Below, in pieces: positions 1-64,000 of a DNA stretch of 64,000 bases (its first letter is position 1; each line of letters starts with the position of its first letter). The notes under the pieces were generated by a model. The model was given only the letters and a program-made list of their open reading frames with translations. It was not told where the DNA came from and made no database searches. The translations under genes and the position numbers were made by a program. Location of the stretch: the NCBI GenBank assembly GCA_021792185.1, contig JAJYVD010000006.1, forward strand, positions 1-64,000, written 5' to 3'. Source of the stretch: Nitrospirota bacterium (GTDB lineage: Bacteria > Nitrospirota > Thermodesulfovibrionia > Thermodesulfovibrionales > Dissulfurispiraceae).

Positions 1-69
1 CTACTTAGCATTGCAGCGGTCAAAGGAAAAGAGAAAAAGGCAGGTAAAACCAGAAAACATCTTGAATAG
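1..69 (+). CDS. C-terminal fragment of an unidentified protein
   Basis: An open frame enters from the left edge and stops with TAG at 67-69. Only about 22 residues are visible, ending in a lysine- and arginine-rich tail (KGKEKKAGKTRKHLE). This is too little to assign a family. It could be a real C-terminus or chance coding. The next gene faces it on the other strand. Confidence 0.25.
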   Translation, partial: LLSIAAVKGKEKKAGKTRKHLE

Positions 70-122
70 ATTTTCGGTGAGGCAACGAATACTATTTCGA
101 ATAGATTCTTACGTGAGGCAAC
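64..122. repeat. Pair of imperfect direct repeats
   Basis: GAATAGATT...GTGAGGCAAC occurs at 64-86 and again at 99-122, a period of about 36 bp with small differences in the middle. The first copy overlaps the stop codon of the fragment at the window edge. Two copies are not enough to call an array, and sequence left of the window is not available. Confidence 0.4.
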
Positions 123-126
123 ACGG

Positions 127-687
127 TCAGATGAACTCCCTTTCGAATTGAGACATAATTTGCGTTATTTCTTCTTCCGATACGTCGGGCAGCAGGATCC
201 TGTCGTTTTCGTCCCGGTCGAGTTTAGTAATGCCCGGGAATTGCCTTTCGAGTAATTTTATATTCAACGCCTGCCGCTTTACTATCCTTAGAAGCCTCCT
301 GTTTTCTTCCTCAAGATTGTATTTATCCACGGCGGCTATTACGGCGAACCTGAGTTCCGTATCGTCCCACGGTTTTGTGAAAAACCTGTATATTTCCCCT
401 TTATTTATCGCTTTCATCGCCGCTTCTATGCTCGCGTGGCCCGTGAGCATTATACGTATTATGTCAGGGAACTGTTCGCGCACCATTGCAAGGAACTCGG
501 AACCCGTAACATCGGGCATCTTCTCGTCGGATACGACAACTTTTACAGGATTATTTTTCAATATTTCAATGCCTTCGAGCGCTCCTGCGGCTGAGTATAT
601 CTCATACGGCTCGTCCGTAAATACTCTCTTCAGGGAAGCGATAACATTCGGCTCGTCGTCTACTATCAGAATAGTGTCCTGCGCCAT
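127..687 (-). CDS. Response regulator, receiver domain with short C-terminal tail
   Basis: The 186-residue protein has a CheY-like receiver over residues 5-120. The acidic pair is in LIVDDEPN, the phospho-acceptor Asp is in VVSDEKMPD, the Thr is in MLTGHAS, and the Lys is in FFTKPWDD. A tail of about 60 residues begins with a likely helical linker (YNLEEENRRLLRI) and has no recognisable output domain. The sequence type is that of receivers normally attached to HD-GYP proteins. It is the last of five related receiver genes in tandem on this strand. A GAGGTG-type ribosome site precedes the ATG. The role is probably a phosphorylation-dependent adaptor or a sink for the neighbouring kinases; that is inferred from position. 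Confidence 0.9.
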   Translation of the reverse strand: MAQDTILIVDDEPNVIASLKRVFTDEPYEIYSAAGALEGIEILKNNPVKVVVSDEKMPDVTGSEFLAMVREQFPDIIRIMLTGHASIEAAMKAINKGEIYRFFTKPWDDTELRFAVIAAVDKYNLEEENRRLLRIVKRQALNIKLLERQFPGITKLDRDENDRILLPDVSEEEITQIMSQFEREFI

Positions 688-703
688 TCCTACACCTCTT
701 CGA

Positions 704-1093
704 TCAATTGCTGTCTATATTATATTTTACTATAGCGGCCCTTACAGCGTCCCTTATCTCAGTTTCATCCCACGGCTTTGTGAAAAACCTGTATATCTCC
801 CCTTTATTTATCGCCTTCATCGCAGCCTCCAGGCTCGCGTATCCGGTAAGCAATATCCTTACCGTTCTCGGATATTGATCCCGAAGCGCGGCTAAAAATT
901 CCGAACCCGACACCTCCGGCATTCTTTCATCGGATATAACGACATGGATAGGATGTTTTTTTTCAAATACCGCCAGTCCTTCCGCCGCGCTGTTGGCCTC
1001 ATATATATCATACGGCTCGTCTATAAATATTCTTTTCAATGAGGAAATAACATTCGGCTCGTCGTCTACTATTAAAATATTGTATCTCTCCAT
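704..1093 (-). CDS. Stand-alone response regulator receiver
   Basis: This 129-residue protein is almost only a receiver domain. The phospho-acceptor Asp lies in VVISDERMPE, the conserved Thr in LLTGYAS and the Lys in FFTKPWDE. It is very similar to the gene just downstream, with shared stretches such as AAMKAINKGEIYRFFTKPW, so the two look like a tandem duplication. It has no effector domain and would act like CheY or Spo0F, by binding partners or relaying phosphate. An AGGAGG-type ribosome site lies just upstream. Confidence 0.92.
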   Translation of the reverse strand: MERYNILIVDDEPNVISSLKRIFIDEPYDIYEANSAAEGLAVFEKKHPIHVVISDERMPEVSGSEFLAALRDQYPRTVRILLTGYASLEAAMKAINKGEIYRFFTKPWDETEIRDAVRAAIVKYNIDSN

Positions 1094-1126
1094 TCAAAAC
1101 CTCCTTTGTTCTATTTCGTTATTTTT

Positions 1127-2449
1127 CTATCTTGTCCTTTTCCACACGAATATTCCGCTTTTTGAGGGATCTATATGATACCCCCTTTTCATCGTCTCGA
1201 TGTTTCGCTCGTTGAGCGTCGCTCCTTTCCTTAAAAGCAACAACCCTGTGCCGCTCCTTACGTCTCTCGATACGATAAGCCCGGTCATTAAGTCTTTAGG
1301 TCTCAGCTCGACCTCTACGGCATCGGCAGCGCCGGAGTCTATTGTTATTTTTTCTTTCGCGACCTCGTGAAGCATACCGTACAATTCGGGGTCGAATTGT
1401 ATGCCGGATAAGGATTTTATGACATTCAACGCGCTTTCCAAGGAAAGCCTGCTGTTGCCGCCGCTTGTCAATCTGTCCAGCTTATCCGCTACCGCTATTA
1501 TCCTTGAACCGAGAGGTATCTTATTGCCGGAAAGCCTGTCCGGAAAACCGTTTCCGTCATACCATTCGTGATGGCTCCGTATAAGCATTCCTGCTTCGCG
1601 CAGTTCTTCTACGGGGTCGACGGCGGCCTGTCCCCGAACAGGATGTTTTATATATTCCTCCATCTCATCGGAAGTAAGTTCATCGGCGTCCTTAATAAGC
1701 ACTATATCGGGAATGCCTATTTTCCCCACGTCATGCAATTGTGCGGCTACGATTATATTTTCTATTTCCGATTCGCTTAACCCCAACTTTAAGGCTATGC
1801 CCCCGGAAAGCGCTGCAACGGTGTTTGAGTGGCTGCGCACTGTTTTGTCCCTCAATTCGATGAGGTTGGAAAAAGCGGTTATGAACTCTTTCAGGTTTCT
1901 TTTCAGTTTTTCGTTGAGGTTGTTCAGTTCTTTGTTTTGTTTCGTCAGGTCTACGGTATGCTGCTGCACGTAAAATTCAAGCTCGGTATTCCATTTTTTC
2001 AGTTCCTCGTTCTGTTTTTTTGTGAGTTCCGTAAGGCGTCTGTTTTCCTTTTTCAGCCTGTATGTCTCTATCGAGTTCAGGACGGTCAGCATCAGGTCGG
2101 TATCATCCCACGGTTTTGTAATATATTTGAACGCGCCGCCTTTATTGATCGCGTCCATTGCCGCATTTACATCGGCATAGCCGGTCAGCACTATTCTTAC
2201 GCAATCAGGACTGACTTTTTTTGCCTTTTCGAGAAATTGAGCGCCGCTCATTTCAGGCATCCTCTGGTCGGATACTATGACGGCAATCTCGTTGTTTTTC
2301 AGTATGTCGAGCCCATCCTTGCCCGAAGATGCGGTAAACACTTCGATATTGTCGTCGTCGATGAACAGACGTTTTAAAGAGCGGAGGACGTTTTCTTCAT
2401 CATCCACAAAGAGGATATTGAATATTTCATGTTTCGGGTTATCGGTCAT
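1127..2449 (-). CDS. Response regulator with HD-GYP domain (putative c-di-GMP phosphodiesterase)
   Basis: The 440-residue protein has a receiver at residues 10-130 (Asp in VIVSDQRMPE, Lys in YITKPWDD). A coiled coil follows at about 130-190, then an HD-GYP domain at about 195-370. The metal and catalytic motifs are visible: HSNTVAALS, LHDVGKIGIPD, IRSHHEWYDGNGFP and IIAVADKLDRL. The GYP motif reads GFP here. Family members hydrolyse cyclic di-GMP, so this is the one clear second-messenger output of the island. About 70 extra C-terminal residues are unassigned. The start codon overlaps the stop of the preceding gene by 4 bp, indicating translational coupling. Confidence 0.9.
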   Translation of the reverse strand: MTDNPKHEIFNILFVDDEENVLRSLKRLFIDDDNIEVFTASSGKDGLDILKNNEIAVIVSDQRMPEMSGAQFLEKAKKVSPDCVRIVLTGYADVNAAMDAINKGGAFKYITKPWDDTDLMLTVLNSIETYRLKKENRRLTELTKKQNEELKKWNTELEFYVQQHTVDLTKQNKELNNLNEKLKRNLKEFITAFSNLIELRDKTVRSHSNTVAALSGGIALKLGLSESEIENIIVAAQLHDVGKIGIPDIVLIKDADELTSDEMEEYIKHPVRGQAAVDPVEELREAGMLIRSHHEWYDGNGFPDRLSGNKIPLGSRIIAVADKLDRLTSGGNSRLSLESALNVIKSLSGIQFDPELYGMLHEVAKEKITIDSGAADAVEVELRPKDLMTGLIVSRDVRSGTGLLLLRKGATLNERNIETMKRGYHIDPSKSGIFVWKRTR

Positions 2450-3240
2450 AGCTTATTTCCCGCGATAAAGACAAGGATTATACATGTTTGCTCCGGAAAC
2501 TCCGCTATAGTTCCCCATAAGCTGCCGGCAATGTTCCCGATTGCGATTTGCCGTGATGCGGCATGTTTGTCCTTCACATCTTTTATGAACGGTATAATGT
2601 CTTTCGGCGCGGGATCTTGAATGTTGCTTGATAACAGTTCGGTCCACGCTGCATTGCACTCCATGACCACGTTGTTGAAGTCGACAGTTGCGACAGCGAA
2701 AGGTATTAAATTGAAGATGCGTTGAGCGGTATCGAGTGTTTTGCTCTTCGTGTCGAAATAAACGGACTGCTGCTTGGTAAAGTCCTTCAACTTGGTGTTT
2801 AACATAAAGAGTTCTTCGTTTTTTTTCTTAAGGGTTTCCGTAAGCTCTTTATTCCTTTTCAGGATGGAATATTTCTCGACGGCATTGGCGACCGTAATTT
2901 TCAGGTCTTCGTCGTTCCACGGTTTTGAGATGAATTTATATAGATGGCCTTCGTTTATCGCGGATATGACCGCCCCTAAGTCCGCGTATCCGGAAAGCAC
3001 TATCCGTACTATATCGTTCCGCTGTTCCCTTATTGTTTTTAAGAGTTCCACTCCGTTCATCTCCGGCATTCGGTAATCGGATACAATAACCCGGACATCG
3101 TTGTTTTCCAGAATCTCAAGAGCTTCTCTGCCGGAGGTTGCAGTAAGGATTATATATCCGGTATCAATAAAAACCCTTTTTACGGCAGCAAGAACGTTTT
3201 CCTCGTCGTCCACAAAGAGTATTTTGATCTTTTCGTCCAT
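2446..3240 (-). CDS. Response regulator with C-terminal PAS-like domain
   Basis: I place the start at the ATG at 3240, behind GGAG, rather than at the TTG 21 bases upstream, giving 264 residues. The receiver spans about 5-120 with Asp in VIVSDYRMPE and Lys in FISKPWND. A coiled coil at about 125-165 leads to a PAS-like segment beginning FNLIPFAVATVDFNNVVMEC. No HisKA or HATPase domain follows, so it cannot signal as a kinase. The next gene upstream has the same architecture and clear sequence similarity, so the pair is a tandem duplication. What the PAS-like end senses is unknown. Confidence 0.85.
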   Translation of the reverse strand: MDEKIKILFVDDEENVLAAVKRVFIDTGYIILTATSGREALEILENNDVRVIVSDYRMPEMNGVELLKTIREQRNDIVRIVLSGYADLGAVISAINEGHLYKFISKPWNDEDLKITVANAVEKYSILKRNKELTETLKKKNEELFMLNTKLKDFTKQQSVYFDTKSKTLDTAQRIFNLIPFAVATVDFNNVVMECNAAWTELLSSNIQDPAPKDIIPFIKDVKDKHAASRQIAIGNIAGSLWGTIAEFPEQTCIILVFIAGNKL

Positions 3241-3263
3241 TTTTATCTCCGGCCTGCCCAAAG

Positions 3264-4064
3264 CTATACGGCTTCATTCTCAGGGCTGAAGACCAGAATG
3301 ACGCCTTTCTGGTCTTCGCTATAGTTCATTACCGCTCCTGAGAGCTTGCCGTAAACGCCGCTTATTTCGAGTTTTTTTGCGGCCTTATTTTTATTTTTAA
3401 CATCTTCGATAAATTCGACAACGTCTGCGGGGAAATTGTATTTGGCGTCTTGTCCCAATAATTTCCAGCCGCTCTGCGTAATATCGACCCATATGGAGTT
3501 GCATAAGACTACCATATCGTTAAAGTCGATGCCCACAATCCCGGCCGGTATGGCATTAAGGATATTCTGCTGGATGGACAATGCCTTGCTTCTGAATTCG
3601 AGATGGGCGGATTTTTCTTCGAGCAGTTTCTCCAGTTCCTTGTTTTTCTTCCGGAGTTCGGCAGAAAGTTCCCGATTTTTTTTAAGGAGGGAATACCTTT
3701 CAATAGCGTTTGAAATAGTAACCTTCAGGTCATCGTCATTCCACGGCTTCGGTATGAACTTGTAAATATGCCCTTCGTTTATGGCAGAGACGATTGCCGC
3801 GGTGTCTGCATATCCGGAAAGCACGATCCTTACCGTATCAGGCCAACTTCTGTAAACCTCCCTGAGGAATTCAACGCCGTTCATGCCGGGCATGCGGTAG
3901 TCGGATATAACCAAATTGACATTCTCCTGTTCGAGAATTTTGAGGCCGTCCTGCCCGGATATTGCCGTGAAAATTTCATAAGGCTCGTCGATGAAAAGCC
4001 TTTTGAGCGCATTCAGGACATTTTGTTCATCGTCCACGCAGAGTATTTTGATTTCCTCATCCAT
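3264..4064 (-). CDS. Response regulator with C-terminal PAS-like domain
   Basis: This 266-residue paralog of the gene just downstream has a receiver at about 4-120 (Asp in LVISDYRMPG, Lys in FIPKPWND), a coiled coil at about 125-165, and a PAS-like end starting LNAIPAGIVGIDFNDMVVLC. It starts at an ATG behind GGAG, only 2 bp after the stop of the kinase gene upstream. That spacing supports cotranscription with, and phosphorylation by, this kinase group. No enzymatic output is recognisable. Confidence 0.85.
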   Translation of the reverse strand: MDEEIKILCVDDEQNVLNALKRLFIDEPYEIFTAISGQDGLKILEQENVNLVISDYRMPGMNGVEFLREVYRSWPDTVRIVLSGYADTAAIVSAINEGHIYKFIPKPWNDDDLKVTISNAIERYSLLKKNRELSAELRKKNKELEKLLEEKSAHLEFRSKALSIQQNILNAIPAGIVGIDFNDMVVLCNSIWVDITQSGWKLLGQDAKYNFPADVVEFIEDVKNKNKAAKKLEISGVYGKLSGAVMNYSEDQKGVILVFSPENEAV

Positions 4065-4066
4065 GA

Positions 4067-5536
4067 TTATTTCTCCACGACAGGTATTTTTACTGTAAAC
4101 CTTGAGCCTTTTCCTACTTCGCTCTCTACCATTATATCACCATTGTGTTTTTTTACGATGTCATATGCTATGCTCAGCCCGAGCCCGGTGCCCTTGCCTA
4201 CTTCCTTTGTAGTGAAAAAAGGCTCGAATATCCTGTTTATCTTATCGGCTGGAATGCCGTGGCCGGTGTCTGAGATTGAGACAAAGATATTATTATCTTC
4301 ATGCCATGTCTTCATCGTAATCTCTCCCTGTTTCTCTATCGCATGTGCTGCATTGACCAGTATGTTCATGAATACCTGATTCAACTGTCCGGGGTTGCAT
4401 TTGGTCGGAGGTATATCGCCGTATTCCTTCTTCACCGTAGCCTTGTATTTCAGCTCGTTCCACACGATGTTTATGGTGCTTTCTATTCCTGCATTAATGT
4501 CAGCCATCTTCCATTCTGCCTCGTCAATATGCGAAAAGCTCTTGAGGTTCTGAACTATCATCTTCACACGCTCTGCGCCGTCGAGAGATTCTTTGAGCAG
4601 CTGATTCGTATCTTCAATAATATAGTCGATCTTTAATCTTTTGCGCGACTCTTCAAGTTTTTTTGACTGTTCGGACGCAGTAAACGCGGACTGGACATGT
4701 ATGAATTCTTTAAGCCTCTCGACGTATTTCCCGAGCGTGCCGAGATTGCTGATGATAAAACCCATCGGATTGTTTATCTCATGGGCTACGCCTGCCGCGA
4801 GCTGCCCTATGGACGCCATTTTTTCCTGCTGTAAAATCTGGGACTGCGCGGCTTTGAGTTCCGCGTATGCCTTTTCGAGTTCCCTGTGCTGGGATTCGAG
4901 CATGTTCATCATATTGTTGAAATGCGCGCTGATACGGTAAATAACATCGGATTCGGAAACGCCGGGAACCGCAAACCTGACGCTCAAGTCTTTTTTATCC
5001 TCGACCTCTCTCAGCAGGAAATCGACCTCATCTACGGCAAACTGCAGTTCGTGCCTTTCGCTGCTGATCTCCGCATTGGTTATTTCAAGGGAATCCGTGA
5101 GCATCTTGAATTCAGTTGTGTCGTTTATCGTTACTACGGCGCCGATAATTTTATCAGCGCTGCGTTCTTTATATGGATGGAAAGCGATGTTGAACCACTT
5201 CTGCAAGTTTTCAATAAATACATCGATGCCGTTTTCGGAAATATCCCGTTTATCGAGAGATATGCCGTATTCCTTCAGAAAAACCTTAAAGTTTTTGCCG
5301 ACAATGTCGCTATATGTTTTCCCCGCAAAACTTATCAACGCCTTGTTGCACCGCTGTATCCTGTCCTCGGTGTCGACCAGCATAATCATGGAATCTATGC
5401 TGTCCACGGTGCTTTCCCACTCGGTCTTTATTGTTTCTATCTGCTTAAGAAGCGCATTTGTTTCCGGGCATGCATTTTTGAGTTCTTCGTTTTTGTTTTC
5501 CCTATGTTCTTCTGTTGGAGTTAGCCTGATGTCCAA
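4067..5536 (-). CDS. PAS-domain sensor histidine kinase (soluble)
   Basis: The 489-residue protein starts at a TTG behind GGAG. A PAS domain spans about 40-150 (DSIDSMIMLVDTEDRIQRCN). A second linker region of about 100 residues and a coiled coil come next, then HisKA with the phospho-accepting His near residue 254 in AAGVAHEINNPMG. A HATPase_c domain ends the protein (NILVNAAHAIEKQ, DTGHGIP, GKGTGLGLSIAYDIV). No membrane segments are seen. Its catalytic C-terminus is nearly identical to those of two other kinases in this island, ending at 5539 and 13239. Spacing to both neighbours is 2 bp. Likely substrates are the nearby receivers. Confidence 0.92.
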   Translation of the reverse strand: MDIRLTPTEEHRENKNEELKNACPETNALLKQIETIKTEWESTVDSIDSMIMLVDTEDRIQRCNKALISFAGKTYSDIVGKNFKVFLKEYGISLDKRDISENGIDVFIENLQKWFNIAFHPYKERSADKIIGAVVTINDTTEFKMLTDSLEITNAEISSERHELQFAVDEVDFLLREVEDKKDLSVRFAVPGVSESDVIYRISAHFNNMMNMLESQHRELEKAYAELKAAQSQILQQEKMASIGQLAAGVAHEINNPMGFIISNLGTLGKYVERLKEFIHVQSAFTASEQSKKLEESRKRLKIDYIIEDTNQLLKESLDGAERVKMIVQNLKSFSHIDEAEWKMADINAGIESTINIVWNELKYKATVKKEYGDIPPTKCNPGQLNQVFMNILVNAAHAIEKQGEITMKTWHEDNNIFVSISDTGHGIPADKINRIFEPFFTTKEVGKGTGLGLSIAYDIVKKHNGDIMVESEVGKGSRFTVKIPVVEK

Positions 5537-5538
5537 TT

Positions 5539-6849
5539 TTATCTCTCCACAACCGGTATTTTTACCGTAAAAGTCGTGCCTCTGCCGACTTCGCTCTCTA
5601 CCATTATATCACCATTGTGTTTCTTTACAATATCATATGCTATGCTCAGCCCGAGCCCGGTGCCCTTGCCTACTTCCTTTGTAGTGAAAAAAGGCTCGAA
5701 TATCCTGTTTATCTTATCGGCTGGAATGCCGTGGCCGGTGTCTGAGATTGAGACAAAGATGTCATTATTTTCATGCCATGTCTTTATTGTTATCTCTCCC
5801 TGCTTTTCTATCGCATGTGCCGCATTGACCAGTATGTTCATGAAGACCTGATTCAACTGCCCGGCATTACATTTGGTCGGAGGTATATCGCCGTATTCCT
5901 TCTTCACCGTAGCCTTGTATTTCAGCTCGTTCCAGACTATGTTTATCGTGCTCTCTATCCCTGCGTTTATATCTATCGAATTATGTTCGGACTCATCGAC
6001 ATGGGAGAAGCTCTTCAGGTCTTGAACTATTTTTTTGACTCTCTCGGCGCCTTCGAGGGATTCTTTGATGAGGCTTCCAATGTCTTGCATAATGTAATCT
6101 ATCTTCAGCGCATTCTGGGATTCTTTTATTTTATCGATGATATTATCAAATCCCCCCTCGCCCCCCTTTTCTAAAGGGGAGATGGGGGGATTACAAGATA
6201 ACTCTTCGATAGCTTCGGTCTGTATTTTTATGAACTCTGACAGCTTATCGATATACTTATGCAAAGAACCCAGGTTACTCATGATGAATCCGACCGGATT
6301 GTTGATCTCATGGGCCACCCCAGCCGCAAGCTGCCCTATGGACGCCATCTTTTCCTGCTGAAGTATCTGGGACTGGACTGCCTTGAGGTCGTTGTATGAC
6401 TGTTCGAGTTCTTTATGCTGCGATTCGATAGTCTCCAATGCTTTTTTGAGTTCGATGGTTTTTCTGTGGAGCGCAAGAAATACATTGACCTTGCTTTTTA
6501 GAATTTCCGGCTCTATGGGCTTGAAAAGATAATCCACTGCCCCGACTTCGTAGCCCTTGAATACGTGTTTCTCTTCATGGCTTATTGCGGTAACGAATAT
6601 TATGGGTACATATTTAGTCCTTTCGATGCCTCTCAAGAGTTCGGCGGTTTCAAAGCCGTCCATATCCGGCATCTGGACATCGAGAAGGATTAAGGCAAGG
6701 TCATGTTCAAGCGCCAGAGCTAATGCCTCATTGCCGGAGGCGGCTTTAATAATATTCCTGTTACGGCCTTCCAGTAAGCTCTCCAGCACAACGAGATTTT
6801 CAGGCCTGTCGTCGACAATTAGAATGCCCTGTTTTTCGCTGTTGCCCAT
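5539..6849 (-). CDS. Hybrid protein: N-terminal receiver plus histidine kinase
   Basis: I prefer the ATG at 6849 over the TTG at 6861, giving about 436 residues. The receiver spans about 5-125 (Asp in LILLDVQMPD, Lys in YLFKPIEP). A coiled coil leads to HisKA with the His near residue 180 (AAGVAHEINNPVG), and a HATPase_c domain is C-terminal. Between HisKA and HATPase it carries an in-frame insertion reading CNPPISPLEKGGEGGFDN. This is encoded by a GC-rich palindrome (6149-6192) that its two sister kinases lack. Such receiver-first kinases relay phosphate between other regulators. It is soluble by sequence. Confidence 0.92.
   Translation of the reverse strand: MGNSEKQGILIVDDRPENLVVLESLLEGRNRNIIKAASGNEALALALEHDLALILLDVQMPDMDGFETAELLRGIERTKYVPIIFVTAISHEEKHVFKGYEVGAVDYLFKPIEPEILKSKVNVFLALHRKTIELKKALETIESQHKELEQSYNDLKAVQSQILQQEKMASIGQLAAGVAHEINNPVGFIMSNLGSLHKYIDKLSEFIKIQTEAIEELSCNPPISPLEKGGEGGFDNIIDKIKESQNALKIDYIMQDIGSLIKESLEGAERVKKIVQDLKSFSHVDESEHNSIDINAGIESTINIVWNELKYKATVKKEYGDIPPTKCNAGQLNQVFMNILVNAAHAIEKQGEITIKTWHENNDIFVSISDTGHGIPADKINRIFEPFFTTKEVGKGTGLGLSIAYDIVKKHNGDIMVESEVGRGTTFTVKIPVVER
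6149..6192. repeat. Intragenic 44-bp GC-rich palindrome
   Basis: An imperfect inverted repeat of the form AATCCCCCC...GGGGGGATT, with a short central loop, lies inside the receiver-kinase gene. The sister kinases lack it at the equivalent place. It keeps the reading frame and adds a Pro/Gly/Glu-rich peptide loop. Similar dispersed palindromes are known in several bacterial genomes as intergenic repeats; being inside a gene is less usual. Confidence 0.8.
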
Positions 6850-6865
6850 TTCTTGCCCCAAGAAT

Positions 6866-8341
6866 TTATATATCTGCGGTCTGCTCCTGCCCTATGCCTG
6901 CAAGAAACCGGCCTATTCGTTCAACCGTAAGAATTAAATCGGTTTTTGTGGCCGCTATTGCCGCCTTTGGCATTAAATCAAACTCGGATGTCGCCGGATC
7001 CTGCACTACGGAAAATCCGCCGAGGTCTTTGATTTTTCTCAAGCCTCTGCTGCCGTCGTCATTGGCGCCGGTTAGAATAATGCCGATAAGTTTTTCTTTA
7101 TATACATCGGCAGCAGTCTCGAACAGTACATCGATGGACGGGATTGCATAGCTGACGCGTTCGAAAAGAGAGATGGAAAATGTCCTGTCGTCTTCGATCA
7201 TCAGGTGATAATTTGGAGGAGCGATATAAACTACGCCGGCTTTTATATTCTCTTTATCTTCCGCTTCTTTTACATGCAGCAGGCAGGTTTTATTCAACAG
7301 ATCGACCAAATAACCCGAAGCCGACGGGTGCTGATGCTGAACGATAATAACGGAGATAGGAAAATCTGCAGGCAGGCAGGAGAGTATGACGCTGATGGTT
7401 TTTATGCCGCCAGCAGAGGCGCCTATGACCACAGCCTCGTATTTTGCCGCTTCCCTGTCCGGAACCTGACGGTTGGTACGATCGGTATAAAAATTTCCGG
7501 CCTGCAGCGCTTGTGCTTTTTCTTTTTTACGATATATTTTTTCGGCAGATACGATTTCCTCAAAGTCATTTTTATGTATGGAAAGCCTTAAACTCTCTTT
7601 GGAACCGAGACAGAGAAATCCGTTATAACACAAACTGTCATAAAACAGCTTGATAACACGAGCCTGCAAATCCTTGTCGAAGTAGATAAGAACATTACGG
7701 CATAAGACAAGATTCATTTCATTGAAAACCCCGTCTGTTATCAGATTGTGATTGGAAAATACGATGTTTTCCTTCAGCGATTTATTCATTATCACGCATT
7801 CGGAATCGGCGGTATAGTAATCGGCGAACGATTCGATGCCGCCGGCCTTCTGGTAATTGGAAGTATATTTTTGCAAATGGCGAAGCGGGTATATTCCATC
7901 CTTTGCCTTTTTAATGACCACATCATTGAAATCGGTGGCGTATATCAGAGACCTTTTGTATAAGCCCTCTTCTTTAAGAATTATTGCCAGGGAATAAACT
8001 TCTTCGCCCGTTGCGCATCCCGCACCCCATATTTTTATAAACGGATATGTTTTTAAGTAGGGGATGATTTCTCTTCTGAGCGCCGAATAAAACGACGGGT
8101 CACGGAACATTTCTGTCACGGTAATAGAGATGTCCAGAAGCAAAGTTTCAAAGAACCGGGGGTCAGCGAGGGCCTTTTGCTGCAGTTCCGAAATGCCGGC
8201 GATTCCGGACATGGAAAGCCTGTGCAGGATTCTCCTCTTTATGAACGACTTTGCATAATGCCCGAGGTCATACCCGTATTTCAGGTATAGGGCTTCTATG
8301 AGCTTTTTTATCTCTTTGTCTGCGTGTTCTTCGGTCTGCAT
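6866..8341 (-). CDS. CheR-CheB fusion: protein-glutamate methyltransferase and methylesterase
   Basis: The 491-residue protein has a CheR-type methyltransferase at about 5-275. The N-terminal helical part is followed by the SAM-binding motif KIWGAGCATGEEVYSLAI, and LVLCRNVLIYFD is present. A CheB-type methylesterase lies at about 305-485 with the catalytic Ser in VIGASAGG, His in IIVQHQHPSASG and Asp in ILTGANDDGSRG. CheB lacks its usual receiver. Fusions of this order occur in large sensory proteins, usually followed by PAS and kinase domains, which are absent here. No CheA, CheW or chemoreceptor gene is in the window, so the methylation target is unknown. Confidence 0.92.
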   Translation of the reverse strand: MQTEEHADKEIKKLIEALYLKYGYDLGHYAKSFIKRRILHRLSMSGIAGISELQQKALADPRFFETLLLDISITVTEMFRDPSFYSALRREIIPYLKTYPFIKIWGAGCATGEEVYSLAIILKEEGLYKRSLIYATDFNDVVIKKAKDGIYPLRHLQKYTSNYQKAGGIESFADYYTADSECVIMNKSLKENIVFSNHNLITDGVFNEMNLVLCRNVLIYFDKDLQARVIKLFYDSLCYNGFLCLGSKESLRLSIHKNDFEEIVSAEKIYRKKEKAQALQAGNFYTDRTNRQVPDREAAKYEAVVIGASAGGIKTISVILSCLPADFPISVIIVQHQHPSASGYLVDLLNKTCLLHVKEAEDKENIKAGVVYIAPPNYHLMIEDDRTFSISLFERVSYAIPSIDVLFETAADVYKEKLIGIILTGANDDGSRGLRKIKDLGGFSVVQDPATSEFDLMPKAAIAATKTDLILTVERIGRFLAGIGQEQTADI

Positions 8342-8349
8342 CGGAGTCT

Positions 8350-11300
8350 TTATTTATAGAGCCACACTCTCAAGAGCGACAATAATTTATCGACCTCGAT
8401 GGGTTTTGCGAGATAGTCGCTTGCCCCCGCCTCGACACATTTATTTCTATCTCCTCTCATGGCCTTTGCGGTAATCGCAATAATGGGAAGTCGCTCGAAT
8501 CTTTTCTGCTTCCTTATCTCTCCCATTGCCTCATATCCGTCCATTTCGGGCATCATTATATCCATTAATACTATGTCGGTATCGGGATATTGTTCGAGGT
8601 GCTTCAGCGCTTCTTTGCCGTTTTTCGCTATAGATACCTTCATGTCTTTCCCTTCGAGGACACTCGTCATCGCAAACACATTGCGCATGTCATCGTCTGC
8701 CACGAGTATTTTTTTGTCTTTAAGTACAGCATCTCTGTCATATGCGGCTTTTATCGTTTCCCGCTTCTCTTCAGGCAGACCTGCCTCGACACGCTGGAGG
8801 AATAAAACGGTTTCGTCTACAAGTCTTTCGGGAGACTTTGCTCCCTTGATAATGATACTGTCGGCAAGCTCCTGCAGCCTTGCATCTTCTTCCTCCGTGA
8901 GCTCTCTGCCGGTGTGAATAATAACGGGGACATTAGCAGCCGCCTTATCTTTTCTGATATTTTCCAGTAATTCAAAACCCGACATGTCGGGAAGCCCGAG
9001 GTCGAGGATCATGCAGTCGAAACCTTTCGACTTCAGAAGCTCATACGCCTCATGGGCCGTTCCGACAGCAGTGATAGCAATATTTTCTCCTTTGCCGACG
9101 AGTTCGATAATGCTTTTCCTCATGGCTTCGTCATCGTCTACTATCAACAGATTTTTTATGCTCTTCGAGACGGCATGCTCTATTTTGTCGAATGCGCCGT
9201 TGAGTTTTTCCAAGCTGACCGGCTTGGTCAGATAACCTATTGCGCCCATCCTCATGGCTTCGGGATGTTTGTCGTTTGCCGATATGAGGTGGACAGGTAT
9301 ATGACGGGTCTTGGGATTTGTCTTAAGCCTCTCCATAACCGTCCAGCCGTCTATTCTCGGAAGCCCGATATCGAGGATAACGGCGCCGGGTTTGTAATAA
9401 TCCGCGAGATAGAGGCCCGCTTCCCCATCCCCTGCGATTAAGCCCTTAAATCCCCTTTCAACGGCAAGATCATAAAGGATTTTTGCAAATCTGGGATCAT
9501 CCTCGACAATCAAAACCGTTCTGTCGCCTGCGGATATGTTTCTGCGGTCATCGCGAATATCTCCTAATTGCAACTGCACATCGGACGATATGTTCTTCGG
9601 AACAGACGCCTCCGGACACGGCTCTGCACGGCAGGGCGAATTGCGCTCCGCTTCCATCTTATTTATTTTTTCCGGAGATTCCGGCAGGTATAGCGTAAAG
9701 GAGCTGCCCTTACCCTCGACGCTTTGCAATTGAATCTCTCCGCCTAAAAGTTTTGCGATGTCCCTTGAAATAGTAAGTCCCAGTCCCGTCCCCCCGTAAT
9801 GCCTGCTCGTTGCGCCATCTGCCTGCTGAAATGCCTCGAATATTAAATCCTGCTTGTTTTTAGGGATGCCGATACCCGTATCGGCGACCGTTATTGCGAT
9901 GGTATTGGAAGGCTCTAAGGTGCTTTTCAGGACAATGCCGCTGCATGGCCTGTGAATACCAAGGGCAACGCCGCCCTTGTGGGTAAATTTAAATGCATTG
10001 GATAAGAAATTCCTGATGACCTGCTCGAATCTCTGCCTGTCCGTAATGATGAAGGCAGGCACATCAACGGATTTTTCTATTTTCAGGCTTACCCCCTTTC
10101 TATGGGCAATGTGTTTGAAATTCGCCTCTGTATTGGCAAGAAAGTCTTCGATGCTTACTTTATCATGGTGTATTTCCATTTTTCCCGCCTCGATCTTCGA
10201 GAGGTCGAGTATATCGCTGATAAGCAACAGCAGATCGGAACCGGCATTGTGGACCGTAGAGGCGTATTCCACCTGCCTCTCCGTAAGATTGCCGTTTTCG
10301 TTCTGCATTAATATCTGCGAAAGGACGAGCATGCTGTTGAGAGGCGTCCTCAATTCATGCGACATGTTTGCAAGGAACTGAGATTTGTATTTGCTGCTCA
10401 ACGCCAATTCTTCGGCCTTCTGTTCGAGCATTTGTTTGGCGGTCTCCAGTTCCTCATTTTTCTCCTGCAGGTCGTCCTTCTGCCTTTCGAGCGCTTGAGA
10501 CTGCTCTTCCAGCTCTTCGTTTATCTGCTGCAGCTCTTCCTGCTGAATGCGTAATTCTTCGGTTTGCTGCTGCGTTTTTTCCAGCAGTTCTCTTATCCTC
10601 CAACCGGACTGGACAGAGTTAAGGCTGATGGCAATGCTTTCCAAAACCTGCCCGAGAAACTCCATGTGCAAATTCGTTATTTCATGGAATGAGCCTATTT
10701 CCAGCACTCCCTTTACCTTTCCCTCATATAAGAACGGGGCGACAACGATATTGCGGGGCGCGGCCTCCCCCATGCCCGAGGAAATTTTGGCATAACCGTC
10801 CGGGATATCGGTTACGATAATCGGTTTTTTCCCTACAGCAGCCTGTCCGATAAGTCCTTCACCGATCCTGTATTCGACAGAAATGCCCTCTACTGCCGGA
10901 CGTGCATAACTGCCGGTTAGTTTTAAAATATTATTATTCTCATCGCATAGATACAATGCCCCGATTTGTGCGTTTAAATAAGCTGCGAGATACTCGATTA
11001 TGTTCTGCGACAGGGTTGCGATATCCTGATCTCCGCGCATTTTGTCGTTTAATTCCGCTATGCCGTTTTTCAGCCAGTTTTGTCTCTTGGTGCGGTCGGT
11101 CGCCTTTTTCAGGTCGTTTATCATCTTATTTACCGATATGCCGAGCGCATCCTGTTCGCTTTTGAGATCGAGCGTTTTGCCGAAATCTCCCCTCGATATC
11201 GCCTCGCATATCGATGCCGTTTCCCTAAATGAATTCACCACCCTTTTGTAACCGGCGTTAAGCTCTCCTATCTCGTCATTCGTTATTTTAATGTCCTCAA

Positions 11301-12276
11301 GAGTCAGGTCTCCCATGGAAAGCCTTTCCGACCAGCCAACAAGGTTATTGATGGGTTTCGAAATATTACGGGCAATAATGCCAAGGATCAGCATCGAAGA
11401 GATAACCGACAGCGCTAAAACGCCTATCACTATCAGCAATAAATTGTTCAAACCCTTAAAAGCCTTTGCCTTTTCGATCCCCATACTTATTTTTAAACTT
11501 AGAGATGGAAGATGTTCGCTTGCAATAACCCAGTCCGACAGCTCTCCTTTTACAAGGCCGGATATAATTTCGGATTTGATATTCTCAGAATGCGCAATAA
11601 CCGTCCCATGGCCGTTGGATATCGCATAAGACATTCCGGCATTTGAGATCTCCGAGAATGTCTGTTTTATATAATCGTCTATCGGCTGGCAAACCCATAA
11701 AAGACCCTCTATTTTTTCGTGAAAAATGAGTGGGGCGGCAGATAGAAGCACCCATCCATCTTTTTTGTCCTGAAGCAGTTTATGAATTGCGATGAATGAA
11801 GATGCCTGCCTTTTGCGGGTGTCTGACTGATCCCGACCGAATTGCTTAAGCATCCCGGCATGATCGTATCTGTCAAAGCGCTCCGTGCGCTTGTTTTTAG
11901 TAATCTGCAGTATCGGTTCTCCTTTTGAGGCTGTAAGCTGTATTTTTGCGTATTGAGGGTTAACGCGTTGAATATTTATAAAAAACGATTCGAGCTCGAA
12001 CTCGTAAGTGAGTATTCCATCCTTGTCATTCAGCGCCCTCGAAGTGAAAAGATTTTCAAATGCCTTATGTGTCCGCATCGTAGAGATGTCTCTGTTTGTA
12101 TACTCTAAGAGGTCATTTAATATCCGGGTTTTTCCCTTTGCCTCCGAGGTCAAGTGTCCGATTGCAACCGATTTGAGCTCATTTCTTATGATTATCTGCG
12201 ATACGGCGCCCTGTATCAGCAGCACTGTAGATATCAATGCGCCTGCCGCTAAGATTATCCGTTGGCCTATCCTCAT
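8350..12276 (-). CDS. Membrane hybrid sensor histidine kinase with HAMP, GAF and three receivers
   Basis: The 1308-residue protein has a membrane segment near residues 8-28, a periplasmic sensor of about 245 residues, and a second membrane segment at about 275-294. It continues with HAMP (292-345), GAF (about 412-542) and a long Gln/Glu-rich coiled coil (565-635). HisKA has its His near 641 (FLANMSHELRTPLNS), with a HATPase_c domain after it. Three receivers have Asp residues near 967 (VILDIGLP), 1088 (MILDLGLP) and 1239 (VLMDIMMP). It follows the PstS-like gene by about 18 bp, so that periplasmic protein could present a ligand to its sensor domain; this is inference. A GAGGG ribosome site precedes the ATG. 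Confidence 0.93.
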   Translation of the reverse strand: MRIGQRIILAAGALISTVLLIQGAVSQIIIRNELKSVAIGHLTSEAKGKTRILNDLLEYTNRDISTMRTHKAFENLFTSRALNDKDGILTYEFELESFFINIQRVNPQYAKIQLTASKGEPILQITKNKRTERFDRYDHAGMLKQFGRDQSDTRKRQASSFIAIHKLLQDKKDGWVLLSAAPLIFHEKIEGLLWVCQPIDDYIKQTFSEISNAGMSYAISNGHGTVIAHSENIKSEIISGLVKGELSDWVIASEHLPSLSLKISMGIEKAKAFKGLNNLLLIVIGVLALSVISSMLILGIIARNISKPINNLVGWSERLSMGDLTLEDIKITNDEIGELNAGYKRVVNSFRETASICEAISRGDFGKTLDLKSEQDALGISVNKMINDLKKATDRTKRQNWLKNGIAELNDKMRGDQDIATLSQNIIEYLAAYLNAQIGALYLCDENNNILKLTGSYARPAVEGISVEYRIGEGLIGQAAVGKKPIIVTDIPDGYAKISSGMGEAAPRNIVVAPFLYEGKVKGVLEIGSFHEITNLHMEFLGQVLESIAISLNSVQSGWRIRELLEKTQQQTEELRIQQEELQQINEELEEQSQALERQKDDLQEKNEELETAKQMLEQKAEELALSSKYKSQFLANMSHELRTPLNSMLVLSQILMQNENGNLTERQVEYASTVHNAGSDLLLLISDILDLSKIEAGKMEIHHDKVSIEDFLANTEANFKHIAHRKGVSLKIEKSVDVPAFIITDRQRFEQVIRNFLSNAFKFTHKGGVALGIHRPCSGIVLKSTLEPSNTIAITVADTGIGIPKNKQDLIFEAFQQADGATSRHYGGTGLGLTISRDIAKLLGGEIQLQSVEGKGSSFTLYLPESPEKINKMEAERNSPCRAEPCPEASVPKNISSDVQLQLGDIRDDRRNISAGDRTVLIVEDDPRFAKILYDLAVERGFKGLIAGDGEAGLYLADYYKPGAVILDIGLPRIDGWTVMERLKTNPKTRHIPVHLISANDKHPEAMRMGAIGYLTKPVSLEKLNGAFDKIEHAVSKSIKNLLIVDDDEAMRKSIIELVGKGENIAITAVGTAHEAYELLKSKGFDCMILDLGLPDMSGFELLENIRKDKAAANVPVIIHTGRELTEEEDARLQELADSIIIKGAKSPERLVDETVLFLQRVEAGLPEEKRETIKAAYDRDAVLKDKKILVADDDMRNVFAMTSVLEGKDMKVSIAKNGKEALKHLEQYPDTDIVLMDIMMPEMDGYEAMGEIRKQKRFERLPIIAITAKAMRGDRNKCVEAGASDYLAKPIEVDKLLSLLRVWLYK

Positions 12277-12294
12277 AAAATCCCTCTTAACGAT

Positions 12295-13224
12295 TTACTT
12301 TAAGCCGAATCTTGCCTTTTTCTCGTCCCACAGCGGCGCTAAAGCCTTTCCTTCCGTCAGATTGACCGTTCCCTGTTCCGATATTATTGCCTGGCCTTCG
12401 GGACTCAATATGAAGTCGATAAATTTCTTCACTTCCGGATTTTTGGTATTTTTGTTTACAGCAATATATAGCGGGCGGAATAATGGATATTTCCCCGAAG
12501 CAATGTTCTCTTTAGACGGGCTGATGCCGTCGAGAGAGAGTATCTTAACCTTTCTTTTTATTGCAGCGCTGACTCCATCTAATCCGAGCGACCAAGGTGT
12601 TTTCTCAAACTTCGCCCTTAAACTGCCGGACGATTTTACAATATGAGATAAGGCTTTAAAATCATATTCGGGATCGTTGTATACAAGCCACCTGAACATA
12701 TGTTCGACCCCTGAATATTTTCCCTGACCGCCGAGGGTCACGAGAACGATTCTTTTATCTTCAGCGCCCAGATCTTTCCATGATGTGATTTTTCCGTCAT
12801 AAACCCTTTTGAGGTCGGCTAAAGAAATGTTATTAACGGGATTGTCTCTATGTGTGATTACAACAAGGGCGTCCCATGCGACATGAACCAGTTCGGCATC
12901 CCTTTCTTCCTCGTGTATTGCTCCTTTAGCATCAACTAAACGATGGCGGCATGTCCCCCCCATATCGCTGGAACGGGCGGATACCGCTCTGATGCCTTTG
13001 GTAGCGCCTCCTCCCGACAGCTTGATCTTTAGCCCTGTCTTTTTTTCATATGCCTTTGCTATTTCTTCCATAAATGCGGTCATGGAAATATCGCAGCCGG
13101 TCCATGTCAGTTCTTTTGCTGTGGCAAACGGTGCAACTAAAAATAGAGCCGAAACTATCACGGCGAGTTTTAAGACCATGTCTAAAAACAGATCTGATTT
13201 CATGTTTGCTGTATGCCTTTTCAT
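12295..13224 (-). CDS. PstS-like periplasmic substrate-binding protein
   Basis: The 309-residue protein has a signal peptide (hydrophobic stretch LKLAVIVSALFLVAPFATA, cleavage after about residue 36). It has a PBP-like fold typical of phosphate-type binding proteins (LSGGGATKGIRAVSARSSDMGG, VVITHRDNPV, DLKRVYDGKITSWKDLG, EVKKFIDFILSPEGQAI). The usual phosphate-loop residues are not clearly conserved, so the ligand is uncertain. There is no pstCAB transporter nearby. It lies between two sensor kinase genes, which suggests a sensory rather than transport role. A GGGGG ribosome site supports the chosen ATG. Confidence 0.82.
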   Translation of the reverse strand: MKRHTANMKSDLFLDMVLKLAVIVSALFLVAPFATAKELTWTGCDISMTAFMEEIAKAYEKKTGLKIKLSGGGATKGIRAVSARSSDMGGTCRHRLVDAKGAIHEEERDAELVHVAWDALVVITHRDNPVNNISLADLKRVYDGKITSWKDLGAEDKRIVLVTLGGQGKYSGVEHMFRWLVYNDPEYDFKALSHIVKSSGSLRAKFEKTPWSLGLDGVSAAIKRKVKILSLDGISPSKENIASGKYPLFRPLYIAVNKNTKNPEVKKFIDFILSPEGQAIISEQGTVNLTEGKALAPLWDEKKARFGLK

Positions 13225-13238
13225 CTTATGCCCCCTAT

Positions 13239-14879
13239 CTACCCCTTTTCCACAACCGGTATTTTTACCGTAAAAGTCGTGCCTCTGCCGACTTCGCTTT
13301 CTACCATTATATCACCGTTGTGTTTCTTTACAATATCATACGCTATGCTCAGCCCGAGTCCCGTGCCCTTGCCTACTTCCTTTGTAGTGAAAAAAGGCTC
13401 GAATATCCTGTGTATCTTATCGGCTGGAATGCCGTGGCCGGTGTCTGAGATTGAGACAAAGATATTATTATCTTCATGCCGGGTCTTTATTGTTATCTCT
13501 CCCTGCTTTTCAATCGCATGTGCCGCATTGACCAGTATGTTCATGAAGACCTGATTCAACTGCCCGGCATTACATTTGGTCGGAGGTATATCGCCGTATT
13601 CCTTCTTCACCGTAGCCTTGTATTTAAGCTCGTTCCAGACTATGTTGACGGTGCTTTCGATCCCCTCGTTTATATTGGCCGTCTTCCGCTCGGCTTCATC
13701 TACGCGAGAGAAGCTTTTTAAATCCTGCACTATCTTTTTTACCCTTTCCATGCCTTCGAGAGATTCCTTTATCAGGGTTGCGGAATCCCCTAAGACGTAA
13801 TCGAGTTTTTGGGACTTTTTATGTTCGGCTATTTTCCCTGTAAATTTTTCGCCCTCAATACCTAACTCTTTCGTTGCATCTTCAAGCGAAGCCGACTGTA
13901 TTCTCACAAATTCGTTGATCCTGTCCGTATATTTTTGCAATGTGTTGAGATTGCTCATTACAAAGCCGACCGGATTGTTGATCTCATGGGCTATGCCTGC
14001 CGCAAGCTGTCCTATGGACGCCATTTTTTCCTGCTGTAAAATCTGGGACTGCGCGGCTTTGAGGTCGGTGTACGCCTTTTCAATCTCCTTGTTTTTATTT
14101 TCAAGCATTTCCTCGGTATGTTTGCGCTCGGTGATGTCATGGAGGGTTATTACAGCGGCATATGCGCTGTTTTCGAGCTCTTTCAGGTAATAAATGTCAT
14201 ATATAAAATATTTTCCTCCGGGATGGTAATACTCTATAGTGGCAGGAGGTTTTATCTTGAATGTAAACCCGCTTTCCTTAAGGATATCCTGCCATTTCAT
14301 CCCCACTAATTCACCGTAGGGTTTCCCTGTTATGGTGGTGAGGATTTTATTGCATCTCAAGATGGTATCCTTTATGTTTATCAGCATGACGATGTCACTG
14401 ATGCAATCCATGGTCAGTTCCCATTCTCTTTTTGCATTCTCTATGGCCTTAATCGTTTTCGTCAGGATTTCATTTTTCACTTTGATGTCTTCGGTCCTTT
14501 TGAGCAGAATAATGTTCTTGAGCCTTACAATCAGTTCTGTCGGGTCTATGGGTTTGGACAGGAAGTCGTTTGCTCCGGCATTGAGGCATCTGATCTTTGT
14601 TTCATTGTCTCCGGTTTGTGAGAACGAGATTATCGGGATATGCATGGTTTCAGGATCTTTTTTGAGGATCGAGGTCGCTTCTATACCGTCCATCTCGGGC
14701 ATAAGAACATCGATAAGTATGGCGTCCGGATTGATTGCTCTTGCCTTTTCTATTGCTTCTAAGCCGTTTCCGGCCGTCTCGAATGCATATCCATAGCGGG
14801 ATATTAGACTTGAAATAAGTTTGACAACCGACGGCTCGTCATCGACTATAAGGATTTTTACCTGTTCCTCGTTCTCCAT
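13239..14879 (-). CDS. Receiver-PAS-histidine kinase
   Basis: The 546-residue soluble protein has a receiver at about 5-125 (Asp in AILIDVLMPE, Lys in LSKPIDP). A PAS domain lies at about 150-260 (MDCISDIVMLINIKDTILRC), then a coiled coil. HisKA has its His near 298 (AAGIAHEINNPVG) and HATPase_c is C-terminal (DTGHGIP, GKGTGLGLSIAYDIV). The last 130 or so codons are almost identical at the DNA level to the two kinases ending at 4067 and 5539. An AGGAGG site precedes the ATG. It is probably part of the same phosphorelay set. Confidence 0.92.
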   Translation of the reverse strand: MENEEQVKILIVDDEPSVVKLISSLISRYGYAFETAGNGLEAIEKARAINPDAILIDVLMPEMDGIEATSILKKDPETMHIPIISFSQTGDNETKIRCLNAGANDFLSKPIDPTELIVRLKNIILLKRTEDIKVKNEILTKTIKAIENAKREWELTMDCISDIVMLINIKDTILRCNKILTTITGKPYGELVGMKWQDILKESGFTFKIKPPATIEYYHPGGKYFIYDIYYLKELENSAYAAVITLHDITERKHTEEMLENKNKEIEKAYTDLKAAQSQILQQEKMASIGQLAAGIAHEINNPVGFVMSNLNTLQKYTDRINEFVRIQSASLEDATKELGIEGEKFTGKIAEHKKSQKLDYVLGDSATLIKESLEGMERVKKIVQDLKSFSRVDEAERKTANINEGIESTVNIVWNELKYKATVKKEYGDIPPTKCNAGQLNQVFMNILVNAAHAIEKQGEITIKTRHEDNNIFVSISDTGHGIPADKIHRIFEPFFTTKEVGKGTGLGLSIAYDIVKKHNGDIMVESEVGRGTTFTVKIPVVEKG

Positions 14880-14892
14880 TGAAAACCTCCTA

Positions 14893-15701
14893 TTATCCCA
14901 TGATACGGACTACAGTCTTCGCCAGTTTTCCCAGATTAAAGGGTTTTTGGAGCATCTCCTCAATCCCTGCATTTATTATATCTTCTTTCTTTGCACTGAA
15001 GTCATAGCCTGTAATCCCTAAAATCCTGACCGATGGTTTTCTCTGTTTGATTTCTCTGCTCAGTTCTATACCTCCCATCTCAGGCATTATCATATCAGTA
15101 ATTATCAGTCCGATCTCTCCATATTTGCTGTCAAATATGTTTAATCCCTCCTTTCCATCTTTTGCTGTCAATACCTTGTAGCCCAGTCCTATTAATGCCC
15201 TATCGAGGAGATCTCGTACTGAATGGTCGTCTTCTATAATTAGTATGGTCTCTCCCCCTCCTTTTGGTATGATAGTCTCTCTCTTCAGTGGAGAGATATC
15301 CTCCGGGGCGCAGCCACATCTACAATATCGGAACCAATGGCCTGCACGAGGAGATCACGGGATGCAGCGGCCTTGATACTCACAGGGTCGGTAAGCGCTT
15401 TCCCTTCAAACTCATGACGAGAGTGGGCTAAAACATTCTCATTTTGATCCAGAATGATTGCATAGACCATGTGCCCGCTATTAGACATGTTATCCACAAA
15501 AGACCTGAGGGCAGCATAATCCCTAAGGATAATGGCATTGGCGCTGTTCAGGGCAAAGGTTTTTGTAAGGCTCTCTAAATGCTCCTGTTCTTCCTTGGCT
15601 ATATGATTTTCGACCATAGTGGATGTAAAAACAATGAATGCTACCCCCATGGCGATGATCAGGACGGTATAGATGAGGGGTATCTTGACGAGGAGCTTCA
15701 T
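14893..15701 (-). pseudogene. Hybrid sensor histidine kinase remnant with internal deletion and frame change
   Basis: The 5' part (15701 down to about 15306) encodes a membrane anchor (LLVKIPLIYTVLIIAMGVAFIVF) and the start of a periplasmic sensor ending SDIVDVAAP. It then runs out of frame to TGA at 15285. In another frame, from about 15305 down to 14893, a typical hybrid-kinase tail appears: a linker (DISPLKRETIIPKGGGE) and a complete receiver (LIIEDDHS, Asp in LIITDMIMPE, Lys in LQKPFN). All of HisKA and HATPase is missing, so an internal deletion joined the two ends out of frame. The receiver alone might still be made from an internal start. The membrane part overlaps the end of the broken PhnD-like gene by 4 bp. 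Confidence 0.8.
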
Positions 15702-16586
15702 CTGAGCATTTTCTCCAGATTTCTGAAATCTTCAATCGTCGTGGGTATGTGTCGATCAAAACCTGCAGCCTTTAGAGCGGTTTTGCCCTCTTCGTCTTTA
15801 TCCATATTTATAAGGGCATCTTTAATCTTTTCTGTTAGGACAACATCAAAACCCTTTCTCACTGCAATGGTTCTGTCAGGAAATTTAGCAGAAGACTTAT
15901 GCAATATCTTCATTTCATCCTTAACCCTCGGATATTCTTTTTCGAGTTTAAAATATACATCGTCCTTTGCCGAGCCGCCGTCTGCCTTTTTATCCAGGAC
16001 CATCAAAACAGCAGCATCATGCTTGCCGGCAAATATCACCTCTTTGAAGAACCTATCGGCATCATATCCCTTTTCTTTTAAAAGGTACATCGGATATACA
16101 TATCCTGCCGGGGTGTCTCTGTCCACATAAACAAAGACCTTATCCCTCAGTTCATAGATGTCCTTTATGTTGCTGTCCTTTCTCACAAAGACCATACCCT
16201 CATATGTGGAAAGGCCGTTTCTTTCAAATCTTGCCAGAGGGATAGTCCCTATCTCTTTGAATGACCTGTAGCAGATGAAGCTCCCCATGATGCCTGCATC
16301 TATCTCATTGTTTCGCATCTTCATCAAGCACCGTTATAAAGTCCTTCTGGGGCATGAGTTGTGCATTAATGTTTAATCGTTTGTTCAGATAATCCACGAT
16401 GGGCTGATACTGCTTGATTGTCTCTGTTATTGTAAGTGCAGGGACGACACCGATGCGGACTAACTGCTTTTCCACCTGCGGACTGATTGCCTTCTTCGGT
16501 TTCTCCTGCCTCTCGCATCCGGGGAAAAGAATTAATAGAAAGAATAATAGAAAAGCTATGTATGCCTTTTTATATTGTCCTGTCAT
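15698..16586 (-). pseudogene. PhnD-like substrate-binding lipoprotein broken by a frameshift
   Basis: The first 93 codons encode a lipoprotein signal (AFLLFFLLILFPGC) and the start of a phosphate/phosphonate-type binding domain (VRIGVVPALTITETIKQYQPIVDYLNKRL). The frame then stops at TGA 16305. The rest continues one frame over from about 16325, as MRNNEIDAGIMGSF through to residue 209 of the second piece. Removing one G between GAA and ATG near 16320 restores a continuous family-like protein of about 296 residues. This is either a true single-base insertion or a sequencing error. Such proteins pair with the adjacent type of sensor kinase, which is also broken here. Confidence 0.8.
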
Positions 16587-16613
16587 CTTAAAACCTCCTT
16601 TTTTTCACCTCGT

Positions 16614-19600
16614 TTACCCCTCCTTATTTCTCCCCCTATCCAGAATCTCCCGCACCTTTCCTAAAAGTTCCTTTGGCGAGACAGGCTTCAGGATAAAATC
16701 CAATCCCTCCTCAAGTATCCCCTTTTTATGGATGAGGTTTGCTGTATAGCCGCTTAGAAATATCGTCTTTATGCCGGGATTGATTTTTTTTATTTCTTCA
16801 TAAACCTCTTTGCCGTTCTTTTTCGGCATTAAGACATCGAGGAGTAAAAGTTGTATATCCTTTTTATTGTCCATAAACTTTTCTATCGCCTCTTCTCCAT
16901 CCTCTGCCGCTATGACCTTATATCCGAATCTCTCAAGCACATCACGAGTCAGGTTCCTTACAGCCTGATCATCCTCTGCTACAAGCACTGTCTCTGTCCC
17001 TCGCTCCGGATAGACAGCAGGCGCAGTACTAACTGCCTCCCTGGCCTCTGATTCAATCAAGGGCAGATATATCTTAAATGTCATGCCGTTTCCTGGTTCG
17101 CTATAGACATTGATAAACCCATCGTGCTGTTTTACTATCCCGTAGACCATCGAGAGGCCGAGACCCGTGCCTCTGCCGAGTTCTTTGGTCGTAAAGAACG
17201 GTTCGAATATTCTCTCCCTTGTCTTTTCATCCATCCCAATGCCTGAATCTGTCACTGACAAAAGGGCATACATTCCATGATCTCCATATCCATGTCTCTT
17301 TATATACTCTTCATCAATCTGAACGGGTCCGGTCTCTATGATCAAATCCCCTCCGTCAGGCATGGCATCCCTCGCATTTGTTGCAAGGTTCATCAATACC
17401 TGCTCTATCTGACCGCTGTCTACAAATACTGTTAAACCCTTATCTGAAAGCGCTGTCTTTAATTCTATATCCTCGCCTATGATCCTACTTAGAAACTTTT
17501 CAACGCCCTTTATGATTTCATTCAGATCCTGGGGTTTTGGTTCGATTATTTGCTTTCTGCTGAAGGCGAGTAGACTTTTTGTTAGATGGGCTGCCCTTTC
17601 TCCTGCATTAAGTATCTCTTTAAGATGGGCCCTATTAGGATCGTCTTCTTTCATATCCATCTGCATGAGACCTCCAAAACCAATTATCGCATTAAGCATA
17701 TTGTTGAAGTCATGGGCTATGCCTCCTGCAAGCTGACCGATTGCCTCCATCTTCTGCGCATGGCGGAGCTGCTCTTCAAGCTTCTTGCTCCCGGTAATCT
17801 CAGTAATCAGCCCATCATATGCAACAACCCTGCCATGCTCATCATATCGGGGAACAGGCGCATTCCTCACCCAGCGGATTGATCCATCCTTGTGGATGAT
17901 TCTATGTTCAAGGGGTTTTACAGCCTCGCCTGAAAGCACTTTATTGGCCTGTGCTATTACAACCTCCCTATCTCCTTCATAAACCATTTGATACCAGAGG
18001 TGAGGGTCGGCCTCGTATTCCTCTGATGTATAACCTGTCACTGCAACACAGCCGGGGCCATGTTTTGTTGGTACCGGTTTGCCGTCTTTTATCTCAACAG
18101 TATAGATGTAGTTTGTTACTGATTCGAGAAGCCTTTTGTAGCGCTCTTCGCTTTTTCTCAATGACTCCTCTGCCCGCTTGCGCTCGGTGATGTCTCGCGT
18201 GATGCACACAAAGCCTGTATGCTCGTCCCCCTCATCTTTCAGCGCTGTAAGCGTCATCTCCACCGGGAATCGCCTGCCATCCTTTTTAACTCTCTCTGTT
18301 TCAGCCCTGACAAATCCTTCCATGGTCGCTTTCTTGAACCTCCCATGGCATGCCTCTTGAGCCTCCTTCGGGACTATCAAGGAGTGCGACCTGCCGATGA
18401 TTTCCTGAGCAGTGTAACCAAAGAGCGTTTCAGCCCCCCTGTTCCAGGATACGATGTTCGTATCCAGGTCCAGGCCTTCTATTGCATCAGTGGCGTGCTC
18501 TGTTATGTTTGCGAGAAATGCCCGCACCTCTTCTGCCTTCTTGCGTTCTGTGATGTCCAGCAGCGTTCCGATGACAGCAGGTTTCCCGTTGTATTCTACC
18601 CTTGCCCCGTGAACCTCAACATCAATAAGCGTTCCGTCTTTTCGCAGTCCTCTAAAGGAATAGCGGATGTCCTGAACTTCGCCCTCTATACGCCTGCGAA
18701 TATTCCCTGCTACGAGGTCACGGTTTTCAGGCGCTGTCAAATCCATTGGTCCTAATTTGTCGATCAACTCTTCAACCTTATAGCCAAAGGTCGAGGCAAT
18801 GGCTTGATTTACATATCGGAAGAGATTGTCCTGTATCAAATAAATACCTGTTAATGTCGATTCTGTTAACAACCGGAATCGTTTTTCGCTTTCCTGCAAT
18901 GCCTTTTCCGCATGTTTACGCTGTTTCTCTTTTTCTATCAATTCGATGGCAAAAGAAATATTTTCGGATAGCTTTTCAAGTAACAGGATATGTTCTGTGG
19001 TGAAAAAATTTGGTTCTCCGGCATATAGATTAAACGCTCCTATTATTGTGGCGCCGAGGCGCAACGGGAAGGAAGCCGAAGAATAATAACCATGCTGTAT
19101 GGCTTTATCGCGCCATGGCTTCATATATTCGTCATGCTCAATGTCGTTACATATTACATGGCTACCTTGCCGGACAGCCCTGCCTGTCGGCCCTTGCCCT
19201 TCCGGAACATCGTCTATGGAGATGGTGATGCCATCGAGGTAATCTTCCACAGCACTCCAAGAGACAACAGGTTTCACCATGTGAGTATCTTTGTCAATAA
19301 GTCCTATCCAGGCCATGCGGAACATGCCGTCTTCCCCAGCTATACGGCATGCCTGCTCGAAGAGTTTCATGGGATCATTGATGTGAATAATAGCTTCATT
19401 TATTCCGCTTAAGGTAGAATAAAGTTGTTTCAGATGTATAATTTTTTCCTGAGCCTCCAAGAGAGCTTCATTTTTTCTCTTAACATCTTCGAGATTTTTA
19501 AGCTGTAAGAAATTTTTGATTCTTGCTATAAGCTCTGTATTGTCCACGGGCTTTGAGAGGAAGTCGTTAGCTCCTGCATTCAGGCATTCAATTTTCATCT

Positions 19601-19910
19601 CTTTATCCTCGAAGGCAGTAAGCACTATGATTGGAATATGCTGCGTCTCATGGTCTTCCTTTAGCCTTTTACATGCCTCAATTCCGTTCATTTCCGGCAT
19701 TAAGACATCGAGGAGTACGATGTCAGGATTGTTTTTTTTTGTCTTTTCTATGGCTTCTATACCGTTCTGTGCAGTCTCAAGGACATATCTCTGCGAAGAT
19801 AACAGGGCGGATAGAAATCGCAGGACGGTCTCATCGTCATCCACTATAAGGATTTTTGCACCGACCGTTTCTTTAAGGGGAGGGTTTTCGATATCCGCTT
19901 TAGTCGTCAT
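16614..19910 (-). CDS. Soluble hybrid histidine kinase REC-GAF-PAS-PAS-PAS-HisKA-HATPase-REC
   Basis: The 1098-residue protein starts with a receiver (about 15-135; Asp in [12 protein letters not shown]). A GAF domain (about 165-335) and three PAS domains (about 340-460, 465-580, 590-715) come next. HisKA has its His near 733 ([13 protein letters not shown]), HATPase has [15 protein letters not shown], and a C-terminal receiver has its Asp near 1025 ([12 protein letters not shown]). No membrane segments are seen, so it probably senses a cytoplasmic or redox signal. It is the first gene of the minus-strand run. A promoter-like pair sits only 6 bp before the ATG and no ribosome site is visible, suggesting a leaderless transcript. 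Confidence 0.93.
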
Positions 19911-19916
19911 ATTTTA

Positions 19917-19991
19917 ATAATAATACAAATCTCGCATAAGTTAAAGAAATAAAAGCGTTTCTTTACCTGTTATTCCGGCATAAAGTATAAT
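19917..19991. promoter_or_regulatory. Divergent back-to-back promoters for the hybrid kinase and selD
   Basis: Minus strand: TTTAAC (19940-19945), 17-bp spacer, TATTAT (19917-19922), 6 bp to the kinase ATG. Plus strand: TTTACC (19962-19967), 18-bp spacer, TATAAT (19986-19991), 5 bp to the selD ATG. With usual spacing both transcripts would begin at or within a couple of bases of the start codon. Neither start has a Shine-Dalgarno sequence. Confidence 0.6.
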
Positions 19992-19996
19992 ACCTC

Positions 19997-21007
19997 ATGG
20001 ATTACAGACTCACGGAAAAGGTAAGGGCTGCCGGTTGAGCGGCAAAGATGGGTCCGTCGGACCTTGAAGAGATAATCGGGGATATTCAATCGGGAGAGAA
20101 CCCTTCCGTTCTCGTCGGCCCGGGCGATGATGCCGGGGTCTATTTGCTCAACGGCACTGCGATAGTAGAGACGGTCGATGTTATAACGCCTGTGGTGAAC
20201 GACCCTTTCACCTTCGGCGCCATAAGCGCGAATAACTCATTGAGCGACGTGTATGCGATGGGAGGAATGCCTGTCTCGGCTCTGGCCATTGCGGGATTTT
20301 CGTCATGCGATTATGAGCCTGTTGTGTTAAAGGAAATACTGAGAGGAGCAGTGCATTCGTTGAACAGGGCGGGCGCAGTGCTCATGGGCGGGCACAGCTT
20401 CGAGGATTCTGAGCTCAAATTCGGCCTTTCCGTGATGGGCATCGCAAATAAAGATAACATACTTAAGGTTTCGGGGGCTGAGGAAGACGATATCATTATC
20501 ATTACAAAACCCATAGGCATAGGCATCCTCGCCACTTCACTTAAGGGCGGAAAATTAACGGATGATGATATGAAAACTGCCGTTGAATGGATGCTCACAT
20601 TGAATGATAAGGCATCGGAACTGGCGCTTAAGGCAGGCGCTACGGCCTGCACCGATGTTACCGGATTCGGCCTGCTGGGCCATGCGCATAACATGGTTAA
20701 GGGTTCGGGCGTCGATTTCGAGATCAAAAAAGACAGCGTTCCTGTGTTGGAACATGTGCATGAGATGATCAATGCGGGCATGGTTTCAGAGGGCGCATAC
20801 AACAATCTCAGATTCCTCGACGGAAAGGTTGAATTCTCTTCTCACATAACCGATGAAGACAGGCTTTTGCTTGCAGACCCTCAGACATCCGGAGGTCTTT
20901 TGATAACCGTGAAAGAAAAAGGCATTAAGGTCTTTGAGGACGCAGGGATATTTTTTTCGGTTATCGGCAGGGTCATAAAAGGCTCCGGAAAGATTGTCGT
21001 AAGGTGA
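19997..21007 (+). CDS. selD: Selenide, water dikinase, selenocysteine-containing
   Basis: SelD makes selenophosphate from selenide and ATP for selenoprotein and selenouridine synthesis. The frame from ATG 19997 reads RLTEKVRAAG, then TGA (20036-20038), then AAKMGPSDLEEI. This is the SelD active-site loop, with Sec (UGA) in place of Cys at residue 14 and the essential Lys three residues later. An in-frame TAA at 19988 leaves this ATG as the only upstream start. The rest of the family is intact: LVGPGDDAGVY, ETVDVITPVV, SDVYAMGG, GGHSFED, TDVTGFGLLGHAHNM and LADPQTSGGLL. Total length is 336 residues counting Sec. Annotating from ATG 20048 would lose the catalytic residue. It overlaps the next gene by 4 bp. 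Confidence 0.95.
20036..20064 (+). promoter_or_regulatory. UGA(Sec) codon with bacterial SECIS-like hairpin
   Basis: The Sec codon at 20036-20038 is followed at 20051-20063 by GGTCC-GTC-GGACC, a 5-bp stem (extendable by a G-U pair) with a GU-containing loop. The loop G lies about 18 nt after the UGA, within the range of bacterial SECIS elements read by SelB. No folding program was run. Confidence 0.7.
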
Positions 21008-22608
21008 ACGGCAATCTTATTCTTCTCCTTCACGCCCATCTTCCATACGTAAGGCATCCCGAACACGAATATTCCCTCGAAGAAAACTGGCTTTTCGAGG
21101 CCGTAAGAGAAACATACATCCCTTTGCTCGATGTCTTAGATAGAGTGGTCAATGACGGCATAAGCCCCAGGATTACTATGTCCTTGAGTCCCACTCTCAC
21201 CGAGATGCTCGACGACGAACTGCTGAGAGACAGGTTCGTGAGGCACATGGAACATCTGATAGAACTTTCCGAGGCGGAGAAGACAAGGACTAAAAGTTCT
21301 CCGTTTGAGGCCACGGCTTTTCTTTATAACGACAGGTTTAAGCGCATAAGGCGGTTGTATCTTGAAAGATACAAAAGGGATATAGTTTCAGCCTTCAGGA
21401 GATTGCAGGATGAAGGCCATATGGAGATTGTCGCTACCGCCGCAACCCATGCCTTTCTGCCCGCGTTTGAGAAGTATCCCGATGCGGTTAAAGCGCAGAT
21501 AGATGTCGGAGTCAAAAGTTATATCCGCAGTTTCGGCAGACATCCTTCGGGTTTCTGGCTGCCTGAATGCGGTTACTTCAAGGGGCTTGATTCTCTTTTG
21601 AGAGCCGCCGGCATAAAATATTTCTTTTTGGAATCTCACGGTATTATTTACGGGAGGCCGAGACCACGGCACAGCGTATACGGACCGGTTCTCACGCCTT
21701 CCGGCATTGCGGCATTCGGAAGGGATTTCAAATCCGCCCGGCAGGTATGGTGCGCGTCGAAGGGATATCCCGGAGATCCGTTTTACAGGGACTTCTACCG
21801 CGATATAGGTTTTGACCTTCCTCTCGATTATGTGGGCGGTTATACGGGATTAGGAGATATCAAGACATTTACAGGCATGAAGTATCACTGCGTTACCGGC
21901 AAGAGCGAAGAGAAGCTTCCGTATGACAGGGCGCAGGCTTTGAGAAGGGTATCGGAACACGCGGCTCATTTCGTGCAGGAAAGGGAATACGATCTTACGC
22001 GTCTTTCCGGATTCGGGTTTCCCCCTGCGGTGCTTTCCGCATTCGACGCCGAGCTTTTCGGACATTGGTGGTTCGAAGGGATAGAATGGCTTGCGCTCGT
22101 GATCAGGAATATATCGGAAAACAAAAAATCATTCGGTCTTATAACCCCTGCGCGATATCTGGAGGAGTATTCTAAGGACATGAACGTTGTAGAACCCTGT
22201 CCGTCGAGTTGGGGGGAGGGCGGATACAACTCCGTATGGATTGGAGAACGGAATCATCGGCTTTACAGGCATCTTCACGCAATAGCGGAGAGGATGGAAA
22301 TTTTGAAAAAATGGATGAGTGGAGCATTGGAGCAATGCGGGATTGCAGAAAAAAATTTATTGCAGAGGACGATTAATCAGGCTATGAGGGAGATGCTTCT
22401 CTCCCAGGCAAGCGACTGGATGTTTCTGATGCAAAAAGGAAGGGCTGCGAAATACGCCGAAGAACGGATAATGGGACATATCGGGAAGTTCGACATGCTT
22501 TTTTCGATGATTATGAACCGCAAAGTGGATAGCTCTCGGCTGAAGGAAATAGAAAATCGCGACAATATTTTCGGATGGATTGATTCCAGAAATGCAATTA
22601 AACTCTGA
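21004..22608 (+). CDS. Glycoside hydrolase family 57 protein, probable 1,4-alpha-glucan branching enzyme
   Basis: The 534-residue protein starts at GTG 21004, overlapping the selD stop by 4 bp. GH57 motifs are visible: LLHAHLPYVRHPEHE at the N-terminus, GFWLPECGYFKGL near residue 180 with the probable nucleophile Glu, SKGYPGDPFYRDFYRDIGFD, and AFDAELFGHWWFEGIEWL near residue 350 with the probable acid/base Asp. A helical C-terminal domain (AMREMLLSQASDWMFLM) is typical of the DUF1957-type branching enzymes of this family. It would act in cytoplasmic glycogen synthesis. Alpha-amylase or another transferase activity cannot be excluded from sequence alone. No other glycogen gene is in the window. 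Confidence 0.88.
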   Translation: MNGNLILLLHAHLPYVRHPEHEYSLEENWLFEAVRETYIPLLDVLDRVVNDGISPRITMSLSPTLTEMLDDELLRDRFVRHMEHLIELSEAEKTRTKSSPFEATAFLYNDRFKRIRRLYLERYKRDIVSAFRRLQDEGHMEIVATAATHAFLPAFEKYPDAVKAQIDVGVKSYIRSFGRHPSGFWLPECGYFKGLDSLLRAAGIKYFFLESHGIIYGRPRPRHSVYGPVLTPSGIAAFGRDFKSARQVWCASKGYPGDPFYRDFYRDIGFDLPLDYVGGYTGLGDIKTFTGMKYHCVTGKSEEKLPYDRAQALRRVSEHAAHFVQEREYDLTRLSGFGFPPAVLSAFDAELFGHWWFEGIEWLALVIRNISENKKSFGLITPARYLEEYSKDMNVVEPCPSSWGEGGYNSVWIGERNHRLYRHLHAIAERMEILKKWMSGALEQCGIAEKNLLQRTINQAMREMLLSQASDWMFLMQKGRAAKYAEERIMGHIGKFDMLFSMIMNRKVDSSRLKEIENRDNIFGWIDSRNAIKL

Positions 22609-22793
22609 AAACATGGAGGCATGGGCAGATAAAAGGCTTTACCTCGCCACATTATTGAAGCACACAACAAAACATATCCTGTAAAAAATATACGTATCGT
22701 TCTCTTGGATTGTTTCAAAAAAATGCGAATTGTAAAGACTTTTAGCTGTTCATGCCTATATATAAATGCTTTGTCTCCCTCGAAATGAAAATT

Positions 22794-23720
22794 TTACGAT
22801 TTCGACTCGGATAAGAGGTTATCGTAGGGATATGATTTCAGGTATGCAAGGAATTCGTCTACGGCATGCGATAGAACCGCTGTTTTCTGCATTATAAGAG
22901 AGAAGTTTCTGTATATCTTTTCTTCCTTCGGGGTAATCAGCTTTAAGCTTCCGTATTTAACCTCTTTCCGTGCGGCCCATTTCGAGACGATGGATACGCC
23001 GATACCGTTCTCTACGGCCTGCTTTATCGATTCGGTGCTGCCGAGCACCAGGGCAATACGCATATCTCCGGTATTGATGCCGTGAGATAGAAGATACTTC
23101 TCTATCATTTGTCTTGTGCCGGAGCCTTCCTCTCTTAGAATAAAAGGTTCTTTGGTGATCTCGAGTATGGAGACGACTTTTTTCTTTGCCCATTGATGAA
23201 ACGGCGGAACGATAAAGACAAGTTCGTCCTGAATTATCGACTCCGTCTTTATCTTGTGTTTCGATGTTTCTCCTTCAACGAGGCCGAGGTCGATGACGCC
23301 GGCGTTCAAAAAATCCACCACTCTCTTGGTGTTTCCGATAAGGGCATTTACTTTGATCTTCGGGTGCGTCTTTTTGAAATCCGAGATCACGGTCGGCAGC
23401 ACATAATTGCCTATCGTCGTGCTTGCCCCTATGGTTATGCTGCCCTTTATAAGCCCTGTTATCTTGCCTATCTCCTTTTCCGTCTCGGCGTAGAGGGCGA
23501 GTATTTCCTTGGCGTACCTGTAAAGGATTTCTCCCGACGGCGTCAGGTTGATAAAGCTGCTCGACCGGTCGAAAAGTTTCGTCTCGTATATTTCTTCAAG
23601 GGCTTGAATTTGAAGGCTTACGGCCGGCTGCGTCAGGTGAATAATCTCGGATGTCTTGGAGAAAGATTTCGTCTCCGCAACCGTGCAGAATACTTTAAGC
23701 TTGTGGTCTTCCATTCCCAT
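22794..23720 (-). CDS. LysR-family transcriptional regulator, possibly linked to selenium metabolism
   Basis: The 308-residue protein has an N-terminal winged helix-turn-helix (LKVFCTVAETKSFSKTSEIIHLTQPAVSLQIQALEE) and a LysR substrate-binding domain from about residue 90 (GSITIGASTTIGNYVLP; VPPFHQWAKK; REEGSGTRQMIE). It resembles the CysB/CbbR-like group. It lies beyond the selD-GH57 pair in convergent orientation. A LysR subgroup associated with selenium metabolism genes is known, and the location suggests this may be a member; that is inference. A TTGCAT-17 bp-TATATT promoter-like pair ends 8 bp before the ATG and no ribosome site is seen. Confidence 0.9.
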   Translation of the reverse strand: MGMEDHKLKVFCTVAETKSFSKTSEIIHLTQPAVSLQIQALEEIYETKLFDRSSSFINLTPSGEILYRYAKEILALYAETEKEIGKITGLIKGSITIGASTTIGNYVLPTVISDFKKTHPKIKVNALIGNTKRVVDFLNAGVIDLGLVEGETSKHKIKTESIIQDELVFIVPPFHQWAKKKVVSILEITKEPFILREEGSGTRQMIEKYLLSHGINTGDMRIALVLGSTESIKQAVENGIGVSIVSKWAARKEVKYGSLKLITPKEEKIYRNFSLIMQKTAVLSHAVDEFLAYLKSYPYDNLLSESKS

Positions 23721-23728
23721 AACAGTTT

Positions 23729-23757
23729 AATATAGCACGAAATTTATTTATATGCAA
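23729..23757 (-). promoter_or_regulatory. Promoter-like sequence of the LysR gene
   Basis: On the minus strand TTGCAT (23752-23757) is followed after 17 bp by TATATT (23729-23734), 8 bp before the ATG. The expected transcription start falls at or next to the start codon. Confidence 0.55.
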
Positions 23758-23778
23758 ATAATAAGGATGGATGGAGTA

Positions 23779-24498
23779 TTATTTTGCATCTTCCGGTGCG
23801 ACGTAATATAAGATTCTTCTGCACTGAAGACAGCGAATGATTTCATCGGAGTTTTTTATCTCTACGAACAACTGTGGAGGGATATGCATGTCGCATCCGT
23901 GACATGTCTCGTCTTTAGCCTCCACCACGGCAACCCCCCTGCTCGTTTTCAGGACGGCCATATATTCTCCGTAAAGATCGCCGTTTATTTTTTCGATCAG
24001 TTTTTTCCGCTCTCCTTTTAACTTTTTGATCTCTTCGGTGCCCTTGACGACTTCTTTTTCGAGATCTTTTTTTATCGTTTCTATTTTTGCTTTTTCTTCG
24101 GCTATCCGGCCCTGTTCTATCTCCAATGCCTTTGACGCGCCTTCAATGGAATCCATTACGGAGAGCAGTTCGTCTTCGCTGCGCTTGAGTTCCTTTTCCG
24201 CCTTTTCTATCTCCTTGGTATGCGCCTGATATTCTTTATTGTTCTTTATCCCTGCCGTCCTCTGTTTAAGCTTGCTTATCCTCTCTTTTATATCCTCGAT
24301 TTCCATCTCTTTGTCCCTCTTTTTCTTCCCTAATTCCGCATGGTTCTGCCGGACGTTTTCGCAGGCGGACTCGGCATTTTTCAGAGGTCCTTCGTGGGAT
24401 GCGATAGCGGCCGGTATCGCATCCATTCTGAGGCGGGTCGATAAGATGGCAGAATCTATCTTCTGCAGAGCTATTAAAAAAGTCAGTTGTTCGTTCAC
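23779..24498 (-). CDS. Coiled-coil protein with C-terminal C4 zinc ribbon (DUF164 family)
   Basis: The 239-residue protein is mostly a long Lys/Glu-rich coiled coil (about residues 10-185; KKRDKEMEIEDIKERISKLKQRTAGIKNNKEYQAHTKE). It ends in a zinc ribbon with Cys pairs in ETCHGCDMHI and IRCLQCRRIL. It starts at a GTG behind AAGGAG. The family is widespread in bacteria and often found near nif3-like and dnaG/rpoD genes, as here. It is thought to bind nucleic acid or act in regulation; no precise function is established from this sequence. Confidence 0.88.
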   Translation of the reverse strand: MNEQLTFLIALQKIDSAILSTRLRMDAIPAAIASHEGPLKNAESACENVRQNHAELGKKKRDKEMEIEDIKERISKLKQRTAGIKNNKEYQAHTKEIEKAEKELKRSEDELLSVMDSIEGASKALEIEQGRIAEEKAKIETIKKDLEKEVVKGTEEIKKLKGERKKLIEKINGDLYGEYMAVLKTSRGVAVVEAKDETCHGCDMHIPPQLFVEIKNSDEIIRCLQCRRILYYVAPEDAK

Positions 24499-24519
24499 AA
24501 TTCTCCTTGTGCGTTTATT

Positions 24520-24592
24520 GCGTTATAGCGTTAGAGGGTTATAGCATAAGACTTTTAATACTTAACGCTATAACTCTATAACTCTATAACGC
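24520..24592. repeat. Imperfect palindrome made of short-period repeats
   Basis: Two arms of 26 nt (24520-24545 and 24567-24592) match in inverted orientation at 23 positions, separated by 21 bp. Each arm is itself an approximate repeat of a TTATAGnG unit with 8-9 bp period. It lies between the CAT-anticodon tRNA and the zinc-ribbon gene. A related single arm occurs at 32942-32970. It could form a long hairpin in RNA or DNA; no run of T follows, so it is not a standard terminator. Confidence 0.75.
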
Positions 24593-24595
24593 TGA

Positions 24596-24671
24596 TGGTG
24601 GGCCCACCAGGACTCGAACCTGGGACCAACCGGTTATGAGCCGGTAGCTCTACCAACTGAGCTATGGGCCC
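24596..24671 (-). tRNA. tRNA with CAT anticodon (elongator Met or lysidine-type Ile)
   Basis: A full cloverleaf of 76 nt with encoded CCA is readable on the minus strand. The acceptor is GGGCCCA/TGGGCCC, the D arm has AGCTCAGTTGGTAGAGC, the anticodon loop is CTCATAA and the T arm has GGTTCGAGTCC. The anticodon is CAT. Acceptor and arm identity do not let me decide with certainty between elongator Met and the TilS-modified tRNA-Ile2. It lies just downstream of rpoD. Confidence 0.93.
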
Positions 24672-24718
24672 TCCATTAAGACCGAGTCTGTTAATATAAA
24701 CTCGTCGCGGGAGTTAAG

Positions 24719-26248
24719 TCAAGGTTTTCCGAGGAAATCCCTGAGCCACTTGCTTCTGGCCGGATGCTTCAATTTTCTTATGGCTTTTACCTCTATCTGG
24801 CGTATGCGTTCCCTTGTGACGTCGAATTCCAGCCCCACTTCTTCGAGGGTGGACGGGCTGTCTTCCCCTATGCCGAACCTCTTTCGTATGATCATCGCTT
24901 CCTTGGGGGAAAGGGTGCAGAGTATTTTGTCTATATGCGTTTTCAAGTCTTCATGCATAACCTCGTCCAGCGGAGAAGGATTGCTTTTATCTTCTATGAA
25001 ATCCTTCAGCATAGTGTCCGATTCCTCTCCGATAGGCGTTTCAATGGATATCGGCTCCTTCGATATCTTTAAGATGCTTCTTACCTTATCGACCGGTATC
25101 TTCGATCTGTTCGCTATCTCCTCGGCTCCGGGTTCCACGCCGAGTTCCTGCACCAGTTCCTTGGACACGCGGGTTATCCTGTTGATGTTTTCTATCATAT
25201 GAACCGGAATCCGTATTGTCCTCGACTGGTCGGCTATGGCCCTGCTTATGGCCTGCCTTATCCACCACGTAGCGTACGTGCTGAATTTGTAGCCCCTTTT
25301 ATACTCGAACTTATCGACTGCCCGCATCAGACCGATATTGCCTTCCTGAATAAGGTCTCCCAGGCTTAACCCCTTGCCTATATACCGCTTGGCGATGCTG
25401 ATTACCAGCCTGAGGTTCGATTCGATCAATTGCCCTTTGATGCCTACCAGCTCTATCGCGGCCTTTTCGAGTTCATGTGTTATCTTTTTTATTTCCGATG
25501 TGCGCAGTCCGATAGCCGATTCGAGTTTTTTTATTTCGGATTCATATTCCCTTAGTGCGGATGTTTTATGTTTATTTTTTTTCGCCCTTCTCAGGTCTTC
25601 ATGCAGCAGCCTGAGCTGGGTGTCCAGCTTTTTTAATTCCTCTGAAAAAGCCGTGATAACGTCTTCTCTAAGATTGAGTTCTTTGATCTTCTCGAGGATT
25701 TTGTTTTTATTTCCCTGCAGTGATCTGCATACCGTAGCGTCTTTTGGAGCGGGGAGGGAAGTGCTTTCAGCGCAAAAGCCGCCGGCCTTCAGGAGTCTCT
25801 TGCGCCTGACGAAGAGAGAGTCTATTTCCCCGGCGATCCTCGAGAATTTTTCCTTTTCCTCCAGCATATCGTCTTCCGACAATTCTTCTCCGTCCTGAAT
25901 AAGTTCCGCGAGGGGCGCCTCGCCCTTTTCCACGAGCCTTCCGAGCGTTATGAGTTTCTTTAAGACAAAGGGGATTGAGAACAGCGCGCCGTATGCCTTA
26001 AGCTTGTGTTCTTCTATCTTTTGCGCTATTTCTATCTCGCCGTCCTTGGTGAGGAGGGGCATGGAGCTTATGCCTTTCAGGTAAGCCTTGAGAGGGTCGT
26101 ATTCCTGTTGGATGGAATCCTTGATTGTATCTTCGGGTTCGACTGTTTCAATATCGCCTAAAAGCTTACCTTCCGAGAAATCTTTAGGCGCAACATTTGC
26201 GTCCTGCTCGTCGAATCCTTCCTCATAGATATTAAACCGGTCTTTCAA
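24719..26248 (-). CDS. rpoD: RNA polymerase primary sigma factor
   Basis: The 509-residue sigma-70 protein has region 1.2 ([17 protein letters not shown], about 50-85) and a lineage-variable non-conserved insert (about 95-270). Regions 2.1-2.4 follow ([57 protein letters not shown]). Region 3 and region 4.2 ([31 protein letters not shown]) end the protein. The start overlaps dnaG by 17 bp. The classic order rpsU-dnaG-rpoD marks this as the macromolecular synthesis operon, so this is the housekeeping sigma factor. Confidence 0.97.
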
Positions 26249-27971
26249 GTCTTCCTCCTTTTAATAATGGCCTTGAACCCTGTGTTATCTTCTTTTTTTC
26301 AAACAGGAGCGAGTGCAGGCGTTTCACATCTCCGGCTTCTCCCGCCGTTTTTATCTGCCGTTCTATGTCCTTCAGCGCGATTGCCTTAAAGCATCCCGCT
26401 ATGCTTTCGTCGGCATGTTCTTCATCGATCCATGCATCCATGGAAAGCCCGGTTATCAGATTTTGCTCCTCATCGCTGCAAATGGGTAACAGCCTTTCGA
26501 TGGACAGCCCTTTATTATGCCCGGAACCGTTTTTCATGGACGTTTTTATTTTTTTGAAGATATCCTTTATGACAGGGTCTTCCACCTCTTCAATGTCTAT
26601 GCCGTTTACAACAGAGGACGCCTTGTGAGGAATCGAAAGGGCGATCTTTAAAAGCAGGCGCTCCTCTCTGCTTGAAGTCGCCGGAGCGTCCGTCTTATGC
26701 CCCCTGTCTTCCGCCCTCTGTTTTTTTGCGCCCATGTTTTTAAGCTCCTCCCTGAGCATGAGTTCGTTTGTCTTCGATTTTTCGGAGAGTTCCCTTATGG
26801 TTTCGTCCTTCTGCAGAGGATCAGGGCACAATGATATCAGATTCATGATATGTCTGACCGCATCGAGCTTGCTTTTGCCTGATGTCTTCAGCAGGAAGTC
26901 TACCGGCGTAACCGCCCTGCCGAGATGTTTTTTGAAATGATCTTCTCCGTGCCTTCTCAAAAACGTATCGGGGTCCTCGCCTGCGGGCATGGGGAGGATT
27001 TTTACGATCATAGATTCCGCATAACACAGCTCTATAGACCTTTTTGTGGCTGATACGCCTGCGGCATCTCCGTCAAAGATCAGAAGGACCTTATTGGAAA
27101 ACCTTTTTAGTTTTTTAAGTTGTCCTGAGGTAAGGGCGGTGCCGAGCGGCGCAACCGCATTCATAAAGCCGTACTGATGGCACATCATAACGTCGAGATA
27201 GCCTTCGACAACGATAGAGTATCCCTTCTGTGTCACGGCGTTTTTTGCGAGGTTTAGGCCGTAACTGAGTTCGCCTTTCCTGAAGATGACGCTGTCCGGA
27301 GAGTTTATGTATTTAGGCGCATTTTTGGCGGCCGACAATATCCTGCCGCCGAAGGCAACGGTCCTTCCCTGAAGATCGAATATGGGGAACATCAACCTGT
27401 CCCTGAAAAAGTCGTAAGTACCGTTTTCGCCGAAATTGACGAGACCCGAAGCCTTTATATGCTCAACCGGAAACCCTTGCGCTTTCAGATGATTGGACAG
27501 GGAGTCCTTTTCGTTTTTGGCGTATCCGAGGGAAAACTTTTCTACGATTTCGTTTTTAAGCCCGCGTTCCTTTATATAAGCCGACGCATTTTTGGAATCT
27601 TTTAAATTATTGATGAAAAAAGCGAGCGCCTCCCGTTGAATCGCGAACATGCCTTCTTTCAGCCCCTTTATTCTGGAGTCGCCTTTGAACGTATCTATGT
27701 TTATGCCAGCCTTCTGAGCTAAATACGATACGGTTTCCTGAAAGGTCATATTTTCATAATTCATTACAAAGGCGAATATGTCGCCTCCTTTGTTGCAGCC
27801 GAAGCAATGGAATATCTGTTTTGAGGGGCTTACCATGAAAGACGGGGTTTTCTCCGAGTGGAAGGGACAGAGCCCTTTGTAATTCTGTCCCGCCCGTTTG
27901 AGGTCAACATGCTCGGCTATCAGATCGAGGATGTCAATGCGTGCCTTTATATCGTCAACTGCTGAGTTCAT
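26232..27971 (-). CDS. dnaG: DNA primase
   Basis: The 579-residue protein starts with the CHC2 zinc finger ([16 protein letters not shown], then [11 protein letters not shown]). A central RNA-polymerase-like core with TOPRIM domain follows ([22 protein letters not shown] near residue 310), then a helicase-binding C-terminal region. It makes RNA primers at the replication fork. It overlaps nif3 upstream and rpoD downstream by 17 bp each. This compact arrangement suggests tight translational coupling. Confidence 0.97.
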
Positions 27972-28926
27972 TGCGTCGGCTGATCCTTCTGAAGCCGGAA
28001 CATTCGAGTATTTTTATATTTTCGCTCTCTGTCATGCGGTCGAGGAGCAGGTTGATACCGAGATTATCACTGGCTATGTGCCCCGCTATTACCACATTGA
28101 CGTGGTTCTTTTCAGCCTCTTTCCTGTGGTCTTCGCCTAAATGCATCGCAACTATGGTATTTATCCCGCTCAGCGAAAGGCTCTGGAATATTTCCTTCGA
28201 GCCTTCGGTCCCGCCGGTCATATCCACAAATACCTTGCCGGCCTTTCTGTTCTTGGCTCCCAGCAGCAGCTTGGGACCCGCGTTGTTTTTCTCCGCCTCG
28301 CGGTATTCGGGTATCTCTTTTAAAAGTTCGATAACATCGTCGATAGTGTAGGGTTTTTTATCGTCGAATAGTTTTTGCAGATGTGAGGCCACCATATTGT
28401 CCGCCGGGGTATGGAGACAGATAAACGGCATATCCAAGAGTTTCGCGGCATCTACGGCCCTCGTGTGGTTTGCCGGCATAAGCCTGCGCTCCACTTCTTT
28501 TATTCTCCCTTCCATCAGACTTTCCGCGATATTTATAGGCACGCCGAACCTGTTCAGGATATCCGACTGCATATACATGACCGAGTATAGATTCGCATAG
28601 GCTCCGCCTTCGGGATGGTGAGACATAATGAGGTCTACCTGTATGTTTTTGCTTTTCAGCGTTTCCGCCAAAAGCACTTCGCCTACCTCTATATCGATTC
28701 CCACAAGCGCGGTCTTTATTTCTTCGTAGCCTGTTCCGTTCAGTATCCGGGAATCGGAGTACGGATTTTCGAGACTCTCCGCATCGAAGGTCTCTTTTTC
28801 CTTCGGCTTGAGGTTTTCGTAATCCCTTTTTTTTCTCTCAAGTTCCTTGAAAATAATATCCTTTCCTCTGGGGTCGTTTTCCATGCCTGTGGATATCGCT
28901 TTTTTGTAAAAGTCGGAAAGCTTCAT
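27955..28926 (-). CDS. NIF3-like (NGG1p-interacting factor 3) family protein
   Basis: The 323-residue protein shows the NIF3-like metal-binding pattern: DLIMSHHPEGGAYAN, CLHTPADN and VAMHLGEDHRKE, with AGHIASDN near the end. It also has an N-terminal extension of about 80 charged residues. The family has a dinuclear metal site; the substrate is not known in bacteria. It sits between yqeY and dnaG, an association seen in several lineages. A GAGGTG ribosome site precedes the ATG. Confidence 0.85.
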   Translation of the reverse strand: MKLSDFYKKAISTGMENDPRGKDIIFKELERKKRDYENLKPKEKETFDAESLENPYSDSRILNGTGYEEIKTALVGIDIEVGEVLLAETLKSKNIQVDLIMSHHPEGGAYANLYSVMYMQSDILNRFGVPINIAESLMEGRIKEVERRLMPANHTRAVDAAKLLDMPFICLHTPADNMVASHLQKLFDDKKPYTIDDVIELLKEIPEYREAEKNNAGPKLLLGAKNRKAGKVFVDMTGGTEGSKEIFQSLSLSGINTIVAMHLGEDHRKEAEKNHVNVVIAGHIASDNLGINLLLDRMTESENIKILECSGFRRISRRNELSS

Positions 28927-28954
28927 AATCGATTCACCTCGCGAACGGTTGTGT

Positions 28955-29419
28955 CTATGGATGAGAACTTAAGAGTTCCTTGACCCTCTGGCTGACGATT
29001 TTCCCGTCTGCCGTCCCTTTGGTCTTCGGGGACACTATTTTCATGACTTTTCCCATATCGTTTGGAGATGACGCGCCGCATTCGCTTATCGCCGAACGTA
29101 TAATGTCGTCTATTTCCTGCGGAGAGAGCTGCTGCGGAAGGTATGTCTGGACTATTTGAAGCTCTTTTTCCTCTTTGCCGGCAAGGTCTGTTCTGCCTGC
29201 GGCGGTGAATTGCTCGATGGACTCCCTTCTCTGCTTTGCGAAGTGCGACAGTACCGAAAGAATATCGTCGTCCGTGAGGGCGCTCATCTTTTCTATGGAT
29301 TTATTTTTTAAGGAGGCCTTGATCATTCTGATGACCGAGACTTTCAGGTCATCTTTTGCTTTCAAGGCCTCCTTGAGTTCTGCATCAAGCCTCTCGATAG
29401 TACCGGCAGGGACAGACAT
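28955..29419 (-). CDS. yqeY: YqeY/GatB-domain protein
   Basis: The 154-residue protein has the YqeY fold sequence typical of GatB C-terminal domains (LDAELKEALKAKDDLKVSVIRMIKASLKN, EKELQIVQTYLPQQLS, GKVMKIVSPKTKGTADGKIVSQRVKELL). It is commonly encoded next to rpsU, as here with 2 bp between the genes. A role in tRNA-dependent amidation or translation quality control has been proposed for the family but is not settled. Confidence 0.92.
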   Translation of the reverse strand: MSVPAGTIERLDAELKEALKAKDDLKVSVIRMIKASLKNKSIEKMSALTDDDILSVLSHFAKQRRESIEQFTAAGRTDLAGKEEKELQIVQTYLPQQLSPQEIDDIIRSAISECGASSPNDMGKVMKIVSPKTKGTADGKIVSQRVKELLSSHP

Positions 29420-29421
29420 TT

Positions 29422-29628
29422 CTACCTCGCTGGCCTTGCTGAGAATGTTCTTCTCTTCGCAGCCTTTTTGCGGGCGGCAATTATTTTTTTCTTTTTCTTG
29501 ACGCTCGGTTTGTCGTAATGCTCCCTTTTTTTAATCTCCGAAAGTATGCCTTCCCTTTCGCACTGTTTTTTAAAGTGCTTCAGGGCGGAATCCAATGATT
29601 CGTTGTCTCTTACTTTTACAGAGGGCAC
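29422..29628 (-). CDS. rpsU: 30S ribosomal protein bS21
   Basis: The 68-residue basic protein matches bS21: [48 protein letters not shown]. It has a Lys/Arg-rich tail. bS21 helps recognise the Shine-Dalgarno region at initiation. It is the first gene of the rpsU-yqeY-nif3-dnaG-rpoD cluster, about 80 bp after the tRNA-Arg gene. Confidence 0.96.
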
Positions 29629-29706
29629 CTCTGATCACCCCTCTCTCTATGGGATTTTTATCTGGATAATTTACCAATTCGTCGAAATTTTTGTCAAGGA
29701 AATCAA

Positions 29707-29783
29707 TGGCGCGCCCAGGAGGATTCGAACCCCCGACCTGCGGATTCGTAGTCCGACGCTCTATCCATCTGAGCTATGGGCGC
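29707..29783 (-). tRNA. tRNA-Arg (ACG)
   Basis: A 77-nt cloverleaf is readable with acceptor GCGCCCA/TGGGCGC and encoded CCA. The D arm has AGCTCAGATGGATAGAGC, the anticodon loop is CTACGAA (anticodon ACG, to be edited to ICG) and the T arm has GGTTCGAATCC. It lies upstream of rpsU on the same strand. Confidence 0.96.
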
Positions 29784-29806
29784 ACTTTTGAAGTTTAGCA
29801 GTAATC

Positions 29807-30637
29807 TTAGGGATTTATCAACTTTGGTTGAACAGGAGATGTGGATTTTTTTGTGCGAGCGCTTTCATCTTTTGTTTCCGCATCCGTTTTCATGGAAGGC
29901 TTCGGTTTAGGCTTGGATTTGCGGGCCGGTTTCTTTTTGTTGTCTTTCTGAAGAAGAGAAGCTATGAGCGATTCCAGAAACTCCTGCCTTTCTTTTATAG
30001 CGGTCAGTTTTTTTTCAAGCTGTTCGAGCCTTGTAGTAAGCCGGCCGTACATTTCATCGTATTTCTCAAGGATCAGTTCTATTTCGAGGGCATGTTTTTG
30101 AGCATCAGCGGCATTTTCGATGAGAGGTTTTCTTTTAACATCGCCGGATATTATTTTTTCCATTGCGGATACGTCGATCCCGATCATTTTTGCCTCTTCG
30201 AGATCCTTTGATGCGAGAGCAAGAAGGCCTTTATCTATTCCATGGGGAAGAGCGGCTTTCAGGTAATATGCCTTAGCCCGTTCCCTGTACATTTCCGCCG
30301 TTAAGATGCGGTTCTTTGATGTTTCAATTACCTTGGTGTATGCATTTATCGCCTCGTCATACTTTTTTAATGCAGTATAACAATCGGCTGTCGAATGGTA
30401 GAAAGCCCAGTCCTCATTAAATTGATTGTTTTTTTTTGCCTTCTTGAAATTATCTATAGCCTTGTCGCATCGACCTTCAGAGCGGTGTTTAAGCCCTTCG
30501 GCAATATAATTGACCGGCTGCTCAGGCGCTGCCGTTTTTGTTTCCGGAGTATCGGCGGACTGCCCGGCTGCAAACGAAGCAGCAGAGAGATAAAAAATAA
30601 ATGACATAATGCAGAGCGGCAATTTATTCATGCGCAT
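29807..30637 (-). CDS. Secreted or periplasmic TPR protein with coiled coil and basic tail
   Basis: I place the start at the ATG at 30637 (MRMNKLPLCIM), behind GGGGGTG, giving about 276 residues. A signal peptide (LPLCIMSFIFYLSAASFAAG) is followed by TPR-type repeats (EGLKHRSEGRCDKAIDNFKKA, YDEAINAYTKVIE) over about residues 40-130. A helical coiled coil (LEQLEKKLTAIKERQEFLESLI) follows, and then a Lys/Pro/Ser-rich tail. I do not recognise a specific family. It probably acts as a scaffold in the cell envelope. Confidence 0.8.
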   Translation of the reverse strand: MRMNKLPLCIMSFIFYLSAASFAAGQSADTPETKTAAPEQPVNYIAEGLKHRSEGRCDKAIDNFKKAKKNNQFNEDWAFYHSTADCYTALKKYDEAINAYTKVIETSKNRILTAEMYRERAKAYYLKAALPHGIDKGLLALASKDLEEAKMIGIDVSAMEKIISGDVKRKPLIENAADAQKHALEIELILEKYDEMYGRLTTRLEQLEKKLTAIKERQEFLESLIASLLQKDNKKKPARKSKPKPKPSMKTDAETKDESARTKKSTSPVQPKLINP

Positions 30638-30818
30638 AAAAACACCCCCGATGTATGTAAATAATACAAGCAATTCGTTTTTTATTCAATGAAAATTTAA
30701 CGATACATAATCCGCAGCTAATGCATGGAAGGCACGGCTTCAAAGCCTTCAATAACACAAAGAGCAAATCCGCTTCAAAGACTTTACAATCGCCGGCTTA
30801 CGTTGAACATGCATTGTA

Positions 30819-30950
30819 GGACGGGAGACAAAGCATTTCCGCTTCATTCTCGAAAGGCATCCGGCCTTTCTCCGAAGCTGCGCCAGCCCGCTTAAACATC
30901 CCTGTTACGCTTGGGCTGCCGAAGTCGCTCCAATACTTTGTCTTCCGTCC
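30819..30950 (+). repeat. Structured intergenic repeat, copy A
   Basis: This is one of four copies of an element of about 130-160 bp; the others are at 44824, 54141 and 61117. The core runs from TTCCGCTTCATTCTCG to CTCCAATAC and holds a conserved hairpin (GAAAGGC...GCCTTTC) and a second hairpin (CAGCCC...GGGCTG, reading the other strand). The outer arms (30819-30836 and 30933-30950) are complementary to each other at 16 of 18 positions but differ from the arms of the other copies. This copy lies in the divergent gap between the TPR and nitroreductase genes (30638-31043). The rest of that gap shows nothing else clear. Confidence 0.85.
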
Positions 30951-31043
30951 ATACCTCCATATATCGATATTATGAGACGGTTGCTACGACAGGGGCGGTG
31001 TGCTATCTTTTTTATAGAACCGTTATGTTTTGAGGAGGGCGTT

Positions 31044-31559
31044 ATGGACAGTGTGTTGAAAGTCATAAAAGAGCGCAGGAGTATTAGGAATTTTCAGAAA
31101 AAGGATATTCCCGACGATTTAATCAAAAAGCTGATAGACGCTCTTATATGGGCTCCGAGCGCCGGGAATTTGCAGTCGAGAAAATTCTATTTTGCGAGAG
31201 ACGAAAAAACAAAGCGTGATATTGCTGCCGCCGCGCTTAATCAGAATTTCATTGCCGAAGCGCCGTTAGTCGTCATCGGATGCGCCGACAGGAGGATCGA
31301 AAACCGCTACGGAGACAGGGGCGTCCATCTTTACACAATTCAGGACGTGGCGTGCAGCATTATGAACATGATGCTTACTGTATGGGAAAACGGGCTCGGC
31401 AGTGTATGGGTAGGCGCATTCAGGGAGAGCGATGTGTTTGAAACGTTGGATTTGCCTAATTATTTGCGACCTATTGTGATAGTTCCGATAGGTTATCCAT
31501 CAAAAATACCATCTGCGCCGCCGAGGGTCTCTGCAAAAGAAGCGGTGGAGTTCAGATAA
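31044..31559 (+). CDS. Nitroreductase family protein
   Basis: The ATG at 31044 has GAGGAGG just upstream and fits the family start (MDSVLKVIKERRSIRNFQ), giving 171 residues. The FMN-binding motifs are RRSIRNF and WAPSAGNLQ at the N-terminus, and a late segment holds NGLGSVWVGAF. The fold is that of FMN-dependent oxidoreductases that use NAD(P)H; the substrate is unknown. An upstream in-frame ATG at 30972 lacks a ribosome site. It lies 38 bp before the DUF433 gene, but that gene appears to have its own -10 (TATAAT at 31563). Confidence 0.9.
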   Translation: MDSVLKVIKERRSIRNFQKKDIPDDLIKKLIDALIWAPSAGNLQSRKFYFARDEKTKRDIAAAALNQNFIAEAPLVVIGCADRRIENRYGDRGVHLYTIQDVACSIMNMMLTVWENGLGSVWVGAFRESDVFETLDLPNYLRPIVIVPIGYPSKIPSAPPRVSAKEAVEFR

Positions 31560-31597
31560 TGGTATAATGATTGTATCCGTTGTATGGAGGAAAGGTT

Positions 31598-31825
31598 ATG
31601 AGGTTTATTCGTATTACAATTGATCCCGATAAAATGGGCGGTGTCCCTTGCATCAGAGGTTTGCGGATACCGATAGCCACTATTGTAGGCATGGTCGCAA
31701 ATGGAATGACCGAAAAGGAAATCCTCGATGCCTATCCCGACCTTGAACCGGAAGATATCAAAGAAGCACTGCTATACGCAGCAGAAGCCGTTAAGGAACG
31801 GCAAATTCCGCTCGTTACCGCATGA
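31598..31825 (+). CDS. DUF433 family antitoxin
   Basis: The 75-residue protein starts at ATG 31598 behind GGAGG. It matches the DUF433 (VapB45-like) pattern: ITIDPDKMGGVPCIRGLRIPIATIVGMVANGMTEKEILDAYPDLEPEDIKEALLYAAE. It is a small helix-turn-helix protein. In typical loci it is followed by a DUF5615 PIN-like toxin. Here the next frame starts in a 4-bp ATGA overlap, as in such modules, but the toxin is cut short. Confidence 0.88.
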   Translation: MRFIRITIDPDKMGGVPCIRGLRIPIATIVGMVANGMTEKEILDAYPDLEPEDIKEALLYAAEAVKERQIPLVTA

Positions 31826-31950
31826 AATTTCTGATAGACAATGCCCTTTCTCCCATCATCGCACAGGGACTCCAAAAGGCAGGCTTTGAAGCCATTCATG
31901 TTAGAGATATAGGATTACATGCCGCATTAGAATCAGGGCGCTGCCGATAG
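31822..31950 (+). pseudogene. Truncated DUF5615 PIN-like toxin
   Basis: Translation from ATG 31822 gives MKFLIDNALSPIIAQG and so on for 42 residues before TAG 31948. The start matches DUF5615/VapC45-type PIN-like toxins (FLIDNALSP, FEAIHVRDIGL). These are normally about 110-120 residues, and the later catalytic acidic residues are missing. The end overlaps the 3' end of the pseudouridine synthase gene on the other strand. It is most likely inactive; the antitoxin remains. Confidence 0.75.
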
Positions 31951-32883
31951 GGTAAGGTTCTTAATGCACCCTTCCATATCCTCCGGCAGAGGACTTGAAA
32001 ACTCCAGATATTCTTTGGTAACAGGATGTGTGAAACCGAGCGTCTCCGCATGGAGCATTTGGCGGGGGAAGGCGATCTTTTTTTTGCTTCCGTCGGTTTT
32101 AATCTCAACCTCAATTTTTTTACCGTATGTCTTGTCTCCGAGCACAGGGTGTCCTATTGCAGAAAAATGGACCCTTATCTGATGAGTTCTTCCGGTGCCG
32201 AGCTTCGCTTCTATGAGTGTTGCGGCGCCGAATTTCTTTATTACCTTCCATCTCGTAACAGCCTCTTTGCCGCGTTTTGTCTTCGTTGACATCTTTTTTC
32301 TGTCCGATGCGGAACGGCCTATCTCCATCACGATTTTGCCTGAATCCTCTTTGATATTGCCGTAAACGAGCGCCATATATTTTCTGTTTATTGTCCTGTT
32401 TTTGAATTGCTCTGCAAGATCGTAATATGTCTTGTCGTCGAGGGCTACGACCATAATTCCCGATGTATCTTTATCGAGCCTGTGGACTACGCCGGGACGC
32501 AGAGGCCCGCCGATGGACGCTAATTTTTTGCACCGGTAGGCGAGGGCGTTGAGAAGCGTTCCCCTGTCATGCCCTGTCGCCGGGTAAACCACCATGCCGG
32601 CCGGTTTGTCTACAACAACGAGATGGTCGTCGATATGGAATATTTTCAGGGGAATATTTTCAGGAATTAGGGTTTTAAATTCTTCTTCAGGCTTGTTGAT
32701 TGTAATGCTGTCGTTTGTCCTGATCCTGTAGTTAGGGCTTTCTTGCTTGTTGTTTACAAGGACAAGCCTTTCTCTTATGAGCCTTTGCACCTGAGAGCGG
32801 GTGATGTCTGTTTTTTCGGATACAAACACATCGAGCCTTTTTGAGGCATCCGGGGGCAGGACATTTATAATAAAACTCTTCAT
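31933..32883 (-). CDS. rluD: RluA/RluD-family 23S rRNA pseudouridine synthase
   Basis: The 316-residue protein (from ATG 32883) has an N-terminal S4 RNA-binding domain (KRLDVFVSEKTDITRSQVQRLIRERLVLVN). The pseudouridine synthase core follows, with the catalytic Asp in GVVHRLDKDTSGIMV near residue 130 and later KLGTGRTHQIRVH. RluD modifies helix 69 of 23S rRNA; RluC-like specificity cannot be excluded. A longer frame from TTG 32907 exists, but it begins only 2 bp after a TATAAT-like sequence. Confidence 0.93.
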   Translation of the reverse strand: MKSFIINVLPPDASKRLDVFVSEKTDITRSQVQRLIRERLVLVNNKQESPNYRIRTNDSITINKPEEEFKTLIPENIPLKIFHIDDHLVVVDKPAGMVVYPATGHDRGTLLNALAYRCKKLASIGGPLRPGVVHRLDKDTSGIMVVALDDKTYYDLAEQFKNRTINRKYMALVYGNIKEDSGKIVMEIGRSASDRKKMSTKTKRGKEAVTRWKVIKKFGAATLIEAKLGTGRTHQIRVHFSAIGHPVLGDKTYGKKIEVEIKTDGSKKKIAFPRQMLHAETLGFTHPVTKEYLEFSSPLPEDMEGCIKNLTLSAAP

Positions 32884-32941
32884 GGTTTTAGAGGTCGTTA
32901 ATTGCAAATATTATATCAGAGTGTATAAAATTATCGTTATT

Positions 32942-32970
32942 GCGTTATAGGGTTATGGCGTTATAGAGTG
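32942..32970. repeat. Single arm of a short-period repeat (GCGTTATAG-type)
   Basis: About 29 bp of imperfect repeats of the GCGTTATAG unit lie upstream of gatA. They match the arms of the palindrome at 24520-24592, but no inverted partner is seen here. Confidence 0.6.
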
Positions 32971-33036
32971 AAAAACTGCAACTAACTATATTTGACGCTG
33001 CAACGCATCATGCTTAACGCAATCGGGAGGAATACT

Positions 33037-34494
33037 TTGAAGCTCAATGAATTGACGGTTTCGGAATTAAGAAGGCTTCTGGACAACAGGGGAATAAAGC
33101 CTCAGGAAGTCCTCGATGACGTCTATAACCGCATTGACGCCGTAGAAGATAAAGTCAAAGCTTACATTACGATAACGAAAGATAGCGCTTATGAAATGGC
33201 AAAAGATGCGGAGCAGGCAATCCTTTCGAACAAGCAATCGCTTCTTACCGGCATACCTGTTGCCGTAAAGGACAATATGTGCACAAAAGGCATATCTACC
33301 ACCTGCGCGTCTAAGATGCTTCACAATTTCAAACCGCCCTATGAAAGCACGGTAACGGCACGATTAAAGGAGCAGGAATATATTCTTATAGGAAAAACTA
33401 ATCTGGATGAATTTGCAATGGGGTCTTCGACTGAAAACTCGGGGTTCCATACAACGCGTAATCCATGGGACCCGGAGCGCGTGCCGGGCGGCAGCAGCGG
33501 AGGCTCTGCAGCAGCGGTAGCCGCAGATGAATGCATAGCGGCGCTCGGTTCGGATACGGGAGGCTCGATACGGCAGCCTGCGGCGCTTTGCGGCGTTGTG
33601 GGTTTAAAGCCTACATACGGAAGGGTTTCACGATACGGGCTTGTGGCCTTTGCCTCTTCGCTCGACCAGATAGGCCCTATCACAAAGAATGTCATGGACT
33701 CGGCAATAATGTTGAACGCCGTAGCGGGGCATGATCCTCTCGATTCGACATCCGCGCCTGCGGAAGTTCCGGATTTTGCAAATTTCCTCGGTCAGGATAT
33801 AAAGGGTTTGAAGATAGGCATTCCAAAGGAATATTTTATCGAAGGAATGGACAAATATGTTGATGACGCGGTTCGCTCGGCAGCAAAAAAGCTCGAATCA
33901 TTGGGAGCGATTCCGGTTGAGGTTTCCCTTCCGCACACAGGCTACGCCGTAGCCGCGTATTACATATTAGCCACGTCGGAGGCGTCTTCCAACTTGGCAA
34001 GGTATGACGGCGTTAAGTATGGATTCAGGGCGCAGGGCGGCAAGGATTTGTTGGAAATATACATGAACGCACGGTCTCAGGGGTTCGGCGCAGAGGTCAA
34101 AAGAAGGATAATGCTCGGCACATACGCGCTCTCAGCAGGCTATTACGACGCTTACTATAAAAAAGGACAACAGGTAAGGACATTAATAAAACAGGATTTC
34201 GACAATGCCTTTAAAGAAGCGGATGTTATAGTTACGCCGACCTCGCCCACTCCGGCATTCAAAGTCGGCGAGAAGTCAACAGACCCGCTTCAGATGTATC
34301 TATCCGACATATTCACAATATCCGTAAACCTTGCCGGTGTGCCGGCAATCTCTATTCCATGCGGTTTCACAAAAAACAACCTGCCCATAGGTCTTCAGAT
34401 GATCGGCAGGCATTTTGACGAAGGCTTGATATTGAAGGCTGCTTACGCTTACGAACAAAGCACGGAATGGCATACAAGGAGGCCTGCGCTATGA
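33037..34494 (+). CDS. gatA: Asp-tRNA(Asn)/Glu-tRNA(Gln) amidotransferase subunit A
   Basis: The start is best at TTG 33037: GGGAGG lies 6 bp upstream and the product then begins with the family-like [14 protein letters not shown] (485 residues). The amidase signature is complete: the catalytic Lys in [23 protein letters not shown], and the nucleophile Ser region [16 protein letters not shown]. GatA releases ammonia from glutamine to amidate mischarged tRNA. It overlaps gatB by 4 bp. No gatC lies upstream, where the 33-kb region meets the divergent rluD. Confidence 0.97.
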
Positions 34495-35924
34495 GCGGCA
34501 AGTATGAAGCGGTCATAGGTCTCGAAGTCCACGCGCAGATGCTTACGGATACTAAGATATTCTGCGGCTGTTCCACAAAATTCGGCTCTGAACCTAATAG
34601 TCAGACATGTCCCGTCTGCATAGGAATGCCGGGAGTGCTTCCTGTTCTCAACGGAAAGGCAGTCGAGTTCGCTATAAAGACAGGCATTGCAATGAACTGC
34701 AAAATTTCTTCTTACAGCAGGTTTGCGAGAAAAAATTATTTCTATCCGGACCTTCCAAAGGGTTATCAGATAAGCCAATACGAGCTTCCGATATGCGAGC
34801 ACGGGCATATAGAGATCATGGTTGATGGAGATGTAAGGAGAATCGGCATAACAAGGATTCACATGGAAGAGGACGCTGGAAAGAATATTCATGAAGAAAG
34901 CGGGCCATACAGCTTTGTTGACCTTAACCGCGCAGGAGTTCCATTAATGGAGATAGTATCCGAGCCTGACATAAGAAGCCCCAAAGAGGCTGCGGAGTAT
35001 ATGAAGAAACTTCGGACGATACTTAAGGATCTCGATGTATGCGATGGGAACATGGAGCAGGGATCCCTAAGATGCGACGCGAATGTATCCGTGAGGCATG
35101 TCGGACAAAAGGAATTCGGAACAAGGGCGGAGCTGAAGAATATTAATTCGTTCAGGTTCGTGGAGAAGGCGATAGAGTATGAGATAAAAAGGCAGATAAA
35201 GGTTCTTGAAGACGGCGGGAAGGTAATACAGGAGACGAGGCTTTGGGATTCGGCTGCAGGGGTTACCATTTCTATGAGGTCTAAGGAAGAGGCTCATGAC
35301 TATCGTTATTTTCCCGAGCCTGACCTTGTGCCGATAACAGTCGAGCAAAAATGGATTGATGAGATAAAGGCATCCCAGCCCGAATTTTCTGATGAAAGAA
35401 GAGAGCGCTTTGTATCGGAATATGGCCTTCCTCAATATAATGCCGATCAACTTGCTATTGATAGGTCTACCTCGGTGTTATTTGAAGAAGCAGTCAAAGC
35501 TGGAGGCACACCTAAGGATGTTGCCAACCTGATAATAGGCGAATTAACAAGACTGCTTAATGAGGACAGCAAGACATTCGACGAGTGTCCTCTAAGACCC
35601 AAACAGCTTGCTGATATGTTGAGGCTTATCGAAAACGGAACCATAAGCGGAAAGATAGCAAAGACCGTTTTCGAGGAGATGTATAAGACCGGAAAGGACG
35701 CAGATACGGTCGTAAAAGAGAAAGGGCTTGTCCAGATAAGCGATGAGGGCGCTATAGAAAAAGCGGTGGATGAGGCGCTTGCGAAAAACCGGAATGAGGT
35801 TGAGCGCTACAAGGCAGGAGACGAGAAGCTTATGGGATTTTTTGTGGGACAGGTCATGAAGGCAACTAAGGGTAAGGCAAATCCGCAGATGGTCAACGAG
35901 TTATTGAAGAAGAAATTAGGCTAA
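34491..35924 (+). CDS. gatB: Asp-tRNA(Asn)/Glu-tRNA(Gln) amidotransferase subunit B
   Basis: The ATG at 34491 overlaps the gatA stop (ATGA) and gives [17 protein letters not shown], the usual GatB start; length is 477 residues. Motifs include [55 protein letters not shown] and [10 protein letters not shown]. The tail is the YqeY-like helical domain. It binds and activates the mischarged tRNA for transamidation. Confidence 0.97.
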
Positions 35925-36114
35925 ATAACTTGAAAAATTTTATTGGCTCATATATATTAATGCCCAGTTAGAAGTTCCTTAAAGGGGAATAATATGCTCA
36001 AAAGAGGAGTTTTTCAGGTGATTCAAGGTTTTATTTTATTGAGAAATAAGAATTAACATGCGTGGCATGTTAGTTGCTAATTTATAAATGCAGGTAAGGA
36101 AAGGGGGTGAAGAT

Positions 36115-36432
36115 ATGAGGATTTTAACAGCAGTATTGGCTATCATGATAGCGGTTGTTTTTGTCGGCAGCGCAATGGCAGTTCCTCCCGGAAAGACCGC
36201 AGAATTCAAAGGCGGCGCATTGGGAAAGGTTACTTTTGACGGCAAGACCCATGCAGACAAGGGTCTCAAATGCAATGACTGTCATACAAAGATATTCCAG
36301 ATGAAGCAAGGATCTGCAAAGATGAAAATGGCAGATATCAATGCTGGAAAGTTCTGCGGCGAATGCCATAACGGCACAAAGGCATTTAAGACAAGCGATG
36401 CGGCAAACTGTACAAAATGCCACAAGAAATAA
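36115..36432 (+). CDS. Small triheme c7-type cytochrome
   Basis: From ATG 36115 (behind a GGGGGTGA site) the product is about 105 residues. It has a signal peptide (RILTAVLAIMIAVVFVGSAMA) and three CxxCH heme motifs: CNDCH, CGECH and CTKCH. Additional His residues (KTHADKG) can serve as axial ligands. This matches periplasmic triheme c7 cytochromes that shuttle electrons in anaerobic respiration. It stands alone, with about 190 bp of unassigned sequence upstream and a strong terminator downstream. Confidence 0.9.
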   Translation: MRILTAVLAIMIAVVFVGSAMAVPPGKTAEFKGGALGKVTFDGKTHADKGLKCNDCHTKIFQMKQGSAKMKMADINAGKFCGECHNGTKAFKTSDAANCTKCHKK

Positions 36433-36445
36433 TTAGAGAGAGCAA

Positions 36446-36479
36446 TAAAAAAAGGCGACCATCTGGTCGCCTTTTTTTA
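36446..36479. terminator. Bidirectional intrinsic terminator
   Basis: GGCGACCA (36454-36461), a 2-nt loop and TGGTCGCC (36464-36471) form an 8-bp GC-rich stem, flanked by A7 on the left and T7 on the right. It serves both the cytochrome gene and the convergent ilvE. Confidence 0.95.
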
Positions 36480-36491
36480 TTTATATAGATT

Positions 36492-37409
36492 CTACTTAAT
36501 ATAGGTAATCCATGATTCGTACTTCTTATTCTTGCCTTTGACTACGTCAAAGAATATGGACTGCAATTTTTTGGTTATCTTGCCGGCCTTTCCTTCTCCT
36601 ATTTTTCTCCCGTCCAACTCCCGTATGGGCGTGACCTCAGCCGCTGTCCCTGTGAAGAACGCCTCGTCCGCGATATATATCTCATCCCTCGTGAATCTTT
36701 CTTCTTTAACGTCGATCCTGCTGTCTTTTGCAATGGTTATAATGCTGTCCCTTGTTATACCTTCCAGGATAGAGGTCAAAGGGGTCGTTTTCAGCACGCC
36801 GTTTCTTACGATAAAGATATTTTCACCGCTGCCTTCAGAGACGTATCCCTCGGTATCGAGCAATAACGCTTCGTCATAACCGCAGGATATGGCCTCTTTC
36901 TTGGCTATCTGCGAATTTACATAGTAGCCGCATACCTTGCCGCGGGCCATATTGGCATTTACATGGTTTCTTGTATATGATGAAACTTTTACCCTGATGC
37001 CTTTTTCGAGTCCTTCCTCTCCAAGATACGCGCCCCAAGGCCACGCAGCGACGGCTACCCGTATAGGATTCCCCTTCGGATAAAGTCCCATCGCGCCGTA
37101 GCCGATATACACCAGGGGTCTGATATAACATTCCTTCAGCTTATTTTTCTTCACCGTATCGACAATTGCCCTTTTGATCTCATCCTGTGAGAAGGGTATG
37201 TCGATAAGGAATATATGCGCTGATTGGAACAGCCTTTTTACATGTTCATCGAGTTTGAAGATTGCAGGCCCTTGGGAAGTGCTGTAACAGCGGACGCCTT
37301 CGAACACGCCGAGCCCGTAGTGGAGCGTATGGGTCATGACGTGAATATTGGCCTCGTCCCAATCGACAAATTTCCCGTCCATCCATATCTTTTCTGTTTT
37401 AGTAATCAT
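36492..37409 (-). CDS. ilvE: Branched-chain amino acid aminotransferase
   Basis: The 305-residue PLP enzyme matches class IV aminotransferases: [51 protein letters not shown], and [22 protein letters not shown] with the PLP lysine. Further motifs are [12 protein letters not shown] and [14 protein letters not shown]. It interconverts Val, Leu and Ile with their 2-oxo acids. It is a single gene with its own promoter and terminator. Confidence 0.95.
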
Positions 37410-37417
37410 AGGTTATT

Positions 37418-37447
37418 ATTAAACCAGTAGTTTATCGGGCGTGTCAA
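37418..37447 (-). promoter_or_regulatory. Promoter of ilvE
   Basis: On the minus strand a perfect TTGACA (37442-37447) is followed after 18 bp by TTTAAT (37418-37423). Only 8 bp separate it from the ATG, and there is no Shine-Dalgarno sequence, so the transcript is probably leaderless or nearly so. Confidence 0.65.
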
Positions 37448-37663
37448 TTGAAAATTGAGCTATTTAAAACATTTATAGGATTCTTTCAAAGCAGGCATGG
37501 CTCAAAGCCTTTAAGAATGCGATATGATTACCAAATCGGCTGTTTTATTGCTTAATTGACAGGTTATAATGAAATTACCCTTAAACGGTGGGAGGGTTCG
37601 CCATAAGGTATCGCGCTTAAAGGCTTTTCGCATACCTGCTTTGCATCATTGGAGATAAAAGAT

Positions 37664-38983
37664 ATGGAAGAGTTGATTATTATAGGCGGAGGTTTGGCGG
37701 GCTGCGAGGCCGCATGGCAGGCTGCAAGGCTCGGCGTCAATGTATTGCTTTTCGAAATGCGGCCCGAAAAGACTACGGAAGCCCACAAGACGGGTTCGCT
37801 GGCAGAGCTTGTATGTTCTAATTCATTACGGTCAAAAGAAATGAATACAGGCCCCGGCCTTTTAAAACGGGAACTTGAGATTGCCGGCTCTTTGGTAATG
37901 AATGCGGCTAAACGGTCGGAAGTTTCCGCCGGTTCAGCGTTTGCCGTAGACAGGACAATTTTTTCCGGATTTATAACGGATGCCATAAAAAAACATCCGA
38001 ATATAAAAGTTATAAGAGGAGAAGTCGCGGAGTTGCCGGATACAACCGCCATTATAGCCACAGGCCCTCTTACGTCTGCCGCCATGACCGATTCCCTGCA
38101 ATCTATTTTAGGCGAGGGGCATCTCCATTTTTACGATGCGATAGCGCCGATAATCGACGCCGAAAGCATAGACTACTCTAAGGCATACCTGTCTTCGCGC
38201 TACGGTAAGGGCGGCGACGACTATGCGAATTGTCCTATGAATAAAGAGGAATACGACAGGTTTTACGATGCGCTGATGGATGCGGACACCGTAGCGGCGA
38301 GGGATTTCGAGGATATAAAGGTTTTTGAAGGATGCATGCCGGTTGAGGTAATGGCGCACAGGGGAAGGGATACCTTGAGATTCGGTCCTTTAAAGCCTGT
38401 GGGGCTTATCGATCCTAAAACAGGAAAGATACCGTATGCTGTCGTCCAATTAAGGCCGGAAAACAGGGAAAAAACCGCTTATAATATGGTAGGTTTCCAG
38501 ACAAGACTCAGATGGCCGGAACAGAAAAGGGTCTTCAGGCTTATCCCCGGGCTTGAGAATGCCGAGTTTTTGAGGCTCGGAAGCATCCACAGGAACACTT
38601 ATATAAATTCACCGAGGCATTTACATAAGGATTTGTCGTTGAAAAATAAAAGCAGCCTATATCTTGCAGGCCAGATTACCGGAGTCGAAGGGTATATAGA
38701 GTCTACGGCGATGGGCTTGACAGCGGGAATAAACGCGGCGAGAAAAATATTAGGCAAGGATGTAATTTATCCTCCGAGGGAATCTGCTCACTGCTCTCTG
38801 ATTGCTCATATAACAGAGTCCGATCCGGAAAACTTCCAGCCGAGCAATATAAATTTCGGGCTGATGCCTGCTGGAGAAGAAATATTAAAGATAAGAGATA
38901 AAAAGCTCAGAAGACAGCGAATCGCGGAGATCGCGATAAAAGAGTGGGAAGGGTATATCCAAAATGTTATAGGCAATATATAA
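37664..38983 (+). CDS. trmFO: tRNA (uracil-54-C5)-methyltransferase, folate/FAD-dependent
   Basis: The 439-residue flavoprotein (ATG 37664 behind GGAG) begins with the FAD-binding motif LIIIGGGLAGCEAAWQAARLG. TrmFO features continue with FEMRPEKTTEAHKTGSLAELVCSNSLRS (including the conserved Cys), NCPMNKEEYD, YAVVQLRPENR and LAGQITGVEGYIESTAMGL. It makes ribothymidine at position 54 of tRNA from methylene-tetrahydrofolate. It heads the series trmFO-xer-hslV-hslU. About 250 bp upstream carries a TATAAT at 37565 and otherwise nothing I can assign. Confidence 0.95.
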   Translation: MEELIIIGGGLAGCEAAWQAARLGVNVLLFEMRPEKTTEAHKTGSLAELVCSNSLRSKEMNTGPGLLKRELEIAGSLVMNAAKRSEVSAGSAFAVDRTIFSGFITDAIKKHPNIKVIRGEVAELPDTTAIIATGPLTSAAMTDSLQSILGEGHLHFYDAIAPIIDAESIDYSKAYLSSRYGKGGDDYANCPMNKEEYDRFYDALMDADTVAARDFEDIKVFEGCMPVEVMAHRGRDTLRFGPLKPVGLIDPKTGKIPYAVVQLRPENREKTAYNMVGFQTRLRWPEQKRVFRLIPGLENAEFLRLGSIHRNTYINSPRHLHKDLSLKNKSSLYLAGQITGVEGYIESTAMGLTAGINAARKILGKDVIYPPRESAHCSLIAHITESDPENFQPSNINFGLMPAGEEILKIRDKKLRRQRIAEIAIKEWEGYIQNVIGNI

Positions 38984-39007
38984 TATCTCAACAAGCAAAA
39001 GGAAATT

Positions 39008-39928
39008 ATGTCTACTGAAAATTTGCAAATATATATCCAGAAATTCCTTAAATACCTTGAGGTCGAAAGGAATGTCTCAGTGCATACGCTCAGGGCGTAT
39101 GAAAAGGATTTAAAGGATTTTGCAGGTTACTGCGCCGCAGGCCCTCAAGACATAGATATGATAGACATCAGGGGATTTGTGTCGCACCAGATAACGACCG
39201 GGAAATCAAAGACCACCGTTTCGAGAAGGCTCGCGACCCTGAGGTCTTTTTTCAGCTATCTTTATGACGAGGGTTATGTAAAGATAAATCAGGCGAAGCT
39301 TGTCCCTTCGCCAAAGGCGCCCAAGCATCTTCCGAATTTTTTATCGGTTGACGACGTGTTCAATCTCGTTCAAACGCCGGAAGGCATAGGGCTTTTGCCC
39401 GTAAGGGACCGGGCGATATTGGAACTTCTTTATTCGAGCGGACTGAGGGTAAGCGAGGTGGCCGGCCTTGATATCGATGACCTGAATATAAGGGAAGGTC
39501 TTGTTAAGGTCAGGGGAAAAGGAAAAAAAGAGAGGATAGTCCCTGTCGGCAATAAGGCCCTCGATGCGCTGAAATCTTATATCATCGAGAGGCAGCTTTT
39601 TAAAAAGAAAAAATCGATTCCAGACGGTGATACGGCATTATTCCTCAATAGGGACGGAGATAGGCTTACGGACAGGCAGATGCGAAGGATTGTTGTTAAA
39701 TACGCCCGCGCAATGGGCATCGACGGACAGATAGGCCCTCATGCCATCAGACATTCGTTTGCCACCCATATGCTGCTCGGAGGGGCTGACCTGCGGGTAA
39801 TTCAGGAACTTCTGGGACATTCATCGCTTTCGACCACGCAGAAATATACCCATCTCGATATAGGGCATTTGATAGATGTATACGATAAGGCGCATCCGTT
39901 AGCGGATGAAAATAATAAAATGGAGTAA
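39008..39928 (+). CDS. xerC: XerC/XerD tyrosine recombinase
   Basis: The 306-residue protein has a SAM-like N-terminal domain (FLKYLEVERNVSVHTLRAYEKDL) and a catalytic domain with the expected residues. These are Arg in SSGLRVSEVAGL, Lys in VRGKGKKERIVPV, HxxR in GPHAIRHSFATHML, and His/Tyr in LLGHSSLSTTQKYTHL. It resolves chromosome dimers at dif. Its position between trmFO and hslV favours the XerC role; XerD is possible. Confidence 0.93.
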   Translation: MSTENLQIYIQKFLKYLEVERNVSVHTLRAYEKDLKDFAGYCAAGPQDIDMIDIRGFVSHQITTGKSKTTVSRRLATLRSFFSYLYDEGYVKINQAKLVPSPKAPKHLPNFLSVDDVFNLVQTPEGIGLLPVRDRAILELLYSSGLRVSEVAGLDIDDLNIREGLVKVRGKGKKERIVPVGNKALDALKSYIIERQLFKKKKSIPDGDTALFLNRDGDRLTDRQMRRIVVKYARAMGIDGQIGPHAIRHSFATHMLLGGADLRVIQELLGHSSLSTTQKYTHLDIGHLIDVYDKAHPLADENNKME

Positions 39929-39961
39929 TGGAGCATTGGAGAAATGAACGAAGGAGGAGAC

Positions 39962-40495
39962 ATGTTTCACGGCACAACGATTTTATGCGTAAGGCGCAAC
40001 GGAAGGGTCGCCATAGCCAGCGACGGGCAGGTAACGGTGGGCAATACCGTCCTAAAGCATAATGCCAAAAAGATACGGAAGATGTATAATGATAAAATAC
40101 TCGCGGGCTTTGCAGGAGCCACAGCGGACGCCTTTACCCTCTTTGAAAAGTTCGAGGCAAAGCTTGAGGCTTACAGAGGCAATATCACAAGGGCTGCCGT
40201 GGAGCTTGCAAAAGATTGGCGCACGGATAAGATATTGCGGCGGCTCGAGGCATTGCTCATAATAGCCGATGATGAACACACGCTCATACTTTCGGGAACA
40301 GGAGATGTGATAGAGCCCGAAGACGGCGTTGCAGCCATAGGATCCGGCGGGACGTATGCGCAGTCGGCAGCGCGGGCGTTATATGAGAATACGGAACTCG
40401 ATGCGGTGGAGATAGTGAAAAAGGCTATGGATATCGCGGCCGATATATGTATTTATACTAATAAAAATATTACGTTAGAGGAGCTAAATGGATAA
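39962..40495 (+). CDS. hslV: HslV (ClpQ) protease subunit
   Basis: From ATG 39962, behind GAAGGAGG, the product is 177 residues. It begins [25 protein letters not shown], where the Thr after HG becomes the N-terminal nucleophile after processing. [14 protein letters not shown] is also typical. It forms the proteasome-like core of the HslVU ATP-dependent protease. It overlaps hslU by 8 bp. Confidence 0.97.
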
Positions 40496-41828
40496 CTTTA
40501 CACCTAAGAAGATAGTAGAAGAACTGGATAAATATATCATCGGTCAGAATAAGGCGAAAAAGGCCGTTGCGATTGCGTTGAGAAACAGGTGGAGGAGGCT
40601 GAGGCTGTCTCCCGACCTCAAAGACGAAGTCCTTCCCAAGAATATAATTATGATAGGGCCGACAGGCGTAGGCAAAACCGAAATTGCGAGGAGGCTTGCC
40701 CGGCTTGCCGGAGCGCCGTTTTTAAAGATTGAGGCTTCTAAATTTACGGAAGTGGGATATGTGGGGCGCGATGTGGAGTCTATGATAAGGGACCTCATGG
40801 AAATCTCGCTGAACATGGTGAAGACAGAGCATACGGCTAAGGTGCAGGAAAAGGCGAAGACCCTTGCTGAAGACAGGGTTCTCGATCTTTTATTGCCGCC
40901 TCAGAAACCCGCGCGTGGAGTTGTTTCCGAGGAAGAGGACAAAGAAAGCTACAAAGACACGAGGGAACGTTTAAGGACACAGTTGAAAGAAGGCAAGCTC
41001 GATTCGAGATACGTGGATATAGAGGTCAGGGAAAAGGCCATGCCTTTCGGCGTCATATCCAATATCGGCATGGAGGAACTCGAGATTAACTTAAAGGAGA
41101 TGCTCGGCAGTTTCCTTCCCGAAAGGGCTAAGAGGAAAAAGGTTAAGGTCTCCGAGGCTCTTACGATACTGACTCAGGAAGAGGCGAATAAGCTGATAGA
41201 CATGGAAAAGGTTACAAAAGAGGCGGTAGAGAGGGTAGAACAGGCAGGCATTGTTTTCATAGACGAGATAGACAAGGTTGCGAGCAGGGGATACGGGCAT
41301 GGGCCTGATGTGTCGAGAGAAGGCGTTCAGCGAGATATGCTGCCTATTGTCGAGGGTTCTACGGTTGCAACTAAGCACGGGCCTGTGAGGACAGAACATA
41401 TACTTTTCATAGCGGCAGGCGCGTTTCATATATCAAAGCCGTCGGATCTCATCCCCGAACTTCAGGGAAGGTTTCCCATAAGGGTTGAACTCGAATCACT
41501 CGGAAAGAATGAATTTATAAGAATACTCACGGAGCCGCATAATGCCCTGATAAAGCAATATATTGCCCTTATGGAGACCGAGGATGTGAGGCTTGATTTT
41601 GCTTCCGACGCTATAGACGAGATCGCCAATATAGCTGCCGCGGTGAACGAAAAGACCGAGAATATCGGCGCGAGAAGGCTTCACACCGTGCTGGAGAGGC
41701 TTCTGGAGGAGGTATCATTTAATGCTCCGGACATAAAAGCCGATAAAATAAATATAGACAGGGAATACGTGAGACAAAAACTTTCGGATGTGGTTAAGGA
41801 TGAAGACCTCAGCAGGTATATACTTTAA
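40488..41828 (+). CDS. hslU: HslU (ClpY) ATPase subunit
   Basis: The 446-residue AAA+ protein starts [37 protein letters not shown]. It has Walker A in [15 protein letters not shown], the pore motif region [11 protein letters not shown], Walker B in IVFIDEIDK and the C-terminal sensor-2/HslV-binding tail (DEDLSRYIL). It unfolds substrates for HslV. The stop lies next to the start region of the rlpA frame. Confidence 0.97.
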
Positions 41829-42666
41829 AGACAGAGCAGAAGTGCAGAAGCGCAGAAGAACAGAAATTTTTTTCAAGGAAAATAATTTATTCCATAGTGT
41901 AGCTGTTGCTCTACTGATCTTCTGCTCTACTGCTCTATTTTCGTGCACTGCCGCCAGATTTGAGACTGCTCCTGTAAGCATTTCTCCGAAGGCTGAGGAA
42001 AAGCATTCGGGGAAGGTTGCAGAGAAACCGGAGGAAAAGCCGGCCTCAAAACCGGGAAAAGAGAAACACGCGGGTTTTGAGAAATTCAAGGGCGACAGGA
42101 AAGGTATTTTAGCATCGTGGTATGGTCCCGATTTTCACGGCAGGCCTACATCTTCCGGGGAATTGTTCAACATGTACGCCCTTACCTGCGCGCACAAGGA
42201 ATATCCATTCGGAACTAAGCTCAGGGTTGTTAATCCGGAGAACGAGAAAGAAGTCGAATGCACGGTAAATGACAGGGGACCGTTTATCCCGGGACGCGAT
42301 CTCGATCTTTCATATGCCGCGGCTCGGAAGATAGATCTCATCGGTCCTGGAACAGGGCATGTCGTTGTCGAGCCGATGGGGAGGGACTTGCGGTATGTGA
42401 AATATATCCGTTACGGTGCATCCAACGGCATTTTGACTATTCAGGTAGGCTCTTTCAAGGACGAATCCAATGCGAAGAGGCTGAAGACGGCGCTGGAAAT
42501 AAATCATAAGAATGTTTATATAATCGAGGCGAATGTAGGCGGGGCACAATACTACCGGGTAAGGATCGGGAAGTTCAATAACAAGGCTGATGCGGCCAAG
42601 ATAGGCAATGCCCTCGCGAATGAGGGGTATAATGTGATGGTAACTAAATTCGAGCAGCAGATATAA
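41788..42666 (+). CDS. rlpA: RlpA-like lipoprotein with DPBB and SPOR domains
   Basis: The frame runs from ATG 41788, which lies within hslU; the true start is unclear (ATG 41800 or GTG 41842 are alternatives) and no ribosome site is seen. A lipoprotein signal ([16 protein letters not shown]) is preceded by a long charged stretch. A Lys/Glu/Pro linker leads to the double-psi beta-barrel ([56 protein letters not shown]). A C-terminal SPOR domain ([18 protein letters not shown]) ends the protein. RlpA proteins cleave denuded peptidoglycan at the septum. The signal-peptide coding region contains both arms of a palindrome (41833-41936). Confidence 0.88.
41833..41936. repeat. Imperfect palindrome of short-period repeats inside rlpA 5' region
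   Basis: Arms of 26 nt (41833-41858 and 41911-41936) match in inverted orientation at 21 positions. Each arm is an approximate repeat of AGAGCAGA/GTGCAGAAG-type units of about 8 bp. The element spans the end of hslU and the signal-peptide codons of rlpA. Confidence 0.7.
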
Positions 42667-42670
42667 AATT

Positions 42671-43255
42671 ATGAAAACATTCGATGATGTCGTAAATTTT
42701 CATGGTCATAGTTGTCCGGGACTCGTTTTTGGGTATAGAGCAGCGCTTGCGGCAATGAGAGAGATGGATATGGAAAACATATCCGAGGACGAGGAAATTG
42801 TCGCCATCGTAGAAAACGATTCGTGCGCTGTAGATGCAGTTCAGGTGTTTACAGGATGCACCTTCGGAAAAGGCAATCTTATTTTTAAAGATTATGGGAA
42901 ACAGGTCTATACATTTTTGAAAAGGCCGTCCGGCGATGCTGTAAGAGTCGCGATAGATTTTATACCGCCTGAAGAAACTGCGGAAGAAAAAGAGATGTGG
43001 CGCAGATATTCGGAAGGCGACAGGTCTGAAGATGTATTAAAGGCCGTCCATAACAGAAAGGCAAAGAAGATGAAGGCGATACTCGATGCGCCCGATTCGG
43101 AACTGTTGAAAATAACAAGATTTAAAATGCAGCTTCCTGCCGAGGCGAAGATATACCCAAGCGTCAAATGCGAGATGTGCGGGGAAAAAGTAGCGGAGCC
43201 AAAGGCGAGAGTGAAAGATGGAAAGGTCGTGTGCATACCTTGTTTTGAGGCGTAA
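42671..43255 (+). CDS. FmdE-like (formylmethanofuran dehydrogenase subunit E family) protein
   Basis: The 194-residue protein has the FmdE core (VNFHGHSCPGLVFGYRAALAAM; ENDSCAVDAVQVFTGCTFGKGNL) with conserved Cys and His. A C-terminal zinc-ribbon-like part (KCEMCGEKVAEPKARVKDGKVVCIPC) follows. In bacteria such proteins occur in organisms with molybdenum or tungsten enzymes and C1 metabolism, but the function is not established and no formylmethanofuran genes are nearby. It starts 4 bp after rlpA. Confidence 0.85.
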   Translation: MKTFDDVVNFHGHSCPGLVFGYRAALAAMREMDMENISEDEEIVAIVENDSCAVDAVQVFTGCTFGKGNLIFKDYGKQVYTFLKRPSGDAVRVAIDFIPPEETAEEKEMWRRYSEGDRSEDVLKAVHNRKAKKMKAILDAPDSELLKITRFKMQLPAEAKIYPSVKCEMCGEKVAEPKARVKDGKVVCIPCFEA

Positions 43256-43303
43256 CATTCTGTGATATAATGTAGCCAAGAGGTTAGAGGAGGTTCTTTA
43301 TAG

Positions 43304-43546
43304 ATGAACATTCACTTAAAAATCGAGGTATTTAAAGAAGATGATATATATGTCGCATTAGCTCCCGAATTAAACATCTCCAGTTTCGGTGAGACGATAG
43401 AGGACGCAAAAAAATCTTTAAAAGAAGCGATAGAGGCATTTATCGAAGAGTGCGAGCGCATGGGGTCATTGGGCGAGGTGCTTGAAGAATCGGATTTTCA
43501 AAAAGTTAAATTAATAAGGAGAAGTGCATATGGGTACGACTGTTAG
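43304..43546 (+). CDS. HicB-like antitoxin domain protein
   Basis: The 80-residue protein has the HicB-type partial RNase H fold sequence (IEVFKEDDIYVALAPELNISSFGETIEDAKKSLKEAIEAFIEECERMG). No HicA-like toxin is adjacent. It overlaps the UPF0175 gene by about 17 bp, so both are probably translated from one message. GAGGAGG lies before the ATG and a TATAAT-like -10 at 43266-43271. Confidence 0.8.
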   Translation: MNIHLKIEVFKEDDIYVALAPELNISSFGETIEDAKKSLKEAIEAFIEECERMGSLGEVLEESDFQKVKLIRRSAYGYDC

Positions 43547-43751
43547 CCTTCCTGAACTCAATATAAAAGAAGATGAATTGAAATTACTGCTTGCCATAAA
43601 ACTTTTTGAAGATGGCGTTGTGTCTCTTGGAAAGGCATCAGAAATAGCTGGCTATTCCGAGAAGGCATTTACTGAAGTCCTGATACATAAAGGGATAGCT
43701 CCTATAAAATATTCAAATCTTGACTTAAACAAAGAATTGCTCAATGCCTGA
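43530..43751 (+). CDS. UPF0175 family antitoxin
   Basis: The 73-residue protein (ATG 43530; a GTG at 43524 is possible) matches UPF0175: LPELNIKEDELKLLLAIKLFEDGVVSLGKASEIAGYSEKAFTEVLIHKGI. It contains a helix-turn-helix. In typical modules it precedes a DUF3368 PIN-domain toxin, and the next frame here is the start of one. It overlaps that frame by 8 bp. Confidence 0.85.
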   Translation: MGTTVSLPELNIKEDELKLLLAIKLFEDGVVSLGKASEIAGYSEKAFTEVLIHKGIAPIKYSNLDLNKELLNA

Positions 43752-43893
43752 GACAATTATTGCCGATACATCTGTTCTCATAGCCCTTGAAAAAATAAAC
43801 CTTTTACATATTTTATGCAACCTGTATAAAGAAATTATCCTGCCCCTATCTGAAAATAAAATATCGCTTGTATCTGAAGAAAGCGAGAGGTAA
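43744..43893 (+). pseudogene. Truncated DUF3368-type PIN toxin
   Basis: From ATG 43744 the product MPETIIADTSVLIALEKINL matches the N-terminus of PIN-domain toxins, including the first catalytic Asp. It continues to KEIILP and then switches to unrelated residues, ending after 49 amino acids; full PIN toxins have about 150. The downstream catalytic acidic residues are gone. The stop lies 2 bp before argB, so a deletion probably fused the toxin start to argB-proximal sequence. It is probably inactive. Confidence 0.75.
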
Positions 43894-43895
43894 TC

Positions 43896-44774
43896 ATGAA
43901 AAAGCTTATCGAGAAGGCGAACATACTTATTGAAGCATTGCCGTATATCCGCAATTTTTATGGAAAGACATTTGTAATAAAATACGGCGGGGCCGCGCAG
44001 ATCGAAGAAGATTTGAAAGATTCTTTTGCGCAGGATGTGGTGCTTCTGAGTTTCATCGGCATCAAGCCAGTCATCGTTCATGGTGGAGGGCCGAAAATAA
44101 GCGAGACTATGAAGAAGATGGGCAAGGAACCCACATTCATTCATGGTCAGCGCGTGACTGACAAAGAGACGATGGATATTGTGGAAATGGTGCTTGGAGG
44201 GCTTATAAATAAAGAGATAGTTGCTTTGATAAACAGTCACGGCGGCAAGGCTGCCGGTCTTAGCGGCAAGGATGGGGGACTTATAAAAGCCAAAAAGAAG
44301 GTTATAAAGAAATCTGCTGAAACAGGTGAGGAAGAGATTATTGATATTGGGTTGGTCGGCGAGGTCGAATCAGTTGACCCTGAGATACTGAATTCCCTTG
44401 AACGGGACGGGTTTATACCTGTGATTTCACCAATCGGTGTCGGAAAAAGCGGAGAGGCATTTAACATAAATGCCGATTATGTGGCTTCCGCTATTGCGTC
44501 GGCCTTGAAGGCAGAGAAGCTTATACTGCTTACGGATGTGCCGGGGATAAAGAATAAAAAGGGCGATGTAATATCGTCAGTTAATAAAAAAGGCATTAAG
44601 AAACTCATCGATGAAGGCACTGTTTCGGGCGGCATGCTTCCGAAGGTGCAGGCATGTACGCGGGCTGTTGACGCAGGAGTGAAAAAGACGCATATAGTTG
44701 ACGGCAGGATTCCGCATTGTCTGCTTTTGGAAATATTCACTAAAGAGGGGATAGGGACGGAGATAATAAGATAG
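43896..44774 (+). CDS. argB: Acetylglutamate kinase
   Basis: The 292-residue amino-acid kinase has KYGGAAQ at the N-terminus, [17 protein letters not shown], the glutamate-binding region [50 protein letters not shown], and [10 protein letters not shown]. It catalyses the second step of arginine synthesis. It lies directly behind the truncated toxin locus and is followed by repeat copy B. Confidence 0.96.
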
Positions 44775-44823
44775 TATTCATAGGAAGAGGGGACATTGTT
44801 CTGTAGCGTAGTAGTTTTATTTT

Positions 44824-44984
44824 GTCAGGGCACAGTATTTTCGCTTCATTCTCGAAAGGCATCCCGCCTTTCAGCGACAGGTTAAGGCTAAGGTTGAGGC
44901 TGAGTTTTTCTTTCTTAACCTTAACATCAACCTTAACCTGTGTTACGCTTGGGCTGCCGAAGTCGCTTCAATACAATGCCCTGC
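44824..44984 (+). repeat. Structured intergenic repeat, copy B (with replaced inner stem)
   Basis: This copy keeps the conserved ends (TTCGCTTCATTCTCGAAAGGC... and ...GTTACGCTTGGGCTGCCGAA) and outer arms (44824-44838 and 44971-44984). Relative to copy D the arms carry a compensating change (GGACA/TGTCC versus GGGCA/TGCCC). The internal hairpin is replaced by a palindrome with 27-nt arms (44878-44904, 44914-44940) of GGTTAAGG-like repeats, matching at 21 positions. The right arm ends 1 bp before the nfo stop codon. Confidence 0.85.
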
Positions 44985-44985
44985 C

Positions 44986-45837
44986 TTAGAACAAACCTCT
45001 CACAATTTTCAGGTTTCTCGGATCGTCCTCTTCGCTTTTTTTAGGCGTTTCGAGTATTAGGGGAACTGTCTTAAATGCAGGATGATTTATGAATTTTTTT
45101 AATCCCCGTTTGCCGATGCATCCTTCTCCTATATGCTCGTGCCTGTCAACATGAGAACCATGTCCTTTCTTTGAGTCGTTGAGATGTATCAGTTTTACGC
45201 TTTCAATTCCGAGATAGCGCCTTATCTCATCCGCAAGTTCCTCCATGCCATTTTCGCTTGTTATGTCATAACCTGCCGCAAAGGCATGGCATGTATCGAT
45301 TACCACGCCTCCTATCAGAGGACTGCCTGTCTTATCAATAATCTCTGCAATGTCTTTTATGTGTGATGATATGTCTCCCCTCTCTCCGGCAGTATTTTCA
45401 AGGAGAAGTTTTGATCTCCATTCTTTCTTTCTTGCGACTCTTTTAAGTGCCTCTATTGCCCTTTTACGGCCGACTTCTTCTGAATCCTGAGATGCGCTGC
45501 CTGTATGGAGTATCACATAATCGGCATTGAGCAAGTCTGCGATATCCATCTCCTGAATTAGTAGTTCTATCGATCTTTCCAGTATGCCGTTATCCGAAGC
45601 AGCAAGGTTTATAAGATATGATGTGTGAATGAAGACCGGATTTATATCGTAGGACTTTCGCAATTCTTTAAATTGCAGAATTGAATCTGTTGGTATTTCC
45701 CTGACCAGCCACTGCCTTGGATTATGGGAAAATATCTGGACTGTATTGCATTCGAGTTCTTTTGCCCTCTCGATGGACAGATGCACACCGCCTGCTATGG
45801 ATGTATGGACACCGAGCCTTCGTTCCTTCATTGCCAC
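44986..45837 (-). CDS. nfo: Endonuclease IV (deoxyribonuclease IV)
   Basis: The protein of about 283 residues matches endonuclease IV: GVHTSIAGGVHLSIERA, VQIFSHNPRQW, PVFIHTSYLINLA, VILHTGSA, LLLENTAGE, GVVIDTCHAFAAG, and LIHLNDSKKGHGSHVDRHEHIGEG. These carry the His, Glu and Asp ligands of the three-zinc site. It cleaves AP sites in base-excision repair. A TATAAT-like -10 (45843-45848) sits 5 bp before a GTG and 11 bp before the ATG at 45831, so the start could be either. Confidence 0.95.
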   Translation of the reverse strand: MAMKERRLGVHTSIAGGVHLSIERAKELECNTVQIFSHNPRQWLVREIPTDSILQFKELRKSYDINPVFIHTSYLINLAASDNGILERSIELLIQEMDIADLLNADYVILHTGSASQDSEEVGRKRAIEALKRVARKKEWRSKLLLENTAGERGDISSHIKDIAEIIDKTGSPLIGGVVIDTCHAFAAGYDITSENGMEELADEIRRYLGIESVKLIHLNDSKKGHGSHVDRHEHIGEGCIGKRGLKKFINHPAFKTVPLILETPKKSEEDDPRNLKIVRGLF

Positions 45838-45842
45838 CGGTA

Positions 45843-45875
45843 ATTATAGCACCCTGAGCCCATTTCTGATACAAT
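45843..45875. promoter_or_regulatory. Overlapping divergent promoter region of nfo and the ATPase operon
   Basis: Minus strand: TATAAT at 45843-45848 for nfo. Plus strand: TACAAT at 45870-45875, 6 bp before the ATPase subunit H start at 45882, with a weak TAGCAC at 45847-45852. The two promoters overlap, so they may compete. Neither gene has a good ribosome site. Confidence 0.4.
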
Positions 45876-45881
45876 TTGGCT

Positions 45882-46193
45882 ATGGAAAGGGACGTGCTTA
45901 ATGAAGTGATAGATGTTGAACGGGATATCAGGGAAAGACTTTTGGCGGAAAAGAAAAAGGCCGGGGAGTGGGTCGATGAGGTCAAGAAAAAAGCAGAGAA
46001 AGAGATTCTTTTAGAAGAGGAGAGAATAAAAAAGTTATTCGAGCAGGCAATAAAAGATGCGAGGCTAAATGCTGAAAAAAAGGCACACGAGATAATTGCC
46101 GATGCTAATGAAAAGGCGGAGAGGCTCGCTGCAATCAGCGACGAATTCCTGATAAAAACCATCAGGAAACATATTATCAGGATATTGCCGTAG
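45882..46193 (+). CDS. A/V-type ATPase peripheral stalk subunit H (G-like)
   Basis: The 103-residue protein is one long charged coiled coil (VERDIRERLLAEKKKAGEWVDEVKKKAEKEILLEEERIKKL). This matches the small peripheral stalk subunit of archaeal/bacterial V-type ATPases that pairs with subunit E. It is the first gene of a nine-gene operon. The ATG at 45882 is used; there is an in-frame TTG 6 bp earlier. Confidence 0.85.
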   Translation: MERDVLNEVIDVERDIRERLLAEKKKAGEWVDEVKKKAEKEILLEEERIKKLFEQAIKDARLNAEKKAHEIIADANEKAERLAAISDEFLIKTIRKHIIRILP

Positions 46194-46217
46194 ATATGCC
46201 AAAGATATGCCAGAGAT

Positions 46218-48095
46218 ATGATAGTCAGGATGTCAAAAATTGAGATAGCCGGGCCAAAGGGCCTTTTGCAGGATGTGCTTTCTATGCTGCAGGAATCAGG
46301 CATATTCCAGATAGAGCCAACCACACTTGGCTTTGTCGAAAAGGTGGAAGAAAGGTATATCAGGCCTTTTCTGCCGGATGATCATTCTTTGTCAGAGAGG
46401 CTTTTTCTTGAAGACCTTAGAGCTAAGATTGGCGAACTATTTTCCTATTTGCCTTGGGTTTCTGTTAGGAAAAGCTATATCGAGCCGCGTTCCATTATCG
46501 ATACTATTGCTGAAAATCTTAAAAGGCATTCAACAACCTGTAGAGGGCTTTCACAAAAAAAAGAGGCATTGCAGAAAGAATCCGATGAAATCAGCAGGTA
46601 TAAGATATTTCTTGATGCGATCGAATCCATCCTTAAAGGCATTGAGAAGGCGCCTGATATTGACTTTATAGGGCTTACCATAAAGGATATCGGCGCTGTA
46701 GAAGACTTAAAGGCACTGCTGTCAAGGCTGTTGGAAGACAGGTTTGAGTTGATGACAGCCACGGCATCTGACGGTTCTCTCATCGGTCTGATAATAGCCG
46801 AAAAGGGGTTGTCGGAAAGAATCAGGAGATTGCTGAGTGATGAACGCATCCCTGAATTCACCTTTCCGTCTTATCTCGGCAGTCTGTCCTTTCCCGAAAA
46901 GATTGCCTTTTTGAAAGAAAGGATTGCCGGTCTTGATTCGGAGATTAGGTCTCTTGATAAGGAACTTGAAAGGTTTGCCGCAAGGTGGATGCCTATTTAC
47001 GAAAGGGTTGTGGAATGGATAGACGAAAGGCTCTCACTTCTAAGGGCAACGGCATCTGTATTTGAGACAAGGATGTGTTTCTTTGTGTACGGATGGATGC
47101 CGTCCGGGAATGTAAGTAAGATCAGAGGACAACTGATGCATGCCTTTGAGGGAAAGGTGGTGATCGAGGAAAAGGAGATACGCGAGGAGGACCTTGAAAG
47201 GGTGCCGATTTTTATCAAAAACCCGGCATATTTTCGGCCGTTCGAACTATTTGTAAGGCTGCTTCCGCTGCCGAGATATGCATCTTACGACCCGACGCCG
47301 TTCATAGGCGTATTCTTCCCTTTGTTTTTCGGGATGATTCTCGGTGATGCCGGTTACGGAATCATACTGGCGATGTTTGCCTTGTTTTTGGCAAAAAGGT
47401 TTAAAAAAAGGAAAAATATTCCTGATGCCTCAAGGATACTCCTTATATCTTCGATATATACGATTTTTTTCGGGATTCTCTATGGCGAGTTTTTCGGGGA
47501 GCTTCCCAAAATATTTTTCGGTATCGAGCCCATCTGCATCGAAAGGCGGACAGCGGTTATGCCTGTCCTGTATTTTGCAGTGACTGTTGGAGTTGTTCAT
47601 ATAATTTTAGGATTGTTTTTAGGGGTAATCACTTCATTTAAGAAGAAGACAAAGAGGGAGGCGTTGTACAGGCTTTTGAATATTATTGTGATACTCTGCA
47701 TAATGGCTTTAATTGCGGTTCTTTTCGACATTTTCCCTGACCTGTTTGCAAAGCCTGTTATTATAGCGATACTGATTCTCACACCGCTGCTGTTTTTTAC
47801 AGGCGGCCTGCTTGCTCCCTTTGAACTTCTTAAGAACATCGGCAATATAATCTCATATGCGAGGATAATGGCCATTGGACTCACGTCTGTACTTCTTGCA
47901 TTTGTGGCCAATAGTTTTACTGGGATGACAGGAAATGTTGTTGTCGGAGTTGTGGTGGCAGGACTCCTTCATCTCATAAATATAATCCTCGGGGTCTTTT
48001 CTCCTACGATTCATGCATTGAGGCTTCATTATGTGGAATTTTTCAGCAAGTTCATGGAACCCGGCGGCAGGAGATTCGAGCCGCTTAAAAAGTAA
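46218..48095 (+). CDS. ntpI: A/V-type ATP synthase subunit I
   Basis: The 625-residue protein has an N-terminal cytoplasmic half with coiled coils (RMSKIEIAGPKGLLQDVLSMLQ; GLSQKKEALQKESDEISRY). A membrane half of seven or so helices starts near residue 365 (PFIGVFFPLFFGMILGDAGYG; FGILYGEFFGE; AFVANSFTGM; INIILGVFSPTIHALRLHYVEFFSKF). The late GLTSVLLAFVANS and HALRLHYVEFF segments carry the conserved charged residues of the ion channel. It forms the stator channel with the c ring. Confidence 0.93.
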   Translation: MIVRMSKIEIAGPKGLLQDVLSMLQESGIFQIEPTTLGFVEKVEERYIRPFLPDDHSLSERLFLEDLRAKIGELFSYLPWVSVRKSYIEPRSIIDTIAENLKRHSTTCRGLSQKKEALQKESDEISRYKIFLDAIESILKGIEKAPDIDFIGLTIKDIGAVEDLKALLSRLLEDRFELMTATASDGSLIGLIIAEKGLSERIRRLLSDERIPEFTFPSYLGSLSFPEKIAFLKERIAGLDSEIRSLDKELERFAARWMPIYERVVEWIDERLSLLRATASVFETRMCFFVYGWMPSGNVSKIRGQLMHAFEGKVVIEEKEIREEDLERVPIFIKNPAYFRPFELFVRLLPLPRYASYDPTPFIGVFFPLFFGMILGDAGYGIILAMFALFLAKRFKKRKNIPDASRILLISSIYTIFFGILYGEFFGELPKIFFGIEPICIERRTAVMPVLYFAVTVGVVHIILGLFLGVITSFKKKTKREALYRLLNIIVILCIMALIAVLFDIFPDLFAKPVIIAILILTPLLFFTGGLLAPFELLKNIGNIISYARIMAIGLTSVLLAFVANSFTGMTGNVVVGVVVAGLLHLINIILGVFSPTIHALRLHYVEFFSKFMEPGGRRFEPLKK

Positions 48096-48109
48096 AAGGA
48101 GGATACACA

Positions 48110-48328
48110 ATGGAAAAGGTATTGATAGCTTTAGCAGCAGCACTCGCAATAGGTCTTACTGCAATTGCGACTGCATGGGCGCAGTCGAGGATCGGTTCTG
48201 CAGGCGCGGGCACGCTTGCCGAAAAACCGGAGCTTAGCGGCACGATTATTATTCTTCTTGCTATTCCGGAGACGATGGTTATTTTGGGCTTTGTAGTGGC
48301 CACGATGATATTGCTGATGATTAAGTAA
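48110..48328 (+). CDS. ntpK: A/V-type ATP synthase subunit K (c-ring proteolipid)
   Basis: The 72-residue protein is a single two-helix hairpin, half the size of the duplicated NtpK of Enterococcus. Helix 1 (VLIALAAALAIGLTAIATAWAQ) ends with a Gln, and helix 2 contains the ion-binding Glu in LLAIPETMVILGFV. A Gln in helix 1 with Glu-Thr in helix 2 resembles sodium-binding c subunits, so sodium coupling is possible but not proven. An AGGAGG site precedes the ATG. Confidence 0.93.
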   Translation: MEKVLIALAAALAIGLTAIATAWAQSRIGSAGAGTLAEKPELSGTIIILLAIPETMVILGFVVATMILLMIK

Positions 48329-48329
48329 T

Positions 48330-48893
48330 ATGGGCTGCAAAGAGCTGATAGAAGCCCTTCGAAGGGAAGGAGAGGAAAAAGCTCAGGCGATATGGCAGGA
48401 GGCTGGGGCAGAGGCTGAGAAGATAAGGGCGGATGCCGATGAAAGGATTAACAGGATGCAAGAGGAATACAGCCTGATGCAGACATCCACGATTAAGGAT
48501 AAAATAGACCCCATTCTTTCAGAGGCGAAGCAAAAGGCGGATGCTGTCAGGCTTGCGGCAGAAAAGGATATGTCAGTGCGTCTTTATCATCTTGCGGCAT
48601 CTATTCTCAATAATTTGCGGGATGAAGGATATCCGGATGTATTTTGTTCGCTGGTTAAGGAACTGCCTTTTTGCAAATGGGAGATAGTGAAGGTTAACCC
48701 GGAGGATGAAAAGATTGCGAAGGAATATTTTCCGGATGCAGAGATAATCACAGACAGCAGCATTGCCGGCGGGCTGGAAGTACAGGCAAAAGCCGGAAAG
48801 ATTCGTATTTCAAACACATTCGAAAAAAGGCTTGAGAGGGCATGGATGGAGATATTGCCGGGATTGATGAGGGACATTTATGGAAATCTTTGA
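48330..48893 (+). CDS. ntpE: A/V-type ATP synthase subunit E
   Basis: The 187-residue protein has the N-terminal helical stalk (ELIEALRREGEEKAQAIWQEAGAEAEKIRADADERI) and the C-terminal globular domain of subunit E (IAGGLEVQAKAGKIRISNTFEKRLERAWMEILP). It starts 1 bp after the ntpK stop codon and overlaps ntpC by 14 bp. Confidence 0.9.
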   Translation: MGCKELIEALRREGEEKAQAIWQEAGAEAEKIRADADERINRMQEEYSLMQTSTIKDKIDPILSEAKQKADAVRLAAEKDMSVRLYHLAASILNNLRDEGYPDVFCSLVKELPFCKWEIVKVNPEDEKIAKEYFPDAEIITDSSIAGGLEVQAKAGKIRISNTFEKRLERAWMEILPGLMRDIYGNL

Positions 48894-49719
48894 GAGGATT
48901 GAAGACAGAGGCTATCCAACAGATTATCTCCTCTCGCGGGTGAGGAGCAGGAGGGTGCTTTATAAAAATTTCATAGCCGGTGAATCACCCGTTGAGATAT
49001 GGAGACACCTCCTAAAGGAATATCGATGGATATATATCCAGATGAACGGGGCATTAAGAAATATATTTCGGCGGTTTTTTATTTATTTCGAACTCAGGAC
49101 CATTTTCATATGTCTCAGATATAAAAAAGGAGAATATGAAAAAATCGAAGAACTCTTACGCTTCAGTCTTCTTTCCGATGATATAAAGGAATTATTGATG
49201 GGAGATTCGGATATTATGACTGCAATCGGAGGTGTAGAAGGCGCCTTTTTATCCATTTCCGATAGATTCGGAGGGCTTAAGGAGATATTCATGAAAGATG
49301 GGTTTAGAGGTTTTGAGCAGGAATTAACGGATGTCTATTTTGAGAATACAATCGACTCGAAACTGCATCACGCTATAAAGGATTTTTTCACATATGTTAT
49401 TGACTCAAGGAATATTATAGCTGTTTATAAACACATCAGATGGCAGATGCATGATTATCCGTCATTCATCAATGGAGGCAGTGTCAAAGAGGCAAGGCTC
49501 AGAAGGATATTCGAGAGGCAGGATATTTCAGGAATCACAACACTTGTTCAAAAACTGACCGGAATAATTACGGATGCCGGAAATATAGAGAATTCCCTGC
49601 TAAAAAGGACAACTCGTTTTTTAAGGGAAACTGCAAGAGACCCTTTATGCATAGGGGTTATACTGGATCATCTCTGGAGGTGTCATATGGAGACAATCGA
49701 AGCGGAGTTGATACATTGA
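48880..49719 (+). CDS. ntpC: A/V-type ATP synthase subunit C
   Basis: The 279-residue protein is helical and matches the AC39/subunit C family in position and size. Recognisable parts are TDYLLSRVRSRRVLYKNF, LRTIFICLRYKKGEYEKIEELLRFSLL and TYVIDSRNIIAVYKHIRW. It links the central rotor to the c ring. Similarity by eye is modest, and gene order is the stronger evidence. It overlaps the next gene by 4 bp. Confidence 0.85.
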   Translation: MEIFERIEDRGYPTDYLLSRVRSRRVLYKNFIAGESPVEIWRHLLKEYRWIYIQMNGALRNIFRRFFIYFELRTIFICLRYKKGEYEKIEELLRFSLLSDDIKELLMGDSDIMTAIGGVEGAFLSISDRFGGLKEIFMKDGFRGFEQELTDVYFENTIDSKLHHAIKDFFTYVIDSRNIIAVYKHIRWQMHDYPSFINGGSVKEARLRRIFERQDISGITTLVQKLTGIITDAGNIENSLLKRTTRFLRETARDPLCIGVILDHLWRCHMETIEAELIH

Positions 49720-50033
49720 AAAAAATAGTCTTCATAACACCGAAGGATGCAGAATACGGGTTCAGCCTTGCAGGAGTAACTCAGTATGCTGTTTCAGAAG
49801 GAGATGCAGAGGACACACTTAAGAAGGCATTGGGAGAACCGGATGCAGGGGTTGTTGTGATTGACGAACGGTTGACTAAAGGCATTAACGATGAGGAAAT
49901 AAGAGAGATGGAGGATAAGTGGTATGGTGTTCTCCTTATTCTCCCTGCGCCTGAAAAGCCGGTTGTGGAAATGGAGGATTATGCCTTAAGGCTTATCAGA
50001 AGGGCGATAGGCTATCATGTGAGGCTCAGATAA
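49716..50033 (+). CDS. ntpF: A/V-type ATP synthase subunit F
   Basis: The start is TTG 49716, which overlaps the ntpC stop and has GGAG upstream. It gives 105 residues with the typical F start (KKIVFITPKDAEYGFSLAGV) and GVVVIDERLTKGIND. The last codons (RRAIGYHVRLR) match the C-terminal tail. A longer frame begins inside ntpC but lacks sense as family sequence. Subunit F is a regulatory rotor component. Confidence 0.9.
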   Translation: MKKIVFITPKDAEYGFSLAGVTQYAVSEGDAEDTLKKALGEPDAGVVVIDERLTKGINDEEIREMEDKWYGVLLILPAPEKPVVEMEDYALRLIRRAIGYHVRLR

Positions 50034-51643
50034 TGGCAGGAAAGATAAAATGCATATCAGGCCCGACAGTGAGCGTTGAGATGTCAGGACTGAAACTCTA
50101 TGACAGGGTTTATGTCGGCCATGCCATGCTTACCGGCGAAGTTGTGAGGCTTGAGAAGGACATGGCAGTTGTTCAGATTTATGAAGATACAAGAGGTCTT
50201 GGCATCGGCGAGCCTGTTAAAGGAGTAGGCATGCCCCTTACCGTGCGATTAGGCCCTGGACTTCTTTCAGAGATGTTTGACGGACTCCAGAGACCTTTAA
50301 AGAGATTGAAAGAAGATATGGGGCCGTTTATCACAGGAGGCAAGGAGATATACGCCATAGATTACATGAAGAATTGGAGATTCCATCCCCTTAGGAAGAG
50401 AGGCGAAGATATAAAAACCGGAGAGATACTCGGATACATCGAAGAGGGCGCATTCAAGCATTTTATACATTCAAACCGCAGCGGCAGGATTAAATGGATA
50501 ACAGACGGCGATTGCAGTCTGAATGAAGCAATCGGAGAAGTGGAAGACGGCAGCATGCTTTTCGGATGCCATGAATGGCCTGTGAGGATGCCGAGGCAAT
50601 ATAAGAGAAAACTCTCTCCTTCAGAACCACTGATAACAGGCCAGCGCTGCATTGATTTCCTTTTCCCCATTGCAAGGGGAGGGACTGTTATCATGCCGGG
50701 TGGATTCGGCACCGGCAAAACAATACTTGAGCAGTCCATCGCAAAGTTCGCAGATGTGGATATAGTTGTCTATGTTGGATGCGGCGAGAGAGGAAACGAG
50801 ATGGCGGAATTGATAGATGATTTTTCAAACCTCACAGACCCGTGGACAGGAAGGGGTTTGATGGAGAGGACAATCCTTGTTGTGAACACATCCAATATGC
50901 CGGTGGCAGCGAGGGAGGCATCCATTTATACTGCTGTCACAATGGCAGAGTATTACAGGGATATGGGCTATCATGTGCTGCTCCTTGCAGACAGCCTTTC
51001 GAGATGGGCAGAGGCATCGAGGGAGATATCCTCATCCCTTGAGGAAATGCCCGGAGAAGAAGGTTATCCGACCTATCTTGCTTCAAGGCTGGCAGGTTTT
51101 TTTGAAAGGGCAGGCGTTGTTGAAACATTGAGCGGCAAGGTCGGTTCTCTCAGCATGGTGCTTTCTGTATCCCCTCCCGGTGGAGACTTCACAGAGCCTG
51201 TCACGCAGGCATGTTTGAGGACAGCAGGGGCATTCTTAATGCTCGATACATCCCTTGCACACAGGAGGCACTTTCCCGCAATCAATTGGTTTCAGAGCTA
51301 TTCCCTTTATGCAAAAGAGATAATCCCGAATTTCAAAGAACGGGTATCTTCGCAATGGGAGGAATTAATGCATCGATGCAGAGAGATATTGCAAAGGGAA
51401 GAGGCATTGAGGGAGGTGGCCGAGATTGTGGGGATCGAAGGGCTTCAGGATGCAGACAGGCTTTTGATGAAGGCTTCTGAGATGATAAGGTTGGAATTCC
51501 TCTGCCAGAATGCATACACAGGTGATGCATTTTCACCACCTGAAAAAACGGTTTCAAAAATTGCGGATATCTTCAAATTTTATGACAATGCAGAAGAGAA
51601 ACTTAAACAGGGAGTGCATCTTGATGAGGTATTGAAACAATGA
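50033..51643 (+). CDS. ntpA: A/V-type ATP synthase catalytic subunit A
   Basis: The 536-residue protein has Walker A in [14 protein letters not shown] near residue 228, [31 protein letters not shown] and [19 protein letters not shown]. An N-terminal beta barrel ([16 protein letters not shown]) and the subunit-A bulge insertion precede the core. It is somewhat shorter than many A subunits (about 580). It hydrolyses or makes ATP in the A3B3 head. It starts at the last base of ntpF and overlaps ntpB by 4 bp. Confidence 0.96.
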
Positions 51644-52980
51644 GACTTTTAGAACACATATACAGGACTATTTCATCCATCAGGGGCCCGCTTTTGCTTG
51701 TGGAAAATGTGTTCAGTGCAAGGATGGGCGAGGTGGTTAGAATCCTGTCTCCTGACAACAGGGAGATGGATGGAGAGGTTTTAAAGATAGAAGGAGATAC
51801 TGTGCTCATACAGGTTTATGGTGAAACACGGGGGCTCGATATTGAAAACTCCTCTGTTGTTTTTACAGACTCAATTAAAAAGGCGTCTCTATCCCTTGAT
51901 ATTATCGGCCGTATATTCAACGGCTCCTCTATTCCTATCGACAACCTGCCCATGTTCATACCTGAAAAATTGGCGCCTGTAACAGGATTTCCAATGAATC
52001 CATCTGCAAGGGCAAGACCAGAGGAGTTTATAGAGACAGGGTTTTCTTCTATCGATGGACTCAATACACTCGTGAAGGGGCAGAAACTTCCAATATTCTC
52101 ATGTGCAGGGCTGCCATCAAAGGAATTGGCAGCAGGGATTTTAAAAAATGCAGCACTGAAAGGTGAGAAAGATAAATTCGTTGTTGTATTTGTTGCCATT
52201 GGTCTTACTTATCATGAGTATTCTTTTTACAGGAGCATCCTTGAAGAAATGAGAATGAAATTTGTTGCCTTTGTGAATATTGCTGATGAGCCTGTGATGG
52301 AAAGGCTCCTTGCGCCGAGGTTCGGACTTACCGTTGCCGAATACTTAGCTTTTGAGAAAGGAATGGATCTCCTTGTCGTAATGACCGATATGACCAATTA
52401 CTGCGATGCGCTGAGGGAAATTTCCACTGCGAGGGAGGAATTGCCCGGAAGGAGGGGATATCCGGGCTATATGTATTCTGACCTTGCATCTATTTATGAG
52501 CGAGCAGGGAGGATTAATGACCAAAAATATGGATCATCAGGTTCCGTAACCATACTGCCTGTGGTGACAATGCCTGAAGATGACATCACCCATCCAATTC
52601 CCGACCTTACAGGCTATATCACAGAAGGCCAGATTGTTTTAAGCAGGGAACTTCACCAGAAGGGAATTTTCCCGCCTGTGGATGTGCTTCCGAGCCTATC
52701 AAGGCTCATGCAGAGAGGGATCGGCGAAGGACATACACGGGAAGACCACAGAAAGATTGCAAACCTCCTCTACAAATACTATGCAAAGGGTCGTGACCTG
52801 AGAAGGCTTGAGGCGATAGTGGGAAGGGAAGGAATGACAGAGGACGACAGAGGGATGCTGAATTTTGCGGATGCATTTGAAAGGGAATTTGTGAATCAGG
52901 GGATGATAAGAAGAAGTATAAATGAAACCCTCGATGCTGGTATAAATCTTTTGAAGAGGTTTTCCCTTGAACTGAAATGA
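51640..52980 (+). CDS. ntpB: A/V-type ATP synthase regulatory subunit B
   Basis: The 446-residue protein matches subunit B: a barrel start ([20 protein letters not shown]), [30 protein letters not shown] where a Walker A would be, and [77 protein letters not shown]-like sequence follows. As expected it lacks a functional P-loop. It overlaps ntpA and ntpD by 4 bp each. Confidence 0.96.
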
Positions 52981-53609
52981 TACAACACACAAGAACAAAT
53001 CGTTTGCTCCTTAAAGAGAAGTCCGTGTCTGTTGAAGACAGCATAGGGATTCTTAAAGCGAGGAGGCAGGCATTGATACAGGAGTTCCTCAATACTGTCA
53101 TGCCTTTTATCAGGTCGAGAGACGAAATCAGAAACATCTATGGAAAGGCTATCGAGGAGCTTTCACTGAGCCTCGGACACGAGGGCAAGGACAATATAGA
53201 GTCCATTACTTTTGCAGCGAAAAGGGATATGAGCGTTGAGATAACAGAAAGGAGCATATGGGGCTTGCGATACAGGGATGTGGTAATGTACGAGACAGCA
53301 GTGAGAATGCCTGATGAGAGGGGATATGATTATTTTTCTACAACGCAGCATCTCGAGGAGTGCATTAATGGCTTTGAAAGGATTTTGGAGTCAATGATTG
53401 AGCTTGCAGCCTTTGAAAGCAAACTCAAAAGACTTGGGGATGAGATTTTAAAGACAACAAGAAAGATAAGGGTCCTTGAGGAGCGGGTCCTGCCTGATTT
53501 GAAAAACCGGATTAAAGCCATATCGCAATACCTCGGCGAAAGGGAGAGAGAATCGTATTACCGCCTGAAGGTCTTTAAAAACAGGAATTCGCCTTCTTTT
53601 CAAATCTGA
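52977..53609 (+). CDS. ntpD: A/V-type ATP synthase subunit D
   Basis: The 210-residue protein is the central rotor shaft: a long helix at each end ([78 protein letters not shown]). It closes the operon H-I-K-E-C-F-A-B-D, so all expected rotary ATPase subunits are present. The operon sits between nfo and the FKBP gene. Confidence 0.93.
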
Positions 53610-53713
53610 CATATGCTACACATAATTTTCTTTTATTGTTTGATTGAGCATGAAGACTTTCGTAAAATTCTCTCAACCGGTTATAATACGCAATCAAAAA
53701 TTAAGGAGAGGTT

Positions 53714-54142
53714 ATGTCAACTGTAAAAGACGGCGATACAATTGTGATTCATTATACCGGAAAGCTCGAGGACGGCACTGTCTTTGATTCTTCGGAAGGA
53801 GGAAATCCCCTCGAATTTAAAGTCGGAGACGGAGAACTTATACCCGGGCTTGAACAGGGAGTTATAGGAATGGCCGGCGGCGAGACAAAGGTCATAACCA
53901 TTCCGGCTGAGCTTGGATACGGGCCTCGCGAGGAAGAGAGGGTTTTCGAATTTTCCAAAGACAAAATAGGCGCTAATATAGACCTCGAAATAGGCCAACA
54001 GGTGCAGATGTTCCGTGCCGACGGCATGCCGATTATGGCGACTATTATCGGTAAGTCTGAGACTTCATACGCTATGGACTGTAATCATCCGCTCGCAGGA
54101 AAGACGCTTATTTTCGAGACGAGGCTTCTGGAAATCAGATAA
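53714..54142 (+). CDS. FKBP-type peptidyl-prolyl isomerase (SlyD-like)
   Basis: The 142-residue protein has the FKBP core with the SlyD-type inserted flap: DTIVIHYTGKLEDGTVFDSSEGGNPLEFKVGDGELIPGLEQGVIGMAGGE, then IPAELGYGPREEERVFEF, ending HPLAGKTLIFETRLLEI. It lacks the His-rich metal tail of E. coli SlyD. It folds proteins as isomerase and chaperone in the cytoplasm. AAGGAGAGG precedes the ATG and a TATAAT lies at 53682-53687. Its stop codon abuts repeat copy C. Confidence 0.94.
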   Translation: MSTVKDGDTIVIHYTGKLEDGTVFDSSEGGNPLEFKVGDGELIPGLEQGVIGMAGGETKVITIPAELGYGPREEERVFEFSKDKIGANIDLEIGQQVQMFRADGMPIMATIIGKSETSYAMDCNHPLAGKTLIFETRLLEIR

Positions 54143-54278
54143 CATAAAGCAGACAAGGTACTTCCGCTTCATTCTCGAAAGGCATCCGGCCTTTCTCCGA
54201 AGCTACGCCAGCCCGCTTAAACATCCATGTTACGCTTGGGCTGCCGAAGTCGCTCCAATACCATGTCTGCTTTATGTT
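54141..54278 (+). repeat. Structured intergenic repeat, copy C
   Basis: The core is nearly identical to copy A. Outer arms of 20 nt (54141-54160 and 54259-54278) are inverted copies of each other with a single mismatch and are unlike the arms of other copies beyond the inner GACA/TGTC. The left arm begins inside the TAA stop codon of the FKBP gene. No T-box features are seen in this region upstream of ileS. Confidence 0.9.
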
Positions 54279-54293
54279 CGACCTATATTTTCC

Positions 54294-54323
54294 TTGACAC
54301 TAAATAAGCATTAGTGGTAATTT
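54294..54323 (+). promoter_or_regulatory. Promoter of ileS
   Basis: A perfect TTGACA (54294-54299) is followed after 18 bp by TAATTT (54318-54323; GTAATT with 17 bp is an alternative). The ATG of ileS is 7-8 bp further on with no Shine-Dalgarno sequence, consistent with a leaderless message. Confidence 0.55.
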
Positions 54324-54330
54324 TTCTGTT

Positions 54331-57108
54331 ATGCCGATTGATTACAAAGACACGCTAAATCTGCCGCAAACGGACTTTCCAATGAAGGCGAACCTTAATC
54401 AGAGGGAGCCCGAGATGCTGAAGTTCTGGGAAGAAAAGAACATCTACCGGAAGATTCAGGAGAGAAATAAAGGCGACAAAAAATATATCCTTCATGACGG
54501 GCCGCCGTATGCGAACGGCAATATCCATATAGGCCACGCGCTGAACAAAATTCTTAAAGATATGATCGTCAAATATAAGTCGATGCAGGGTTTTTATTCC
54601 CCCTATGTTCCGGGATGGGATTGCCACGGCCTTCCCATAGAGCTTCAGGTGGATAAGAACCTCGGAGATAAAAAAGGACAGGCGGATGTATTGCAGAAAA
54701 GGCAGCTCTGCAGGGAATACGCCGGCAAATTCGTTAACATCCAGAGAGAGGAATTCAAAAGGCTCGGCGTATTCGGCGATTGGGATAAGCCGTATCTCAC
54801 AATGGCCTATAATTACGAGGCTTCTATTGTCAGGGAGTTTTTCAGGTTTGTAAAGAACGGCTCTGTTTATAAAGGAAAGAAGCCTGTGCACTGGTGTCCT
54901 TCATGCATTACGGCACTCGCAGAGGCAGAGGTGGAATATGCGGAGAAGGAGTCGCCTTCGATTTTTGTAAGATTTCAGGTGCTGGAAGATGATGTCGTTA
55001 AATATCTACCTCAACTTTCCGGCAAGAAAACATACGTTGTGATATGGACTACGACGCCGTGGACATTACCCGCAAACCTTGCGCTTGCAGTGCATCCTGA
55101 ACTTACTTACGCGGCTGTGGAAGATGACGGCGTAATTCATATAGCAGCCGAAGACAATCTCGACAGCCTGAAAGAAAAGGGCGTTATCGAGGGTAGCATA
55201 GTTTTGAAAATTAGCGGCGAAAAGCTCGAAGGCATGAGGGCAAGGCATCCGTTTATAGAGAGAGAATCTAAGGTTATTCTTGGAGATTTCGTTACTGTCG
55301 GCGAAGGCTCGGGCATCGTCCATATCGCGCCCGGTCACGGCGAGGACGACTATGAGGCGGGGCTGAAATACGGGCTCGACATATACGCTCCTGTCGATGA
55401 CAGGGGCAAGTTCACGAAACATGTTCCGGAGTTCGAAGGGCAATTCGTTTTCAAGGCGAATGAAGGAATTATAGAGACATTAAAAGAAAAGAGCGCCCTT
55501 ATCGGATTCGATAAAATCAGACACTCCTATCCGCACTGCTGGAGATGTAAAAAGCCAGTAATATTCAGGGCAACCGCGCAGTGGTTCATATCGATGGAAA
55601 AAAGAAATTTGCGGACAAAGTGCCTTAAGGAGATAGAGAGGGTCGAGTGGATCCCGGCATGGGGAAGAGAGAGGATTTACGGCATGGTTTCCGGCAGGCC
55701 GGACTGGTGTATTTCGAGGCAGAGATCGTGGGGAGTCCCGATAACCCTCATAACATGCGAAGACTGCGGCGCATTTGTTGAGGATGATGTGCTGTTCGAT
55801 AAAATTGTAAAACTTACGGAGCAGCAAGGCTCGGATATCTGGTTCAGCATGGATGTAAAAGACCTCCTTGGAAGCGGCTATAAATGCAAATGCGGCAGCG
55901 CGTCTTTCAAAAAAGAGATTGACATTCTTGATGTATGGTTTGATTCCGGCGTGAGCCACGCGGCGGTTTTGGAGAATGACGAGAGGCTTTCATGGCCTGC
56001 CGAGATGTATCTCGAAGGCAGCGACCAACACAGGGGATGGTTTCAGAGCTCGCTTCTTGCATCTGTAGGCACGAGAAATAAAGCCCCTTACAACATAGTC
56101 CTTACGCACGGGTTTACAGTTGACGGACAGGGCAAGAAGATGTCGAAGTCCCTCGGAAATGTCGTGGCGCCTCAGGAGGTCATAAAGGCAAACGGCGCAG
56201 ACATTTTAAGATTATGGGTCTCTGCCGAGGATTATCGCGATGACGTTAGACTTTCAAAAGAAATAATCAGCAGACTTACAGAGGCTTATAGGAAGATAAG
56301 AAATACAGAAAGATTCCTCTTAGGCAATATTTCGGACTTTGACGGAAAAGACTACAGCGCAAACCTTATCGAGATAGACAGATGGGCTATGAGCAGGCTT
56401 CAGAATTTGATCCAAAAGGTCACCGAAGCCTATGAGGATTTCAACTTTCATGAGGCGTTTCACTCCATATACAATTTTTGCATTGTGGATATGAGCTCTT
56501 TTTATCTCGATATCCTGAAGGATCGCCTTTACACGTTCAGAAAGGATTCCATTGAAAGGCGCGCTTCTCAATGGGTCATGTATCGGATATTGACGGACAT
56601 GACGAGATTGATGGCGCCTGTTTTATCTTTTACCTCCGAGGAGATTTGGGGTTACATCCCTGATAGAAAAGAGGAGAGCGTTTTTTTAGCGGGATTTCCG
56701 GAAACGGACGAACAATTTTTCGACGAGGCTCTGGAAAAGAGATGGGAGAAACTTATCACAATAAGAGACGAGGCCAATAAGGCGCTTGAAATAAGGAGGA
56801 AGGACAAATTTATCGGCAATGCCCTCGAAGCGAAACTGATATTCTATCTGCCTGCCGAAGAACTGACTCTTTTGCAGGCATATAAAGACTTTCTGCCCGC
56901 GCTTTTCATAGTTTCCGAAGTCGAGGTTTATCCGTTAAGCCAAAAGGCTGAAGATGTTTATGTGAGCGCGGAAATAAAGGACATGTTTATAAAAGTCGAA
57001 AGGGCGTCGGGACAGAAGTGCGAGAGATGCTGGAACTGGAGTGTATCTGTAGGAAAATTCGAAGATCACCCGCAGATATGCGAAAGATGTTACAGTGCAA
57101 TTAAATGA
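54331..57108 (+). CDS. ileS: Isoleucyl-tRNA synthetase
   Basis: The 925-residue class I synthetase has the HIGH motif in [31 protein letters not shown], the editing domain ([38 protein letters not shown]), KMSKS in [15 protein letters not shown], and a C-terminal zinc site (CERCWNWS and CERCYS). The zinc site indicates the bacterial-type enzyme. It charges tRNA-Ile in the cytoplasm. It overlaps lspA by 4 bp. Confidence 0.98.
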
Positions 57109-57605
57109 TAGCATTTAGCAGTCAGCAGTCAGCAGTCAGCAAAGGAAAACATGGTATTACTTTTTATTTTCTCGTTTCACTTTCCATCTTCACGCTCGAC
57201 CAGTTCACTAAATACCTCATCAAGAGCTATGTGAGTCCATATGAGATTATAAGGGTGCTGCCTTTTTTCAATATCGTCTATGTTGAAAATATCGGCTCTG
57301 CCTTTGGCATGTTTAAGAGCCTCGGCGATGTCTTCTTTATAACAGTTGCAGCACTGGCAATGGCTTTTGTAACGGTTCTCATCATTAAGGACAGAGACAA
57401 CAGGTTGAGTTTTTCCCTGATACTCGGCGGTGCTGCAGGAAATCTTACGGACAGGATTATCCGCGGCTATGTCATAGACTTTCTCGATGCATATGCAGGC
57501 AGATTCCACTGGCCTGCATTCAATGTGGCTGATTCAGCCCTTACCATCGGGATATTCTTGCTTGCCTTTAAATTATTTTTTGAATATAAAAAAATCAAAA
57601 AATAG
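57105..57605 (+). CDS. lspA: Lipoprotein signal peptidase II
   Basis: The 166-residue membrane protein has four hydrophobic segments ([71 protein letters not shown]). The catalytic Asp residues are in [20 protein letters not shown] and [11 protein letters not shown]. It removes signal peptides from prolipoproteins. The first 15 or so codons come largely from a 7-bp tandem repeat and are not family-like. ileS-lspA order is common. Confidence 0.95.
57117..57141 (+). repeat. 7-bp tandem repeat in the start region of lspA
   Basis: AGCAGTC is repeated 3.6 times without error, directly after the lspA start codon. A gain or loss of one unit would shift the frame of lspA. Confidence 0.9.
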
Positions 57606-57646
57606 TCCCGGACTGCAACATATTCCGAGATGTAGTAAAATTTTAT

Positions 57647-58093
57647 ATGGCACAAATTACCGAGGCAGAAGAATTTTTTACGAAGGGATTAAACGAGCTT
57701 GCTGCAGGACACGGTCTTCCCGCGCTCGTGAATTTTGAAAAGGCGCTTAAGATCGATCATAAGCCTCTTTATCTCTCTTATATAGCTTACTGCACGGCAA
57801 GAGAACGTGGGCAGATCGGTAAGGCAATAGAATTATGCGAAGACGCCATAAAACTCGAACCTGAGAACTCCATTCTTTATCTTAATCTCGGCAAGATATA
57901 TCTTCATGCAGGCGATAGAGAAGCGGCAATACGTGCATTCAGGGCAGGGTTAAAACATGAGATGAACAGGGAGATAATAAACGAACTTATCAAGCTTCAG
58001 ACACGTAAACCTCCTGTTATTCCGTTTTTAAGCAGGAATAATCCGATCAATAAGTATTTAGGGATTATACTGACGAGACTTGGACTGAGGTAG
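57647..58093 (+). CDS. Small TPR-repeat protein
   Basis: The 148-residue protein has about three TPR-like helical pairs (EEFFTKGLNELAAGHGLPALVNFEKALK; GKAIELCEDAIKLEPENSILYLNLGKIYLHAGDREAAIRAFRAGL). No signal peptide is seen, so it is probably cytoplasmic. The partner is unknown. A TAAAAT lies 5 bp before the ATG with a weak -35 further upstream, and no ribosome site is visible. Confidence 0.82.
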   Translation: MAQITEAEEFFTKGLNELAAGHGLPALVNFEKALKIDHKPLYLSYIAYCTARERGQIGKAIELCEDAIKLEPENSILYLNLGKIYLHAGDREAAIRAFRAGLKHEMNREIINELIKLQTRKPPVIPFLSRNNPINKYLGIILTRLGLR

Positions 58094-58097
58094 AAGA

Positions 58098-59972
58098 CTA
58101 CTCCCTGAAAGACATGGTTAATTCATACACTCCTGCTTCGGCACGCCTTTCTATAACGAACCCCATTCTTTCAAAGAGATTGAGCATCGGCTTGTTGTCT
58201 ATCAACACCTCGGCAGTAAATCCGTGCAGACCGTTTTTCTTTGCGAGATAAGTCAGGTATGAAAGAAGCTCGGCGCCTATGCCCATGCCCTGATAATCAT
58301 CTCTGACTACAAACGCAACTTCTGCGGTATGTGTATTTTCATCTATATAATACTGCCCCATGCCTATGATCATCTCCTTCCCTTCCTGCTCTATCACAGC
58401 AAGTATTACCATCTCTTTTGTGTAATCGATGATCACGAATTTCTGCAGGCGCTCATGGGGCATATCCCTCCTTGCGGAGATGAACCTGTGGTGCATGCAT
58501 TCATCCGTAAGGGAATAAAAGAAGTCCTTAAGCAGCGGCTCATCGCTCATCCTCACCGGTCGTAAAAATATTCGGAGTCCTGCCTTTGTTGTTCTGTATG
58601 TCTCGATGTATTCAGGATACTCTCCTTTTTCTCCCGGAATGAATTCCTGATCTTTATATATAAGATTCAGATTTCTTGCCTCTTCTATGAGCCGCGGCCT
58701 GAATTTTGGATGCGCAATCGCTATCAATGCCATAGCACGCTCCCGTATGTTTTTTCCATGTAGATATGCGATGCCGTATTCTGTGACCACATAATGTATA
58801 TCGCCCATGGTTAATGTAACCCCGGCACCCTCTTTGAGGTTTGGTACTATCCTCGAAACCTCCTCATCCTCGGCAGTGGACTGGAGTGCGAGTATGGTCT
58901 TTCCTCCCTGCGAAAGCACTGCACCTCTCATGAAATCTGCCTGTCCGCCGATTCCGCTGTAAAATATCCTTCCGAGAGATTCCGCTGTAGCCTGCCCTGC
59001 CAGGTCTATTTCCAGTGCACTGTTTATTGCTGTCATATTTTTATGCCGGGCTATAACCAATGGATTGTTTGTGTAGCTCACAGGCCTGAACTCAATGGAT
59101 GGATTGTCGTGAAGATATTCGTAGGTCTCCTTTCTGCCCATGCAAAAGGCTGCCACGGTTTTGCCTTTGTTGAGCTCTTTTTTTGTGTTATCCACAACCC
59201 CGTTCTTCATAAGCTCGATAACACCATCGGTCAGTAGTTCTGTATGAATGCCGAGATTCTTTTTATTGTTCAGGTGTGCCAGTATGGCATTTGGAATTGT
59301 CCCGTATCCCACCTGAATTGTGTCTCCATCCTGAATAATGCGCGAGACATACGTGCCGATCCTCTGCGCAATATCATCGGGAACGCTTGTCTGAAATTCC
59401 AATAAAGGTTCGTCATACGGAATTATAAAATGCACACCTTTTATGTTTATAAATGTCTCTCCATGAACGCGCGGCATGTTGGAATTCGCCTGGGCTATTA
59501 TCAGGGATGCCGATTCTACAGCCGCTTTTACTATATCGACGCTTATCCCGAGGCTCATGTAGCCGTGATCATCAGGCAGGGATGTCTGTATCAGAGCTAC
59601 GTCAACCGGTATGCGTTTTGTGTAAAAAAGATTCGGGACTGCGGACAGGAATATCGGGGTGTAGTCTGCAACTCCCGTATTTACGGCGTTTCGCGTATTA
59701 TTTCCGATGAAAAAAGAGTTATGCCTGAATACGTCCCGAAATTTTTCATCGGCATACGGAGCAACACCGAGCGTCCATACCTGAAGCACCTCTGCATCGA
59801 AAAACGCCTTTGGATGAGATTGGACGTAACCTATAAGGGCTTTAACGAGATATTGCGGTTCTCCGCAGCCTGTGCCGATGAAGATCCTGTCTCCGGGGTG
59901 GATATTGCCGAATATCCTGTCCTCATGCGCGAATTTATCGGGATATGTTTTCTTCAATCTCTCTAAAACCAT
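58098..59972 (-). CDS. Acetyl-CoA hydrolase/CoA-transferase fused to a GNAT acetyltransferase domain
   Basis: I use the ATG at 59972, behind GAGG, giving 624 residues; the open frame extends further upstream without a better start. The first 430 or so residues match the acetyl-CoA hydrolase/4-hydroxybutyrate CoA-transferase family (GDRIFIGTGCGEPQYLVKAL; IQVGYGTIPNAILAHL; GIGGQADFMRGAVLS; the probable catalytic Glu in VTEYGIAYLHGKNIRERA). The last 150 form a GNAT domain (DEPLLKDFFYSLTDECMHHRF; DYQGMGIGAELLSYL). Such fusions are known; the acetyltransferase may modify CoA-using enzymes. It is divergent from pdhA. Confidence 0.9.
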   Translation of the reverse strand: MVLERLKKTYPDKFAHEDRIFGNIHPGDRIFIGTGCGEPQYLVKALIGYVQSHPKAFFDAEVLQVWTLGVAPYADEKFRDVFRHNSFFIGNNTRNAVNTGVADYTPIFLSAVPNLFYTKRIPVDVALIQTSLPDDHGYMSLGISVDIVKAAVESASLIIAQANSNMPRVHGETFINIKGVHFIIPYDEPLLEFQTSVPDDIAQRIGTYVSRIIQDGDTIQVGYGTIPNAILAHLNNKKNLGIHTELLTDGVIELMKNGVVDNTKKELNKGKTVAAFCMGRKETYEYLHDNPSIEFRPVSYTNNPLVIARHKNMTAINSALEIDLAGQATAESLGRIFYSGIGGQADFMRGAVLSQGGKTILALQSTAEDEEVSRIVPNLKEGAGVTLTMGDIHYVVTEYGIAYLHGKNIRERAMALIAIAHPKFRPRLIEEARNLNLIYKDQEFIPGEKGEYPEYIETYRTTKAGLRIFLRPVRMSDEPLLKDFFYSLTDECMHHRFISARRDMPHERLQKFVIIDYTKEMVILAVIEQEGKEMIIGMGQYYIDENTHTAEVAFVVRDDYQGMGIGAELLSYLTYLAKKNGLHGFTAEVLIDNKPMLNLFERMGFVIERRAEAGVYELTMSFRE

Positions 59973-60024
59973 ATTAGATGCCTCTATATTGGAGTATATC
60001 AGAACAGGAAGCAGGCTTCCAGAT

Positions 60025-60053
60025 TTGACTGGAAAACTGCTCCGTGCTATCCT
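60025..60053 (+). promoter_or_regulatory. Promoter of pdhA
   Basis: TTGACT (60025-60030), a 17-bp spacer and TATCCT (60048-60053) lie 7 bp before the ATG at 60061. There is no ribosome site, so the message is predicted to be leaderless. Confidence 0.55.
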
Positions 60054-60060
60054 TTTATTA

Positions 60061-61116
60061 ATGCCGGAAATAATAATAGAGACATTCAATATAAAACGCA
60101 TTGATATCCTCGATGAAAAAGGGAACGCGGATAAATCCCTTATGCCCGCTCTGTCCGATCCGGAAATAAAGAGGATGTATGAAGTGCTTACCCTCGCAAG
60201 AACCTTTGACCATCATGCCTTGAGCCTTCAGCGGGAGGGAAGGATGGGCACATACGCATCCATTTTAGGACAGGAGGCATCCCAGATAGGAAGCGCCCTT
60301 GCGCTCGAAAAATCCGATTGGGTATTCCCGTCATTCAGGGAAATGGGTGTATACATAACAATGGGCTATCCGCTTCATATGCTTTTTCAATATTGGGGCG
60401 GCGACGAGAGGGGAGTAAAATGTCCTGACGGATTGAACATATTTCCTGTCTGCGTTCCTGTGGGAACGCAGACGCCGCACGCGGCAGGCGCAGCCATGGC
60501 AGCAAGGTATAAAGGGGATAAGATTGCGGTGGCCTGCTATTTCGGGGACGGAGGCACTTCGGAAGGGGATTTCCACGAGAGCATGAATATGGCCGGAGTA
60601 TTCAAACTGCCTGTAGTCTTCATCTGCCAGAATAACCAGTGGGCAATCTCGGTGCCGAGGGAGAGGCAGACAGCTTCAAAGACTATTGCTCAAAAGGCGG
60701 TCGGATATGGTTTTGAGGGCATTCAGGTGGACGGCAATGATATATTCGCGGTTTATAAGGCTTCGAAAGAGGCCGTAGATAAGGCGCGGCGCGGAGACGG
60801 CCCGACATTTATAGAATGTTTCACCTATAGGATGTCCGACCATACGACAGCGGATGATGCTGTGAGATACAGGACAAAGGAAGAGGTGGATGAGTGGAAG
60901 GGCAGAGATCCTATATTGAGATTAAGGTTATTCATGGAGAAAAACGGATTGTGGAACGAGCAATATCAGAAAGAGGTTGAAGAAAAGGCAAAGGCTGCGG
61001 TTGATGAAGCCGTGAAGAAGGCAGAGGGGATAAAGCATCCGGAGCCGAAGGACATGTTCACATACACTTATGAAAATCTTACGCCAAGACAAATAAAAGA
61101 GATGCGAGAGTTATGA
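60061..61116 (+). CDS. pdhA: Pyruvate dehydrogenase E1 component, alpha subunit
   Basis: The 351-residue protein carries the thiamine diphosphate motif (ACYFGDGGTSEGDFHESMNMAGVFKLPVVFICQNNQWAIS), RTFDHHALSLQREGRMGTY, the conserved YRMSDHTTADDA phosphorylation-loop-like segment, and an E1-alpha length. It decarboxylates pyruvate (or a branched 2-oxo acid) and acetylates the lipoyl group of E2. The upstream in-frame ATG at 59872 lies inside the divergent gene and is not used. Repeat copy D begins directly after its stop codon. Confidence 0.94.
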   Translation: MPEIIIETFNIKRIDILDEKGNADKSLMPALSDPEIKRMYEVLTLARTFDHHALSLQREGRMGTYASILGQEASQIGSALALEKSDWVFPSFREMGVYITMGYPLHMLFQYWGGDERGVKCPDGLNIFPVCVPVGTQTPHAAGAAMAARYKGDKIAVACYFGDGGTSEGDFHESMNMAGVFKLPVVFICQNNQWAISVPRERQTASKTIAQKAVGYGFEGIQVDGNDIFAVYKASKEAVDKARRGDGPTFIECFTYRMSDHTTADDAVRYRTKEEVDEWKGRDPILRLRLFMEKNGLWNEQYQKEVEEKAKAAVDEAVKKAEGIKHPEPKDMFTYTYENLTPRQIKEMREL

Positions 61117-61251
61117 TAAAAGACAGGACACAGTATTTCCGCTCATTCTCGAAAGGCATCCAGCCTTTCTCCGAGGCTACGCCAGCCCGCTTAGACATCC
61201 ATGTCACGCTTGGGCTGCCGAAGCCGCTCCAATACAATGTCCTGCCTTTTA
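61117..61251 (+). repeat. Structured intergenic repeat, copy D
   Basis: This copy lies between pdhA and pdhB and starts at the base after the pdhA stop codon. The core matches copies A and C with a few changes. The 20-nt outer arms (61117-61136 and 61232-61251) pair with each other at 17 positions and differ from those of A and C. In an operon position it would be transcribed and could fold in the mRNA. Confidence 0.88.
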
Positions 61252-61266
61252 ATAAAGGGTTTAAAT

Positions 61267-62232
61267 ATGGCTGAAAAATTGAATATGGTTCAGGCGATAA
61301 ACCTTGCATTGAAAGAAGAGATGCAGAGGGATAAGGATGTCGTCATTTTAGGCGAGGATGTTGGAAGGGACGGCGGAGTCTTCCGCGTTACAGAGGGGCT
61401 TTGGGAGGAGTTCGGCGCTGAAAGGGTCATTGATACGCCTCTTGCCGAGTCCGTTATTGCCGGTTCCGCAGTCGGCATGGCCTTATACGGGTTAAAGCCC
61501 ATTGCGGAGATACAATTCATGGGCTTCATCTATCCGGCAATCGACCAGATATTCTCTCATGCGGCAAGGGTACGCTCACGTTCACGCGGAAGGTTTACCT
61601 GTCCTCTTGTTGTAAGGACTCCGTACGGCGCGGGCATAAAGGCGCCGGAACTCCATTCCGAAAGCACGGAGGCATTATTTTGCCATATGCCGGGACTTAA
61701 AGTTGTCGTGCCTTCATCGCCTTACAATGCAAAGGGCTTATTGATCTCATCCATCAGAGATCCTGATCCTGTGATTTTTCTCGAATCAACCAGACTTTAC
61801 AGACTTACAAGAGAGGAAGTTCCGGAAGGAGAGTATACGATACCTCTCGGAAAGGCTAAGGTTATTCAGGAAGGGAAAGATATTACGGTGATTTCGTGGG
61901 GAAGCATGTTGCACAGGAGTTTGCAGGCGGTTGAGGGTTTTGACGCTGAGGTCATAGACTTAATGACGCTGAATCCATTCGATGAAGAGACGATATTCAA
62001 ATCCGTGAAAAAGACAGGAAGGGCGGTAATCGTCCATGAAGCGCCCAAGACAGGTGGATTCGGAGCAGAGATTTCGGCTACCATTGCGGAAGACGCCATG
62101 CTTTATCTGAAAGCGCCGATAATCAGGGTGACCGGTTATGATGTTGTAATGCCTCTGCCGAAACTTGAGGATTATTACATGCCGACTGTTGAGAGGATTA
62201 GAAAAGGCATTGAAGAGACAATGAAGTATTAG
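61267..62232 (+). CDS. pdhB: Pyruvate dehydrogenase E1 component, beta subunit
   Basis: From ATG 61267 the product has 321 residues. It matches E1-beta: MVQAINLALKEEMQRDKDVVILGEDVGRDGGVFRVTEGL, DTPLAESVIAGSAVGMALYGLKPIAEIQFMGF, and GFGAEISATIAEDAM. The upstream frame from 61201 runs through repeat copy D and is not part of the gene. It forms the E1 heterotetramer with PdhA. Confidence 0.95.
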   Translation: MAEKLNMVQAINLALKEEMQRDKDVVILGEDVGRDGGVFRVTEGLWEEFGAERVIDTPLAESVIAGSAVGMALYGLKPIAEIQFMGFIYPAIDQIFSHAARVRSRSRGRFTCPLVVRTPYGAGIKAPELHSESTEALFCHMPGLKVVVPSSPYNAKGLLISSIRDPDPVIFLESTRLYRLTREEVPEGEYTIPLGKAKVIQEGKDITVISWGSMLHRSLQAVEGFDAEVIDLMTLNPFDEETIFKSVKKTGRAVIVHEAPKTGGFGAEISATIAEDAMLYLKAPIIRVTGYDVVMPLPKLEDYYMPTVERIRKGIEETMKY

Positions 62233-62238
62233 CCTTAA

Positions 62239-63135
62239 TCATATTTGCTCGACGCTGTATCCTTTTCTTTTGAGTATCTCTATAATCCCCTTATTACCCA
62301 CAAGGTGTCCCGCGCCTATTACAACAAAATAGGTTTCTCTTGTTCTGAGGAATCCTTCTATTTTCGATGTCATGTTCCTGTTCCTTTCGTAAAATAGTTT
62401 TTCGTAAATATGCTCCATGCCTCTGTTTACGGATTCTTTTAGCAAGAGCGATTCGATGCTCTTTACGTCTCCGGATATCCAAGCCCGCAGTAGCTGATTG
62501 ATTTCTTGTTCAATCGTTTTCATATCCCTTAAAGTATGCAACAAGAACAATTCCTGTTCCCTTTCTGAAAAACCGGAAAGCAGGGTAAGCTGATAATCTA
62601 TGCTTTCGAGTTCCACTATTTTTTTCCTGCCTACGGATTTCTGGAGAAAATAATTATCTATTCCATAGTTCGGATCGAATCCGAGCTTCGCGAGTTGCAG
62701 AGACGTCAGAGTTAGCGATAAAAACCATGGTTTTTGTTTTATTATCAATTCGAGGGGCATGCCGAGATTTCCCGTCTCTTTTTTTATAAGTTCGTAAGTT
62801 TCTCTTGAAACATGCCTTTCGATTGTCTCGTTCCCCTGATAAAAGGCATTTTGCATTAATTTCTGCAAGTCCATTTTGGCTATATCGCTGATATTTGCCT
62901 CTACAGCAAGGACATTTGATTGCTCAAAGGCATTCTCAATTTTGGCATTTAGCGGATATGATTCCTTTTTCATGAGATGCAGAGAGCCGAGCACATAAAC
63001 GATTCCCGTTTTTGACTGCGCCTTCCATAGGAAAGTTTTTTGGCTCTGGGAAACGGCGCTGCGGGCATAAAGAGACGAGTCGAGCAGAAAAAGGATTAAA
63101 AAGAGAGGCAGAAATCTATGCATTATTTTTCTCAT
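62239..63135 (-). CDS. TraB/GumN-family protein, secreted
   Basis: I use the ATG at 63135 behind GAGGG, giving 298 residues. A signal peptide (IMHRFLPLFLILFLLDSSLYARS) leads to the TraB/GumN domain (TGIVYVLGSLHLMKKESYPLN; LAVEANISDI; TYFVVIGAGHLVGNKGIIEILKRKGY, containing the paired GxxH-type motifs). These are Tiki-like putative metalloproteases with unknown substrates. The gene lies on the opposite strand between pdhB and pdhC. Confidence 0.88.
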   Translation of the reverse strand: MRKIMHRFLPLFLILFLLDSSLYARSAVSQSQKTFLWKAQSKTGIVYVLGSLHLMKKESYPLNAKIENAFEQSNVLAVEANISDIAKMDLQKLMQNAFYQGNETIERHVSRETYELIKKETGNLGMPLELIIKQKPWFLSLTLTSLQLAKLGFDPNYGIDNYFLQKSVGRKKIVELESIDYQLTLLSGFSEREQELFLLHTLRDMKTIEQEINQLLRAWISGDVKSIESLLLKESVNRGMEHIYEKLFYERNRNMTSKIEGFLRTRETYFVVIGAGHLVGNKGIIEILKRKGYSVEQI

Positions 63136-63425
63136 AAAATCCCTCAAGCAAGTTTTTCTAATTATATCACAATGTCGCATACGCAATGACATATAGAGCA
63201 TGTCTGCTCAACGCCTTTATAAGTGTTGTTTTTTATGCAAATCAAAGATGCTATATGTTTCGTCAAATAGATGCCGCCGATGCGGAGGACAAGTATAAGA
63301 GTATGTTGTTAAAAGATTCCGTTGATAAAGTCATCGAGACAGACCCGCTCTATATGTTGACAATGATTGACTGCAAATATCCGGCATGCTATTCTTTATA
63401 TCAACAATGCGAAAACGGAGGCGTT

Positions 63426-64000
63426 ATGGCGTTTGATTTTGTGCTGCCGGATTTGGGAGAAGGAATCACAGAAGGCGAGATAAGGAAATGGCTCGTGAAG
63501 GAAGGAGACGCCGTCGAGGAGCACCAGACTATCCTCGAAGTGGAGACAGATAAGGCTGTAGTGGAAGTCCCTTCTCCAAAGAAGGGCAGGGTTCTGAAGA
63601 TAAATAAAGACATCGGCGACATAGCAAAGGTCGGCGAGGTATTAATGACAATAGCCGAAGGGGGAGAGGCCATTGAGGAAAAACCAAAGGCCGAAGAAAG
63701 GCCGAAATCCGTTTCTGTAGTCGGTGTGCTTCCCGAGGAAGAGGAAATACTCGCGGCTCCGGCGGTGAGGGCTTTGGCTAAGGAATTAGGAGTTAAGATT
63801 GAAGCTCTAAAAGGTTCGGGCCCGGGAGGAAGCATTACAAAGGATGATGTCATCGAAGCGTCCGAAAAGGCCAAAAAGGCGGAAGATGTTTATGGCGTTA
63901 TAGAGAAAATACCATTAAGGGGATTGAGAAGGACGATAGCAAAGAATCTCATTCAATCCCAGAGGACTACTGCTTTTGTAACAGGCATGGACGAGGCCGA
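63426..64000 (+). CDS. pdhC: Pyruvate dehydrogenase E2 (dihydrolipoamide acetyltransferase), 5' part
   Basis: The frame starts at ATG 63426 behind CGGAGG and runs off the window. A lipoyl domain comes first (FVLPDLGEGITEGEIRKWLVKEGD), with the lipoylated Lys in EVETDKAVVEV. After an acidic linker comes the E1/E3-binding domain (APAVRALAKELGVKIEALKGSGPGGSITKDDV) and the start of the catalytic domain (PLRGLRRTIAKNL). The open frame extends 57 codons upstream to ATG 63255 without a stop, but that part is not like E2. The 290 bp before it show no other feature. Confidence 0.94.
   Translation, partial: MAFDFVLPDLGEGITEGEIRKWLVKEGDAVEEHQTILEVETDKAVVEVPSPKKGRVLKINKDIGDIAKVGEVLMTIAEGGEAIEEKPKAEERPKSVSVVGVLPEEEEILAAPAVRALAKELGVKIEALKGSGPGGSITKDDVIEASEKAKKAEDVYGVIEKIPLRGLRRTIAKNLIQSQRTTAFVTGMDEA

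Follow-up and report, generated by a model that had tools for sequence, protein, structure and literature searches.

The sole selD gene of a Nitrospirota bacterium has UGA at its catalytic codon and a predicted SECIS hairpin for decoding it as selenocysteine

A stretch of 64,000 nucleotides of Nitrospirota DNA (the window) contains a gene that almost certainly encodes SelD (selenide, water dikinase) with an in-frame UGA that would be decoded as selenocysteine (Sec) via a SECIS hairpin downstream of it (Table 1). Sec-containing SelD is already well known, and this gene is a further example. The assignment is carried by direct observations: the reading frame, the position of the UGA and its conservation in relatives, the constraint on the SECIS, the presence of selA, selB and tRNA-Sec, and the lack of a Cys copy.

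Table 1. Features of the selD locus in the window
Feature	Position	Strand	Basis or remark
Promoter-like TTTACC (19962-19967), 18-nt spacer, TATAAT (19986-19991)	19962-19991	+	Sequence; arrangement recurs in relatives
selD coding sequence with UGA = Sec (predicted)	19997-21007	+	336 residues, Sec14; TIGR00476, 2yye alignment, conserved N-terminus
In-frame UGA at the catalytic position, predicted to encode Sec	20036-20038	+	UGA in 59/59 SelD genes of the order; Cys codon in distant SelD
False start ATG of the conventional gene call	20048-20050	+	First start of the standard-code open reading frame; Met not conserved
Putative bacterial SECIS hairpin GGGUCC-GUC-GGACCU, loop 20056-20058	20050-20064	+	Fold; pairing above controls; frozen synonymous codons; compensatory change in L112
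UGA stop of selD	21005-21007	+	Overlaps the GTG start (21004) of a GH57/branching-enzyme-like gene; no strong hairpin downstream

The initial annotation, made from the DNA letters, had read the gene from ATG 19997 into an AAG-UGA-AAK loop of SelD, and both its frame and its coordinates were right. From this ATG, the frame runs through MDYRLTEKVRAAG to the TGA at codon 14 and continues with AAKMGPSDLEEI up to the stop, whereas the standard-code open reading frame extends from ATG 20048 to 21007. The readthrough product matched the SelD family entry TIGR00476 of NCBIfam, which is described with the motif UxxK (PMC13188914), at 333.8 bits (cut-off 125), with residues 4-308 of 336 aligned to positions 1-309 of the 311 in the profile. 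The closest solved structure was 2yye, a selenide, water dikinase (E 7.8e-88), and both matches run through the UGA. The structural alignment spans the catalytic loop (VRSSGCAAKVGP versus VRAAGUAAKMGP), and the [C/U]-x-x-K motif of the SelD N-terminal loop is present, with G-U-A-A-K aligned to G-C-A-A-K of 2yye. This places the UGA at the catalytic Cys/Sec position, as had been proposed. From the family, we infer that Sec is inserted at this codon and that the product is catalytically active.

We analyzed 60 genomes of the order Thermodesulfovibrionales (Nitrospirota), the genome under study included. SelD was found above the cut-off in 58 of them, giving 59 genes, each of which has exactly one UGA, always at the catalytic codon, a pattern that goes far beyond chance. 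Among the sequences above the cut-off in these 60 genomes, there was no Cys-SelD. Among more distant members of the family, some genes encode the catalytic residue by UGA and others by a Cys codon. The closest named matches came from metagenome-assembled genomes of Nitrospirae and Thermodesulfovibrionales. In a tree of 93 SelD proteins, the genes of the order, which all have UGA, did not form a single lineage, and 15 of the 17 Cys forms made up a separate, well-supported group. One genome (G003) has two UGA-containing selD genes belonging to different lineages (L043 and L125). Another (G050, 99% complete) encodes a full SelB but has no SelD above the cut-off and no tRNA-Sec match, perhaps because the Sec trait is being lost in this lineage or because the assembly has a gap.

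A hairpin at SECIS distance had also been noticed in the initial annotation, and this observation held up, with comparative constraint on the hairpin and a borderline energy. Its core is a perfect inverted repeat (GGTCC-GTC-GGACC), to which an outer G-U pair can be added to give a stem of 20050-20055 with 20059-20064. The published model of the bacterial SECIS has an upper stem of 4-16 bp, a distance of 16-37 nt between UGA and loop, and a minimum free energy of -7.5 kcal/mol or lower (PMC13188914, Fig. 2A). With 6 bp, a 3-nt GUC loop and 17 nt from the UGA, the selD hairpin agrees with the position and loop rules of this model; folded alone, its 15 nt gave -7.4 kcal/mol, a value that varies with the parameters and the stretch folded and falls slightly short of the published -7.5. 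The stability of the hairpin as a single sequence was not significant (z -1.0), nor is it the minimum free energy fold of the 48-nt fragment that begins at the UGA. Because such single-sequence z-scores are uninformative, we used comparative tests for the SECIS.

Among 58 distinct sequences, a mean of 4.52 of the 5 core pairs could form, compared to 3.00 in synonymous shuffles of the same peptides, and sliding the partner strand by 1-3 bases as a control reduced the pairing to 0.6-3.0 core pairs. Cys-SelD genes showed no clear excess of pairing (mean core pairs 2.59 versus 2.37 expected). The stem codons were nearly invariant in the 29 selD genes of the gene's own lineage (Gly GGT in 29/29, Pro CCG in 28/28 and Asp GAC in 28/29), and none of the 51 other conserved fourfold columns of selD, with a mean entropy of 1.69 bits, was as invariant. 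In the gene of genome G011 (L112), the Pro codon CCG has become Leu CTG and the opposite G has become A, a compensatory change from C-G to U-A that kept the pair while the amino acid was lost. Genes of a sister lineage (SP-DLS type, e.g. L030-L045) have loops without the expected leading G, which speaks against the assignment. The support for this putative SECIS rests on comparative evidence, not on thermodynamics.

The components needed to decode the UGA had been expected elsewhere in the genome and were indeed found there: one selA (622.6 bits), one full-length selB above the cut-off (394.6 bits) and a tRNA-Sec with the anticodon UCA. The tRNA-Sec lies on a small contig, but we rejected contamination, as the tRNA is identical in both genomes of the same genus. 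Of the 60 genomes analyzed from the order, 56 encode SelB. At the cut-off, the own genome has no second SelD, the other matches being far below it (61, 29 and 27 bits); an intact selD elsewhere, which would have spoken against the initial annotation, is thus missing. There was also no match to selU, the selenouridine synthase gene, in the own genome, and selenouridine was rejected as the purpose of SelD.

Because the sole selD has a Sec codon and there is no Cys copy, SelD is expected to depend on its own product. In principle, such a system needs some basal activity, from inherited protein or from misreading, and the UGA could be partly misread by a near-cognate Cys or Trp tRNA to yield a basal SelD that starts the Sec pathway. 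We consider this reading very unlikely: the conserved SECIS together with SelB and tRNA-Sec points to Sec-containing SelD as the main product, and some genes of this genome, selD itself among them, also end with UGA as an ordinary stop codon.

Another reading takes ATG 20048, the first start of the standard-code open reading frame, as the true start of a SelD-like protein that lacks the catalytic loop and regards the upstream match as a relic. The start codon at 19997 and the 13 codons ahead of the UGA are conserved in relatives, but ATG 20048 is not, as many of them have Ile, Leu, Val or Phe in place of its Met (in AAKM). Moreover, synonymous change is constrained in the SECIS codons, and a genome equipped with a full Sec system would have the truncated form as its sole selD. 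We therefore rejected this start, for which there is hardly any probability left, and the loss of the catalytic residue from a gene call beginning at 20048 is as the initial annotation had described it. That a Cys-SelD gene was misread in sequencing or inactivated by mutation is conceivable in a draft assembly of 89 contigs, but the relatives rule this out: all 59 genes of the order, taken from independent assemblies that include the single-contig genomes G007, G035, G044 and G051, have the identical UGA.

The Sec-containing SelD may be translated from an mRNA without a leader. The TATAAT of the promoter-like sequence ends 5 nt ahead of the ATG, and because it lies so near the start codon, we predict that the selD mRNA is leaderless. 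A perfect TATAAT is located 5-11 nt before the selD start in 14 genes, this one included, several of them with TTTACC 17-18 nt further upstream. Elsewhere in the window, an open reading frame on the reverse strand (44986-45837) has 5 nt between a perfect upstream TATAAT and its GTG start codon and is possibly a second leaderless gene.

By the mechanism that we propose, the SECIS would bring SelB, loaded with GTP and Sec-tRNA-Sec, to the ribosome, and the UGA would thereby be read as Sec without termination of translation. Sec14, in the mobile N-terminal loop, would then handle selenium while selenophosphate is made from ATP, and SelA would use the selenophosphate to produce Sec-tRNA-Sec for SelD itself and for other selenoproteins (two FdhA, the alpha subunit of formate dehydrogenase, and one hydrogenase). 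The final UGA, at 21005, is assigned as the stop because it overlaps the GTG start of the GH57 gene and has no comparable hairpin, and it would terminate translation. SelD supporting its own synthesis has been discussed for other bacteria (Zhang et al., PMC1794560).

HI0200m of Haemophilus influenzae is listed as a selenide water dikinase with UGA (PMC1914089). The gene described here resembles this bacterial Sec-SelD in its family, the Sec position in U-x-x-K, a SECIS directly downstream and the full Sec machinery; it differs in coming from a different order, in the lack of any Cys-SelD from its genome and from all the relatives tested, and in its predicted leaderless mRNA. Aquifex SelD (2yye, 2zod, 2zau) is the nearest solved structure by sequence and aligns across the catalytic loop, but the solved chains have Cys where the Nitrospirota gene has UGA. 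Cys-type SelD as in E. coli (3u0o) shares the family and the catalytic position, whereas it has a Cys codon there, and the hairpin is not conserved in Cys genes.

The initial annotation had further expected other UGA-containing genes, and three were identified in the own genome, two for FdhA and one for a [NiFe] hydrogenase. Both fdhA genes (L130, C75:69552-71579, and L136, C5:713-1153) have UGA at the active-site Sec position, in the contexts ARL-U-HAPTVA and ARI-U-HSPTVA, respectively. Each has a hairpin further downstream, and that of L130 is strong, with an 8-bp stem and a GUC loop as in selD. Seven other candidates in the window were tested, none of which had a Pfam domain spanning the internal UGA, and matches to FlpD had no in-frame UGA that would indicate Sec of the FlpD type.

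The third gene (L143, C71:10789-12339) encodes the large subunit of a [NiFe] hydrogenase and has UGA at both cysteine positions of the N-terminal L1 motif (FTQRI-U-GV-U-TTVHA), with DPCMAC at the C-terminus. As judged from the translations, its operon also encodes a small subunit, a cytochrome b and a maturation protease and looks complete. Known [NiFeSe] hydrogenases have Sec in the C-terminal motif (DPUxxC). L143 lacks this C-terminal DPUxxC, and its placement is reversed, with UGA in the N-terminal and Cys in the C-terminal motif; the closest solved Cys-type [NiFe] hydrogenases (e.g. 3myr, 4c3o) have RICGVCT at L1. Among 45 hydrogenase loci examined in the order (including L148-L190), UxxU was found in 27, CxxU in 7 and CxxC in 11, so that 34 of the 45 have UxxU or CxxU. 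In the UGA forms, synonymous sites are more conserved in codons 2, 3, 6 and 9 behind the second UGA than in any of 121 comparable columns. These codons sit before and in a SECIS-like hairpin (ACC-A-GCUC-CGUGA-GAGC-GGU), with 23 nt between its loop and the second UGA and 32 nt between the loop and the first UGA; with these distances, one SECIS could serve both. Hydrogenase alpha subunits appear in a 2026 table of selenoprotein families only as UxxC (PMC13188914). In the open-access literature searched, we found nothing relevant on a UxxU or double-Sec hydrogenase, so an earlier report may still exist. On this basis, the Sec system fed by SelD may well also make an unreported kind of [NiFe] hydrogenase, with two Sec residues in L1 (R-I-U-G-V-U-T) at the nickel-iron site and Cys in DPCMAC. 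By analogy, one residue of the Sec pair would be a terminal ligand and the other a bridging one.

Overall, with a standard gene call, the one selD gene of this genome is cut short and loses its catalytic residue; the FdhA and hydrogenase genes are equally at risk. The conserved double-Sec motif predicted for the hydrogenases, missing from the current list of selenoprotein families, is a more novel lead than selD itself. As no Cys-SelD occurs in the genomes of the order tested, the selenium pathway of these bacteria appears to rely on its own product with no visible backup. How Sec-containing SelD is made when selenophosphate is scarce, that is, how the pathway starts up, becomes a testable question in these lineages.
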